Assembly: GCA_937920635.1 (NCBI GenBank)
Contig: CAKZUE010000025.1
Span: forward strand, 1-49,842
Origin: an uncultured Bryobacteraceae bacterium
GTDB lineage: Bacteria > Acidobacteriota > Terriglobia > Bryobacterales > Bryobacteraceae
Length of the DNA stretch: 49,842 bases
Direction of reading: 5' to 3'
This document shows positions 1 to 49,842 of the stretch, one piece after another. Both the position numbers and the translations under genes were made by a program. The first letter of the stretch is position 1, and every line of letters begins with the position of its first letter. The notes beneath the pieces are model-generated. The model was given only the letters and a program-made list of their open reading frames with translations. It made no database searches and had not been told where the DNA came from.

Positions 1-543
1 ATGGTGCTCACTTTGCCCGAATACCGCGGGCGAGGTTTCGCCACGCAGCTCATGCGGCGCTGCCTCGAATACTGCGAACAATGCGGCATCCGCACCCTGC
101 GCCTGGACGCCACGGAGATGGGCCGGCCAGTTTACGCGAAGCTTGGCTTCGTGGACGAGTATGAAGTCCAGCGCCGCGCGGGCGAATTGCCGTCATCCGA
201 GCCTCGCCCGGCAGTGTTCGATTGGGAACTCGACCGCCTCGCCTTCGGCGCGGACCGCCGCCGCCTGCTCGAGCGCACCGGCTGCGCGCGTCCCGGACGC
301 GTGGCCGCCTACATTGGACCGGTGACGGCGCGCACGCCGGAGGAAGCGCGGGACAGAATCCTCCACTGCGGCGTCTCCGGCGCCTGTTTCTGGGACGTGC
401 CCGCCGCCAATTCCGCCGCGCTGGCACTGGCCGATAGCCTCGGCTTCCAACCCGTGCGCCGCCTCATTCGAATGCGCCGCGGTCCCGCCATCGCGGAGCG
501 CCCGCAGTTCGTCTTTGCGCTGGCGGGCTTCGAATATGGATGA
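1..543 (+). CDS. GNAT-family N-acetyltransferase (5' end missing)
   Basis: The acetyl-CoA-binding motif A is visible as YRGRGFATQLM near residues 8-18, followed by a typical GNAT end of the first half (VYAKLGFVDEYE). About 100 more residues resemble the second, degenerate acetyltransferase domain found in two-lobed GNAT proteins. The first visible codon is ATG, but motif A normally lies 80 or more residues into the protein, so the true start is outside the window. The substrate cannot be told. The stop overlaps the start of the next gene by 4 bp (ATGA), which suggests co-transcription and translational coupling. Confidence 0.8.
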   Translation: MVLTLPEYRGRGFATQLMRRCLEYCEQCGIRTLRLDATEMGRPVYAKLGFVDEYEVQRRAGELPSSEPRPAVFDWELDRLAFGADRRRLLERTGCARPGRVAAYIGPVTARTPEEARDRILHCGVSGACFWDVPAANSAALALADSLGFQPVRRLIRMRRGPAIAERPQFVFALAGFEYG

Positions 544-1427
544 GCGCCTACAATGAGAGCGTGAGATGCGCTGCTCTGGCCCTGCTGCCACTGATGCCAT
601 TGCTGGCCCAGCAGCCGGCTCCGCATCTCATCCAGCGTGTGGCCGGCGGCTTCCGCTACGCCGATGGCCTCGCCATTGAACAGAGCGGGTCGTTGCTGGT
701 GGCCGATCCTCCGGAAGACCGCATTCTCCGGGTCGAGTCCGGCAAGCCTCTGTCGATCGCCCGCAAGCCCTCGGGCGGCGCCGCCGGTCTCGCCTTCGAC
801 TCCAAAGGCCGCGTGGTCCTGTGCGAGACGCAGGCGCGGCGTGTGGCGCGCATCGAGGACAACGGCAAGCTTGCCGTTCTCGCCGATCAGTTCGAGGGCA
901 AGCCGCTCAATGGCCCGAATGACCTGGCCATCCGTTCCGGCGATCACATCTATTTCACAGACCCGGCGTTCGGTTCGGCTCAGGATCACCGCCAGCTCAC
1001 GTTCCACGGCGTCTTTCATCTCACTCCCAGGGGCGAGCTGTCGGCCATCTACCGCAGCGAATCCCGGCCCGCGGGCATTGCGCTTTCGCCCGACTCGAGG
1101 CTGCTCTATGTGGCTTTCGCCGACGAGCGCCTGGTGCGCGTCTTCGATGTGGCCCGCTCCGGCGCCGCCTCCAATCCGCGCGTGCTGATTGCGAAGACCG
1201 GAAGCATCCCGCTCGGCATCCGGACGGACAGGGAGGGCAACCTGCTGGTGGCTGCGGGCGATTTTCTCGAGATCTACACCCCGAAGGGTGTGCTGGTGGA
1301 AAAGATCCGCATTCCGGAACGCGCCGTGAACCTGGCCGTGCATCCTTCCACGGGCGACATCTATGTCGCCGCGCGCAGCGCCGTGTATCTGGTGGCGCGC
1401 GGCGCGCGGGCGGTGCTCGAACCATGA
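540..1427 (+). CDS. SMP-30/gluconolactonase-like beta-propeller protein, probably exported
   Basis: The protein has the repeated beta-propeller blades of the SMP-30/gluconolactonase/LRE family, for example GLAFDSKGRVVLCE, LNGPNDLAIRSGDHIYFTDP and GIALSPDSRLLYVAF. The segment NGPNDLAI matches the family's metal-site asparagine and aspartate region. The 295-residue length is normal. An in-frame GTG at 561 (residue 8) would give a cleaner signal peptide, with a hydrophobic run ending in LLAQ, so mature secretion is likely and the real start may be 561. Members hydrolyse sugar lactones or related esters; the substrate here is unknown. It overlaps the gene on each side by 4 bp. Confidence 0.78.
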   Translation: MSAYNESVRCAALALLPLMPLLAQQPAPHLIQRVAGGFRYADGLAIEQSGSLLVADPPEDRILRVESGKPLSIARKPSGGAAGLAFDSKGRVVLCETQARRVARIEDNGKLAVLADQFEGKPLNGPNDLAIRSGDHIYFTDPAFGSAQDHRQLTFHGVFHLTPRGELSAIYRSESRPAGIALSPDSRLLYVAFADERLVRVFDVARSGAASNPRVLIAKTGSIPLGIRTDREGNLLVAAGDFLEIYTPKGVLVEKIRIPERAVNLAVHPSTGDIYVAARSAVYLVARGARAVLEP

Positions 1428-1867
1428 GTTCCCGCCGCTATCCGGCGCGCCCGCTGCTGGGGGTGGGCGCGGTGATCTTCGATGGCCCGAGCGTGCTGCT
1501 GATCGAACGGGGACAGGAGCCGCTCAAGGGCTTCTGGACGCTGCCCGGCGGGCTGGTGGAATGCGGCGAGCGTCTGGACGAGGCGCTGCGGCGCGAGGTG
1601 CGCGAAGAGACGGGCCTTGAGGTGGAACCGCTCACGGTGGCTGCTGTCTTTGAGCGCATCATGCGCGATGCCGAGGGCCGCACGGAATTCCATTACGTGA
1701 TCCTCGATTACTTATGCCGCGCCGTGGGAGGAATGCTCGCCTGGGGCAGCGACGTCGCCGGCGCGCGGTGGGTGCGGCTCGACGAGATGCACAGGCTGAA
1801 GATCGCGCCCGGCACGCCGCCCGTGATCGAAAAAGCCCGCGGCATCTGGGAGGAGATGGGGCTGTGA
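1424..1867 (+). CDS. Nudix hydrolase
   Basis: A complete Nudix box lies at residues 43-65: G, five residues, E49, seven residues, then REVREETGL. The glutamates in REVREE bind the catalytic metal. The 147-residue length is that of a single-domain Nudix protein. The core resembles the ADP-ribose pyrophosphatase/MutT-like group that cleaves nucleoside diphosphates linked to another moiety. The substrate cannot be named from sequence. The start overlaps the propeller gene stop and the stop overlaps the mutS2 GTG start, so all are probably one transcript. Confidence 0.88.
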   Translation: MSSRRYPARPLLGVGAVIFDGPSVLLIERGQEPLKGFWTLPGGLVECGERLDEALRREVREETGLEVEPLTVAAVFERIMRDAEGRTEFHYVILDYLCRAVGGMLAWGSDVAGARWVRLDEMHRLKIAPGTPPVIEKARGIWEEMGL

Positions 1868-4272
1868 ACGCGCGCAGCCTGGAGCTGCTCGAATACGGCC
1901 GCCTCCGCGAACTGCTCGCGCGTTATGTGGCCTCGCCCGGCGGCCGCCGGCTGCTGGAAGAAATGGCCCCCGCGCCGGACCGCCGCACGGCCGAGGCAGC
2001 GCTCGAGGAAGCCGCCGAAGCGATCGCGTGGCTGCGCGAATCGCAGAAGCCCGCGCAGGGACGCCAGACCGCTGCGGCGCCGCTGCGTTTCGACGGGCTG
2101 CCCGATGTCGCCGCGGCGGAAGCCAAGCTGCGCATCGAAGGCGCGGTGCTCGAGCCGCTGGAAATCCACGCGCTCATGGTCGTTCTCGAGCGCGCGGCAG
2201 CCGTGCGGCAGGCGCTCGCGCCGGCCTCCGCGCTGTGCCCGCGCCTGGCCGCGCGCGCCGCGCGGATCGCTGATTTCCGGCAGGCTCTCCGCGCCGTCCA
2301 GGGCAAGATCCTGCCCGACGGCGCCATCGCCGACGATGCCAGCCCCGAGCTGGCCCGCATCCGGCGCGACATGGAACGCCAGCGGCGGCTGATCCAGGAG
2401 TCGCTCGAGCGCTTCCTCAAGTCGCATCACGAGGACGGGTTGTTGCAGGAGGAGTTCGTCACCATCCGCAACGACCGCTTCGTGGTGCCCATCGTGCCGG
2501 GCGCGAAACGGAAACTGCCCGGCGTGGTGCACGCGGCCAGCGGAAGCGGCCACACGCTGTTTCTCGAGCCGCTGGAGACGATCGAGCAGAACAACGAACT
2601 GGTGAGGCTTGTTGAGGAAGAGCAGCGCGAGGTCCACCGCATCCTGCGCGAGCTGACCGCGGAGCTGCGCCGCCACGCGGGCGAGGCGCACGAAGCCGTG
2701 GAGGCGCTGGCGGCGCTCGATTTCGCCTTCGCGCGGGCGCGCTTTGCACTCGACTTCGATTGCGCCATCCCGGAGTTTTCGCCCGATGAGGAGCCGCGGC
2801 TCGAACTGGAAGAAGCCCGCCACCCGCTGCTCGAAGACATCCTGCGGCGGCAGCGGCGGCGCGTGGTGCCGTTGTCGTTCGCGCTTGGCTCCGGCAGCCG
2901 CACGCTGCTCATCAGCGGCCCTAACACCGGCGGCAAGACCGTGGCTATCAAGTGCGCCGGGCTGCTGGCGCTGATGGCGCAGAGCGGCGTGCCCGTGCCG
3001 GCGGCGCGCGCCGTGTTTCCGTGGTTCGATGACGTGCTGGCCGACATCGGCGACAACCAGAGCCTGGAGCAGAGCCTGTCGAGCTTCAGCGCGCACGTCG
3101 AGCGGCTGAAAGAGATGATCGAGCTGGCCACGTCGGGCTCGCTGGTGCTGCTGGATGAACTCGGCCGCGCCACCGACCCCGAAGAGGGCGGCGCGCTGGG
3201 AGTGGCGGTGATCGAAGACTTCCACCGCCGCGGCGCGTTCACGCTGGCGTCCACGCATCTGGCGGCGCTCAAAGTGTTCGGGGCCACCGCTTCGGGCGTG
3301 GTGAACGCCGCGATGGGATTCAACGAGCAGACGCTCGAGCCGACCTATGTGCTCACGGTCGGCGCCCCGGGCAAGTCCGCCGGGCTCGACATCGCCGCGC
3401 GGCTGGGTCTGCCGGCAAGATTGATCGAGCGGGCGCGCGCGTCGATGAGCGACCGCGACCGGCAGATGGGCGAGCTGCTGCGGCAACTGGAGGCGCGGCT
3501 CGCGGAGGCCAACGCGCGGCTGGCGGAGATCGAGCGCCGCAGCGCGGAGCTCGACGAGCGCGAGCGGCGGCTGCTCGAACAGATGGAACGGCGCGAGAAA
3601 GCGCGGCTGCGCGAGATCGAAGAGGCGGCGGAGACGGCTAAGAAGCGGTTCGAAAAAGAGGCGCAGGAGCTCATCTCCAGCGTGCTTGCCGCGCCCGAGC
3701 AGCGCCGGCAGGCGGAGAAGGCGCTGCGGCAGGCGGCACGGGTGCGGCGTGAGTTTGAAGAGAACGTGCAGGCGTTGCGCGAGCCGGAGCCGAAGAAGGC
3801 GCCGCAGAGCGAAATCCGCGAAGGCGCGCGCGTGCGGCTGCGCGGCGTCAGCCAGCCGGCGCAGGTGCGCAAGGTGCTGGCTGACGGAAGGCTCGAAGTG
3901 GACGTGGGCTTCCTGCGCATGCAGGCTGCGCGCGAGGACGTCACCGAAGTGCTGCCGCCTGCGCCGTCTGGATCGAAACTCCCGGCAGGCGTGACGCTGA
4001 GCGCCGGTCCGCGGTGGGACACGCTCGCGCGCGAGATCAACGTGATCGGCAAGACCGCCGATGACGCGCGCGAGGAGGTGGACAAGTTCCTCGACAGCGC
4101 GTTTCTGGCCGGCGTGACCCGCGTGCGCGTGGTGCACGGCCACGGCATGGGGGTGCTGAAGCGCGCCGTGCAGGAGCTGTGCCGCGCACACCCGCACGTC
4201 GAGAAGTTTTACCCGGCTTCGCCCGCCGAAGGCGGCGCGGGCGCCACCATCATCGAGCTGAAGGAGGGCTGA
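1864..4272 (+). CDS. mutS2: Endonuclease MutS2
   Basis: This is a MutS-family ATPase with a C-terminal Smr nuclease domain. I place the start at GTG 1864, which overlaps the Nudix stop (GTGA) and gives 802 residues, the usual MutS2 size; the open frame continues upstream but reads as out-of-frame Nudix DNA. The Walker A motif GPNTGGKT is at residues 352-359 and the Walker B LVLLDELGRATDPEEGG follows near 428. A long charged coiled coil (about 530-650) precedes the Smr domain, which ends in the family's EGGxGATxxEL-like tail (EGGAGATIIEL). The Smr motifs are variant: INVIG where many members have LDLRG, and HGHGMG for HGKGTG. MutS2 proteins act on branched DNA or collided ribosomes, not in mismatch repair. 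Confidence 0.93.
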   Translation: MNARSLELLEYGRLRELLARYVASPGGRRLLEEMAPAPDRRTAEAALEEAAEAIAWLRESQKPAQGRQTAAAPLRFDGLPDVAAAEAKLRIEGAVLEPLEIHALMVVLERAAAVRQALAPASALCPRLAARAARIADFRQALRAVQGKILPDGAIADDASPELARIRRDMERQRRLIQESLERFLKSHHEDGLLQEEFVTIRNDRFVVPIVPGAKRKLPGVVHAASGSGHTLFLEPLETIEQNNELVRLVEEEQREVHRILRELTAELRRHAGEAHEAVEALAALDFAFARARFALDFDCAIPEFSPDEEPRLELEEARHPLLEDILRRQRRRVVPLSFALGSGSRTLLISGPNTGGKTVAIKCAGLLALMAQSGVPVPAARAVFPWFDDVLADIGDNQSLEQSLSSFSAHVERLKEMIELATSGSLVLLDELGRATDPEEGGALGVAVIEDFHRRGAFTLASTHLAALKVFGATASGVVNAAMGFNEQTLEPTYVLTVGAPGKSAGLDIAARLGLPARLIERARASMSDRDRQMGELLRQLEARLAEANARLAEIERRSAELDERERRLLEQMERREKARLREIEEAAETAKKRFEKEAQELISSVLAAPEQRRQAEKALRQAARVRREFEENVQALREPEPKKAPQSEIREGARVRLRGVSQPAQVRKVLADGRLEVDVGFLRMQAAREDVTEVLPPAPSGSKLPAGVTLSAGPRWDTLAREINVIGKTADDAREEVDKFLDSAFLAGVTRVRVVHGHGMGVLKRAVQELCRAHPHVEKFYPASPAEGGAGATIIELKEG

Positions 4273-4279
4273 CGGCGGC

Positions 4280-4750
4280 TCAGGCCGGCAGGGATTCCAG
4301 GGCCTGCAACACCTCTTCCGTGTGCCCGTCCACCTTCACCTTGCGGAAGATTTTCGCGATCTTGCCGTGGTGGATGACGAAGGTGCTGCGCTCGATGCCC
4401 ATCGTCTTTTTGCCGTACATGTTCTTCTCGACCCACACGCCGTATTTCTCGGCCGTCTTGTGGTCCGGGTCGGCCAGCAGCGGAAACGGAAGCGAGTATT
4501 TTTGTTTGAACTTCGCGAGCGCTGCCGGCTGGTCGGGGGAGACGCCGAGCACCACCGCCCCGCGGCCGAGGATATTGGCGTGATGGTCGCGGAAGCTGCA
4601 TGCCTCCTTCGTGCAGCCCGGGGTGTCGGCCCGGGGGTAAAAGTAGAGAACCACGGTCTTGTCCGCGTAAGCGCTGAGCTTCACTCTCTGTCCGCTGTCG
4701 TCGAGCAGGGTGAAATCGGGGGCTTTGGATCCTTCCTTGAGTTCTGCCAT
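4280..4750 (-). CDS. bcp: Thioredoxin-dependent peroxiredoxin, Bcp/PrxQ type
   Basis: The 156-residue protein is a full-length Bcp/PrxQ peroxiredoxin that reduces hydrogen peroxide and lipid hydroperoxides using thioredoxin. The active site is PRADTPGCTKEAC, with peroxidatic Cys46 and the resolving Cys51 five residues later, the hallmark of the atypical two-cysteine PrxQ group. The expected PDFTL and the late E-R-STFVI segment with the conserved arginine are present. It converges on mutS2 with only 7 bp between the stops and appears to be monocistronic. Confidence 0.95.
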   Translation of the reverse strand: MAELKEGSKAPDFTLLDDSGQRVKLSAYADKTVVLYFYPRADTPGCTKEACSFRDHHANILGRGAVVLGVSPDQPAALAKFKQKYSLPFPLLADPDHKTAEKYGVWVEKNMYGKKTMGIERSTFVIHHGKIAKIFRKVKVDGHTEEVLQALESLPA

Positions 4751-4838
4751 ACCTCGAATGATGCACCTCCGCGCGCCCGGATGCCAGAGATGCGCCTCGC
4801 GCGGCGGCGCCGCACGAGGGCGCTGCCGCGCCCCGAGG

Positions 4839-5087
4839 CTACAGAACGCCGCCGCCCATCGCCAGCCGGATCAGTCCGAACAGTACGGCGATGGCGCAGA
4901 GCACGATGCCGGCGACGCCCGCGCCCTTCCGCTCCTGCTTCGACGTGGCCACGGCCACGATGCTGACGATCAGCCCCACGGCTGCGAACGGGATGTTCAG
5001 CCAGTTCAGGCTCCCGAGGCATGGAAAGAATGCCACGATCATGCCGAGGGCAGCCAGGATGCCCCACACCAGACTCAGAACGAGCAT
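4839..5087 (-). CDS. Small membrane protein, DUF4190-like
   Basis: I choose the ATG at 5087 because GGAGG lies 6 nt upstream; this gives 82 residues, almost all hydrophobic. There are probably three membrane segments (about 3-22, 28-47 and 57-75). The LNWLNIPFAAVGLI segment and the short charged linker SKQERKGAG before the last helix resemble the DUF4190 family of small membrane proteins. No function is known. The longer frame up to 5201 has a poor N-terminus and is not needed. Confidence 0.62.
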   Translation of the reverse strand: MLVLSLVWGILAALGMIVAFFPCLGSLNWLNIPFAAVGLIVSIVAVATSKQERKGAGVAGIVLCAIAVLFGLIRLAMGGGVL

Positions 5088-5125
5088 AAGCGCCTCCAGA
5101 AATGCGATACGCGGGCCAGCCCGGG

Positions 5126-5539
5126 TCACTCTCCAGGATGGCGGACTGCAACTGCGGGCCGGATCCAGCCCTGCCAGCCGTGCTTCCTCCTGCGGATCCA
5201 TACGAATCCAGCCAGTGCTTCGTTCAGCGCCAATGCCGGAAACAGCGCCAGGCTGCCGGCATTGGCGCGAAGGGCGCCTTGCAGATCACCCTTGCGGAAA
5301 GCCAGAAAAGCGTGGGTCATGCCGCACAACGCGCAGACGCCGTGATGGCCTTCGGGCGTCTCGCACCGCGCCGCCGTTGCGAGCACGATTGTCTCCGGCA
5401 TCGCCAGAGCCGCGGCGCCCACAGCTCCCAGACCCGCGCTGAGCACGAGCCACGACAGCAGCAATGCCGCCCGCAGTTCGGCGGAGGGGATCGAGAGATG
5501 ACTGCGCAAGATCCGGAGACCAGCCGGCAGGGGCCGCAT
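5126..5539 (-). CDS. DUF2752 membrane protein
   Basis: The core CALCGMTHAFLAFRKGD matches the DUF2752 signature (CxxCGMTxAF followed by a GD step), and an upstream cysteine sits in AARCETPEGHHGV. Two or three hydrophobic helices flank it. DUF2752 proteins are small inner-membrane proteins of unknown role. Start choice is uncertain: ATG 5539, 5545 and 5599 are in frame and none has a strong ribosome-binding site; I use 5539, which keeps the family's usual short N-terminus. It is divergent from the next gene, with about 85 bp between. Confidence 0.65.
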   Translation of the reverse strand: MRPLPAGLRILRSHLSIPSAELRAALLLSWLVLSAGLGAVGAAALAMPETIVLATAARCETPEGHHGVCALCGMTHAFLAFRKGDLQGALRANAGSLALFPALALNEALAGFVWIRRRKHGWQGWIRPAVAVRHPGE

Positions 5540-5625
5540 TCGCATCCGCAGAGAGCATATCAATGGAGCGCGAGCGCCGCACGGCCAGCGCCGCGACACC
5601 GCGCCGTTGCGATAGACTCGGCCTG

Positions 5626-6030
5626 ATGTGGCGCACTCTGATGGCGGTGTTGGGCGGGTGGCTCGTCATTCAGATTTTGGTGGGGATCACCGATGCGATC
5701 CTGGCACGCGTTTTCCCGGGACATTACAGCTCAGGGCTGCCCCTTCCCTCCTGGTTGCTGGGCCTGCGGCTGGCGTGCGCGGTTCTTTACACTGTGTTTG
5801 GCGGCTGGCTCGCCGTGCTGCTGGCCCCGGAGCGGCCATGGAGGCACGCTGTTTATCTGATTGTGCTGGGCGAGACAATGGGCATCCTGATGGCGGGCAT
5901 GAGCATCGGGTTGGTTCCGTGGTGGTATCTGGGCGGGCTGCTGCTGTTGTTCCCCGCCGCGGTGCTGGCCGGCGCGTGGCTGCGGCTGCGCGGCGGGGGG
6001 CCAGGCTCCTCCACCCGCCCAGCCGTGTGA
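5626..6030 (+). CDS. Integral membrane protein of unknown function
   Basis: From ATG 5626 the frame gives 134 residues with about four membrane helices (roughly 5-25, 42-64, 71-93 and 100-121) and a short basic tail. The frame is open upstream to 5464, but that part is arginine-rich low-complexity sequence antisense to the DUF2752 gene and is unlikely to be translated. No family motif was recognised. A clear Shine-Dalgarno is absent, so the start is tentative. Confidence 0.55.
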   Translation: MWRTLMAVLGGWLVIQILVGITDAILARVFPGHYSSGLPLPSWLLGLRLACAVLYTVFGGWLAVLLAPERPWRHAVYLIVLGETMGILMAGMSIGLVPWWYLGGLLLLFPAAVLAGAWLRLRGGGPGSSTRPAV

Positions 6031-6070
6031 CTGGCCCCCGGAAGGGGCGGGGCGCCTGGAGGTTTTCACA

Positions 6071-7708
6071 ATGAAGAGGACGCTGCGGGAGAGACTGGCC
6101 TACGAGCCGGTGGAGTTGCGGTTCGGCACGTCGGGACGGCGGGGCAGGGTCGTGGACCTGACGCAGCTCGAGATCTGGATCAACGTCCGGGCGGAGCTGG
6201 CCTTTCTGAAGACGCTGCCGAAGAACCAGGGCGGCATTGAAGAGGGCGAGGATGTCTTCGTCGCCGCAGACCTGCGGCCCTCTTCGGTTCGTTTCGTCGA
6301 AGAGATGGGCGGGCGCGGCGAAATTGTGCAGGCGGTGTGCGAGGCGGTGCGCGCATCTGGCTGCACACCCGTGTTCGAAGGCTTCATCCCCACGCCCGCC
6401 CTGGCCTATTACGGCTTCGGGAGGCGCCGCGCCAGCATCATGGTCACCGGCAGCCACATCCCGTTCGACCGCAACGGCTACAAACTGAACACGAGCATCG
6501 GCGAGCTGCTGAAGGAGCATGAAAGCCCCATCCAGCAGCATGTGGAGCGCATCCGTGCCGAGGTCTACCGCCAGCCCTTTGAACAATCGCTGTTCAACGA
6601 ACAGGGGATGCTGAAAGAAGGCCCGCAGCCGCTGCCCGTTGCTTCGGACGAAGCGCGCGGCGCTTACAGCCGGCGCTATCTGGATTTCTTCCGCGGCCAG
6701 CCGTTGCGGGGGCAGCGCGTGGCGGTCTACCAGCACTCCGCCGTCGGGCGCGACCTGCTGGTGGAAGTGCTCGAAGCGCTGGGTGCAGAGGCGATCCCGG
6801 CAGGGCGGAGCGAGACATTCGTCCCCATCGACACGGAGAACATCAGTGGTGAACTGCTGGCGCGGCTCGAAGAGACCGCGCGCGAAATCGAGGCGCAGCG
6901 TGGCCCGTTGGCGGCCATCGTCTCCACCGATGGCGACAGCGACCGCCCGCTGTTTGTGAGCTTCAGCCATAGGCGGGCGCGGTTCCATCCGGGCGACCTC
7001 CTGGGGCTGGTGGTGGCCCAGGAGCTGGGCGCGGATGCCGTGGTGGTTCCAGTGAGCGCCAACGATGCCATCGACCGCTCGCCGCTCGCCGCCGTGCTCG
7101 AACCGAAGACGCGCATCGGTTCGCCCTATGTGATCGCCGGCATGCAGCGGGCGGCGGCCAGGGGGAGGCGGCGGGTAGTGGGCTGGGAGGCCAACGGCGG
7201 ATTTCTCACCGGCAGCCCGATCGAGCGCGGCGGCGCGCTGCTCGATGCCTTGCCGACGCGCGACGCGTTTCTCCCGATCCTTACCGTGCTGGCGGCGGCA
7301 GCGCGCGAAGGCGTGGCCCCGGCGGCGCTGTTCGACCGGCTGCCCCAAAGATACGGCCGGTCCGCGCTGCTGAAGGAATTCCCGCGCGAGAAGGCGCTGC
7401 GCATCCTCGATCAACTGACGCCACAGGCTACCGACGGCAGCGACGTTCCCGGCGTGATGGCGCGCCTCAAGCAGTATTTCCGCGACGAAGACGGCTTCGG
7501 CGCGGTGGAGAAGCTGGATGCGACCGACGGGCTGCGCGTCTGGTTCTCGAACGGCGACATCGCGCACCTGCGGCCCTCCGGCAACGCCGACGAGTTCCGC
7601 ATCTATGCGGTAGCGGACACGCAGGAGCGCGCCGACGCGATCGCCGCCCTCGGCGTCCGCGAGCCGGACGGGATTCTGCGCCGGATGGAGGAAGAACTGG
7701 ATGAGTGA
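6071..7708 (+). CDS. Alpha-D-phosphohexomutase (phosphomannomutase/phosphoglucomutase)
   Basis: All four active-site loops of the phosphohexomutase superfamily are visible: the phosphoserine loop TGSHIPFDRNG (Ser128), the metal loop DGDSDR at 287-292, the sugar-specificity loop GWEANGG at 371-377, and the phosphate-binding RPSGN at 501-505. It interconverts hexose 6-phosphate and hexose 1-phosphate. The 545-residue length exceeds the common 450-470, owing to additions in the first half. GGAGG lies about 9 nt before the ATG. It overlaps manA by 8 bp, so mannose 6-phosphate to mannose 1-phosphate (towards GDP-mannose) is the likely reaction, but glucose or glucosamine phosphate cannot be excluded. 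Confidence 0.85.
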   Translation: MKRTLRERLAYEPVELRFGTSGRRGRVVDLTQLEIWINVRAELAFLKTLPKNQGGIEEGEDVFVAADLRPSSVRFVEEMGGRGEIVQAVCEAVRASGCTPVFEGFIPTPALAYYGFGRRRASIMVTGSHIPFDRNGYKLNTSIGELLKEHESPIQQHVERIRAEVYRQPFEQSLFNEQGMLKEGPQPLPVASDEARGAYSRRYLDFFRGQPLRGQRVAVYQHSAVGRDLLVEVLEALGAEAIPAGRSETFVPIDTENISGELLARLEETAREIEAQRGPLAAIVSTDGDSDRPLFVSFSHRRARFHPGDLLGLVVAQELGADAVVVPVSANDAIDRSPLAAVLEPKTRIGSPYVIAGMQRAAARGRRRVVGWEANGGFLTGSPIERGGALLDALPTRDAFLPILTVLAAAAREGVAPAALFDRLPQRYGRSALLKEFPREKALRILDQLTPQATDGSDVPGVMARLKQYFRDEDGFGAVEKLDATDGLRVWFSNGDIAHLRPSGNADEFRIYAVADTQERADAIAALGVREPDGILRRMEEELDE

Positions 7709-8951
7709 GGCGCGCCTGGTCAGGCTACGGCCGGCCGTGCAGCACTATGAGTGGGGCGGCACGGAGGCTCTGCCCGCGCTGCTGGGCGTGGACAACCCGG
7801 AGAAGCGGCCATTTGCCGAGATCTGGTTTGGCGCGCATCCCAAGGCCCCTTCCATCGCGGAAACGCCGCGCGGCGGCGTGCCATTGGATGGGCTGATCGC
7901 GCAAGACCCTGAAGCCTGGCTGGGCGGGGCGGTGCTCCGCCGCTTCGGCCCCTCTCTTCCCTTTCTGCTGAAGGCGCTCGACGCGCGAAAGATGCTCTCG
8001 ATCCAGGTGCATCCGGCGCGCGAGCAGGCGCGCGAGGGCTTCGAGCGCGAGAACTCGATGGGCATTCCGATCCACGCGCCGCACCGCAACTACCGCGACC
8101 GCAACCACAAGCCCGAGGTCCACGCGGCGCAGAGCGAGTTCTGGATGCTGCACGGATTCCGGCCAATGGAGGAGATCGCCGCGTGGCTCGACGTCACGCC
8201 CGAAGCCCGCGCAGTGATGCCGGACTTCCGCCAGCGGCTGCGGGAAGCCGGCGCCGGCCGGCAACGCCGCTCCCTGCTGCTGCGCGAGCTGTACACGCAC
8301 TTCATGCACCTGCCGCAGGAGCGCGCCGACGAACTGCTCGACGAGTTACTGGGGCGGCTCGAGAAGGCGGCGCCGTGGCCGACGGATGCGCCGGAACACT
8401 GGGCGCTGCGCGCCGCGCGCGAGTTTCCGCTGCCCGGCGGGCGGCGCGACCGCGGCATCTTCTCGGTCTTTCTCCTGAACCTGGTGCGGCTCGAGCCGGG
8501 GCAGGGGACGTTCCAGCCCGCCGGGGTGCTGCACGCCTATCTGCAAGGGACAACCGTGGAGCTGATGGCGAACTCGGACAACGTGCTGCGGGGCGGGCTC
8601 ACGCCCAAGCACGTCGACGTGGCGGAACTGCTGCGGGTGGTGCGGTTCGACGACAGCCCGTGCGAAGTCCTCCAGGGCGAGCCGCAGGCGGACGGGGAGC
8701 GCGTCTACCGCACGCCCGCCGAAGACTTTGAACTCAGCTGCTTCAAGCTGGCGGGGAGAGCGGCAGCGCGCGAGGCGCGGGGACCGGAGATCCTGCTGGT
8801 GACGGAGGGCGCCGTATCGGTGGCGGCTTCCGGCGGGGGACTGCAATTGAACCGGGGGCAGGCGTTGTTCCTGGGCGCGGGCGTACGGTATGAGCTCTCT
8901 GCGGCGGACCGGGCGGTGGTCTGGCGGGCCAAGGCGGGACTGGCAGTCTGA
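7701..8951 (+). CDS. manA: Mannose-6-phosphate isomerase, class I
   Basis: A type I phosphomannose isomerase that links fructose 6-phosphate and mannose 6-phosphate. The zinc ligands are visible: Gln102 and His104 in IQVHP, Glu139 in NHKPEVH, and the late histidine in PAGVLHAYLQG. The fold opens with the expected HYEWGG. The 416 residues match the class I length. Its start overlaps the preceding mutase gene by 8 bp, with a purine-rich GGAGGAAGAA inside that gene as ribosome-binding site. The pair supplies activated mannose for surface glycans or protein glycosylation (inference). Confidence 0.93.
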   Translation: MSEARLVRLRPAVQHYEWGGTEALPALLGVDNPEKRPFAEIWFGAHPKAPSIAETPRGGVPLDGLIAQDPEAWLGGAVLRRFGPSLPFLLKALDARKMLSIQVHPAREQAREGFERENSMGIPIHAPHRNYRDRNHKPEVHAAQSEFWMLHGFRPMEEIAAWLDVTPEARAVMPDFRQRLREAGAGRQRRSLLLRELYTHFMHLPQERADELLDELLGRLEKAAPWPTDAPEHWALRAAREFPLPGGRRDRGIFSVFLLNLVRLEPGQGTFQPAGVLHAYLQGTTVELMANSDNVLRGGLTPKHVDVAELLRVVRFDDSPCEVLQGEPQADGERVYRTPAEDFELSCFKLAGRAAAREARGPEILLVTEGAVSVAASGGGLQLNRGQALFLGAGVRYELSAADRAVVWRAKAGLAV

Positions 8952-9014
8952 GAGCGGCCCGGGCGGCATTTTTCGTGAGAGTTTCTGCCCGGCCGGCGCA
9001 CTATTAGCACAGGA

Positions 9015-10658
9015 ATGCGCATGTCGCGGCAGTTCCCCATCCGCGGCCTGCGGCTCCTCCGCGGAATCTTCGCCCGGCTTGCCTGCGTGGCGGCCGCGGG
9101 CGCCATCGGCCTGATGGCGCAGGACACCACGCCCCCCGTGCTGGTGACCTATTCGTACAGCCCGGCGAGCGCGGATGTATCCGGCGCGGACACGGTGCTC
9201 TCGGGCAGCATCCAGGCGACAGACAACTCCGCCGGCCTGCAATCGGCGTTGCTGGCCTTCTACAGCCCTTCAGGCAACCGGCGCGTGGATTGCAGCAGCA
9301 CTCTGGGATCCTATAGCGGAACGCTGACGGCGGGGACGTTTACCTGCGGGGGGCTGATCCCGCGCTACATCGAGACGGGGCAGTGGCGGCTTCAGTTCCT
9401 CTCGATCTCCGACAAGGCGGGCAACACGGCTACCTATCTGAAAGACCAGCTCGCCGCGATGGGTTTCCCCACCACGCTGACGCTGACCGGCACAAGCGAC
9501 CTGGCGGCGCCTTCGCTGGTCTCCTATGCTTTCGCGCCCTCCACGGTCAACCTGTCTGGTTCGCCCGTGACCTTGACAGGAACGATATCGGCGACGGACA
9601 ACCTGTCAGGGCTGTATTTGGCCTACATTGCGTTCTATAGCCCCAGCGGGCAACAGCGCGTGGACTGTTATCCTGTGCCGGGTGATCCGGACTCCGGCAC
9701 GCCGCTGAGCGGGAGCTACTCCTGTAGCGGGCAGTTCACTCCGGGAATGGAGACCGGCGCGTGGCGTGTGCAATTTGTCGAGCTGCGCGACCGCGTAGGC
9801 AATGGGCGGTATTACACCACGCAGGAACTCACCGGGATGGGATTGCCCACGGCGCTCACGGTGTCAGCGGTGAGCGACCTGATCCCGCCGTCATTCACGG
9901 GACTGACGTTGTCGCCGCTGTCGATCCATACCGGCTCCGCGGCAGCCTGGATCACTGGCACGGTCACGGCGTCAGATGCCGGGTCGGGTCTGCGGCAGGC
10001 AGTGGTGGCGCTGTTCAGCCCCACCGGGCAGCAGCGGGTGGACTGTGTCACAACCGTCTGGCCTGCGGGCACGGCATCGGCGGCGATGCCCTGCAACGGG
10101 CTCTTCCCGCAGCACTCGGAGAGCGGCGCCTGGGAGGTGCGCTTCGTCGAGGTGAGCGACCACGCCGGCAACACGGCGACGGTGATGAAGGCGACGCTGG
10201 CGCAGATGGGAGCGCCGGTGACCGTGAACGTGAGTGGCGTCCCGGCGCCGCAGCCCCCCGCGGGGCTCTATTTCCAATACGTGACCGGCGGGCAGATGCC
10301 TGCCGGACTGGCGGTGCAGTTTCTTGGATCCACGCTGCCCTGGGCCCTGGAGAAGCAGAGCGGCGCGTCGTGGGTGCAACTGAGCGCGAACAGTGGAACA
10401 GCACCGGCGCAGGTGATTGTGACCGTCAACCCCGCGGGGCTTGGCTACGGCACACATCAGGAGATTCTGCTGGTGCGGGAGGTCATCCAGAACCGCGTTG
10501 TAGCCCGGATGCCCGTGACGCTCGCCGTGCTGGCGGCGGCGCCGCTGACGGCGCACTACTTCGACCCGCCGCTGTTTGAGTGGATCGCAACCGAGGGCCG
10601 GACGGCAGGAGAAACCGTGGCCGCCTTTGTGCACCTGTACTGGCCGGCGCCGCCGTGA
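9015..10658 (+). CDS. Secreted protein with three tandem Ig-like repeats and a BACON-like domain
   Basis: The N-terminus is a basic stretch and hydrophobic run ending at LMAQ, a signal peptide. Three repeats of about 122-125 residues follow (about 38-160, 163-287 and 288-408). Each contains ATDNxxGL or similar, FYSPSGxxRVDC, a second cysteine 16-19 residues later, a TGxW step, DxxGN and MGxP. The two cysteines per repeat (93/111, 218/237, 344/360) probably form a disulfide. Residues about 415-515 resemble a BACON-type beta domain (SWVQLSANSGTAP). No enzymatic motif is seen; a surface or adhesion role is a guess. ATG 9021 is an equally good start, with AGGA six bases upstream. Confidence 0.72.
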   Translation: MRMSRQFPIRGLRLLRGIFARLACVAAAGAIGLMAQDTTPPVLVTYSYSPASADVSGADTVLSGSIQATDNSAGLQSALLAFYSPSGNRRVDCSSTLGSYSGTLTAGTFTCGGLIPRYIETGQWRLQFLSISDKAGNTATYLKDQLAAMGFPTTLTLTGTSDLAAPSLVSYAFAPSTVNLSGSPVTLTGTISATDNLSGLYLAYIAFYSPSGQQRVDCYPVPGDPDSGTPLSGSYSCSGQFTPGMETGAWRVQFVELRDRVGNGRYYTTQELTGMGLPTALTVSAVSDLIPPSFTGLTLSPLSIHTGSAAAWITGTVTASDAGSGLRQAVVALFSPTGQQRVDCVTTVWPAGTASAAMPCNGLFPQHSESGAWEVRFVEVSDHAGNTATVMKATLAQMGAPVTVNVSGVPAPQPPAGLYFQYVTGGQMPAGLAVQFLGSTLPWALEKQSGASWVQLSANSGTAPAQVIVTVNPAGLGYGTHQEILLVREVIQNRVVARMPVTLAVLAAAPLTAHYFDPPLFEWIATEGRTAGETVAAFVHLYWPAPP

Positions 10659-10728
10659 TCTGGCGCCGCGCCTGCTGCGGCAGGGCGGCGCAGCGATTCT
10701 CTGCGCTTCCACCGCTGTGCGGCGGGCG

Positions 10729-11646
10729 CTACTGCCCGGCCAGCTTCTTTCGCGCGAAGGGGCGGGCGAACGCCGCCGGCGGATTGTGCGCCGTCGTCTG
10801 CGCAGCCCGGCGGTAGCAGGCCATCGCCTCCTCCTTCTGGCCGAGTTTCTCGTGCGCCATGCCCATCAGGCACTGGATGAAAGGATCATTTTGATTGGCC
10901 TGTTTGAGTTGTTCGAGGGCGCCCGACGCGTCGCCTGTGTAGAGCGCCACATAGCCGGCCAGATAGGGGAAGAACGGCTGCTGCTGTTTGGCCATCTCCG
11001 GGTGGGCTTCCAGCAGGGCTTTGGCGGCGGCCATGTGCTTCATCGCCAGATCCTTTTGGCCGCGGCGGGCGGCCAGGCGGGCCAGCGCGTGCTCCAGGCG
11101 GAACATCCAGAGCGCCCGGCGGTCTTCGGAGATGTCCGGCTCCTTCAGGCCGGTCTCCGTACCCGTCCTGTATAGCCTTTCCGCTTCGTCCAGAGCGCCG
11201 GCTTCCATGCAGACACGGGCCACTTCATTGGCCGCCTCGCCCGCGGCGAAGTGGTTGCCGCGTTCCAGCCAGTAGTCGATGAGCCTGCGGCCGTAGCGGG
11301 CGGAGTTGGCGCAGTCGTTGTCGAACGCATACGACATGGCCATCTGCCGCCACGCTACGGCGCGCGCCTGCGCGTCCGGGGCGGCATCGGCGGACTTCTG
11401 GAAATATCGGCGCGCCTCGGCCGTGCGGCCGAGCAAATCCAGCACCACCCCGGCGGCATTCAGAGCGGCGGTGTTGGCCGGGTTCTTTTCGATCTCCCGC
11501 TGATACAAGCTCAGCGCCTCATCCAACTGGCCGGCGCGCACCAGCTTCTGGCCTTCGCGGAGGAATTCCGGCGCGTTGGGCTGCGGTGGCTGCGCTGCGG
11601 CAGGCAGCAGCAGGAAACAAACAAGTCCGGCAAGCGCAGTCTTCAT
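10729..11646 (-). CDS. Secreted TPR-repeat protein
   Basis: The protein has a signal peptide (basic MKTA, hydrophobic run, cleavage near AAAQ-PP). TPR motifs follow in pairs, for example GQLDEALSLYQREIEKNP, LGRTAEARRYFQKSADAAP and TGDASGALEQLKQANQNDP. The middle (about 105-200) is a more divergent helical repeat region with three cysteines. An AGAGGGA purine tract lies just upstream of ATG 11646. TPR proteins of this kind are protein-interaction scaffolds in the periplasm; the partner is unknown. It faces the permease gene across a 120-150 bp divergent region. Confidence 0.75.
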   Translation of the reverse strand: MKTALAGLVCFLLLPAAAQPPQPNAPEFLREGQKLVRAGQLDEALSLYQREIEKNPANTAALNAAGVVLDLLGRTAEARRYFQKSADAAPDAQARAVAWRQMAMSYAFDNDCANSARYGRRLIDYWLERGNHFAAGEAANEVARVCMEAGALDEAERLYRTGTETGLKEPDISEDRRALWMFRLEHALARLAARRGQKDLAMKHMAAAKALLEAHPEMAKQQQPFFPYLAGYVALYTGDASGALEQLKQANQNDPFIQCLMGMAHEKLGQKEEAMACYRRAAQTTAHNPPAAFARPFARKKLAGQ

Positions 11647-11770
11647 CGCAAGTCCCTCTTTCAGTGGTGTTTGGGATGGCGGGATCCGACCAGGGCAGGT
11701 TACCCCCAGACGGTGATGGCTGTCCTGCCCGGCGTGGCCGCGGCTTTTTACAGCTTACAATTGAAAATGC

Positions 11771-11790
11771 GGCCGCCTCTGGCGGCCTTT
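11771..11790 (+). promoter_or_regulatory. Strong hairpin at the start of the permease gene
   Basis: GGCCGCC and GGCGGCC form a perfect 7-bp stem around a TCT loop, followed by TTT. It lies between two candidate start codons (11767 and 11794) and ends 6 nt before the second, where a ribosome-binding site should be. It could mask initiation at 11794, or be coding sequence if 11767 is used. Confidence 0.5.
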
Positions 11791-11793
11791 GTC

Positions 11794-14037
11794 ATGGCGA
11801 GTCCATCGGAACCCGCTTCAGGTCTTTCCAGAAACCTTCCCAAGATCGTGGTGGCCACCACGGTCGCCCTCACTTTTATCTCGTTTTGGCGCGGCGCGGC
11901 CATCGTGCTCAGCGATCTGGCCTCGACGATGTTCTACGTCGGCGGCATCGCCGAGCACGCTCTGGGCAAATCGGCGCCGTGGTTCGTACTGGCGGTGCTG
12001 CTGTTCGGCTTCGCCATCCGCTCGATTTACCTGGAAAGCTGCGGCATGTTCGTACGCGGCGGCGTGTATGTGGTGGTGCGGGACGCCATGGGGCCGCACA
12101 CAGCCAAGCTCTCCGTCTCGGCGCTGGTAGTCGATTATGTGCTCACAGGGCCGATCTCCTCCGTCTCTGCCGGCCACTATCTGGGGCGCCTGGTGAATGA
12201 GCTCTCGGCGCAGATGCACTCGGACTTCCGCCTTGAACCCAACTGGTTCGCCGTCTGCTTCAGCCTGGCCGTGACGCTGTATTTCTGGTGGCAGAACGTC
12301 AAGGGCATCCACGAGAGTTCCGGCAAGGCGCTGCGGATCATGCAGGTGACCACCGTCATGGTGGGCGTGTTGATCGTGTGGTCGCTTGTTACGCTGCTGG
12401 TGCGAGGGCGGATGGAGCTGCCGCCTGCGCCAACGCTGGCCAACATCCGCTTCGATTCGCACTCTCTCGGCTGGCTGGAGGGAACGTTCTGGCCCACCCT
12501 TTGGCCGGCGGCGCTGGTGATCGGCTTCGGGCACACGCTGCTGGCCATGAGCGGCTTCGAGACGCTGGCGCAGGTCTACCGCGAAATCGCCGCGCCGAAG
12601 ATGCAGAACCTGCGCCGCGCGGCCAACATTGTCTGCACGTACGCCCTGCTGTCGACGGGATTCGTCACCTTCGCCGCCGTCATGATCATCCCGGACAGAG
12701 TCCGGCCGGAATATTTCGAGAACCTGATTGGCGGGCTGGCCATGTACCTCGCAGGCCCTGAGGTGCTGCGGCTGGGCTTCCACATCTTCGTTGTCGTTGT
12801 CGGCGCGCTGATCCTGTCCGGCGCCGTCAACACCTCCATCATCGGCGCCAACGGCATCCTGAACCGTGTGGCCGAAGACGGCGTGCTCACTGGCTGGTTT
12901 CGCAAGCCGCACCCGCGGTTCGGCACCTCCCACCGGCTGATCGGCCTGATCACGGCGGCGCAGTTGCTGACGATCCTCGCCTCACAAGGCAATGTCTACC
13001 TGTTGGGCGAAGCCTACGCATTCGGCGTCGTCTGGAGCTTCGCGCTGAAGGGGCTCGGCGTGCTCGCCCTGCGCTTCCAACGCTCGGACCAGGAGTACAA
13101 GTTCCCTCTGAACTTCCGCCTGGGCGGCAGGGAGATCCCGCTGGGACTGGCCGCCACGACGCTGGCGCTGCTGCTGGTGGCCGTGACCAACCTGCTCACC
13201 AAGCAGATCGCCACCATTTACGGCCTCAGCTTCACTGCTGTGCTGTTCATCCTGTTCACCGTCTCGGAGCGGCTCAACGCGCGGTTGCGCCTGCACAAGG
13301 GCGAGACGGCGCTGGAGGAGTTCCAACTCGATCATGAGCCCGATGTCGGACCCGATCTGCTCCATGCCCGCCCCGGCTGCATCCTTGTCGCGATCCGCGA
13401 CTACAACCACATGCACCATCTCAAGGAGGTGCTGCGCAAGACCAGCACCCGCCGCAACGACATCGTCGTGATGACGGTGCGCCCGCTGGACGCCGGCGCT
13501 GGCGAGCACGAACTGTCGCAGGAGCAGCTCTTCACGGATTACGAACAGGAGCTGTTCTCCCGCGTCGTGACGCTGGCTGAAAAAGAGGGCAAGCCTGTCG
13601 AGCTGCTGGTGGTGCCTGCCACCGATCCCTTCTACGCGCTCGTCCACACGGCCCAGAAGCTGAAGGCGTCGCGGCTGGTCACCGGAGTCTCCCGCACCAT
13701 GCCGAGCGAGGAACTGGCCCGCCGCATCGGCCTCGCCTGGGAGCATCTGCCCGAACCCCGGCACCCCTTCTCGCTCGAAATCATCGCTCCGGACCGCCCG
13801 TCATCGTATGTCAATCTCGGCCCTCACCCGCCGCGCCTGTGGCCCGAGGACATCGACCGGTTGCACGAACTCTGGCTGCGGCTCACCACGAAAGAGGGCT
13901 TCTCCGCCTCTCTGCACCACCGCGATGTCGTCGGCGCGGCGCTGCGCTATCTGGAAAAGAACCTGGATAGCGAGCGCAAGCAGGAAGTACTGGACGAAAT
14001 CCGCAAACAGGGTCCAGGCAGCACGGCAGGCCGCTGA
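11794..14037 (+). CDS. APC-superfamily permease with C-terminal cytosolic domain
   Basis: The first 460 or so residues are a transporter of the amino acid-polyamine-organocation superfamily, with about 12 hydrophobic segments. The last 240 residues are soluble: they start after ERLNARLRLHKGE and contain the alternating strand-helix pattern of a universal-stress-protein-like domain (GCILVAIRDYNHMHHLKEVL, DIVVMTVRP, VELLVVPATDPFYALV, ASRLVTGVSRTMPSEELARRIG). The family therefore looks like amino acid or organic cation uptake with a built-in regulatory tail; the substrate is not evident. The start could be ATG 11767 (9 residues longer) or 11794; total length is 747 residues from 11794. Confidence 0.78.
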   Translation: MASPSEPASGLSRNLPKIVVATTVALTFISFWRGAAIVLSDLASTMFYVGGIAEHALGKSAPWFVLAVLLFGFAIRSIYLESCGMFVRGGVYVVVRDAMGPHTAKLSVSALVVDYVLTGPISSVSAGHYLGRLVNELSAQMHSDFRLEPNWFAVCFSLAVTLYFWWQNVKGIHESSGKALRIMQVTTVMVGVLIVWSLVTLLVRGRMELPPAPTLANIRFDSHSLGWLEGTFWPTLWPAALVIGFGHTLLAMSGFETLAQVYREIAAPKMQNLRRAANIVCTYALLSTGFVTFAAVMIIPDRVRPEYFENLIGGLAMYLAGPEVLRLGFHIFVVVVGALILSGAVNTSIIGANGILNRVAEDGVLTGWFRKPHPRFGTSHRLIGLITAAQLLTILASQGNVYLLGEAYAFGVVWSFALKGLGVLALRFQRSDQEYKFPLNFRLGGREIPLGLAATTLALLLVAVTNLLTKQIATIYGLSFTAVLFILFTVSERLNARLRLHKGETALEEFQLDHEPDVGPDLLHARPGCILVAIRDYNHMHHLKEVLRKTSTRRNDIVVMTVRPLDAGAGEHELSQEQLFTDYEQELFSRVVTLAEKEGKPVELLVVPATDPFYALVHTAQKLKASRLVTGVSRTMPSEELARRIGLAWEHLPEPRHPFSLEIIAPDRPSSYVNLGPHPPRLWPEDIDRLHELWLRLTTKEGFSASLHHRDVVGAALRYLEKNLDSERKQEVLDEIRKQGPGSTAGR

Positions 14038-14110
14038 CGGGGGCCGGAGCGAGATCAGCGCGGCACAGGACGTGCGGCCTTGCTGGCGCGGCCGCAGGCC
14101 GTGTCCAGTG

Positions 14111-14148
14111 CCGCGAGCGAAGCAGCCGCAGGCCGCAGGAACGAGCGG
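14111..14148 (+). repeat. Compound stem-loop repeat, unit A
   Basis: CCGC at the left and GCGG at the right enclose an inner GCC-loop-GGC hairpin, with ACGA just before the right arm. It has the same architecture as the copies at 14177, 36696, 36769 and 38405 but is the most diverged in sequence. Confidence 0.45.
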
Positions 14149-14176
14149 CCGCGCACGCGGACCGGCCCCAGTTTGT

Positions 14177-14223
14177 CCGCTTGGTCGCGCCTGCGGCGCT
14201 CCCGCGCGGCTCGATTGCGGCTC
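14177..14223 (-). repeat. Compound stem-loop repeat, unit B (inverted copy)
   Basis: Read on the minus strand, this 47-nt element matches the copy at 36696-36742 at 42 of 47 positions by eye. It contains an outer CCGC/GCGG pair and an inner CCGCGC/GCGCG stem. Its edge overlaps the stop codon of the gene at 14222-14569, so the repeat sits directly at that gene's 3' end and between convergent genes. Confidence 0.75.
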
Positions 14224-14569
14224 AGCTGTTCTCGTCGTCGATGGCGATTTTCAGGGCGCGGAGGAATTTCTGGTCCTGGGCGGTCCAGCGGATCTTGCCG
14301 GCCCGGCGCGGGCGGCGGCGCTTGCGGTTTTCGGGGATCTCCTCCTCGAAATCCGTCTCGAGAAGCGTCTCCACCACCGCCTCGGTTTCGGCTTCCTCGC
14401 CGGACTCGTCGCGCTTGTTGAAGCCGATGGTGGCTTCCAGCACCAGGAACACGTCGTAACCGGCGCGCTTGATCTCTCCGATGGCTTCGGCGATGCGGTC
14501 CGAGTCCGACAGCGACTCGTTGATCGCGTGGCCGAGTTCCTGCATCAGTTCTTTGAGCCGTTCGTCCAA
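14222..14569 (-). CDS. Conserved-looking hypothetical protein, acidic then basic
   Basis: The 115-residue protein starts at TTG 14569 with a possible AAGGA 12 nt upstream; the next in-frame ATG is residue 9. It begins with an amphipathic helix (MDERLKELMQELGHAIN), has a small hydrophobic core (AGYDVFLVLEATIGF), an acidic stretch (about 56-78), a basic cluster RKRRRPRRAGK and a helical end. No family was recognised. The charge segregation suggests a regulatory or nucleic-acid-associated protein, but that is speculation. Confidence 0.6.
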   Translation of the reverse strand: MDERLKELMQELGHAINESLSDSDRIAEAIGEIKRAGYDVFLVLEATIGFNKRDESGEEAETEAVVETLLETDFEEEIPENRKRRRPRRAGKIRWTAQDQKFLRALKIAIDDENS

Positions 14570-14723
14570 GGTTGGGATGGAGTCCTTTCCCTCACTTTCA
14601 GGATAGCACCCGGGGCACTACAGATTGCCTCCGCCGCTCACTCTCTCTCTCTATCGGCAACGCGGGTTCTCTTCTTGAGCCGGCCGCCTCTGTTAGCATG
14701 GCAGTCGAAGGGGCAAACCAGCG

Positions 14724-14990
14724 TTGCTCAGTCTGGCGAAGAAATTCCTTGCCGCGGTGCTGCCGGGCGTGATCCGCCCGCTGCACTCGCTGTGGAACGA
14801 GATCCTCGGATTCCTCTTCTTCCTGCTGGCGGTGATGATGGTCCGCCCCGTGTGGACCGGCTGGAAAGAACTCAGCCAGGGGCCCGAACACCTGCTGCGC
14901 TTCCTGCTGAGCGCCTTCATGTTCGCCATCCTGCTGGGCTTCGCGATCCACGCCTTCTGGAAGGCGCGGCGCATCAGCCGCGGGTCCTGA
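14724..14990 (+). CDS. Small two-helix membrane protein
   Basis: From TTG 14724 (an AAGGGG tract about 10 nt upstream) the frame gives 88 residues with two membrane helices, around ILGFLFFLLAVMMV and LLSAFMFAILLGFAIHAF, and a basic C-terminus (KARRISRGS) probably in the cytoplasm. No family motif was recognised. It is divergent from the hypothetical gene at 14222-14569 and converges on the TPR gene with 27 bp between. Confidence 0.55.
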   Translation: MLSLAKKFLAAVLPGVIRPLHSLWNEILGFLFFLLAVMMVRPVWTGWKELSQGPEHLLRFLLSAFMFAILLGFAIHAFWKARRISRGS

Positions 14991-15017
14991 AGGAAGGCGT
15001 GAAGATCGCGCGAGGCT

Positions 15018-16292
15018 CTACTGTTGTGGCGAGATCGTGTTCTGCGCCGCGGGCCGCGCCGCCACCAGCCGCTCCAGTTCGACGATCTGCTTCTTCACCG
15101 TATCGGCGTCTGGCGCGTCCGGCGCAAAGCTGAGGTAGCCCTTCATGTGCTCCAGCGCGCCCGCGTAGTCGCCCTTCTCGGCGAGGATGTGCGCCAGCAG
15201 GCTGTAAGCGCGGGGGTTTTTGTGGTTGGGATCCAGCCGGATCGCCTCGCGCGCGCTCTTCTCCGCCTCGGCGCGCTGACCCAGATTGTAGGCGGCGGCG
15301 CCATGGACGAACCAGACCTGTGGATAGCTGAACGGGTTCAGCTTCAGCACCGTCTCGCTGCGGGCGGCGATCTGCTCCCAATCCCGGGTGTTCATGGCGA
15401 GCTGAAGCAGGCTGAGATGCGGACCGATGAACTTCGGATCGGCCTCGATCGACTTCTCGTAAGCCGTGCGCGCCTCCTCGATTTTCTTCTGCGCCTGCAA
15501 GGCGTTGCCCAGTTCGAACCACGCCGCCGCGAACTTCGGGTAGATCTCCACGGCCTTGCGCAGGTGCGGCTCCGCCTCGGCCGCCTTCTGCTTCTTGGCC
15601 AGCGACTGCGCCTTTTCGAAAGCCTTTTTCGCCTCTTTGGGCGCGTTAGCCGTCGTCAGGCTGAACGTGAATCCCTGCACGTTGGACATGCGCCGCAGGA
15701 CGATGACGCCGATTTCCGGATTGTCGAGCACGCGGCGTCCGGCGAGCTGGACCACGTCGCTTTGGTGGCCGGGCAGTTCGGCGCGGAACTCGCACCCCAC
15801 CAGTTCGCGCTCCGAGATCCCGCGCGTGGGGCCGGGATTCATGATGCTGCGCATGTCGGTGCTGTCCATGCTGGCGTCGGCGAACACGGCCTGGTTCTGG
15901 CCGAGTGCGATATTGAAGCGCCCCTTGGCGTCGGTGTAGCCCTGCGGGCGCGGCCTGCCATTGCACACCATCACCATCATCACGGGCTCGGGCGGCGCGG
16001 TGCCGTCCTCCATCATCACGCGGCCGGACAGATAAATCGGGCGCTGGAAATCCTGGAAGCCTGGCTGCTGCTGTTGCTGTTGACCGGGGAATGGCGTCGG
16101 GGTGGTGGGCTTGGTGGGAGAAGGCGTAGGCGTTGGCGTCGGAGTGGGTGTCGGTGCGGGCGCCGGCGCCGCGCCGCCCCCGCCCGTGCCTCCGGTCTGC
16201 CCGCCCCCCTGCTGTTGTCCGGGAATGGAAACACTCACGGCTGCGGCCAGCGCCACAACCAGCGCGGCCTTTCGGAATCCGGCGACGTTCAT
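15018..16292 (-). CDS. Secreted TPR protein with proline/threonine linker and carboxypeptidase-regulatory-like domain
   Basis: ATG 16292 is preferred because AGGGAGG stands 5 nt upstream; this gives 424 residues. In order: signal peptide ending near SIPGQ; a glycine/glutamine stretch; a TPTP-rich linker and poly-Gln (about 30-75), typical of cell-wall or surface spacers; a beta-rich domain (GRVMMEDGTAPPEPV, QGYTDAKGRFNI) resembling the carboxypeptidase regulatory-like fold; then TPR repeats from about residue 210 to 400 (AEAEPHLRKAVEIYP, KKIEEARTAYEKSIEADP). Such multi-domain TPR proteins are common in Acidobacteriota, but the function is not known. Confidence 0.75.
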   Translation of the reverse strand: MNVAGFRKAALVVALAAAVSVSIPGQQQGGGQTGGTGGGGAAPAPAPTPTPTPTPTPSPTKPTTPTPFPGQQQQQQPGFQDFQRPIYLSGRVMMEDGTAPPEPVMMVMVCNGRPRPQGYTDAKGRFNIALGQNQAVFADASMDSTDMRSIMNPGPTRGISERELVGCEFRAELPGHQSDVVQLAGRRVLDNPEIGVIVLRRMSNVQGFTFSLTTANAPKEAKKAFEKAQSLAKKQKAAEAEPHLRKAVEIYPKFAAAWFELGNALQAQKKIEEARTAYEKSIEADPKFIGPHLSLLQLAMNTRDWEQIAARSETVLKLNPFSYPQVWFVHGAAAYNLGQRAEAEKSAREAIRLDPNHKNPRAYSLLAHILAEKGDYAGALEHMKGYLSFAPDAPDADTVKKQIVELERLVAARPAAQNTISPQQ

Positions 16293-16435
16293 GGGAACCT
16301 CCCTGTTCGGGATGGATGTCAAACCGCTGTTGCCCGTATTATGGCACAGGCCCGTGCAGTTGTCGCGGGCAGCTTCCCGTCACCATGTTGCACCCCGGCA
16401 AAACTTCACTATGATTGATGGAGGCGAAGAACCTC

Positions 16436-17065
16436 ATGAAACGCATCCGAATCTCCCATTGCCTCTCCGCGCTGCTGCTTCTGCTGGCTGGATGCTCGCA
16501 GACGCCCCCGGCCAAGAAGGCGCCGCCCAAGCCGCCGGAACCCGCCACCGGTCAGACGGCCATCTTCCAGACATTCCAGGTGGCGCGCACCTGGGCGCCG
16601 GATGCCCAGCTGCTGAAGCTGGAAAGCGGCAACATTCCGGAAGCGCCCGCGGCGGAGGGCAAGTACGGCTTCTGGCGGGCCATCTACGTCAGCGAGTCGA
16701 AGCGGGTGAGGCGGGAGTTCACATGGGCTGCCGCCGACAGCGAAGGCGGCATCATCAAGGGGGTGCGCGCGGGCGCCGATTCCGGCTATTTGCCGAATCC
16801 GCGCATTTTCCCGATGGCGATTCAGGAGATCAAGATCGACACGCCCAAGGCCCTGGAGACAGCCATGGCCGAGGTGCAGAAAGACGCAGCCATGAAGAAA
16901 GTCCTGGCCGACAACAAGGACCTGCCGATCCATTTCCTGCTGGAAATGGTTTCGCCTGACGTGAAGCCGACGTGGCGCGTCATTTTCGGGCCCTCGGTCA
17001 GCCAGAGCAAATTCTCCATCTTTGTAGACGCCTTCACCGGCAAGTTCGTGCGGAAGCTGCGGTAG
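16436..17065 (+). CDS. Putative lipoprotein with PepSY-like C-terminus
   Basis: ATG 16436 gives a 209-residue protein with a lipoprotein signal: MKRIRIS, a leucine run and the lipobox LAGC at 17-20. A proline/lysine linker follows. The C-terminus WRVIFGPSVSQSKFS...VDAFTGKFVRKLR resembles a PepSY-type segment (tryptophan strand and DAxTGK hairpin). An earlier ATG at 16418 is possible; GGAGG at about 11 nt upstream favours 16436. It should be anchored in the outer or inner membrane facing the periplasm. Function unknown. Confidence 0.65.
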   Translation: MKRIRISHCLSALLLLLAGCSQTPPAKKAPPKPPEPATGQTAIFQTFQVARTWAPDAQLLKLESGNIPEAPAAEGKYGFWRAIYVSESKRVRREFTWAAADSEGGIIKGVRAGADSGYLPNPRIFPMAIQEIKIDTPKALETAMAEVQKDAAMKKVLADNKDLPIHFLLEMVSPDVKPTWRVIFGPSVSQSKFSIFVDAFTGKFVRKLR

Positions 17066-17077
17066 GCGCTGCCGGGC

Positions 17078-17521
17078 TCAGGCTTTGGCGCTCCTGCCCC
17101 TGCGCCGCGGCAGTGCGGTTTCTGAAGCTGTGAGCGGGCTGACAGACACGGGCCGCGCCACCGGAACCAGCGAGTGTTTCGGCTCGGGCGGCTCGGCGTG
17201 CAGGCTGCGGGCGAGCTCGACGTTGAGCGACGCCACGAACTGCTCGATCTGCTTCTGCATCGCCGCCATCTTCTCGCGCATATTGAGGATGATCTCGACC
17301 CCGGCGAGGTTCACGCCCAGCTCGCGCGTCAGCTCGAGCACCACTTCCAGCCGCTCCAGATCCTCGTCCGTGTACAGCCGCGTATTGCCCTCGCTGCGGG
17401 AGGGCTTGATCAGCCCCTCGCGCTCGTACATGCGCAGCGTCTGCGGATGAATGCCGTATTTCTCGGCCACCGCCGAGATCATGTAGCCTGCCTTGCCCTT
17501 CTGCTTCGCCACGGCTGTCAC
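17078..17521 (-). CDS. hspR: Heat-shock repressor HspR (MerR family)
   Basis: The 147-residue protein starts at GTG 17521, overlapping the dnaJ stop by 4 bp (GTGA). The MerR-type winged helix-turn-helix is clear: [46 protein letters not shown] long helix (about 85-110) should form the dimer coiled coil. The YMIS start and the position after dnaJ fit HspR, which represses the dnaK operon with DnaK as co-repressor and binds HAIR operators. A HAIR-like operator is present upstream of dnaK (20687-20707). The C-terminus is proline-rich and ends in a basic RRRGRSAKA tail. Confidence 0.9.
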
Positions 17522-18657
17522 ACCTTCGACCAGAGATCGGCGCGCGGATCGCGCGTGTCGTGCCTGGAAAGATCTTTCAGCAGCTCCCGCACGCGCTCGT
17601 CGCGCACGTCCGGAGTTTGCAGCTCGATCTCGACGATCTGATCCCCGCGCGTGTTCTTGCGGGCGTTGAACACGCCCTTTTCGCGCAGCCGGAACTTCTG
17701 TCCGTTCTGCGTGCCCTGCGGGATCTTCAGCAGGGCGCGCCCGTCCACGGTGGGCACTTCGATCCGCGTGCCCAGCCCGGCTTCCCACACCGCCACGGGA
17801 ACGCGGACATAGACGTCGTCGCCCTCGCGCCGGAACAGCGGGTGCTCGTCGACTTTCACCGTGATGTAGAGATCGCCCGGCGGCGCGCCCATCGTGCCCG
17901 CGTTGCCCTTGCCTGCCACGCGCAGCCGCGAGCCCGTGGAGGCGCCGGGCGGGATGCGCACCTCCACCGTCTCGTTCACCGCCACGCGGCCGTCGCCGCC
18001 GCACGCCGGACAGGCGCGCGCCACCCGCCCGCTGCCGCCGCAGCGCGGACAGCTCAGCGAGAAGCGCATGGCGCCAACCATCTGTGTGACGCTCCCGCTG
18101 CCGTTGCACTGGGTGCAGAGGGTGGCGCCGCCGCCGCTCTCCCCCGTGCCCCGGCACGCCTGGCAGGCGTCCAGCCGCGAGACGTTGAGCCGCACCTGCG
18201 TGCCTTTGATCGCCTGCCAGAAGTCGATCTGAAGCGAGTACTCCAGATCAGTGCCCTTTTCCGGCGCGCGGCGCTGCGCCTCGCGCCGCCCGCCGAAGAA
18301 CTGGCCGAACAGGTCGCTGAAGCTCGAACCGAAGCCGCCCTGCGCGCCGCCGAACGTCTCGGAGAAATCGAAGCCGCCGAAGCCGAACCCCTGCGGACCC
18401 GCGCCCGGCTGCCCCGCGCCGGGGAAGCCGGATTCGGAGTAGAACCCGTAGGTGTCATACATTTTGCGCTTCTTGGCGTCGGAGAGGACGTCGTAGGCCT
18501 CCTGCACCGCCTTGAAGCGCTCCTCGGCGGCCTTGTCGCCCGGGTTCAGGTCCGGATGGTACTTGCGGGCCAGCCGGCGGTACGCCTTGCGGATCTCATC
18601 CTGTGAAGCGTCCCGCCGGACCCCGAGCGTTTCATAGTAGTCCTTGCTGGTCGTCAT
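17518..18657 (-). CDS. dnaJ: Chaperone DnaJ, type I (Hsp40)
   Basis: A full type I J-protein of 379 residues. The J domain covers residues 5-70 with HPD at 34-36. A glycine/phenylalanine-rich region (about 71-125) follows. The zinc region contains four CxxCxGxG repeats: [24 protein letters not shown] and CPACGGDG (165-225), then the substrate-binding beta domains. It stimulates the DnaK ATPase and delivers unfolded clients. It lies 33 bp downstream of dnaK and overlaps hspR by 4 bp, so the three form one transcript. No grpE lies in this operon, unlike the actinobacterial arrangement. Confidence 0.96.
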
Positions 18658-18690
18658 AGGCCGGCCCGCCCTGCCTTGCGGTGGTCAGGG

Positions 18691-20601
18691 TTACTTTTTC
18701 TGGTCGTCGACATCGACAAACTCGGCGTCCACGACGTCGTCCTTTTTGGCGCTCTCGGCCTTCGCGCCGGTGGCGCCGTCGCCCGAGGGCTGCTGCGCGC
18801 CGGCGGCGCGGTACATCGCTTCCGCCAGCTTGTGGCTGGCCTGCATCAGCCGGTCCTGGGCGGCCTTGATGCGCTCCAGCCCGCCCTCCTCGATGGCCTT
18901 CTTGGCTTCCGCCACGGCCTCTTCCACGGCGCGGGCGTCGTCGGCCGAGATCTTGTCGCGGTGCTCGCGCAGCATCTTCTCGGCGCTGTAGACGGCGTTG
19001 TCGAGCTGGTTCTTGGCCTCGACCTCCTGGCGCCGGCGCTCGTCTTCGGCGCGGTGCGCATCGGCGTCCTTGGCCATCTTGTCCACCTCGTCCTTGGACA
19101 GGCCCGAGGAAGACGTGATCGTGATCTTCTGCTCGTTGCCCGTCGCGCGGTCCTTGGCGGTCACGTGCAGGATGCCGTTGGCGTCGATGTCGAAGGTCAC
19201 CTCGATCTGCGGCACGCCGCGCGGCGCCGGCGGAATTCCCACCAGTTGGAACACGCCCAGCAGGCGGTTGTCCCGCGCCATGGCGCGCTCTCCCTGGTAG
19301 ACCTTGATCTCCACGCTGGTCTGGTTGTCGCTCGCGGTGGAGAAGACCTCGGACTTCCGCGTCGGAATCGTGGTGTTGCGCTCGATCAGCTTGGTGAACA
19401 CGCCGCCCAGCGTCTCGATGCCCAGCGACAGCGGCGTCACGTCGAGCAGCAGCACATCCTTTACTTCGCCGCCCAGCACGCCGCCCTGCACCGCCGCGCC
19501 CACGGCCACGACCTCGTCCGGGTTCACCGTCTTGTTGGGCTCTTTGCGGAACAGCTCCTTCACCAGTTGCTGCACCCGCGGGATGCGGGTCGAGCCGCCC
19601 ACCAGAACCACTTCATCGATCTGCTCCGGCGTCAGCCCGGCATCGGCCAGCGCCTGTTTGCAGGGCGGGATCGAACGCTGGAGAATGTCCTCGACCATCT
19701 GCTCGAAGCGCGCCCGGGTCAGCGTCTTCACCAGGTGCTTCGGCCCGGTCTGCGGGTCGCCGTAGATGAACGGCAGGTTGATCTCGGTCTCCATGGCCGA
19801 GCTCAGCTCGATCTTCGCTTTCTCAGCCGCTTCCTTCAGGCGCTGCAACGCCATGCGGTCGCGCGACAGGTCGACCCCTTCCTCTTTCTTGAACTCCTCG
19901 ATCAGCCAGTCCACCAGCCGCTGGTCGATGTTGTCGCCGCCCAGGTGCGTGTCGCCGTTGGTGGACTTCACCTCCACCACGCCGTCGCCCACCTCGAGGA
20001 TCGAGATGTCGAACGTGCCGCCGCCGAAGTCATAGACGGCGATCCGCTCTTCCTTCTTCTTGTCCAGACCGTAGGCGAGCGCCGCCGCCGTCGGCTCGTT
20101 GATGATGCGGAGCACCTCGAGGCCCGCGATCTGGCCCGCGTCCTTGGTCGCCTGCCGCTGCGAGTCGTTGAAGTAGGCGGGCACGGTAATCACCGCCTTG
20201 GTCACCTTCTCGCCCAGATACGCCTCGGCCGCCTCCTTCAGCTTGGTCAGGATCATCGCCGAGATCTCGGGTGGCGCGAGCTTTTTGCCCGAAATGTCGA
20301 CGCGCGCGTCCCCGTTCTCGCCCCGCACCACATGGTACGGAACCAGCTTCATCTCCTCGGTCACCTCGTCAAAGCGCCGCCCCATGAAGCGCTTGATCGA
20401 GTAGATCGTGTTCTCCGGGTTGGTGACCGCCTGCCGCTTGGCCACCTGCCCCACAAGCCGGTCGCCGCTCTTGGTGAACGCCACGACCGAGGGCGTCGTC
20501 CGCGCCCCCTCCTGATTCGGGATGACAACAGGCTGCCCCCCCTCCATGACCGCCACCACGGAATTGGTGGTTCCCAGGTCGATGCCAATGATCTTGCTCA
20601 T
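18691..20601 (-). CDS. dnaK: Chaperone DnaK (Hsp70)
   Basis: The 636-residue Hsp70 begins with [16 protein letters not shown] (phosphate loop 1). The second phosphate loop is visible as [11 protein letters not shown], and the linker and substrate domain as [18 protein letters not shown]. It ends in DAEFVDVDD, the usual acidic DnaK tail. I start at ATG 20601, with a GGAATGGAG ribosome-binding site; the open frame upstream to 20685 is leader. Regulation: a near-consensus sigma70 promoter lies at 20678-20706 with a HAIR-like inverted repeat over its -35 and spacer. Confidence 0.97.
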
Positions 20602-20677
20602 CTCTCCATTCCCTTTTGTTGCACGGTGTCGGAACTTGCGTTCCCGGGCGCCGCGCCGAGCCGCTGCGCCTGATCGT

Positions 20678-20706
20678 ATTATCAAACTTTAGTGCTTCAT
20701 TGTCAA
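20678..20706 (-). promoter_or_regulatory. Sigma70 promoter of dnaK-dnaJ-hspR
   Basis: On the minus strand, a perfect -35 TTGACA (20706-20701) and a -10 GATAAT (20683-20678) are separated by exactly 17 nt. Transcription would start near 20670, leaving a leader of about 70 nt before the dnaK ATG. Confidence 0.8.
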
Positions 20707-20707
20707 G
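20687..20707 (-). promoter_or_regulatory. HAIR-like HspR operator
   Basis: Read on the minus strand: CTTGACA, 7 nt, ACTAAAG. The HAIR consensus is CTTGAGT-N7-ACTCAAG; the arms here differ at two and one positions and the 7-7-7 geometry is exact. It overlaps the -35 box and most of the spacer, so bound HspR would block RNA polymerase. Confidence 0.72.
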
Positions 20708-20774
20708 TTCTGGAGCCAGAGATGGCCGCCATTTCGTACTTGACCACCATCAAATTGCGCGGCAATACTCTACT

Positions 20775-21590
20775 ATGGCCTGGCGGATCCCACTGATACT
20801 CCTGTTGGCCTGGCTCCTGCTGGTGTGGATCGGCCGGCGCGCGACGTTCCACCCCATCCGCTATCCCAGCGGCTTCTATCAGGAAGCGGCCCGTCTTGGT
20901 GTTGAAGACGTCTGGCTTCGCAGCGGTTCTTACAGGCTCCACGGCTGGTGGAAGCCGCTCCAGGACGCCCCGGCAGCGGTCCTGATCCTTCCTGGCAACA
21001 CCGGCAATGTCAGCTACCGCAGCCGGCACGTCCGCGCCTGGACGGAGGCGGGCGCGGCTTCTCTGGTTCTGGATTACCGGGGCTACGGAAGGAGCGAGGG
21101 CTGGCCGACGGAATCCGGGCTGTACGAGGACGCCATGGCAGGCTACCGGTTCCTGCGGGGGCGTGGTTTCGAGCCCCGCCGCATTCTGCTGCACGGGGAG
21201 TCGCTGGGCACGGCGGCCGCGGCTTTTGTGGCGTCCGTCGAACAGGTGGGGGGAGTCATTCTGGAAGCCCCGTTCCCCTCCGCCAGGGCCGTTGCCCAGA
21301 GGACGATCCCCTTTCTGGGGCCGCTGGCCGTGTGGGGATTCGGGACAGAGGAGCGCGCCGCCCGCTTCCGTTCCCCCCTGCTCGTCATCCACGGAGACGC
21401 CGATGAAGTGATCCCGTTCCGGCTCGGGCGCCGCGTCTTTGACGCCGCTCCCGAACCGAAAGAGTTCTGGGCGATCCGGGGCGCCGGCCACAACGACATC
21501 CCGGAAACCGCCGGCGCCGCCTATCCAGCCCGGCTGCGGGCGTTCCTGGAACAGGTTCTCGAAGGGCGGAACATCGCGCCCGCGCGGTGA
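20775..21590 (+). CDS. Membrane-anchored alpha/beta hydrolase (Bem46/ABHD13-like)
   Basis: The 271-residue protein starts with one membrane helix (PLILLLAWLLLVWIG, 5-20) and continues with an alpha/beta-hydrolase domain. The nucleophile elbow is GESLG with Ser143; the acid is Asp210 in HGDADEVIP and the histidine is His239 in GAGHND. The oxyanion segment is LPGNTGN at 72-78. This arrangement matches the Bem46/ABHD13 group of anchored serine hydrolases, of unknown substrate. It is divergent from dnaK. The promoter is not obvious, and ATG 20775 is preferred to upstream in-frame starts because it opens directly into the anchor. Confidence 0.8.
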   Translation: MAWRIPLILLLAWLLLVWIGRRATFHPIRYPSGFYQEAARLGVEDVWLRSGSYRLHGWWKPLQDAPAAVLILPGNTGNVSYRSRHVRAWTEAGAASLVLDYRGYGRSEGWPTESGLYEDAMAGYRFLRGRGFEPRRILLHGESLGTAAAAFVASVEQVGGVILEAPFPSARAVAQRTIPFLGPLAVWGFGTEERAARFRSPLLVIHGDADEVIPFRLGRRVFDAAPEPKEFWAIRGAGHNDIPETAGAAYPARLRAFLEQVLEGRNIAPAR

Positions 21591-21640
21591 GCGTGGCCCC
21601 CGCGGTTGTGCCGTTCTGCCGGGTTTGATGTGATGGGGCC

Positions 21641-22270
21641 ATGCTGCGCCGATCTTTGTTCGCCGCCGTTCCCCTGCTCGCCGCCGCCCAGGGCGGCAAG
21701 CCCGCCACGCCGCCTCTGGCGGAGGAGATCGAAGCGTTCGGGCTTCGCTGGCAGGTGATCGCCGCTTCCGACTGGAAAGCGGACGGAGACGAACTCCATC
21801 TGATCACCGCCCGCCCGCAGCAGGCCAACCCCCGCCGCCCCATCCAGTTTGCGCTGGCCAAAACCGAGCCGCTGGCGAGCTTCACGCTCGAAGTGGAGGT
21901 CAAGCGCTCTGCGCCGAAGGGGTCGCTGATCCTCGTCTACGCCTGGCAGAAGGACGGCTACTTCAACTACGTTCATCTCTCCGACGATGCCGCCTCGCGC
22001 GTGGAGGTCCACAACGGCGTGTTCCACTGCTTCGGGGGCGACCGCGTCCGCATCAGCCCGCTGGAGGGACCGGGCTCGCTTCCCACCGATGACTGGCACG
22101 CCGTGCGGATGCAATACGACGCCTCGACGGGGCTCGTGCAGGCGTGGGTCGATGGAAAGACCTCGCCGTCGCTGAAAGCCGTGGACCTCAGCCTCGGCGC
22201 GGGGCGCATCGGGCTGGGCAGCTTCTTCAACACCGCTTCGTTCCGGCGTTTCCGGCTGATGCGCGGCTGA
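21641..22270 (+). CDS. Secreted concanavalin-fold protein (DUF1080-like)
   Basis: A signal peptide (MLRRSLFAAVPLLAAAQ) leads into a single beta-sandwich domain of about 190 residues. The strand pattern FTLEVEVKRSAPKGSLILVYAWQ, DGYFNYVHLSDD, DDWHAVRMQYD and VQAWVDGK is characteristic of the DUF1080/LamG lectin-like fold seen in secreted sugar-binding or glycoside-hydrolase-related proteins. No catalytic residues can be assigned. It is the second gene of a same-strand run (20775 to 27046), with gaps of about 50 bp on each side. Confidence 0.65.
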   Translation: MLRRSLFAAVPLLAAAQGGKPATPPLAEEIEAFGLRWQVIAASDWKADGDELHLITARPQQANPRRPIQFALAKTEPLASFTLEVEVKRSAPKGSLILVYAWQKDGYFNYVHLSDDAASRVEVHNGVFHCFGGDRVRISPLEGPGSLPTDDWHAVRMQYDASTGLVQAWVDGKTSPSLKAVDLSLGAGRIGLGSFFNTASFRRFRLMRG

Positions 22271-22322
22271 AGGAGGCGGCGCACATCGCCGCCGCTGCTA
22301 TGCTGGATCTAGACCCTCTGGC

Positions 22323-22919
22323 ATGTTCCTGAAAATCCTGTCCCACCCGGTTCTTGTGAACCTCAACTTCCACATGCCGCTGATCGTCGACCTGCGGCAC
22401 CCGCTGATCCTGCTCACGGGCGAGAACGGCTGCGGCAAGTCCACGCTGCTGCATTCGATCTATTACGCGATGCGCGGCGAGGAGGTGGAAGGCTACGTGT
22501 ACCGGGTCGAGAACAGGATTGAAGCGCCGCGCGTGTTTCTTTTTGATGCCGAGCACCACAACCCGCGCATGCACCTCGAGCTGTTCGAGAACAACCCGCA
22601 GATGCGCGAGTTCATCCAGATGGCGTCGCACGGGCAGGTGATGCTGTCGCTGTTCCGCGAGACCTTCCCGGCGCTGCCCGAGGGCACGATGCTGCTGCTC
22701 GACGAGCCCGAGATGGCGCTGTCGGTCTCCAACCAGCGGCGCATTCTCAAAATGCTGATGGAGCTGGTGGACCAGAAGAAGTTCCGCATCATCTGCGCCA
22801 CGCACTCGCCCGTGCTCATCGACGCGCCCGAGACCTACGTCATCAACCTCGACAACTACATCAACCGCAACGTCCCCGACATGACGCTCGGCGTCGAGGG
22901 CTCCAGCACGATCCAGTGA
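22323..22919 (+). CDS. ABC-type ATPase domain protein (AAA_21-like)
   Basis: A compact 198-residue P-loop ATPase. Walker A is GENGCGKST (33-41), Walker B MLLLDEPEMAL (123-133) and the switch histidine is His161 in ATHSPV. The ABC signature is replaced by ASHGQ (101-105) rather than LSGGQ. There is no transmembrane partner beside it, so it resembles the stand-alone predicted ATPases of the AAA_15/AAA_21 group, not a transporter subunit. Its neighbour is a fatty-acyl ligase/acyltransferase fusion 34 bp downstream. The role is unknown. Confidence 0.75.
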   Translation: MFLKILSHPVLVNLNFHMPLIVDLRHPLILLTGENGCGKSTLLHSIYYAMRGEEVEGYVYRVENRIEAPRVFLFDAEHHNPRMHLELFENNPQMREFIQMASHGQVMLSLFRETFPALPEGTMLLLDEPEMALSVSNQRRILKMLMELVDQKKFRIICATHSPVLIDAPETYVINLDNYINRNVPDMTLGVEGSSTIQ

Positions 22920-22953
22920 CCCGCCGCCGGGGCGGCCGCTACGATGGAGAGGG

Positions 22954-25437
22954 ATGAAGCGCGACACGCTCATCGACTTCTTCTCGTCTGTCGTCGAGCA
23001 GAAGGGCGTCTGCCTGGTCTTCGACGACGGCGCGCGCCCGCGCTCCTACACCTATGAGCAGCTCGGCGCCGCGGCGCGCCGCTTCGCGCTGCGGCTGGCG
23101 GAGGCGGGCGTGGCGCGGGGCGACCGCGTCATCCTGTGGAGCGAAAACCGCCCGGCGTGGATCGCCGCCTTCTGGGGCTGCCTGCTGCGCGGCGCCGCCG
23201 TGGTTCCGATTGACGAGAAACATTCTCCCGACTTTTTGGAGCGCGTCGTCCGCATCACCGCGCCCAAGGCGATCCTGCTCGGCGACGCCGTGCGGCTGCC
23301 GGCGCCGCCTTCCGGCGTTCCCGTCTGGCGGCTCGCGGACCTCGACTGGCGCACGCCCGCGCCCGACGCGCCGCCCGTGGAGATCTCCGCCGGCGACACC
23401 GTGCAGATCCTGTTCACCTCCGGCGCCACCGCCGAGCCCAAGGGCGTTGTCATCACGCACCGGAACATTCTGGCCAATATTGTTCCCGTCGAGCGCGAGA
23501 TCCGGAAGTATCTTCACTACGCGCGCCCGTTCCATCCGATCCGCTTTCTCGACCTGCTCCCGCTGAGCCACATGTTCGGCCAGGCGATGGCCGCATTCAT
23601 TCCGCCGATCCTCGGCGGCACGGTGGTCTTTCTGCGCACGCAGGATCCGCGCGAGATCGTGCGGCAGATCCGCACCCGCCGCATCAGCGTGCTGGTGAGC
23701 GTGCCGCGCATTCTCGAACTGCTGCGCGAGTACATCCTCGCCGTGGCGCCCGTAGCTGCCGAACCGGCGCCGCCGGGCGAGAAGTTCCTGCGGCGCTGGT
23801 GGCGCTACCGCCGCGTGCACCGCCTGTTCGGCTGGAAGTTCTGGAGCTTCATCGTCGGCGGAGCGGCGCTGGACGGCGCGCTGGAGCAGTTCTGGGGCAG
23901 GCTCGGCTACGCCGTCATCCAGGGCTACGGGCTCACGGAAGCCGCGCCGATCGTCACGCTGAACCATCCGTTCCACGCGCGGCAGGGTTCGGTGGGCAAG
24001 CCCATCGCGGGCGTCGAGATCCGCATCGCGCCGGATGGCGAAGTGCTGGTGCGCGGGCCTAACATCACCTCCGGCTACTTCAACGACCCGGAAGCCACGG
24101 CCGAGGCGTTTGAGGACGGCTGGCTGCACACGGGCGACATCGGCGAGCTGGACTCCGACGGAAGGCTCTACATCAAGGGCCGCAAGAAGGAGATGATCGT
24201 CCTCGCCGACGGGCGCAACGTCTTCCCCGAGGACGTGGAGAGGATCCTGAATTCGATTCCGGGCGTGCGCGAGTCGGCGGTGGTGGGCCTGGCCGGCGCG
24301 GGCGGCGAGACCGTCCATGCCGCGCTGGTGCTCGAAGACGGCGCCGACCCAGAAGCCGTGATCCGCGAGGCCAACGCGCACCTGGAAGAGCACCAGAAGA
24401 TCCGCGGCTGCACCGTGTGGCCCGAACCCGAGCTGCCCCGCACCGAGGGCACGCGGAAGCTGAAGCGGCGCGTGATCCGGCAGCGGGTCTCCGGCGCCGC
24501 GCCCGCTTCGGCCCCACAGGCTTCCGAAGATCCCGTGGCCGCCGTTCTGGCCCGCTACGCGGGGGGCCGCGAACTCGCGCCCGACACGCCGATTGAGGGG
24601 CTCGGCCTCAGCTCGCTGGACCGCATCGAGCTGATGGTGGCCCTCGAACAGCGCCTGGGCCGCACGCTGGACGAAGCCGCGTTCGCCTCCGCCCGGACGG
24701 TGGCGGATCTCAAACAGCTCGAAAAGGCGCCCCCTGCGCCGCCGTCTGAGCCATTTGAATTCCCCCGCTGGAGCCGCAGCCGCTGGGCGCACTGGCACCG
24801 CGTCTTCCATCTCAACGCGTGGGTGCTGTGGCTGGCGCGCCTGTTTGCGTGGGTGCGCGTCGAGGGCCGCGAGAATCTGAATGGCGTGGAGGCGCCGGTC
24901 CTGTTCGCCTCCAACCATCAGGGCTATTTCGATACGCCGGTGCTGTTCATCGCCATGCCGTGGAAGTGGCGCCACCGCCTGGCGCCCGCCATGCGCAAGG
25001 AGTTTTTCGACGCGCACTTCCACCCGGAGCGCTTTCCCTGGTGGAAGCGGCTCACCAACTCGCTCAACTACTATCTGGCCTGCCTGGTCTTCAACGCCGT
25101 GCCCATCCCGCAGCGCGAAGCCGGCGCGCGCGACGCGCTGCGCTATCTGGGCGAGCTGGCGGGCGAAGGCTGGTGCCCGCTGATCTTTCCCGAAGGCAAG
25201 CACAGCCGCGACGATTCGATCCTGCCGTTCCTGCCGGGCATCGGCGTGATGGCGGCGCGGCTCGGCATTCCCGTCGTGCCCGTGCGCATCCGGGGCTCGA
25301 ACCGCGTGCTGCATCCGGACTGGAAGTTCCCCCGGCCGGGCATCGTGCGCGTCAGGATCGGCAAGCCGGTTCGGCTGGAAGGCGAAGACCACGCCGCGCT
25401 GGCGCGGCAACTGGAAGAGATCATCCGCGCTCTGTAG
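22954..25437 (+). CDS. Acyl-activating ligase / carrier protein / PlsC-type acyltransferase fusion
   Basis: Three domains lie in one 827-residue chain. Residues 1-510 are an AMP-forming acyl ligase: nucleotide loop TSGATAEPKG at 155-164, GYGLTEA at 324-330, TGDIGELD at 393-400. Residues about 525-592 are an acyl-carrier domain: GLSSLDRIEL, with Ser554 as the predicted phosphopantetheine site. Residues 605-827 are a lysophospholipid acyltransferase: HQGYFD at 655-660 (HX4D) and FPEGKHSRDD from 745. Escherichia coli Aas has acyltransferase then ligase and no carrier, so the order is reversed here. The chain could activate a free fatty acid, hold it as a thioester and pass it to a lysolipid (inference). 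GGAGAGGG precedes the ATG. Confidence 0.87.
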   Translation: MKRDTLIDFFSSVVEQKGVCLVFDDGARPRSYTYEQLGAAARRFALRLAEAGVARGDRVILWSENRPAWIAAFWGCLLRGAAVVPIDEKHSPDFLERVVRITAPKAILLGDAVRLPAPPSGVPVWRLADLDWRTPAPDAPPVEISAGDTVQILFTSGATAEPKGVVITHRNILANIVPVEREIRKYLHYARPFHPIRFLDLLPLSHMFGQAMAAFIPPILGGTVVFLRTQDPREIVRQIRTRRISVLVSVPRILELLREYILAVAPVAAEPAPPGEKFLRRWWRYRRVHRLFGWKFWSFIVGGAALDGALEQFWGRLGYAVIQGYGLTEAAPIVTLNHPFHARQGSVGKPIAGVEIRIAPDGEVLVRGPNITSGYFNDPEATAEAFEDGWLHTGDIGELDSDGRLYIKGRKKEMIVLADGRNVFPEDVERILNSIPGVRESAVVGLAGAGGETVHAALVLEDGADPEAVIREANAHLEEHQKIRGCTVWPEPELPRTEGTRKLKRRVIRQRVSGAAPASAPQASEDPVAAVLARYAGGRELAPDTPIEGLGLSSLDRIELMVALEQRLGRTLDEAAFASARTVADLKQLEKAPPAPPSEPFEFPRWSRSRWAHWHRVFHLNAWVLWLARLFAWVRVEGRENLNGVEAPVLFASNHQGYFDTPVLFIAMPWKWRHRLAPAMRKEFFDAHFHPERFPWWKRLTNSLNYYLACLVFNAVPIPQREAGARDALRYLGELAGEGWCPLIFPEGKHSRDDSILPFLPGIGVMAARLGIPVVPVRIRGSNRVLHPDWKFPRPGIVRVRIGKPVRLEGEDHAALARQLEEIIRAL

Positions 25438-25462
25438 TAAGATGCGCCGGAGGAGGGGCGCC

Positions 25463-27046
25463 ATGACAATGGCGGCATGGCTGTGCCTGGCCGGGCTTGC
25501 CGCTGCCGGCATGGCGGCGCAGCCCGTCAGCCGGTTGGCGCAGGCCGCTTACGAGCGGGGCGTGCGCCTCGAACAGGAGGGGCGGCTCGAAGAGGCGCTT
25601 GCGGCCTTCGACGAAGTGCTGCGGCAGAACCCGAAATCCTCGGCGGCGCAGCGGCGGCGCGCCGGCGTGCTGCTCCGGCTGGAGCGGCTCGACGATGCCG
25701 AAGCCGGCATCTTCCGCGCCCTCGAAATGAACCGCTCCGATCCGGAAGCCCTGAGGCTGCTGGGCGAGCTGCGCCTGAAACGCGGCGACGCGCGCGGCGC
25801 GCTCGAGTCTTTCGATCAGTGCCTGACACTCGGCCATGAGACCTCCGCCTTGCAGCGCGGCCGCGGAGAGGCGCTGGCCGCGCTGGGCAGGAATGAAGAA
25901 GCGCTGGCCGCGCTGGAGCGCGCCATCCGGCTGCGGCTCGACGATCCGCAGCCGTGGCTCGCCCGCGGGCGCGTCCTGGCTTCGCTTGGCCGTCATCACG
26001 ACGCCATCGAAGATTTCGACCGCGCGCTGGCCCTTGATCCGCGCCTTTACGAAGCGCTGTTCGAGCGTGGCCGCTCGCAGGGCGACGCCGCGCGTTTCGA
26101 CCGCGCCGCTGCCGACTTCACCGCCGCCCTCGATGCCGCGCCCGCCCATTGGCCGCGGCGCGCCGAAGCGCTGCTGCTGCGCGGCGCCGCGCGCGAGGTG
26201 CTCGGCGACACCGGCAGCGCGCTGGCTGATTACACGGCGGCGATCGACGCCAGACCGGGCTTTGTCCGGGCGCTTCTGGTGCGCGCTGATCTTTACAGCC
26301 GCCAGGGACGTCACGAAGACGCGCTGGCCGACCGCAACCGCGCGGTGGAAGCCGAGCCCGGCAACGTGGCCGCTCTGGTGGCGCGCGGCGGTTCGCTGCA
26401 CGCGCTGGGCATGCATGAACTCGGGCTGAAGGACCGCACCGCCGCCATTGAGCTCGAGCCTCGCAATCCCCTCGGCTGGCACGCCCGGGGGGCCGCGCTG
26501 TTCCTGTTGGGGAGGTTCGAGGAAGCTGTCCAGGATCTGGAGCGCGCCATCGAACTTTCGCCGGAAGACCCGGACCTGCGCTCGCTCGCCGAACGCGCCC
26601 GTGCGGCCGCGGCGGACCAGCGTTCGGCAGCCGCCAGCGCGGCCGCGGCCCAGACGGCCGAAGCCCGCCCGGACACGCCCTCACCGCCGCCCACGCCTGC
26701 TCCCACGGAGACACAGCCGAAGGCGCCTTTCTCCCCACCTTTGCCCGCTGCTTCTCCCGCGCCGCCGTCCGGTGAAGCGCTTCGCCGCGCCGAAGCCTGC
26801 CACGCCGAGGGCCGCCGCCTCATCCAGCAGGAGCGCTTCGAGCAGGCTCTCGATCCGCTCGCCTGCGCCGTCTCGCTCAACCCCGCTTCGGCTTTAGCCT
26901 GGAACGCGCGCGGCTACGCGCTGATGCGCCTGCGCCGCTACAGGGAAGCCCTTGCCGATTTCGACCGCGCCCTCGCGCTCAAGCCCGATTACGAGAATGC
27001 GCGGCGCAACCGCGACGCCGCGCTGGAGCGCCTCCGCAGTCGATGA
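25463..27046 (+). CDS. Secreted TPR-repeat protein with proline-rich linker
   Basis: ATG 25463 has GGAGGAGGGG ending 4 nt upstream; the earlier ATG at 25442 lacks one. The protein has a signal peptide ending near GMAAQ and about ten TPR units from residue 25 to 380 (EQEGRLEEALAAFDEVLRQNP, RHHDAIEDFDRALALDP and similar). An alanine/proline/glutamate linker (about 380-435) leads to two more TPR units. It has the usual hallmarks of a periplasmic scaffold; the client is unknown. It is last in its run and converges on holA with 25 bp between the stops. Confidence 0.75.
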   Translation: MTMAAWLCLAGLAAAGMAAQPVSRLAQAAYERGVRLEQEGRLEEALAAFDEVLRQNPKSSAAQRRRAGVLLRLERLDDAEAGIFRALEMNRSDPEALRLLGELRLKRGDARGALESFDQCLTLGHETSALQRGRGEALAALGRNEEALAALERAIRLRLDDPQPWLARGRVLASLGRHHDAIEDFDRALALDPRLYEALFERGRSQGDAARFDRAAADFTAALDAAPAHWPRRAEALLLRGAAREVLGDTGSALADYTAAIDARPGFVRALLVRADLYSRQGRHEDALADRNRAVEAEPGNVAALVARGGSLHALGMHELGLKDRTAAIELEPRNPLGWHARGAALFLLGRFEEAVQDLERAIELSPEDPDLRSLAERARAAAADQRSAAASAAAAQTAEARPDTPSPPPTPAPTETQPKAPFSPPLPAASPAPPSGEALRRAEACHAEGRRLIQQERFEQALDPLACAVSLNPASALAWNARGYALMRLRRYREALADFDRALALKPDYENARRNRDAALERLRSR

Positions 27047-27071
27047 TCCGTTCCGGCGCCGCCCTGCCGCC

Positions 27072-28127
27072 TCACGCCGTCAGCTTCAGGATGAAGCGCT
27101 CCATCACCAGCCGGTCGTCCGGGCGCGTCGATTTCATCCCGCTGTCGGCCTCGAGGATTGCTTCGATCCCAGCCGCCAATTGCGCCGCCGTGAACCGCGC
27201 CGCCGCCGCGTGGATCTGCTCCGCCCGCGCCCGCCACATCGGCAGCCCCAGGCGCTGGAAATAGCTCTGCACCTCCTGCGCCGTGCGCAGCTTCTGCTCG
27301 CGCGCCGCCAGCGCCAGCCGGAACACGCCCTCCAGGAACATCAGCGCCAGCGGCAGGTATTCGCCCGCGCGGATCAGCAGGTCCAGTAAATCGAGCGCCC
27401 GCGCCCGGTCGCGCCGCGCCAGCGCGTCCACCAATTCGAAAACGGTCGACTCCTCCGCATCCGGCACCAGCGCCGCAATGTCGTCCGCCGTCACCGCCCG
27501 CCCGGCGCAGTACAGAGCCAGCTTTTCGATCTCCGTCTCGATCCGCATGCCGTCGGCTGCCGTCACTGCTGCCAGCAGCTCCGCCTCGCGCCGCCCCAGC
27601 TTCAGCCCCCGCTTCGCCGCCAGATCGAGCGCCAGCTCCTGCGCCTGACGGGCGTCCAGCCGCCGAAACTCGACGACCGCGGCCGCTGAGTAGAACTTGA
27701 GCAGCCGTTCCATCCGCGTCTTGTCTTCCCCCTCGAAGTCCCACCGGCGCGCATCGAACACGAGCGTCACGCCCGGCGGCGGGTCCTGCGCATACTGCGC
27801 GATCATCTCCGGCGCGCCGCCGCCAGCGCCCGCTTCTTCGTCCGCCGCGCCGCGCCCGCGCGGCAGCGCCGCCTCGGCTGACGCCACCCAGATGAGCCGC
27901 CGCGGCGCAAACAGCGCGAACGACCGCGCATCGTCGAGCACCTCCCCCAGCGTCACTTCCTCGAGGTCGTGCCGGACGTAGCCCTGGTCGCGCTCCTCTT
28001 CCGCCAGGCACTTCCTGAGCAGCGTCTCGCGGCACCTCCGCCGCAGGCAGTCCTCCGGTCCGGCGAACAGCAGCAACGGCGGCGGCGCCTTGCGTTCCAG
28101 CTCCCGGAGAAACTGATCGGGCGTCAT
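27072..28127 (-). CDS. holA: DNA polymerase III subunit delta
   Basis: The 351-residue protein has the order of HolA: an N-terminal AAA-like domain without a true P-loop (LLFAGPEDCLRRRCRE; VTLGEVLDDARSFALFAPRRLIWV), a middle domain with the conserved EIEKLALYC segment, and a helical collar domain containing FELVDALARRDRARAL. Delta opens the sliding clamp in the clamp-loader complex. It is the last gene of the psd-pssA-usg-lptE-holA run, with a 4-nt gap to lptE. The lptE-holA adjacency is also found in other Gram-negative bacteria and supports the call. Confidence 0.9.
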   Translation of the reverse strand: MTPDQFLRELERKAPPPLLLFAGPEDCLRRRCRETLLRKCLAEEERDQGYVRHDLEEVTLGEVLDDARSFALFAPRRLIWVASAEAALPRGRGAADEEAGAGGGAPEMIAQYAQDPPPGVTLVFDARRWDFEGEDKTRMERLLKFYSAAAVVEFRRLDARQAQELALDLAAKRGLKLGRREAELLAAVTAADGMRIETEIEKLALYCAGRAVTADDIAALVPDAEESTVFELVDALARRDRARALDLLDLLIRAGEYLPLALMFLEGVFRLALAAREQKLRTAQEVQSYFQRLGLPMWRARAEQIHAAAARFTAAQLAAGIEAILEADSGMKSTRPDDRLVMERFILKLTA

Positions 28128-28131
28128 CGTG

Positions 28132-28644
28132 TCAGAAGGCCTCGAGCATCGAGCTCACCACCTGCCGCGCCAGCTCGCGGCTCAGGCGCTCCAGCGCGGT
28201 AGCGCTCTCGTCGAAATACTGCGCCTGGTCCACGGCGATTTCGTAGCGGCCCCGGAATTCGTAGTTCTGGCGCTCCCACAGCACGTTCCCCGTGGCCCGT
28301 TCCACCAGCTTCACGTCCAGAAACACGTGCACCTGCACGCCCGAGGCCCGTCCCGTGCGCTGGTCGAACAGCGACGGGAAGCTGAAGTAGTTCTTCACCG
28401 TGCCGTAGAGCACCGCGTCCGCCTCGTTCGGGTCCGCCACCACGCGGTACCGCGTGCGGGTGAGGAATTCGCGCGTAATCGCCGCCGGAAGCTGTCCGGT
28501 GAGCTGGTAGCGCGGACTGGCATTGCCGAACGCAGGAATCGCGATCGTGCGAAGCGTGGACGGCAGCAGGTCCGCGCGCCCGCCCACATGGTAGCCGCAG
28601 CCGGCCAACGCGCAGGCCACCATCAGAGCGGCGGCACGCTTCAC
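28132..28644 (-). CDS. lptE: LPS-assembly lipoprotein LptE
   Basis: The start is GTG 28644, overlapping the stop of the upstream gene by 4 bp (GTGA) with GGAGGGAGG upstream. The 170 residues open with a lipobox LAGC (13-16), giving a lipidated Cys16 followed by GYHVGGR, the usual LptE start. The body has LRTIAIPAFGN, DADAVLYGTVK-like strand segments and RTGRASGVQVHVFLDVKL, which fit LptE. It plugs the LptD outer-membrane channel in LPS export. lptD itself is not in the window. Confidence 0.88.
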   Translation of the reverse strand: MKRAAALMVACALAGCGYHVGGRADLLPSTLRTIAIPAFGNASPRYQLTGQLPAAITREFLTRTRYRVVADPNEADAVLYGTVKNYFSFPSLFDQRTGRASGVQVHVFLDVKLVERATGNVLWERQNYEFRGRYEIAVDQAQYFDESATALERLSRELARQVVSSMLEAF

Positions 28645-29663
28645 CGCGCCTCCCTCCCGCGCGCCAGCAGCCCCGCCGTCAGCAGCGCCGCTTCCGCGTG
28701 CGACCGCAGATTGTCGAACACCAGCCAGAACCACGCCGCCTGCGCTGCCGCGTGGTCTTCGACAATGTCGCTCACCGCCAGCCCTACCTGCCCGCCCACG
28801 CTCACGTTGGAAGCCGGCTCGGCATCCGCCCTCCGGATCTCGATCCCCGCCTCTTCCAGCAGCTCTTCCAGCACGCGCACGGGCGGGCGCTTCTCGAACT
28901 CCACCCATACGTTCAGGCAGTAGCCGTGGAACACCGGCGCCTGGATCAGCCGCACCGACGGCAGCGGAATCCCCCGCGCCCCGCACAGCGTCGCCAGGTG
29001 CTTCTCAATCCGCCCCGCAGCCTCGCTCAGCGCATGCGGCGCGCCGCGCCCGTACCGCGGCAGCAGATTGAAGCTCACCTGCGCGCCGAACACCTCCTGC
29101 GGCACTTCGCGAAAGTTCAGCAGGCTCAGCGTCTGATTGTGCAGCTCGTCGATCCCCGCGCGCCCCTGCTGGCTCACCGGCTCGAAAACCGTCGCCACCA
29201 CGCGCACCACCCGGCGCTTTGCATGGAGAAGCGCTACCAGCCTGGCCAGCGCCACCGCCGCCGGATGCGCCAGCGTGTGAATCGTCTCCGGCTCCGCTGC
29301 CATCTCTGCCGACTCCAGCAGCGGCGCGCGCAGGCGCGACTCCGGCAGATCCTCGAACTGCCCCGTCAGGTCTACCAGCGCCGGACGCGCCGCAGCCTGC
29401 CGCGCCAGCGCCACGGCTCTCTCATTGGCCTCCCGTGCGCCGGCCAGGAGCACCACGTCGGCGGCCTCCACCAGCGTCCGGTCCAGCGCATGCATCACCG
29501 TGATGTCGTCGTCTTCCTCCTCCGGCGCCGCAAGCACATGCTCTTCGGCGCGGCTCGCGGCCAGCGTCAGCCGCACCGGCAGCTTCTGCTCTTCGACCAG
29601 GTCGCAGATCTCGCGGCCCAGAATCGTGTCCCCGCCTACCAGCAGCCAGTCGGTCTTACGCAT
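28641..29663 (-). CDS. usg: Usg-like aspartate-semialdehyde-dehydrogenase paralogue without the catalytic cysteine
   Basis: The 340-residue fold follows aspartate-semialdehyde dehydrogenase throughout: VGGDTILGREI for the nucleotide loop, SQQGRAGIDELHNQ for the substrate helix and RLIQAPVFHGYCLNVWVEF for the C-terminal domain. The catalytic cysteine (NPxCS in true enzymes) is missing: the matching segment is AHPAAV at 132-137, with Ala136 at the cysteine position. Such dead paralogues are known as Usg. It overlaps pssA by 8 bp and lptE by 4 bp, so it is translated with envelope genes; its role is not known. A true asd is expected elsewhere. Confidence 0.78.
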   Translation of the reverse strand: MRKTDWLLVGGDTILGREICDLVEEQKLPVRLTLAASRAEEHVLAAPEEEDDDITVMHALDRTLVEAADVVLLAGAREANERAVALARQAAARPALVDLTGQFEDLPESRLRAPLLESAEMAAEPETIHTLAHPAAVALARLVALLHAKRRVVRVVATVFEPVSQQGRAGIDELHNQTLSLLNFREVPQEVFGAQVSFNLLPRYGRGAPHALSEAAGRIEKHLATLCGARGIPLPSVRLIQAPVFHGYCLNVWVEFEKRPPVRVLEELLEEAGIEIRRADAEPASNVSVGGQVGLAVSDIVEDHAAAQAAWFWLVFDNLRSHAEAALLTAGLLARGREAR

Positions 29664-30570
29664 GGCCTTCCCCGCCTCCGCCCGGCGGATTCGCCGCCGG
29701 CTCGCGCCGCACGGCGTGGCGGAAGAGCCCGCCGATCCGCACCAGAATCCCGCTGCTCACGTAAGCGATCGCCATCGCCAGCAGCACCGGCTGCGAGAAG
29801 TTCCAGATCAGGTAGAACAGCATGCCCAGCAGCACCACGCTGCGCGGGCTGCGCGGGCTCAGCAGGTTGAAGTCCTTGAAGCTTCGGTACCGCCACGTGC
29901 TCACCATCAGGAAGCTCAGCAGCGCCAGCAGCGCCGCCCACGCCGCGCTCAGCGGCCACAGAGTGAGAGGCGCCGAGTCCGCCGCATACACCACCGCCGC
30001 CACCATGCCCGCCGCCGCGGGAATCGGCAATCCCACAAAGTACTTCCGGTCCGGCCGCCCCGGATTGCGCGGCACCGGGTTCGACGTAATGTTGAACCGC
30101 GCCAGCCGCATCGAGCCGCAGCAGACGAACATGAACAGGATGAAGTAGCCCGCCTGCAACACGTACTTCCGCGCCTCCGGCGGCGTCGCCGGATCGAGAA
30201 ACTGAAAGCCGTACACGAAAGCCAGCACCGCCGGCGCAATGCCGAAGCTGATCACATCGGCCAGCGAGTCCAGCTCCTTCCCAAACTCCGAGGTCGTGTT
30301 CGTCAGCCGCGCAATCCGCCCGTCCAGCCCGTCAAAAAACACCGCCACGCCGATCACTTTCGCCGCCAGCTCCCAGTGCGGATTCGATCCCAGGTGCCCC
30401 GCATGGGCCCACAGCGCCCCTTCGATCGATTTCAGGATCGCCAGGAACCCCAGAAACAGATTCCCCGCCGTGAACAGCGTCGGCAACGCATACGCGGCGC
30501 GCCTCGGCCGCCGGTCCGGCGAATTCGGATCGATCAGCCTCTCCCGCAGGTTCACTCGCGGCATTCCCAT
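29656..30570 (-). CDS. pssA: CDP-diacylglycerol-serine O-phosphatidyltransferase
   Basis: A membrane CDP-alcohol phosphatidyltransferase of 304 residues. The family motif is complete: Asp80, Asp83-Gly84, Ala87-Arg88, Gly97, Asp101 and Asp105 (FFDGLDGRIAR ... GKELDSLAD). Six to eight hydrophobic segments follow. The pairing with psd, 7 bp upstream, identifies serine as the acceptor: PssA makes phosphatidylserine and Psd decarboxylates it to phosphatidylethanolamine. ATG 30564 (residue 3) is an alternative start. The gene overlaps usg by 8 bp. Confidence 0.93.
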   Translation of the reverse strand: MGMPRVNLRERLIDPNSPDRRPRRAAYALPTLFTAGNLFLGFLAILKSIEGALWAHAGHLGSNPHWELAAKVIGVAVFFDGLDGRIARLTNTTSEFGKELDSLADVISFGIAPAVLAFVYGFQFLDPATPPEARKYVLQAGYFILFMFVCCGSMRLARFNITSNPVPRNPGRPDRKYFVGLPIPAAAGMVAAVVYAADSAPLTLWPLSAAWAALLALLSFLMVSTWRYRSFKDFNLLSPRSPRSVVLLGMLFYLIWNFSQPVLLAMAIAYVSSGILVRIGGLFRHAVRREPAANPPGGGGEGHA

Positions 30571-30577
30571 GGCGGCC

Positions 30578-31183
30578 TCATTCCTTCGGCGTCATCTCGG
30601 CCAGGATCGACGATCCCGCCCGCACCCGCTCGCCCTCGCGCACCCGCAGCCGCCACTCCGGTCCCAGGTGCACGTCCACGCGCGACCCGAACCGGATCAG
30701 CCCCACCCGCTCGCCCGCCGTCACAAAATCGCCCGGCTGCTTGTAGCAGACCACGCGCCGCGCAATCAGCCCGGCGATCTGCGAGAACCGCACCACCGTG
30801 CCGCGCCCGTCGATCGTGATCGTGTTCATCTCGTTCTGCACGCTGGCTTCATCGCGGCTCGCCACCAGGAACTTGCCCGGCTTGTACTGCACGTCCACCA
30901 CCTTGCCCCCGACCGGCGCGCGGTTCACATGAACGTCGAAGATGTTCAGGAAGATGCTGACCACTGTCTCGCCGGGCGCCTCCTTGATCCGCACGATCTT
31001 GCCGTCGGCCGGCGACACCGCATATGGCCCGTGCGGAATCTCGCGCTCGGGGTCGCGGAAAAACCACAAACAGAACAGCGCAAAAATGTAAAACGGCGCG
31101 CCTGCCCACGGATGGACCGCCCATCCCAACAGCGCGCCCGCGGCCGCTGCGCCAACAGCGAAGTACAACCCGGTGATCACCAT
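30578..31183 (-). CDS. psd: Phosphatidylserine decarboxylase proenzyme, short form (PSD-A)
   Basis: The 201-residue protein is the short PSD-A form. Two N-terminal hydrophobic helices (about 4-21 and 27-42) precede PADGKIVRI, FLNIFDVHVNR and the autocleavage site FGS at 165-167; cleavage before Ser167 would create the pyruvoyl group. It makes phosphatidylethanolamine from the PssA product. It is first of the five-gene envelope run. Its start is separated from the M20 gene end by 19 bp. Confidence 0.93.
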   Translation of the reverse strand: MVITGLYFAVGAAAAGALLGWAVHPWAGAPFYIFALFCLWFFRDPEREIPHGPYAVSPADGKIVRIKEAPGETVVSIFLNIFDVHVNRAPVGGKVVDVQYKPGKFLVASRDEASVQNEMNTITIDGRGTVVRFSQIAGLIARRVVCYKQPGDFVTAGERVGLIRFGSRVDVHLGPEWRLRVREGERVRAGSSILAEMTPKE

Positions 31184-31202
31184 GCGGGCATGAATTCCCT
31201 AT

Positions 31203-32357
31203 TCATTGTCCCAAATGGAGCACAAGGTGGGCCAGAAGCGCGATCCGCTGCGCCGCCGGCCCGGTCAGAATCGACTCGTGCGGCGCATGCGCTCCCTCCC
31301 CCACGCCTCCCAGCCCGTCCAGCGTCGGCACGCCCAGCGCCGCCGTGAAATTGCCGTCCGAGCCGCCGCCCGTGGAAGATTCCTCCAGCTCCACGCCCAG
31401 CTTCTCCCGCGCAATTTTCTGCGCCGCGCGGAACAGCGCGGCGACCTTGCGCGTGCGCTCCATCGGCGGGCGGTTCAATCCGCCGGTCACCTCGATGCGG
31501 CACCGCCGGTCCACTGGCCGCAGCGCTTTGAACTTTCTGTCGAGCCCCGCCGCGTCGCGCAGCCGCGCCACGCGGATGTCCACCTCCGCCTCGGCTTCAT
31601 CCGGAACCACGTTCGTCCGCGTGCCTCCCCGCACAATGCCCGGATTCACCGTCAGGCCCTTCTTTAGGTCCGTGAACGCCGCGATGCGCTCGATCTGCCG
31701 CGCCAGTTCCACGATCGCGTTCGCACCGGCGCTGAAGTCGACGCCCGCATGCGCCTTCCGCCCGCGCACCCGCACCGTGTAGTCGCCCACCCCTTTGCGC
31801 GCCGTCTTCAGCTTTCCTTCGAGCCCCGTGCCCGGCTCGAGCACGAGCACCGCCGCGCTTTCCAGCGCCAGCCTCTCCGTGTGCGCGCGCGAATCCGCGC
31901 TGCCCGTCTCCTCGTCGGAAACAACCCACATCTGAACGCCGCGCGCCACCGGCAGGTCCAGCTCCCGCAGCAGCCGCATCGCGGTGATGAAGAACGCGAG
32001 CCCAGACTTCATGTCCAGCACGCCCGGTCCGTAGATGCGCCCGCCCGCTTCGCGCCACGGCATCGTGCGCAGCGTGCCCGCAGGCCACACCGTGTCGCCG
32101 TGGCCCACCGCCAGCAGCCCCGGCTGCTTCTTCCGCGCCGGTCCCGGAAGAGCGAACGTCAGCAGCAGGCACCGCCCGGCGCGGGGCATCTTCACGAGCC
32201 TCGCCGCGGCGCAATCGCGCGTCTCTTCCGCGAGCAGCTCCATCAACCGCGTCACCGCCGCCGCGTCCTCGCTGGGCGATTCGCATTCCACCAGCTTCCG
32301 CAGCAGCGCGCGCGCCGCAGGCCACGCCGCCTGCGCTTTTCGGAGGATCTCGTCCAT
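31203..32357 (-). CDS. M20-family metallopeptidase (glutamate carboxypeptidase-like)
   Basis: A two-zinc M20 hydrolase of 384 residues. Metal ligands are visible: His86 in GHGDT, Asp115 in GPGVLDMKSG, the Glu149-Glu150 pair in DEETGS, Glu174 in LEPG, and a late histidine in GAHAPHES. The dimerisation domain is inserted from about residue 185 to 300 (GVGDYTVRVRGRKAHAG). The pattern is closest to the glutamate carboxypeptidase/CPG2-like branch, which removes C-terminal glutamate from peptides or folates; the exact substrate cannot be read. No signal peptide is seen, so it should be cytoplasmic. It is divergent from fabZ with only 22 bp between the start codons. Confidence 0.85.
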   Translation of the reverse strand: MDEILRKAQAAWPAARALLRKLVECESPSEDAAAVTRLMELLAEETRDCAAARLVKMPRAGRCLLLTFALPGPARKKQPGLLAVGHGDTVWPAGTLRTMPWREAGGRIYGPGVLDMKSGLAFFITAMRLLRELDLPVARGVQMWVVSDEETGSADSRAHTERLALESAAVLVLEPGTGLEGKLKTARKGVGDYTVRVRGRKAHAGVDFSAGANAIVELARQIERIAAFTDLKKGLTVNPGIVRGGTRTNVVPDEAEAEVDIRVARLRDAAGLDRKFKALRPVDRRCRIEVTGGLNRPPMERTRKVAALFRAAQKIAREKLGVELEESSTGGGSDGNFTAALGVPTLDGLGGVGEGAHAPHESILTGPAAQRIALLAHLVLHLGQ

Positions 32358-32379
32358 CGTTTGTTAGAATAGCCTTCTC

Positions 32380-32838
32380 ATGGCTGTGCTCGAAAACATC
32401 GATATCCGCGACATTCTGCCTCACCGCTATCCGATGCTGCTGGTCGACCGGATCCTCGAGATCGAGGAGGACCGCATCGTCGGCATGAAAAATGTCACGG
32501 CCAACGAGCCTTTCTTCATGGGCCATTTCCCGGAATACCCGGTCATGCCCGGCGTGCTGATCGTTGAAGCCATGGCCCAGGTGGGCGGCGTGCTGGTTCT
32601 GAAGACCGTGCCCGACCGCAAGTCGAAGCTCGTGCTGTTCGCGTCCATCGAAGAGGCAAAGTTCCGCCGCCCCGTGCTGCCCGGCGACACGCTCATCATC
32701 GAATGCAGGACGCTCAAGCGGAAGGAGACCGTCGTCAAGATGCAGGGCACGGCCAAAGTCAACGGCCAGGTGGTGGCCGAGGGGGTCGTCATGTGCAAGC
32801 TGATCGACCGCCCCGCCCCGGCGGAAGCCCAGGGCTGA
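32380..32838 (+). CDS. fabZ: 3-hydroxyacyl-[acyl-carrier-protein] dehydratase FabZ
   Basis: The 152-residue protein has the catalytic residues of FabZ at canonical numbers, His49 in GHFPEYPVMPG and Glu63 in VEAMAQ. It removes water from 3-hydroxyacyl-ACP in fatty-acid synthesis and balances fatty acid against lipid A supply, hence its place directly before lpxA (4-nt gap). No Shine-Dalgarno is evident in the 22 bp before the ATG; a TAGAAT -10-like hexamer at 32365-32370 would give an almost leaderless message. Confidence 0.96.
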   Translation: MAVLENIDIRDILPHRYPMLLVDRILEIEEDRIVGMKNVTANEPFFMGHFPEYPVMPGVLIVEAMAQVGGVLVLKTVPDRKSKLVLFASIEEAKFRRPVLPGDTLIIECRTLKRKETVVKMQGTAKVNGQVVAEGVVMCKLIDRPAPAEAQG

Positions 32839-32842
32839 GCCC

Positions 32843-33619
32843 ATGCCCGTCCACCCCACGGCGATCGTGGATCCGGCGGCTCGGATTCACCCCGACGCCG
32901 ACGTGGGGCCGTATTGCGTCATCGGCGCGGAAGTGGAAATCGGCGCGCGCACGCGCCTCATGGGCCATCTCTTCATCGAAGGCCCCACCTGGATCGGTGA
33001 AGACAACCTGTTCTTCCCTTACTCCACCATCGGCGTCGCTTCCCAGGATCTGAAATACAAAGGCGAGCGCGCCGAGACCCGCATCGGCTCCCGCAACCGC
33101 ATCCGCGAGTTCGTCACCATCCACCGCGGCACCGGCGGCGGCGGAGGCGTCACCACGCTGGGCGACGACAACCTCATCATGGCTTACGCCCACATCGCCC
33201 ACGACGCCCGCATCGGCAGCCACTGCATCCTCGGCAACGCCGCCACGCTGGCGGGCCACGTCACCATCGGCGACTGGGCCATCATCGAAGCCTTCTCCGG
33301 CGTCCATCAGTTCTGCCGCATCGGCCGCCACGCCTTCGTCGGCGGCTACAGCGTCATCACCCGCGATGTGCTGCCTTATTCGATGACCGTCACGCCGCGC
33401 GAATCGCGCCTGTACGGCGCCAACAAGGTGGGCCTCGAGCGCCGCGGCTTCCCCGCCGAATCCATCCAGGCGCTGCACAAGGCGTTCCGCCTGCTCCGCA
33501 GCGAGTCATTGAACACTTCGCAGGCTCTCGACAGGATCCGCGAGGAAGTGCCCGCCACGGCCGAGGTGGCCGAGCTGCTCGACTTCATCGGTTCCTCCGA
33601 ACGCGGGATCATCAAGTGA
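32843..33619 (+). CDS. lpxA: UDP-N-acetylglucosamine acyltransferase LpxA
   Basis: The 258 residues form a left-handed hexapeptide beta-helix followed by a helical C-terminus. The catalytic histidine is His120 in AYAHIAHD (His125 in E. coli). IREFVTIHRGT and VHQFCRIG are typical. It transfers a 3-hydroxyacyl chain from ACP to UDP-GlcNAc, or to the 3-amino sugar if the adjacent oxidoreductase is GnnA-like, in the first step of lipid A synthesis. It overlaps lpxI by 4 bp (GTGA). Confidence 0.95.
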   Translation: MPVHPTAIVDPAARIHPDADVGPYCVIGAEVEIGARTRLMGHLFIEGPTWIGEDNLFFPYSTIGVASQDLKYKGERAETRIGSRNRIREFVTIHRGTGGGGGVTTLGDDNLIMAYAHIAHDARIGSHCILGNAATLAGHVTIGDWAIIEAFSGVHQFCRIGRHAFVGGYSVITRDVLPYSMTVTPRESRLYGANKVGLERRGFPAESIQALHKAFRLLRSESLNTSQALDRIREEVPATAEVAELLDFIGSSERGIIK

Positions 33620-34431
33620 GATACGGGCTGATTGCCGGATCGAGCCGCTTTCCCGTGCTGGCGCTCGAAGAGGCGCGCCGGCTCGGGCACGAGGTCGTCG
33701 TCATCGCGCTCAAAGACCACGCTCCGCCCGAGGTCGAAGCGCTCGCCGCGCGCTGCTACTGGATCACCATCGCCGAGCTCGGCCGCCTCATCGACATTCT
33801 GAAAAGCGAGGGCCTGACGGAAGTGATCATGGCCGGCCAGGTGAAGCACGTCTCGCTGTTCAGCTCGCTCAAGCCCGACTGGCGCCTGTTCCGCGTGCTC
33901 ATGTCGCTGGAAGAGCGCAACACCGATGCGCTCATCGGCGCCGTGCAGAAGGAACTCGAGCGCGAGGGCATCCGGCTGGCCGATTCCACCCGGCTGCTGA
34001 AACCGCTGCTGGCGGGGGAGGGCCCGCTTACGCGCCGCAAGCCGGACGCGGAGGAGCGCAAAGACATCGACTACGGCCGCCGCGTTGCTAACGCGCTTGC
34101 CGGATTCGACATCGGCCAGAGCGTCGCCGTCTGCGAGCGCGCCTGCGTCGCCGTCGAAGCCATGGAGGGCACCGATGCGATGCTGCGCCGCGCCGCTTCC
34201 CTGGTCAACGGCCGTCCGCTGCGGCTCGTCAAAGTCTCGCGCCGCCGCGCCCATCTGCTGTTCGATGTGCCCGTGGCCGGCCCGGGCACCATCCGCACCA
34301 TGATCGAAACGGGCACGACCGCGCTCGCCGTCGATGCCGGCCGCACCCTGCTGCTCGACCGCGACGAGATGCTCTCGCTCGCCGACGCGCACTCGATCGC
34401 GGTCGTCGGCTGCCTGCCGGAGGGAGAATGA
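33616..34431 (+). CDS. lpxI: UDP-2,3-diacylglucosamine pyrophosphatase LpxI
   Basis: Start GTG 33616 overlaps the lpxA stop. The 271 residues show the LpxI features: LIAGSSRFPVLALEEAR at the N-terminus, EVIMAGQVKHVSLF, and VEAMEGTDAMLRRA and DAGRTLLLDRDEML in the C-terminal half. It hydrolyses UDP-2,3-diacylglucosamine to lipid X and UMP, an alternative to LpxH found in many non-enteric bacteria. It overlaps the next gene by 4 bp (ATGA). lpxB is not in the window. Confidence 0.92.
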   Translation: MRYGLIAGSSRFPVLALEEARRLGHEVVVIALKDHAPPEVEALAARCYWITIAELGRLIDILKSEGLTEVIMAGQVKHVSLFSSLKPDWRLFRVLMSLEERNTDALIGAVQKELEREGIRLADSTRLLKPLLAGEGPLTRRKPDAEERKDIDYGRRVANALAGFDIGQSVAVCERACVAVEAMEGTDAMLRRAASLVNGRPLRLVKVSRRRAHLLFDVPVAGPGTIRTMIETGTTALAVDAGRTLLLDRDEMLSLADAHSIAVVGCLPEGE

Positions 34432-35393
34432 GCCAGCACAAGATCCGCATGGGCGTGGCCGGCGCCGGCGTCTTCGGCCGCAATCACCTGCGCGTCATCG
34501 CCGCCAACGCGCGGGCTGAACTGGCCGCCGTCTACGATCCGGACACGGAGCGCGCCCGCGCCGCCGCGGCGGAATTCGGCGGCGCCGCCTGCGCCTCTCT
34601 GGAGGAATTCGCCGCCCGCTGCGAGGCCGCCGTCATTGCTTCGCCCACCACCACGCACGCCGACGCCGCCTGCCGGCTGATGGAAGCCGGCCTCGACGTG
34701 CTCGTGGAAAAACCCATGGCCGCCAGCCTCGGCGAAGCCAGCCGCATGATCGAGACCGCCCGCCGCCACGGGCGCCTGTTGCAGGTGGGCCACCTGGAGC
34801 GCTTCAACCCCGCGGTGGAGGCCGCGCGCCGCATCCTCCGCCTGCCGCTGTTTTTCGAGATCCACCGCCTCAGCGTCTTTTCCCCGCGCAGCCTGGATGT
34901 CGACGTCGTTGCCGATCTCATGATCCATGACCTCGACCTCGTGCTCTCGATGACCGGCGAAGAGCCCTCCGAGGTCCGCGCCGCCGGCATCGCCGTGCTC
35001 TCGCCGAAACCCGACATCGCCAACGTCCGGCTCGAATTCCCCGGCGGCTGCATCGCCAACCTCACCGCCTCGCGCGTCTCCACCGAGCGCGTGCGCAAAT
35101 TGCGCTTCTTCCAGCCGCGGCAGTACGTCTCGGTGGACTACGCCAGGCAGGAGTGCATCTCGATCCGCGTCAGCGAAGACCGGCAGGTGCGCTTCGAGCC
35201 GCAGCCGGTTGCCAAAGGCGAGCCGCTGGCGCGCCAGTTGGACGCGTTTCTCGACTCTGTGGCGGCGCGCTCGCGTCCCGCTGTCGATGGCGAAGCGGGC
35301 GCGCGCGCCCTGGCTCTGGCTCTCCAGATCGCCGAAAGGATCGCCGCCCACGGCAAAGTGGTAGCCGAGCGGCTCCGCTCCGCGTCAATCTAG
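34428..35393 (+). CDS. Gfo/Idh/MocA-family oxidoreductase, lipid A cluster
   Basis: The 321 residues begin with a nucleotide loop GVAGAGVFGRNH and contain the EKP motif (VLVEKPMA) and a DLMIHDLDL catalytic-region segment. It is an NAD(P)-dependent sugar dehydrogenase. It is translationally coupled to lpxI. In other bacteria an oxidoreductase of this type beside lpxA (GnnA) oxidises UDP-GlcNAc at C-3, for amination by GnnB and an N-linked lipid A acyl chain. No GnnB aminotransferase is visible here, so the GnnA assignment is only possible; related acidobacterial clusters carry such a gene next to lpxI. Confidence 0.82.
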   Translation: MSQHKIRMGVAGAGVFGRNHLRVIAANARAELAAVYDPDTERARAAAAEFGGAACASLEEFAARCEAAVIASPTTTHADAACRLMEAGLDVLVEKPMAASLGEASRMIETARRHGRLLQVGHLERFNPAVEAARRILRLPLFFEIHRLSVFSPRSLDVDVVADLMIHDLDLVLSMTGEEPSEVRAAGIAVLSPKPDIANVRLEFPGGCIANLTASRVSTERVRKLRFFQPRQYVSVDYARQECISIRVSEDRQVRFEPQPVAKGEPLARQLDAFLDSVAARSRPAVDGEAGARALALALQIAERIAAHGKVVAERLRSASI

Positions 35394-35420
35394 AAGAAGA
35401 GGTCCCGCTTCCCGGCGCGG

Positions 35421-36467
35421 ATGAACACTGCCGCCCATCCTCCGGCCGCCCGCACGGACGCTGTGCCGCGTCTGTTGCTCGAGGTGCGCGATGAGGGCGC
35501 GCGCCGCCGCCACCTCATCTCCGCCGCCGGAGCCGCCGGGTTTCATCTCTTCGTCGCCGCATTGCTGTGGTGGATGCCCGCCGCGCCCGCCGGCGCGCGT
35601 CCGGCAACCCGGGTGCTGGTGGATGTGAGCCGGTCCACGCCTCTGGTCGCGCCCCCCACGCCATTCCGCCTGACGCAGAAGGAGCCGCAGCGCGGCAAGC
35701 CCGCCGCCGAAGTGGACATCTCCGCCCTCCTGCCGCGTCCCGCTCTTCAGCAGCCGCAGACTCGGGGCTCAGTCCGTCCGTTCCAGCCGCCGCCGGGCGC
35801 GCCGGAGTCCCGCCGCGGGCGCGAACTCGACTTCGATCTGCCGCAGGTGGAGATGGCGCAGAACCTGCCGCCGCCCGTGCCTGCTCTGCCCGGCATCGCG
35901 CCGCCGGAGGCGCCGAAGCCCGCGCCTCCGAAGCGGGACAATCCGTTCGAGCCTGTCGGCGCGGCATCCGCGCCTTCCTCTCAGCCGCGCATCGCTTTGC
36001 CGGGCGGCGGCGTGCAGGAAACGGTCAAGTCCGTGGTGAAAGGCGCCGGCGGCGCGGGGCTCACCATCGGCGACGCGCCCGGCGCCGGCGGCGTCACCGA
36101 GGGCATGGTGCAGACGCCCCGCCCGGGACGCCCTGGCAGCACGCTCGAACTGCTCAGCGATCCGAAGGGCATCGACTTCCGCCCGTACCTCGTCCAGGTG
36201 CTCGCCAGCGTCCGCCGCAACTGGTATGCGGTGATGCCGGAGAGTGCCCGGCTCGGCGCGCGCGGGCGCGTGGTCGTCCAGTTCATCATCAGCCGCTCGG
36301 GACAGGTGCCGAAGCTCGTCATCGCCACGCCCTCCGGCTTCGACGCCCTGGATCGCGCGGCTGTAGCCAGCATCAGCGCCTCCAACCCGTTTCCGCCTCT
36401 GCCGGCGGAATTCAGCGGCGGCGAAATCCGCCTCCAGCTCGTGTTTTCCTACAACATGCCGAGGTAA
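35421..36467 (+). CDS. TonB-like energy-transducing protein
   Basis: After a short cytoplasmic arm, one membrane helix (HLISAAGAAGFHLFVAALLWW, about 31-51) anchors the protein. A long proline-rich periplasmic region (about 60-260) follows. The C-terminal domain (about 255-348) contains FRPYLVQVLASVRRNWYAVMP, GRVVVQFIISRSGQV and LDRAAVASISASNPFPPLP, the TonB/TolA C-terminal fold. It would couple inner-membrane proton force to outer-membrane receptors. No exbB or exbD lies nearby. It is 27 bp downstream of the oxidoreductase. Confidence 0.82.
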   Translation: MNTAAHPPAARTDAVPRLLLEVRDEGARRRHLISAAGAAGFHLFVAALLWWMPAAPAGARPATRVLVDVSRSTPLVAPPTPFRLTQKEPQRGKPAAEVDISALLPRPALQQPQTRGSVRPFQPPPGAPESRRGRELDFDLPQVEMAQNLPPPVPALPGIAPPEAPKPAPPKRDNPFEPVGAASAPSSQPRIALPGGGVQETVKSVVKGAGGAGLTIGDAPGAGGVTEGMVQTPRPGRPGSTLELLSDPKGIDFRPYLVQVLASVRRNWYAVMPESARLGARGRVVVQFIISRSGQVPKLVIATPSGFDALDRAAVASISASNPFPPLPAEFSGGEIRLQLVFSYNMPR

Positions 36468-36472
36468 TTGCG

Positions 36473-36652
36473 TTGGAATTCGATCCCGCCGCGCTTCGCC
36501 GCAAACTGAAATGGGCCATGGCTGCATACGCCACGCTCGGCGTTCTGGCATGGCTCACTCTCGACGGCTTGCTGCTCTATGCCGTCCTGCTCTTCCTCGC
36601 CGCCTTGGCCCTGCGCAGTTGGACCGCCGTCAGGCGCGAAGAACTCGACTGA
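36473..36652 (+). CDS. Small membrane protein downstream of the TonB-like gene
   Basis: TTG 36473 starts a 59-residue protein with GAGG 8 nt upstream, overlapping nothing and only 5 bp after the TonB-like stop. It has one amphipathic N-terminus (LEFDPAALRRKLKWAM) and two hydrophobic segments (AAYATLGVLAWLTLDG and LLYAVLLFLAALAL). This fits a translationally coupled small membrane protein, possibly a helper of the TonB-like protein (inference). No family was recognised. Confidence 0.55.
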   Translation: MEFDPAALRRKLKWAMAAYATLGVLAWLTLDGLLLYAVLLFLAALALRSWTAVRREELD

Positions 36653-36695
36653 CAGCCTCTGCCGTTGCCGGCTCCTCTGCCGGGGCGCCGCAACA

Positions 36696-36746
36696 GAACC
36701 GCAAACGAGCCGCGCGGGAGCGCCAAAGGCGCGGCCAAGCGGCCCC
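36696..36746 (+). repeat. Compound stem-loop repeat, unit C
   Basis: Starts GAACCGC, then an inner CCGCGC/GCGCGG stem, then AAGCGGCCCC. It matches the inverted copy at 14177-14223 at 42 of 47 positions. The outer CCGC and GCGG can pair around the inner hairpin. Confidence 0.78.
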
Positions 36747-36768
36747 AACCCGGTCTGGTACAGCAAGA

Positions 36769-36814
36769 GAACCGCGACTGAAGCCGGCCGCAGGCCGGCG
36801 CAAGGAGCGGCTCC
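36769..36814 (+). repeat. Compound stem-loop repeat, unit D
   Basis: Starts GAACCGCGACTGA like the copy at 38405, has an inner GCCGGC/GCCGGC hairpin and ends in GAGCGGCTCCT. It lies in tandem with unit C, about 22 bp apart. Confidence 0.7.
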
Positions 36815-37457
36815 TAGCGATGACCAGAGCCTGTCCAAGCCGGGGAAACGAATCCCCAAGCACACTCCTATCGACTCAAGGCTTTCCTCTGCCGCTACCA
36901 CTCCAGGCACCCCCAAGACGGAGTGCGAAGGGCTGAGGCGCAAAGGGGACCAGTTCAGGGTTCTTCCGCTGCTGGCTCAGTAATTCGTGCGTGCGAAATC
37001 AGGGAACTCCTCTAGAGGAAACTCCTCAGCTTCGCGCTAGCATCGGCGCAGGAGCCTTCTGAGCGGTTTTCACTTACCTGTAGTGGAAACTCCGAATTTG
37101 TACCGATATGAAACTCGGTGTTCCAGCTTGGAGAGTCGAACGGTGAGTCACCGGGCCAAACTCGGATCGAAACGGGAAAGGGGCGTTTCTGAAGCGCGCC
37201 AGGCTGTCCTGCCCTGGCGCGGCGAAGAACTGGAAGAATTCAATAACAGCCTGATAAATCTGTCACTTGCAGTCGGCCACGAAGAGCGGTGCGCGCATCG
37301 GCCGGCATCCGGCAAGAATGGCCGCTCGATTGCCCTTTCCGTCGTGCCGGACGTCACGGAAGCTGTTCCGGAAAGCCCGGGAGTTCCCAGAAACAGGGCT
37401 GACGCCTCCACGAGAGAGGCCGCCCGGGAACCGAAGCATGGCAGGAAGGATGTTGCG

Positions 37458-38261
37458 ATGGCGGCAAGAGCGACAGCGGCAGTAACGGCGAAAAAACAGA
37501 AGCAGCCGGCGGTGGCAGGCGAAGAGAAGAGACTGGCGGCCAGGCGGGAGCAGCGGGACCGCGTGGTGCTGGAGCACCTCCCTCTGGTAAAAGCAATCGC
37601 GGTGCGGGTCCATGAGGGTCTCCCGATCCATGTCGAATTGGACGACTTGGTCCACGCCGGCATCCTCGGGCTTTTCGACGCGGCTTCCAAGTACAACCCC
37701 AACAAGAAGGTCGCCTTTTCCAGTTACGCCAAGCACCGGATCAAAGGCGCGATCCTCGACAGCCTCCGCCAGATGGACTGGGCGTCGCGCGATATGCGCC
37801 GCAGGCACCGCCAGATCGAGCAGGCTACCCGCGACCTGTACGCGCTCCTGCACCGGCAGCCGACGGAGGACGAGCTCGCCGAACGGATGGGCGTGGCAGT
37901 TTCCCGCTGGCGGCAGATGGCGCTCGATCTGCGCAACATCGGGCTTGTCTCGGCCAACAGCCGCGCTCAGGAACAGGACGAACTGCCGCCCCCCGACTAC
38001 CCTGGCACTCCCGAAACCCAGCCCGATGCCATGTGCGCCAGGGAACAGATGCGCGAGCGCCTGCAAAAGGCCATGAGCGTGCTCCCCGAACGCTACCGCA
38101 AGGTCGTCATCCTGTACTACTCAAACGAACTCACGATGAAAGAGATCGGCGGCATGCTCGGCATCAACGAAAGCCGCGTCTCCCAGATCCATAAAGCGGC
38201 GCTGGAGAAGATGGCCGCCGCGCTTCACGAGAGCGGAATCACCTCGGCCCGCGAATTCTGA
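37458..38261 (+). CDS. RNA polymerase sigma factor, FliA/WhiG type (sigma28 family)
   Basis: ATG 37458 is preceded by AGGAAGG with 8 nt spacing and gives 267 residues, the normal size. Region 2 (about 33-105) has EHLPLVKAIAVRVHEGLP, DDLVHAGILGLFDAASKYNP and SSYAKHRIKGAILDSLRQMDW, diagnostic of the FliA group. Region 3 covers about 113-185 and region 4 about 205-258, ending in YSNELTMKEIGGMLGINESRV. In other bacteria it serves flagellar, sporulation or cell-wall genes, with an anti-sigma factor. No flagellar gene or anti-sigma factor lies in the window, and it is isolated between two non-coding regions. Confidence 0.9.
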   Translation: MAARATAAVTAKKQKQPAVAGEEKRLAARREQRDRVVLEHLPLVKAIAVRVHEGLPIHVELDDLVHAGILGLFDAASKYNPNKKVAFSSYAKHRIKGAILDSLRQMDWASRDMRRRHRQIEQATRDLYALLHRQPTEDELAERMGVAVSRWRQMALDLRNIGLVSANSRAQEQDELPPPDYPGTPETQPDAMCAREQMRERLQKAMSVLPERYRKVVILYYSNELTMKEIGGMLGINESRVSQIHKAALEKMAAALHESGITSAREF

Positions 38262-38404
38262 GCCAGCCCGTGCTCGGCCCAGCCGTGCCAGGCATTCAAC
38301 CCGCCTGAGAACGGGGCGCACCAGTTCAGCGCAGCGACTGAACCCCATGCCGCCTACTGCATATGCCGCGCAAACAAACGCGCTGAAGCGGGCCGAAGCC
38401 AATA

Positions 38405-38448
38405 GAACCGCGACTGAGCGGGACATCCGCCCGCGAGGCAGCGGCCCC
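38405..38448 (+). repeat. Compound stem-loop repeat, unit E
   Basis: GAACCGCGACTGA, inner GCGGG-acat-CCGCC hairpin, then GCAGCGGCCCC. The first 13 nt equal unit D. A smaller CCGC...GCGG element (38376-38391) lies just before it. Confidence 0.7.
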
Positions 38449-38630
38449 ATCGCGCAGTCTGCGGCGCCAACCCTGGGCCCCCGGCTCCTGCCGCTGGCGC
38501 CCTCTCCACGGGCGGCTCTGTGACCGTGAATGGGGAGGGAATTACAGGCACGGCTGCGGGAGGTCCCCCTGCGCGATCCGGCAACCGGATGTCTGTTCAC
38601 GGCGAGCGGGAATCCACTCCGAAATGGAAC

Positions 38631-38688
38631 AGGCCCGCCTTCGCCGGGCTCAACCCTCTCCGGGGAGCCGCACAGCTCAGGCGGGCCT
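38631..38688. repeat. Long imperfect hairpin (inverted repeat)
   Basis: AGGCCCGCCT (38631-38640) and AGGCGGGCCT (38679-38688) are perfect 10-bp reverse complements, 38 nt apart. The interval contains a nested GGCTC/GAGCC pair. It has no U-run on either side, so it is not a standard terminator. Confidence 0.7.
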
Positions 38689-39572
38689 GCAAAAATGGTT
38701 CCAAGTGACCCGCGGATTCAGCTTGCTCCCCTGCCCGTCTAGCCGGGCTTGAGCGTGGCGCATCCGGTCGACCGGGCACCATTGGCTCTCCGCTCCCCGG
38801 CCTCGGGATTTGCCCGAAACCGCTTCACCGCGGAATGCCGTGCCAGCCTGTCAACCGACGCGAAGCCGGGAACTCGAAGCGGCCTTTCTCTCGCCCGCAT
38901 GGACGTTTCCGTTACCAGAAAGCCCCGGCGGGGTCACCGATCCCGGCCTGCCTCTTCGCCTCCTTGACGCCTGCCAGCGAACCCGGTCCGCCTTGACCTC
39001 CCACCCCGGCTTGCCTCGAGGACATCCGAGGAGATCTACGGCCAAGACCCGTTGCCCGCCGGATCAGCGCCAACCCGGAGAGCCTGAACCTGTGGGCCGC
39101 TCCCCTCCGGGGTTTTCGCCCCTCGGGATCAACGCGCGCCCAAAGGCTTGCCCTCTCGGCGGCCTGCCGTTGGGAACGCCCGATTGCCCTTCGCTCCCCG
39201 GCGGCCTTTTTTTTGAAATTGACCGCCGGATCATCGTTCCGGACTCGCTACGTTTCCTTCGGCTCGCTGTTCCGTGAACCTCTTGGAACCATCTCCACTA
39301 TGCACCAGGCCGCTTCAGGTGTCAACAAAAATCGGCGCGGACAGGACCGGATTTTGCTAACTATATTTGTTTTATTTTCAATGGCTTACGAGTATGCAAC
39401 TGTGGAATCGCTGTGTATAAAACGCAACGCGCCCAAATTGTTTCAGATTTGTGACTGCCGGATTCGAAGGCCCTGAGCTCCAGCCCCTGCCCATTCTGGC
39501 GGCGCCACGCCGCGCTACCATAAGTGAGTGGCCCAGGGCCAGCCTCGGCCACGCGTCAAGCCGCAAGAACCG

Positions 39573-39794
39573 ATGGTCACGCAGTTAGGCCGCACCCTGA
39601 TGTGGTTAGGCGCCGCCCTGTTCCTGATGGGGGCGCTGTTGTATCTCTTCCCCCGGCTTCCCCTCCGCCTCGGCAGGCTGCCCGGCGACATCGTGATCCG
39701 CGGCAGGCACAGCGTCTTCTACTTTCCCCTGATGACCAGCCTGCTGCTAAGCCTCCTGTTTTCCATCCTGTTGTGGCTGTTCCGCCGGAGGTAG
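39573..39794 (+). CDS. DUF2905 membrane protein
   Basis: From ATG 39573 the 73 residues follow the DUF2905 layout: a first helix (GRTLMWLGAALFLMGALLYL), the conserved GRLPGDIVIRG turn, FYFPLMTS, and a second helix ending in WLFRRR. A GTG at 39528 would add 15 residues that are not part of the family. No ribosome-binding site is strong at either start. The function of the family is unknown. It converges on the TPR gene, with about 38 bp between the stops. Confidence 0.82.
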   Translation: MVTQLGRTLMWLGAALFLMGALLYLFPRLPLRLGRLPGDIVIRGRHSVFYFPLMTSLLLSLLFSILLWLFRRR

Positions 39795-39832
39795 TCCCGA
39801 CTGCTGTCGGATCGGCAGCGGCTTAAAGGCGC

Positions 39833-41026
39833 CTATAACTCGCCCTTCGCCAGCGCGCTCTTCTCCGCACCGTCGAACGGACGCGACAGCCACCGCCGCG
39901 CCAGCTTCGCCTCATACGAAGACGGCGCCGTCTTTACTGCGTTCCGGTAAGCCCCCAGCGCCTCCTGCCGCTGTCCCATCAGATCCAGGCACTGCCCCAG
40001 CCGCAGCCAAGCCCCCACGGCTGAATTGGGATCCAACCGCTCGGCTGCCGCCGCCGCGCGCCGCAGATGCTGCACCGCCTCCTCCGGCTCGTCATACCAG
40101 AACAACAGGTTCCCGCGCGCGAATTCGATCCTCTCGAACGGGAGGCTTGCAAATCCCGGCATCCCGCTCCGCTTCAGCTCCTCGATCCGGTCCAGCGCCC
40201 GCAGCGCATCCTCCTTGCGGCCCAGATCCGCGTACATCTGCGACAGCTCAAACCACAACAGGAAGTTTCGCGGGTATTTCTCCAGCAGTTCGAGGATGAT
40301 CGGCACCGCATCCTGCGGCCTCCTCTCCCGCCGCGCCACCACGCCCAGCAGAATCCTGGCGTCCACACGGTTCCACTTGCCCTTCTCCGCCACGATCCGC
40401 ACCGTGCGGATGCCCCGCTCGCGGTCCCCGCGGAATCCCACCAGAAATCCCAGCGTCCGGTAATACCACGGCAGCGAGCCGACGATGTAATCGTGCACGC
40501 CCTGCAACATCAGCGCATCGATGTTCTGAGGGTCAAGTTCCGCCACGCGGTTGTGCAGCTTGCGGGCATCGGTGATGTCGCGCAGCGCGTCCATCCACGC
40601 GCGCCGCACCAGAAAGTTGTAAGTGCCGCGAAAGCCCAGCGCCACCCCGCGCGCGTACATCGCATCCGCGTCCCGCGGGTTCTTTTCCAGAGCCGCCCCA
40701 GTCAGCCGCAGCGTCTCTCCGACCGACGCCGCAAACAACTTCTGCTCCTCCTCCGTCGGCTCCATCTTTGGCCGCCGCAGGAACGGATTGCCCCCGGTGA
40801 CCAGTTCCGTCTCCAGCGCCCCCGCGCGGAACATCATCTGGAACAACACCGCCTGCGCCAGGTGGTTGTGGCGGTGGGGATCCGCGGGCGCCGCCTCGAT
40901 CGCCTTCCGGAACTTCGCGATCGCCTGCGGGTACTCGAGATTGTAGAAGTGATCAAACCCCCGCTCCACCGCCGGGTCCCCATAATATTGAGCCAGCAGC
41001 AGCCACGCCGCCGCCAGGACCGTCAT
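39833..41026 (-). CDS. Secreted TPR-repeat protein
   Basis: ATG 41026 overlaps the queG stop by 4 bp (ATGA) and opens a short signal peptide (MTVLAAAWLLLAQ). The 397 residues contain several TPR units (NLEYPQAIAKFRKAIEAAP, LGRKEDALRALDRI, MGQRQEALGAYRNAVKTAP). The central part (about 130-230) is an unusual helical region with LVRRAWMDALRDI and SLPWYYRTLGFLVGFRGDRERGI. It may function with QueG only by position; no shared pathway is apparent. Confidence 0.72.
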   Translation of the reverse strand: MTVLAAAWLLLAQYYGDPAVERGFDHFYNLEYPQAIAKFRKAIEAAPADPHRHNHLAQAVLFQMMFRAGALETELVTGGNPFLRRPKMEPTEEEQKLFAASVGETLRLTGAALEKNPRDADAMYARGVALGFRGTYNFLVRRAWMDALRDITDARKLHNRVAELDPQNIDALMLQGVHDYIVGSLPWYYRTLGFLVGFRGDRERGIRTVRIVAEKGKWNRVDARILLGVVARRERRPQDAVPIILELLEKYPRNFLLWFELSQMYADLGRKEDALRALDRIEELKRSGMPGFASLPFERIEFARGNLLFWYDEPEEAVQHLRRAAAAAERLDPNSAVGAWLRLGQCLDLMGQRQEALGAYRNAVKTAPSSYEAKLARRWLSRPFDGAEKSALAKGEL

Positions 41027-42057
41027 CGCCCTGCCTCCAGCCGCCGCAGCGCCCAACGTGCATGCTCTTTCACCGCTTCATCCTCCATCTCCGCCAGCTT
41101 CCCGAGCACCGGCAGATACCGTACGTCCCCCGAATTGCCCATCGCCGTCGCCGCGTTTCTCAGCAGCCCCGAGTACCGCGCCCGCCACAACGCCGTCCGC
41201 CGGAACTGCTCCCGGAACCCTTCCTCCGTCAGCCCCGCCAGCTCCGCCAGATCCGGGTCCGGATACAAGGGTTGAAACTCGGGCCTCGCCGTCGCCGGCG
41301 CCCGCCGGTTCCACGGGCACACCTCCTGGCAGATGTCGCACCCGAACACCAGATGCCCGCTGCCTTCCCGCGCCCGCTCCGGCAGCGCCCCCCGCTGCTC
41401 GATCGTCCACGTCGAAATGCACAGCCGCGCATCCAGCCGGTACCGCCCTTCTCCCGCCGCAATCAGCGCGCCCGTCGGGCACGCATCCACGCATTTGCGG
41501 CACGTCCCGCAGCGGTCCGGCGGCGGAGTGTCCCGCTCCATCTCCAGCGAGGTCAGCACCTCCCCCAGAAAAAACCACGATCCCATCGGTTGATGGATCA
41601 GGCACGTGTTGCGTCCGATCCACCCCAGCCCCGCCTCCCGCGCCAGTGACCGCTCCAGCAGCGGCGCCGTGTCCACGCAGATCCGGTATTCGAACCTCCC
41701 CACCTCCTCCATCACCTCCCGCACGGCGCCCTCCAGCATCGCCCGCACCACATCGTGATAATCAGCCGCTCCCCAGGCGTAGCGCGAAACGGAATGACGT
41801 GCCGGTCCCGCCGTGTGATACAGCAGCCCCACGCACACCACCGAGCGAGCCCCAGGCAGCAGCAGCCGGGGGTCGGCCCGCATCCCTGCTCTCCGGTCCG
41901 TCAGGTAGCCGAGCGGCCCCGCAAGCCCGTCTTCAACCCATTGTTGATACAAGGGAAAGTCTGCCACCCCGGCGGCCGGCGCGACGCCCGCCAGTTGAAA
42001 CCCGGCCCGCCGGGCGGCACTGAGAAACGCCTCCCTGTTTCGCTCCCCTGCGGTCAA
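41023..42057 (-). CDS. queG: Epoxyqueuosine reductase QueG
   Basis: The 344-residue cobalamin- and iron-sulfur-dependent reductase carries out the last step of queuosine synthesis in tRNA. The catalytic aspartate is Asp129 in CVDTAPLLERSLA. Two ferredoxin-like clusters are visible: CGTCRKCVDACP (183-194) and CDICQEVCPWN (240-250), with Cys213 as extra ligand. The C-terminal residues form a HEAT-like extension found in long QueG. No other queuosine gene lies in the window. Confidence 0.95.
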   Translation of the reverse strand: MTAGERNREAFLSAARRAGFQLAGVAPAAGVADFPLYQQWVEDGLAGPLGYLTDRRAGMRADPRLLLPGARSVVCVGLLYHTAGPARHSVSRYAWGAADYHDVVRAMLEGAVREVMEEVGRFEYRICVDTAPLLERSLAREAGLGWIGRNTCLIHQPMGSWFFLGEVLTSLEMERDTPPPDRCGTCRKCVDACPTGALIAAGEGRYRLDARLCISTWTIEQRGALPERAREGSGHLVFGCDICQEVCPWNRRAPATARPEFQPLYPDPDLAELAGLTEEGFREQFRRTALWRARYSGLLRNAATAMGNSGDVRYLPVLGKLAEMEDEAVKEHARWALRRLEAGR

Positions 42058-42203
42058 AGACTCTCCCAGCTCATGCTATCGCGATTTCGGCGGCCCCCGT
42101 TAAGCCCCCTGTTTTCCCCGTCGAACCGGGCTCCGGCGCAGTTCGATGGTTCATTCTGGTCAGCCGCAAGGCTTTGCCTACAATAGGAAGGGAAGTGAAG
42201 TGT

Positions 42204-42267
42204 CTCCACTCTGGCTCTATTTGTGGAGTCACCCGATCGAAGTGAATCATCTGGCGCTTAGACCAGA
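42204..42267 (+). promoter_or_regulatory. Leader hairpins upstream of the radical SAM gene
   Basis: Two potential stems lie in the 243-bp gap: CTCCAC (42204-42209) with GTGGAG (42223-42228), and TCTGG (42250-42254) with CCAGA (42263-42267). A -10-like TACAAT is at 42179-42184, without a good -35. They would lie in the 5' leader of the radical SAM message; no known riboswitch was recognised. Confidence 0.4.
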
Positions 42268-42300
42268 GAGCCCGACACCAGGAGACAAGGACAAGTCAAA

Positions 42301-44403
42301 ATGCCCAAGCCGATCAAGTATGTAGAGAAGGCCGTGACGCTGGCGGCCAAGGCCATTTGGCCCGTCTTCGACACGCTCAACTCCATCAAGCCGAACCCCA
42401 GCTTCACGCCGAAATGGTCGGACAAGCCGCTGCTGAAGTCATGGGAGAAGATGAAACCGCCACTGGGCTGGCCGCGCCAGACCGACTCCCTCTGCCCCAA
42501 GTGCATCCCCGAGATCCGCAAGGAGATCCTGGACGGCAAGAAGGACGTCAGCATCCTGGTCAACGAGCGCCCGGGCGAGATCAAGGCCCAGATCATCGAG
42601 CGCGACGGCAAGATCCTCATGGTCAAGGATTGTCCCATCCACGGCCATTTCGAGGATGTGATGTCGATCGACCCCGCCTTCTTCCGCCACCTGGAGGAAG
42701 TTTTCCCCGGACGCGACATCCGCGCCCACAACGATGAGGACCTGCACCGCCACGGCTCCTCCACCATCACCCACGGCCGCGGCTCGGTGCTCACCATCGA
42801 CCTCACCAACCGCTGCAACATGATGTGCGACCCGTGCTTCATGGACGCCAACCAGGTCGGCTTCGTCCATGAACTCACCTGGGAAGACATCAAGACCATG
42901 CTCGACAACGCGCTGAAGATCAAGCCGCGGCGCCAGATGTCGGTGCAGTTCTCCGGCGGCGAGCCCACCCTGTCGCCGTACTTCCTCGATGCCGTCCGTT
43001 ATTGCCGAAAGGTCGGCTACAACTCCGTCCAGGCAGCCACCAACGGCATCGAGTTCGCCAAGTCGCCGGAGTTCGCCCGCGCTGCTGCGGAAGCTGGTCT
43101 CCGCTATGCCTACCTCCAGTTCGACGGTGTCGGCAATGCGGCCAATTCCCACCGCGCCGTCGGCAACCTGTTCGACGTCAAGCTCCGCGCCATCGAGAAC
43201 CTGTACAACGCCGGCGTCGACATCGTCCCCGTCATCACCATCATCAACGGGATTAACAACGAGCAGGTCGGCCGCGTCATTCAGTTCGCTCTCGACAACC
43301 CCAAGAAGATCAGCTTCCTCAGCTTCCAGCCCGTCTCCTTCACCGGACGCGACGAGGGCATCAGCGACGAGCGCCGCATGGCCCAGCGCTACACCCTCAG
43401 CCACCTGGCTCACGACGTCAAGAACCAGACCGGCCTTGGCGAGCCCGTCCGCGACTGGTACCCGATCTCCTTCATGTCCACTTTCACTGACTGGGCCGAC
43501 CTCGTCCACGGACCCAGCGCCCAGTGGGGCCAGTTGAGCTGCGGCTGCCACCCCAACTGCGGCGTCGGCATGGCCGTCATGGTGGACAAGGAGACCAAGG
43601 AGTCCGTCCCGGTCACCAAGTTCCTCAACGGCGACCGTCTCGCCCGCGATGTGGCCCGCGTCAACGACGCCGCCCGCGGCAAGTTCCTCTCCGTCGTCGG
43701 CATGGCGCTCGCCTTGATGCGCAATTACGATCCCTTCCAGGCGCCCACGCACTTCAAGCTCTCCGACCTGCTCAAGAAGTTCGACAAGACCTTCGGCGCC
43801 ACCGGGCGCGACTACGGCAAGGTCAGCGGCGACCGCACCATCCGCGACATCGAAAAGCGCCGCGCCGACCGCTGGAACTTCCTGTTCATCGCCGGCATGT
43901 GGTTCCAGGATCTGTTCAACTACGACTTCCGCCGCACCGAGCAGTGCATCATCCCTTACGCCACCCAGGAGGGCGAGATCAGCTTCTGCGCCTACAACAC
44001 CGGCGTCGGCTGGCGCAATATCGTCGAGAAGATGCACATGACCGCCACCCTCACCCGCTGGTACGAAGAGCATGGGCGGCATGAGATCTTCGCCGGCAAC
44101 AAGAGCGTCAACCTCAATTCCACCGAGCACCACCTCGTCCTGCGCGACGAGATCGTCACCAAAGAGCGCCAGACCGATCTCGACAAGCTCGGCATCGCCA
44201 AGACCGCCCGCGAAGAGAAAATCCGCGAGCGCGACCTCAAGCTGCGCATGCAGCAGCAGGCCGAGCACGATCGGATGATGGCCCTCTATCGCAAGCACGT
44301 CCTCAAGGAGCCCGACACCGGTCTCGTCCAGATCGGCGGCATCGCCCCCGCTACCCGTGCTCAGGAGAAACAGGAAGAGACCGCCGGCGCCCTCGGCGAC
44401 TGA
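42301..44403 (+). CDS. Radical SAM protein of the Tes/GDGT-MAS (COG1964) type
   Basis: The 700-residue protein has the hallmarks of the MJ0619/Tes family. A rubredoxin-like N-terminal knot has Cys65-x2-Cys68 and CPIHG (Cys111). The radical SAM cluster motif is Cys172-x3-Cys176-x2-Cys179, with the SAM-binding FSGGEPT at 218-224. Further cysteines that could bind auxiliary clusters lie at 414, 416 and 420 (CGCHPNC), 549 (CIIPY) and 563 (FCAYN). A charged coiled-coil tail (about 615-700) is added. Characterised relatives join lipid tails into membrane-spanning ethers in archaea, or methylate pterins. Since Solibacter-type bacteria make branched GDGT lipids, a lipid role is attractive but unproved. 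A strong terminator follows. Confidence 0.82.
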   Translation: MPKPIKYVEKAVTLAAKAIWPVFDTLNSIKPNPSFTPKWSDKPLLKSWEKMKPPLGWPRQTDSLCPKCIPEIRKEILDGKKDVSILVNERPGEIKAQIIERDGKILMVKDCPIHGHFEDVMSIDPAFFRHLEEVFPGRDIRAHNDEDLHRHGSSTITHGRGSVLTIDLTNRCNMMCDPCFMDANQVGFVHELTWEDIKTMLDNALKIKPRRQMSVQFSGGEPTLSPYFLDAVRYCRKVGYNSVQAATNGIEFAKSPEFARAAAEAGLRYAYLQFDGVGNAANSHRAVGNLFDVKLRAIENLYNAGVDIVPVITIINGINNEQVGRVIQFALDNPKKISFLSFQPVSFTGRDEGISDERRMAQRYTLSHLAHDVKNQTGLGEPVRDWYPISFMSTFTDWADLVHGPSAQWGQLSCGCHPNCGVGMAVMVDKETKESVPVTKFLNGDRLARDVARVNDAARGKFLSVVGMALALMRNYDPFQAPTHFKLSDLLKKFDKTFGATGRDYGKVSGDRTIRDIEKRRADRWNFLFIAGMWFQDLFNYDFRRTEQCIIPYATQEGEISFCAYNTGVGWRNIVEKMHMTATLTRWYEEHGRHEIFAGNKSVNLNSTEHHLVLRDEIVTKERQTDLDKLGIAKTAREEKIRERDLKLRMQQQAEHDRMMALYRKHVLKEPDTGLVQIGGIAPATRAQEKQEETAGALGD

Positions 44404-44428
44404 TCCGTTCCTATCCCCCAACAACCTC

Positions 44429-44468
44429 GGCGGCTGGCCCCACCCGGGCCAGCCGCCTTTGCTTTATT
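44429..44468 (+). terminator. Terminator after the radical SAM gene
   Basis: A perfect 12-bp stem, GGCGGCTGGCCC and GGGCCAGCCGCC, around a CACCC loop, followed by TTTGCTTTATT. It lies 26 bp after the stop codon and isolates the gene from hsp20. Confidence 0.85.
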
Positions 44469-44539
44469 CCCCGGCCCTTGGGTTGGGGCTGCCCGCAGCA
44501 AGCGCACACTCCCCAGCCCTTGGGCCGGGGCTACGCGCA
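44469..44539 (+). repeat. Two-copy direct repeat with GCCCTTGGGC cores
   Basis: Copies at 44469-44497 and 44511-44539 agree at 24 of 29 positions, period 42 bp. Each contains a self-complementary CCCTTGGG core. They fill the space between the terminator and the hsp20 promoter. Confidence 0.65.
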
Positions 44540-44596
44540 CCTGTCCTGCTCCAGCGGTGACCCACGCGGCAACCCGATTAGCGCATCCCGAAAAAA

Positions 44597-44617
44597 GTTG
44601 AGCCGCACATGCTCAGA
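44597..44617 (+). promoter_or_regulatory. HAIR-like inverted repeat upstream of hsp20
   Basis: GTTGAGC, 7 nt, GCTCAGA: perfect 5-bp arms TGAGC/GCTCA with the same 7-7-7 geometry as the HspR operator. The arms match the HAIR consensus at five and four of seven positions. It ends 4 nt before the -35 box. Confidence 0.5.
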
Positions 44618-44621
44618 AACC

Positions 44622-44650
44622 TTGACAGTGTCCTGTGCGTATTGTATAGT
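44622..44650 (+). promoter_or_regulatory. Sigma70 promoter of hsp20
   Basis: Perfect -35 TTGACA (44622-44627), 17-nt spacer, -10 TATAGT (44645-44650). Predicted start of transcription is near 44657, giving a leader of about 36 nt that contains the AAGGAGG ribosome-binding site. Confidence 0.8.
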
Positions 44651-44692
44651 GGAATCGTGAAACGATCTTCCCAAGGAGGTGTGACAGACACT

Positions 44693-45139
44693 ATGGCGAA
44701 CATCGCTCGTCGGACCGATACCGCTTTGGATCCCTTCTTCTCCAGCCCGCTGGCTCTCTTCGAGGACATGGTGAGCCGCTTCTTCAACGAGCCGGTCTCG
44801 GCCCGCCCGTGGTATCCGGCCGTGGATATCGCGGAGAACGAGAATGAGATCGTCCTCACCGCCGACATCCCCGGCGTCAAGATGGACGACATCGAGGTCA
44901 AGGTGGAGAACGGCACCCTGTCCATCAGCGGCTCCCGCGAGTTCAAAAAGCAGGAGGAGAAGGGCGGCTATCACCGCATCGAGCGCAGCTACGGCTCCTT
45001 CCATCGCGCCTTCACGCTGCCCGAGTCGGTCGATACCGACAAGGTGGAGGCCAACTACGAGGACGGCGTGCTGAAGGTCACTCTGCCCAAGAAGGAAGTG
45101 GCCAAGCCCAAGACGGTCAAGATCTCGTTGAAGAAATAA
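44693..45139 (+). CDS. Small heat-shock protein, Hsp20/alpha-crystallin family
   Basis: ATG 44693 gives 148 residues; AAGGAGG lies 13 nt upstream, a long spacing, but no nearer start fits. The N-terminal arm (residues 1-40) is followed by the alpha-crystallin domain (about 45-135): PAVDIAENENEIVLTADIPG, VKVENGTLSISGSRE, YGSFHRAFTLPESVD and the GVLKVTLPK signature. It is an ATP-independent holdase chaperone. It is probably co-regulated with dnaK through the HAIR-like element upstream. Confidence 0.93.
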   Translation: MANIARRTDTALDPFFSSPLALFEDMVSRFFNEPVSARPWYPAVDIAENENEIVLTADIPGVKMDDIEVKVENGTLSISGSREFKKQEEKGGYHRIERSYGSFHRAFTLPESVDTDKVEANYEDGVLKVTLPKKEVAKPKTVKISLKK

Positions 45140-45154
45140 CCTCCCACTCTGCTG

Positions 45155-45214
45155 CGCCCTCCTTGGCCAAAAGGAGGGCGCCCACCTTGCCCCGCCTCTC
45201 CGGCGGGGCCTTTT
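45155..45214 (+). terminator. Double-hairpin terminator after hsp20
   Basis: The first stem CGCCCTCCTT/AAGGAGGGCG (45155-45180) is followed by GCCCCGCC-TCTCC-GGCGGGGC (45189-45209) and CTTTTT. The second is a classical intrinsic terminator. Confidence 0.82.
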
Positions 45215-45280
45215 TCATTTCCGCCCGCCGCCCATTTCCCGCAGCTCGGCCCCTCCTCATCCCCGTTTGGGCCCCGCGGT

Positions 45281-45310
45281 TTGACGCCCCCGAAATCCCT
45301 CCGATACACT
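45281..45310 (+). promoter_or_regulatory. Probable promoter of metK
   Basis: -35 TTGACG (45281-45286), 18-nt spacer, -10 TACACT (45305-45310). The leader would be about 75 nt; no SAM riboswitch pattern is recognised in it. Confidence 0.5.
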
Positions 45311-45390
45311 AAAAGCTTGGCTGATTCCCGCCGGCTTGTCCTCCGTGTGAGCTCGCGCGGCGTATCCCCACTCCCCAGGAGGGCTTGAAG

Positions 45391-46581
45391 TTGCCTGATT
45401 CGCGACGTCACATCTTTACCTCGGAGTCCGTTACCGAGGGCCACCCCGACAAGATCGCTGACCAGATCAGCGATGCCGTCCTCGACGAAATTTACAAGAG
45501 CGACCCCGCCGCCCGCGTCGCCTGCGAGACGCTCGTCACCACCGGTACCGTCATCGTCGCCGGCGAGATCACCACAACCAATCTCCAGTTCTTTAAAGAC
45601 CTCCCCGATCTCGTCCGCAGCGTGGTGAAAGACATCGGCTTCACCAACTCCGAATACGGCTTCGACTACAAGTCCTGCGCCGTGCTGAATCTCATTCATG
45701 GCCAGTCGCCCCACATCGCCATGGGCGTCGACACCGGCGGCGCCGGCGACCAGGGCATGATGTTCGGCTACGCCTGCGATGAGACCGAGGAGCTGATGCC
45801 CATGCCCATCATGCTGGCCCACCGGCTCGTCCGCCGTCTTTCCGAAGCCCGCCGCAGCGGCGAAGTCCAGCACCTCCGCCCCGACGGCAAGAGCCAGGTC
45901 AGCGTCGAGTATGTCAACGGCAGGCCCGCCCGCGTCGACGCCGTCGTCGTCTCTACCCAGCACGACCCGCACCCCACCAGGCCCAACACCATGCCCGACG
46001 GCCTCGTCGACGAAATCCGCGACAAGATCATCCGCGCCGTCGTCCCCGCGGAAATGCTCGACGCGAAAACGAAGATCCACATCAACCCCACCGGCTGCTT
46101 CGAAGTCGGCGGCCCCCACGGCGACACCGGCCTCACCGGCCGCAAGATCATCGTCGACACCTACGGCGGCATGGGCCGCCATGGCGGCGGCGCCTTCTCC
46201 GGCAAGGACCCCACTAAGGTCGACCGCTCGGCCTGCTACATGGCCCGCTACATCGCCAAGAACATCGTCGCCGCCGGTCTCGCCACCCGCTGCGAAGTCC
46301 AGCTCGCTTACGCCATCGGCGTCGCCGAACCGGTCAGCGTCCTCGTCAACACCTTCGGCACCGGCATCATTGACGAAGACCGCCTTACCGAGCTCGTCCG
46401 GGCCCACTTCCCGCTCACCCCGCGCGGCATCATCGAACACCTGAAACTGCGCCGCCCCATCTACCGCGCCACCGCCGCCTTCGGCCACTTCGGCCGCAAG
46501 GAAGACTCGTTTACCTGGGAGGCGGTCGACAGAGCCGCCGCTCTGCGCGACGACGCCCGCGTGGCATCGGCCGCACGCTGA
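45391..46581 (+). CDS. metK: S-adenosylmethionine synthase
   Basis: The 396-residue enzyme starts at TTG 45391, chosen over TTG 45385 because AGGAGG at 45377-45382 then has 8 nt spacing instead of 2. All family signatures are present: [17 protein letters not shown], the [12 protein letters not shown] hexapeptide, and [16 protein letters not shown]. It makes S-adenosylmethionine from methionine and ATP, the cofactor needed by the radical SAM enzyme upstream among others. It precedes tig with a 63-bp gap containing a GC-rich hairpin. Confidence 0.97.
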
Positions 46582-46595
46582 CAACCCATCTTCCG

Positions 46596-46620
46596 GGCGC
46601 GCCCTCTCCATGGGCGCGCC
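46596..46620 (+). promoter_or_regulatory. Hairpin between metK and tig
   Basis: GGCGCGCCC (46596-46604) and GGGCGCGCC (46612-46620) form a perfect 9-bp stem with a TCTCCAT loop. The following TTCGTCTGTCT is not a strict U-run, so it may be a weak terminator or a processing site, 24 nt before the tig start. Confidence 0.55.
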
Positions 46621-46644
46621 TTCGTCTGTCTGGAGGTATTTCCG

Positions 46645-47928
46645 TTGGCCCTCATCGAAGGTTGCAAGCACTCGATCGACGTCACCATCCCCGCCGAGGC
46701 GATGGCCGCCGAAATCGAAAAAGTCACTGAATCGATCCGCTCCAAGGCTCACATCCAGGGATTCCGCCCCGGCAAGGCGCCCTCCACTCTTATCCGCTCC
46801 CGCTACGCCCAGGAAATCCGCCAGGAAGCGCTCGAAAATCTCGTCCCCAAATTCCTCGAACAGGCTTGCGAGCGCGAAAACCTCCGCGTCGTCAGCCGCC
46901 CCTCCATCAAGGACCTCCACTTCCACGAGGGCGAAGCCGTCCACTTCAAGGCCGAATTCGAAGTCGCCCCTGAGTTCGAGCTGAAAGACGTCCGCGGTCT
47001 CCAGGTCGCTTACGCCGAACCCGTCGTCACCGACGAAGAAGTGGAAGAGCGCCTCAACCAGATCCGCGAGTCCCGCGCCGAATTCGTCAATATCGATCCC
47101 CGCCCCGCCGAGGACGGCGATCACTGCCTCGTCTCGCTCGAAACGATCTCGGGCGTCGAGGGCGAGCCGCTGCGCCAGGATGAGATCAACATCGAAATCG
47201 GCGGGAAAGACACCTTCGCCGCCTTCTCCGATGCCCTCCGCGGCGCCGTCCCCGGCGACGAAAGGGAAGCCGAAGTCACCTACCCCGAGGACTACGCCGT
47301 CGACCGCCTCGCCGGCCGCACCGTCCGTTTCCGCATCACCCTCAAGCAGATCCGCAAGAAAGAGCTGCCCGAGCTCAACGACGACTTCGCCCGCGACCTC
47401 GGCGACTTCCAGTCCATCGACGAGGTCCGCGAAGAGATCCGCAAGGCCATCTTCCGCGAGAAGGACTACGACGCCCAGGTCAAGGCCAAGAATGATCTGG
47501 TCGACCAGATCGTCGCCATGCACGACTTCCCCGTGCCCGAGGCCTACATCGACGACCGCATCGAGCACATGCTCGACGGCCAGCTCCGCTCCATGCAGGC
47601 TCAGGGCGTCGACACCAGCAAGATCCGCATCGACTGGCAGAAGCTGAAGCAGAACCAGTACGAGCAGGCCAAACATGACGTCAAAGCCGCTCTCCTGCTC
47701 GGCAAGATCGCAGCCAGCGAAAACCTCAGCGCCACCGAGGAAGAGATCGACGCCGAGATCCAGCGCATCGCCCGCCAGCGCCGCGAGCCCGTCGCCGCCG
47801 TCCGCCTCAAGCTCGAAAAAGAGGGCGGCATTCAAACCATCGTCAACCGCATCATCACCGACAAGACGCTCAAGTTCCTCTTCGATCACGCCGTCAAGGT
47901 CCCGCCCGAGCCAGCCAAGCCGGAATGA
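46645..47928 (+). CDS. tig: Trigger factor (ribosome-associated chaperone)
   Basis: Start TTG 46645, with GGAGG 8 nt upstream; 427 residues. The ribosome-binding signature GFRPGKAP is at 39-46. The PPIase domain follows at about 150-240 (DGDHCLVSLETI, IGGKDTFAAFSDALRG, VTYPEDY), and the helical arms make up the C-terminus. It shields nascent chains at the exit tunnel. In most bacteria clpP and clpX follow; here kdsD does, with a 4-bp overlap (ATGA). Confidence 0.95.
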   Translation: MALIEGCKHSIDVTIPAEAMAAEIEKVTESIRSKAHIQGFRPGKAPSTLIRSRYAQEIRQEALENLVPKFLEQACERENLRVVSRPSIKDLHFHEGEAVHFKAEFEVAPEFELKDVRGLQVAYAEPVVTDEEVEERLNQIRESRAEFVNIDPRPAEDGDHCLVSLETISGVEGEPLRQDEINIEIGGKDTFAAFSDALRGAVPGDEREAEVTYPEDYAVDRLAGRTVRFRITLKQIRKKELPELNDDFARDLGDFQSIDEVREEIRKAIFREKDYDAQVKAKNDLVDQIVAMHDFPVPEAYIDDRIEHMLDGQLRSMQAQGVDTSKIRIDWQKLKQNQYEQAKHDVKAALLLGKIAASENLSATEEEIDAEIQRIARQRREPVAAVRLKLEKEGGIQTIVNRIITDKTLKFLFDHAVKVPPEPAKPE

Positions 47929-48881
47929 TCGACGCCGCCCGCAAGCTCCTGGCCTGTGAAGCCCGCTCCATCGAGCGGGCTTCCGCCCGTCTGGGCGCGG
48001 AGTTCGAGCGCGCCGTTCACCTTCTCGCCGACGCTTCCGGCAAGATAGTCACCGCCGGCATGGGCAAAAGCGGCGCCGCCGCCCGCAAGCTCGCCGCCAC
48101 CCTTTGCGCCACCGGCTCGCCCGCTGCGTATCTTCATCCGGCCGAAGCCGAGCACGGCGACTTCGGACTGCTCGAGCCCGGCGACGTCCTCATTCTCATC
48201 TCGAAAAGCGGAACCACCCCGGAACTGCTCCGCCTCGCCGCCCGCGCCCGCGATCTCGGCGTCTCCAGAATCGGCATCTGCGGCCGCCTCGACACCGAAC
48301 TGGCCCGCCTCTGCGACACCGCGCTCGACGCCTCCGTCGAAGAGGAAGGCGACCCCTACAACCTGATCCCCGCCTCCAGCGCCATCGTCGCCACCGCGCT
48401 CGGCGACGCTCTCTCCATCAGCCTTGCTGCCGCCCGCCGCTTCAGCCCCGAAGACTTCCGCTTGCTGCACCCCGGCGGCCAGCTCGGCCGAAACCTCCGT
48501 CTCCGCGTCCGCGACGCCATGCACTCCGGCGATGAAGTCCCCTGGGTCTCCCCGCAGTCGCCCCTGCGCGAGGTCGTCATCGCCATGACCCGCAAGCCCC
48601 TCGGCGCCGCCTGCGTGCTCGACGAAGAAGGCCGCCTCGCCGGTCTCATCACCGACGGCGACCTCCGCCGCGCCCTCGAGCGCTTCGACGACATCCGCCC
48701 GCTCACCGCCGCCGATGTCATGACCCGCGCCCCCGTCACCATCTCCCCCGACGCCACGCTCCGCGAGGCCCTGCTCCTGATGGAGCGCCGCCCCCGCCAG
48801 CTCAGCGTCCTCCCTGTCGCCGATTCCTCCGGCCTCGCCCTCGGCCTCCTCCGCCTCCACGACATCTACCAGGCCCCATAA
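47925..48881 (+). CDS. kdsD: Arabinose-5-phosphate isomerase (KpsF/GutQ/KdsD family)
   Basis: The 318 residues are a SIS domain (about 30-165) with AGMGKSGAAARK and ISKSGTTPE, then two CBS domains (about 205-318) with VMTRAPVTISPDATLREALLLM. It converts ribulose 5-phosphate to arabinose 5-phosphate, the first step to Kdo of the LPS core. It is translationally coupled to tig. A diverged copy of its last coding segment lies at 48951-48983. Confidence 0.93.
   Translation: MIDAARKLLACEARSIERASARLGAEFERAVHLLADASGKIVTAGMGKSGAAARKLAATLCATGSPAAYLHPAEAEHGDFGLLEPGDVLILISKSGTTPELLRLAARARDLGVSRIGICGRLDTELARLCDTALDASVEEEGDPYNLIPASSAIVATALGDALSISLAAARRFSPEDFRLLHPGGQLGRNLRLRVRDAMHSGDEVPWVSPQSPLREVVIAMTRKPLGAACVLDEEGRLAGLITDGDLRRALERFDDIRPLTAADVMTRAPVTISPDATLREALLLMERRPRQLSVLPVADSSGLALGLLRLHDIYQAP
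48828..48860 (+). repeat. 3' coding segment of kdsD, copy 1
   Basis: The segment encodes SGLALGLLRLH at the end of kdsD. The same stretch recurs at 48951-48983. Confidence 0.7.
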
Positions 48882-48882
48882 A

Positions 48883-48912
48883 AAAGGGGACTGGAACCAC
48901 TGTCCCCTTTTC
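48883..48912 (+). terminator. Hairpin after kdsD, AAAAGGGGAC type
   Basis: AAAAGGGGAC and GTCCCCTTTT are perfect reverse complements around a 10-nt loop, ending in a U-rich arm. It can serve as terminator in both directions and resembles REP-type GGGGAC elements found in many bacterial genomes. Confidence 0.72.
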
Positions 48913-48950
48913 CAGGCTCCCTCTTCCCCCCTCGCTTAGCTATCGCCCAC

Positions 48951-48983
48951 TCCGGCCTTGCCCTCGGTCTCCTCCGCCTACAC
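48951..48983 (+). pseudogene. Duplicated, decayed 3' fragment of kdsD
   Basis: This stretch aligns with 48828-48860 and still encodes SGLALGLLRLH in one frame; three or four of the first 30 bases differ. After it the similarity fades. The two copies lie 123 bp apart and flank the hairpin at 48883. Confidence 0.65.
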
Positions 48984-49067
48984 CGTCTGCCAAACGTAAT
49001 TCCACACGGACGGCACTGCATCAATGACACAGCCGCAGAATTACTCTGGAAGAACCTATTTCGTTTG

Positions 49068-49096
49068 TTGATATTCTTTTCGTTTGATGGTAGACT
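49068..49096 (+). promoter_or_regulatory. Promoter of the toxin-antitoxin pair
   Basis: -35 TTGATA (49068-49073), 17-nt spacer, -10 TAGACT (49091-49096). The surrounding 60 bp are AT-rich compared with the rest of the window. Confidence 0.65.
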
Positions 49097-49123
49097 GCCT
49101 ATGTGGAAAGGAGAGGTGTGGAT

Positions 49124-49588
49124 ATGCGTCCAGAAGGGGCAATCGGTGTCATCCCGCCAGAGGATCTGACGTTGGTGAAGGATCTCTCCCTGCTGCTCGA
49201 GTCTGCCGGGCAGAATCGGGTGGCGTTGGCGGTCGGCGGAGAATCTCGACCCATGCCCGCCCCGCTGGTCAAGCTTCTCATTGACATCCTGCGCCATTAC
49301 CGGAATGGCCGTGCTGTCGTGGTCGTCCCGGAAACTCAGGAATTGACGACGCAGGAGGCGGCCAACCTGCTGGGCGTCTCCAGACCGTACCTGGTCCGCC
49401 TGCTGGATGAGGGACAAATCCCTTCTTACAAGGTGGGCTCGCACCGGCGCGTCCTGTTCTCAGACCTGATAACGTACAAGAAACGCCGTGACCAGCGGCG
49501 GCACGAGCTGCTCAACCAGATCGCCCGGGAAGCCTACGAAGCCGGACTGTACAACGAAACTCCAGTTGCGCCTGAGCAGAATTCATGA
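49124..49588 (+). CDS. Antitoxin-like helix-turn-helix protein, excisionase family
   Basis: ATG 49124 has AAGGAGA about 10 nt upstream and gives 154 residues; GTG 49103 is less likely. The C-terminal half is an excisionase-type DNA-binding domain: ELTTQEAANLLGVSRPYLVRLLDEGQIP, YKVGSHRRVLFSDLITYKK. The N-terminal half (about 1-70) is an unrelated domain with LVKLLIDILRHYRNG. It overlaps a PIN-domain gene by 4 bp, which is the arrangement of VapBC50-type toxin-antitoxin modules. As antitoxin it should bind its own promoter and the toxin (inference). Confidence 0.82.
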   Translation: MRPEGAIGVIPPEDLTLVKDLSLLLESAGQNRVALAVGGESRPMPAPLVKLLIDILRHYRNGRAVVVVPETQELTTQEAANLLGVSRPYLVRLLDEGQIPSYKVGSHRRVLFSDLITYKKRRDQRRHELLNQIAREAYEAGLYNETPVAPEQNS

Positions 49589-49842
49589 ATCGCAAAGACT
49601 TGATCCTGCTCGACGCCTGCGTGCTTGTTAGCTTCCCTTTCGCCGACACCGCTCTTCGTTGCGCTGAGGATCCGAAATTCTACCACCCTCTCTGGTCTAA
49701 CAGGATCCTCGGGGAAGTGCGGGCAGCGCTCACCGGCAAGCTGAACCTGCCATCAGATAAAGCCGATCGCAGGATTTCCGCCATGGAGCAAGCCTTCCCG
49801 GAGGCCATGGTCGATGGCTATCAGCCGCTCGAGCCATGGCTG
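49585..49842 (+). CDS. PIN-domain toxin, VapC50-like (3' end missing)
   Basis: ATG 49585 overlaps the antitoxin stop by 4 bp (ATGA). The frame stays open to the window end (86 codons). It starts LILLDACVLVSFPFADTALR, giving the first PIN aspartate (LLDACVL), and continues HPLWSNRILGEVRAAL, in which the glutamate of the PIN active site is visible. The remaining acidic residues lie beyond the edge. PIN toxins of this group cleave RNA. Confidence 0.82.
   Translation, partial: MNRKDLILLDACVLVSFPFADTALRCAEDPKFYHPLWSNRILGEVRAALTGKLNLPSDKADRRISAMEQAFPEAMVDGYQPLEPWL

Follow-up and report, generated by a model that had tools for sequence, protein, structure and literature searches.

A distinct Tes-like radical SAM sub-family of Acidobacteriota as a candidate for iso-diabolic acid synthesis

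INTRODUCTION

Which enzyme joins two lipid chains tail to tail in Acidobacteriota, and could the Tes-like gene studied here encode it? Iso-diabolic acid (iso-DA) and branched GDGTs (brGDGTs) underlie much-used soil and sediment thermometers, and the coupling enzyme in Acidobacteriota is unproven. Halamka 2022 (PMC10087280) regards iso-DA as arising from two iso-C15 chains that are joined at their tails by what it calls a 'still unknown enzyme'. According to a survey of 46 strains from 7 subdivisions, as cited in PMC13274423, the lipid is found in subdivisions 1, 3, 4 and 6. In an Edaphobacter table (PMC11354219), its share of the fatty acids is reported as 11.8–30.4% for the six strains listed, and strains SBC82 and CCO287 are reported at 30.7 and 29.8% (PMC6252331). 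Chloracidobacterium is described as a producer of iso-DA (PMC12816986), and E. aggregans as a producer of both iso-DA and brGDGT (PMC13274423).

Acidobacterial homologues of the archaeal enzyme Tes were proposed for brGDGTs by Zeng 2022 (PMC8941075), the proposal for bacterial Tes homologues was extended by Halamka 2022 (PMC10087280), and the similarity network of Lloyd 2022 notes bacterial homologues; their function is described as unconfirmed by activity data (PMC11868695). According to the same source, a different enzyme, Mss, is held to make membrane-spanning lipids in Thermotogota and Bacillota. Here, we analyse one such homologue in a 49,842-nt contig (CAKZUE010000025.1, hereafter the window) of an uncultured Bryobacteraceae bacterium. 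An initial annotation had singled this gene out for the coupling step; it does stand as a candidate, although the proposal for bacterial Tes homologues was already in print (PMC8941075, PMC10087280). Tail-to-tail coupling is our best guess for what the window gene may do.

RESULTS

The window gene encodes a relative of archaeal Tes/GDGT-MAS

42301–44403, + strand: ATG open reading frame of 700 amino acids, Tes-like radical SAM protein (window type)

Pfam places a Radical_SAM domain at residues 168–330 (E 8e-19) and a Zn_ribbon_HMPTM domain at residues 58–122 (E 8e-13). The top NCBIfam model for the 700-residue protein is Tes NF045702, at 317.2 bits against a curated cut-off of 450, which is not reached (the same protein scores 315.7 bits in the genome-wide search); the second, TrsS NF045646, gives 205 bits and stays far under its cut-off of 490. 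In a PDB sequence search, the best match is GDGT-MAS 7tol (E 1.4e-61, residues 94–588), followed by MoaA at 2.6e-5. A fold search puts 7tom/7tol on top (E 2e-21, the following entry at 9e-5), using an AlphaFold model of only moderate quality that was built from a shallow alignment (45 sequences, the others 77–89% identical to the query; mean pLDDT 69). With pLDDT below 50 in most cluster regions, the model served for fold matching and not for geometry.

These matches make the protein kin to archaeal Tes/GDGT-MAS (PDB 7TOL), though it is no standard Tes. The kinship proposed in the initial annotation is borne out by the NCBIfam, PDB sequence and fold matches, and so is its acidobacterial setting, as the nearest named relatives are Bryobacterales and Bryobacteraceae records. 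Within its own genome (98.4% complete), the gene is the sole strong Tes-family match, with 316 bits and the next match at 71. An antisense open reading frame at 42439–44424 was taken to be a high-GC artefact.

A radical SAM pterin (methanopterin-type) methylase, the activity under which MJ0619 was first named, would be a very improbable alternative. The Pfam N-terminal domain is still named after HMPTM, but the founding assignment went uncorroborated and, according to Lloyd 2022, was replaced by GDGT-MAS with its hydrophobic pocket. Since MJ0619 has been re-identified in this way, the placement relative to a 'pterin-methylating branch' that was suggested as a test is moot.

The C-terminal cluster ligands are kept and the N-terminal ones are missing

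42493–42645 (residues 65–115), + strand: rubredoxin-like C65-x2-C68 ... C111-x2-H114 (Pfam Zn_ribbon_HMPTM; alignment)
42745–42771 (residues 149–157), + strand: place of the Tes N-terminal auxiliary cluster, with HxHG and no cysteine (alignment)
42814–42837 (residues 172–179), + strand: CX3CX2C radical SAM [4Fe-4S] site, C172/C176/C179, invariant
43540–43560 (residues 414–420), + strand: CxCx3C, in which C420 corresponds to MJ0619 C338 (alignment)
43897–43989 (residues 533–563), + strand: M533, C549, Y553 and C563, corresponding to MJ0619 Met439, C455, Tyr459 and C470; C-terminal auxiliary cluster and conserved Tyr

The CX3CX2C site at 172–179, the N-terminal CxxC (C65/C68) and the CPxHG element (C111–G115) are all present as first annotated, and further cysteines occur at 414, 416, 420, 549 and 563, as well as at 235. 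In the 45-sequence alignment every motif and listed cysteine is invariant except C235, and the invariant ones are therefore not due to chance.

In the description of Lloyd 2022, GDGT-MAS binds a rubredoxin-like iron (C9, C12, C33, H36) besides the radical SAM cluster and has two auxiliary clusters: an N-terminal one on the surface (C73, C77, C80 and a His) and a C-terminal one in which Met439 is labile. The MJ0619 ligands C338, C455, C470 and H83 are our own assignments from sequence rather than ligands named there. We aligned MJ0619 with 120 window-type rows (79 named loci, 40 from other genomes and the window itself) and 33 canonical Tes rows, which represent 30 distinct genes with three entered twice; fragments were excluded, namely window-type hits covering up to about 560 query residues and canonical hits covering up to 400.

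The rubredoxin-like Cys/His residues are found in all rows that cover them (119 or 120 of 120 window-type rows and 32 of 33 canonical rows, the rest being gaps). The radical SAM cysteines, C420, M533, C549, C563 and Y553 are present in 120/120 window-type rows, and the equivalents of M533, C549, Y553 and C563 also in 33/33 canonical rows. Because the M439A variant of GDGT-MAS kept activity according to Lloyd 2022, the conserved Met is weak evidence, and greater weight goes to the conserved cysteines and Tyr. The SAM-loop residues Q268 and R275 are each fixed in all 120 window-type rows.

The N-terminal auxiliary cluster sets the types apart. Its four ligands are present in 33/33 canonical rows and in 0/120 window-type rows; 118 of the latter have no Cys whatever between C111 and C172, and an HxHG motif takes the cluster's place (H151 in 120/120, H149 in 119/120). 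The types also differ in the rubredoxin-like spacing (42 in 116/120 window-type rows versus 20 in 32/33 canonical rows), in C414 (120/120 versus 3/33) and in S271 (120/120 versus only 4/33), while the position of the SAM-contact residue R210 holds R in only 9/120 window-type rows and mostly K, A, Q or H. In the alignment, 13 positions are fixed differently between the two types, several of them beside clusters. The 'extra cysteines' that were first noticed are extra relative to MJ0619 in the case of C414 and C416, but the protein also lacks the ligands of the Tes N-terminal cluster. The initial annotation had set a loss of auxiliary-cluster ligands against its own reading; that loss is found for the N-terminal cluster and not for the C-terminal one.

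Acidobacteriota carry two Tes-family types

When the Tes model was run against 297 phylum genomes, 171 gave matches (E ≤ 1e-45), and the matches listed fall into two discrete score groups. The upper one holds 36 matches of 472–619 bits, spread over 34 genomes and each above the cut-off; the lower one starts at 350 bits and is a long series, listed as far as about 314. Identity to MJ0619 is 38–47% for the upper, canonical type and 29–35% for the window type. In a 72-row tree, the window type forms one side of a branch with an SH-aLRT support of 100 (50 versus 22 rows), and the window gene does not lie on the side of canonical Tes and MJ0619. The tree is a quick one, for which 12 of the canonical rows were set aside, as were 70 of the 79 window-type rows from named loci; as it is unrooted and carries long-branch warnings (MJ0619, L034, L035 and L037 among others), we make no statement on which type is older.

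On its sequences, the window type is a distinct bacterial sub-family beside Tes/GDGT-MAS. What was first read as simply a Tes-like gene keeps its family kinship, but is not of the same type as canonical acidobacterial Tes: it sits on a separate branch, below the cut-off and with the N-terminal ligands gone. By hand count, seven of the 171 genomes (G034, G035, G042, G136, G193, G254, G260) have neither an over-cut-off nor a window-type match; their weaker matches may be fragments or a third group. Outside Acidobacteriota, a plasmid search gave three weak matches at 27–28% identity.

Compared to GDGT-MAS/Tes (MJ0619, 7TOL/7TOM, NF045702), the window type has the same radical SAM core, rubredoxin-like Cys/His, C-terminal ligands with Met and Tyr, and fold, but differs in its lower identity, its missing N-terminal ligands, its longer rubredoxin loop and tail, and the 64 residues instead of 8 that precede the first cysteine and include an amphipathic helix. 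Canonical acidobacterial Tes comes from the same phylum, at times from the adjoining gene, and shares the radical SAM and C-terminal ligands; it differs in retaining the four N-terminal ligands, in its shorter tail and in its much narrower spread.

The window type is a core gene of its class

Window-type matches (E ≤ 1e-140) occur in 276 of 299 genomes of the window's class, including 231 of the 240 good-quality ones, with identities of 65–96% among the class-genome matches listed; across the phylum they occur in 143 of 297 genomes (122 of 258 good-quality ones). The remaining 23 class genomes, nine of good quality, are without it. The window type is a core gene of the class. By comparison, just 24 of the 299 genomes in the class have canonical Tes (19 of the 240 good-quality ones), and 34 of the 297 in the phylum have it over the cut-off, 12 of these together with the window type by hand count. 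Both types occur together in about 52 genomes across three samples (hand count).

Within the window's family, a match of one type or the other is present in 110 of 121 genomes, and a canonical match over the cut-off in 34; in 27 of these 34, a second, lower match falls in the window-type range, some of these being partial (hand count). Among 11 named genomes, ten carry one match each, below the cut-off, and one carries both types; five of those ten are not labelled MAGs (Acidipila rosea DSM 103428, Granulicella aggregans M8UP14, ZG23-2, KBS 83 and EB88). Three of five genomes tested were recognized as Chloracidobacterium by their FMO protein, and carry the window type at 65–68% identity; each has three Tes-model matches, only one of which passes as window type.

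Class genomes without the window type do not have canonical Tes significantly more often than those with it (3/23 versus 21/276, Fisher P = 0.41, with G625, one of the three, counted as lacking the window type from its absence among the matches listed). The idea that the two types are interchangeable was dropped, and we claim no replacement of one by the other.

Present in 276 of 299 class genomes, the window type has a spread that fits iso-DA better than brGDGTs specifically. A gene present throughout the class matches a lipid of the same reach, and canonical Tes is not such a gene. The lipid data that could be tied to the genomes concern only subdivisions 1 and 3 in general, plus one genus of subdivision 4.

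Two species bear on this match in opposite ways. E. aggregans has one Tes homologue, which is 32% identical to MA_1486 in Zeng 2022 (PMC8941075), where the Koribacter and Solibacter homologues are given as 42 and 40%. From identities to two different archaeal references, we infer that the E. aggregans homologue is of the window type. Two Tes homologues are also present in Solibacter usitatus, in which iso-DA was not detected according to Halamka 2022 (PMC10087280); the statement that Solibacter-type Acidobacteriota make iso-DA therefore fails for S. usitatus itself.

The gene has its own terminator-like hairpin and no conserved neighbourhood

41023–42057, − strand: QueG, divergent upstream neighbour (Pfam QueG_DUF1730)
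42157–42184, + strand: weak sigma-70-like promoter match upstream of the gene (9/12 positions)
44429–44457, + strand: intrinsic-terminator-like hairpin, 12 pairs of which 11 are G-C, 25 bases past the stop codon

The gene was described as standing alone between its own leader and terminator. A terminator-like hairpin and a weak promoter-like match are indeed present, although the region's three promoter-like sites (shuffle mean 0.3) are not evidence of function and its two terminator-like sites (shuffle mean 2.3) are not significant by count alone. The Rfam scan of the window found no family at its threshold and the tRNA scan found none; the 'leader' is therefore merely an untranslated upstream stretch. 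The downstream neighbour is Hsp20, and a strong promoter-like site (11/12, 44622–44650) lies within the 5′ end of its open reading frame as listed, so that Hsp20 probably begins further down with its own promoter.

Among 105 window-type loci, each 9 kb or longer and one of them the window, there is no widely shared neighbour; the most frequent, a QueG group, occurs at 19. An argument for function from gene neighbourhood was consequently rejected, and metK, two genes downstream in the window, is not read as meaningful. The genome also has an open reading frame with BcrAD_BadFG and DUF2229, which bears on the question of a PlsA/Ger-type ether gene, so ether formation may occur.

Window type and canonical Tes adjoin in several genomes

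In at least six genomes, both types lie on the same strand within about 11 kb, the window type first. Four pairs come from family f2 (G265, G073, G121, G576), and two, directly adjacent, from the window's own family f1 (G352, G371). Six is a minimum, as the coordinates of further window-type genes lie beyond the matches listed. By chance, about 0.2 such pairs would be expected (an estimate from 22 kb of 5 Mb each in the roughly 52 genomes). The six pairs are not independent, but represent at least two contexts.

Both pairs from the window's family adjoin a QueG that is 54% identical to the window's, just as the window gene adjoins its own, and the QueG proteins beside the genes at L159, L160 and L172 are 51–54% identical to it. 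QueG marks a site common to relatives, where canonical Tes either follows the window type or stands alone; at L172, canonical Tes lies beside QueG in a genome without a window-type match. The f2 loci have other neighbours; downstream of canonical Tes, G265 and G576 share a small gene of the DUF4440 type and a MutY-like HhH-GPD gene.

This arrangement could also reflect two steps of one pathway, in which the window type would act on lipid tails by another radical reaction (C5/C6 methylation, desaturation or cross-linking) and canonical Tes or Mss would couple them. The co-occurrence of the types and the 13 differently fixed positions, several beside clusters, are in keeping with such a division of labour. 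We nevertheless consider it unlikely, though the least unlikely of the alternatives: the C-terminal cluster ligands and Tyr are fully conserved, C5/C6 methylation is reported in some strains only (PMC13274423), and canonical Tes, found in 24 of 299 class genomes, is too rare for a class-wide lipid, so that something else must couple there.

A predicted amphipathic helix precedes the metal-binding residues

42307–42381 (residues 3–27), + strand: predicted N-terminal amphipathic helix, possible membrane anchor (model pLDDT 86–94 by blocks of ten)
44206–44298 (residues 636–666), + strand: charged C-terminal helix of 31 residues in the predicted model, first described as a coiled-coil tail

Residues 3–27 have a hydrophobic moment of 0.53, which 0 of 2000 shuffles equalled. 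By the mark of no more than 5 shuffles in 500 reaching the observed value, the N-terminus is amphipathic in 96 of the 117 window-type rows tested, while only four of the 33 canonical rows have at least 22 residues aligned there, none as amphipathic, though their starts are not certain. At the other end, 65–154 residues follow the last cysteine in the window type versus 20–56 in canonical Tes. The proposed coiled coil was rejected: the predicted helix is charged but has no heptad pattern better than shuffles (2000/2000 as good).

The helix, the pairs and the missing neighbourhood together bear on whether this is a lipid enzyme at all. A Tes-fold protein could have a non-lipid role, with iso-DA in Acidobacteriota made by an Mss homologue. 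Mss has in common with the window type a proposed reaction, the tail-to-tail coupling of fatty acyl chains, and in models a Tes-like catalytic architecture (PMC13274423); the controls that match NF045702 at E ≤ 1e-45 do not include Thermotoga maritima. Of 97 acidobacterial MAGs from the Black Sea, 11 are reported to have Mss homologues (PMC11868695), no neighbours are widely shared, and S. usitatus is reported to be without detectable iso-DA (PMC10087280). Yet 11 of 97 MAGs from one sea fall short of the lipid's reach, and these MAGs may be from other subdivisions; moreover, the gene adjoins canonical Tes in at least six genomes, and an N-terminal amphipathic helix suits a membrane substrate. 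We hold this alternative to be improbable as well.

DISCUSSION

Our analysis suggests that the product of the window gene is a radical SAM enzyme from a sub-family of its own, and that most likely it couples two iso-C15 chains at their methyl ends to form iso-DA. Three parts of this explanation, the substrate, the bond formed and the membrane anchoring, are inferred. Coupling by the window type is favoured by the conservation of the GDGT-MAS active-site parts in 120/120 rows, by the fact that its genome has no second strong Tes-family match, and by its position beside canonical Tes in at least six genomes. It is further favoured by the three Chloracidobacterium genomes that carry the type, from a genus reported to make iso-DA (PMC12816986), and by the single homologue of E. 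aggregans, a reported producer of iso-DA and brGDGT, which fits the window type. Against it stand the score below the Tes cut-off, the missing N-terminal ligands and the poorly conserved R210, the two homologues of S. usitatus in the reported absence of detectable iso-DA (PMC10087280), the 23 of 299 class genomes without the gene, and the view that Mss makes such lipids in Thermotogota and Bacillota.

If the reaction is like that of GDGT-MAS, the radical SAM cluster would generate a 5′-deoxyadenosyl radical that takes a hydrogen from the terminal carbon of a tail. The carbon radical would then reside on the C-terminal [4Fe-4S] cluster, whose ligands would be C420, C549, C563 and, as a labile fourth, M533, until a second radical, formed on the other tail, allows the C–C bond to be made. 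The substrate chains would be those of bacterial phospholipids, and the resulting iso-DA would turn them into membrane-spanning lipids, while the N-terminal amphipathic helix would hold the enzyme at the membrane.

A broader possibility, which we advance tentatively, is that the whole sub-family is the iso-DA synthase of Acidobacteriota, carrying out a Tes-like coupling without the surface [4Fe-4S] cluster, a loss perhaps suiting aerobic cells, and with a membrane-anchoring helix, and that the adjoining canonical Tes performs an ether-lipid (brGDGT) step. Our literature search found no paper on the two-type split or on the missing N-terminal cluster, though Zeng's supplementary bacterial tree may show the split.

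Bacterial surveys that count any 'Tes homologue' as one may mix two enzymes. The two gene types differ in their cluster ligands and very much in their spread, which offers a specific and cheap test of the role in iso-DA synthesis. If the broader possibility is true, the brGDGT climate proxies would rest on two distinguishable genes.

A histidine-containing stretch in the window type

In the window type, the sub-family of the window protein without the Tes N-terminal auxiliary cluster ligands, an HxHG stretch is found where canonical Tes has these ligands:

42745-42756, strand +, HxHG

Across the 120 aligned window-type rows, including the window, the first histidine is present in 119 (H149) and the second in all 120 (H151). 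The HxHG stretch is possibly another metal site.

Two window-type paralogues are carried by several genomes of family f21, including G141 (L049/L050) and G204 (L051/L052); one is about 65-70% identical to the window protein and the second about 51-55%, and their aligned rows have the same ligand pattern. A further window-type copy, in a MAG, is divided between two frames (L086:7998-10106; 433 and 269 residues), owing to misassembly or to disruption of the gene itself.

Possible ether-lipid genes

At two loci from genomes grouped as Acidobacteriota (L173:4839-8154 in G264 and L174:3635-8375 in G296), a PcrB/GGGP-synthase-family gene and a UbiA prenyltransferase directly adjoin canonical Tes; L174 additionally has a geranylgeranyl-reductase-type gene with ferredoxin motifs at its N-terminus. 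Both sets look like an archaeal ether-lipid cluster, and the archaeal MJ0619 clusters with both Tes rows in a quick, unrooted tree of 72 rows that carried long-branch warnings. The assemblies may be contaminated.

The window's own genome contains a BcrAD_BadFG plus DUF2229 ORF (L178:1111-3687, contig C52), which is of the kind found in PlsA/Ger. Therefore, the organism may be capable of ester-to-ether conversion.
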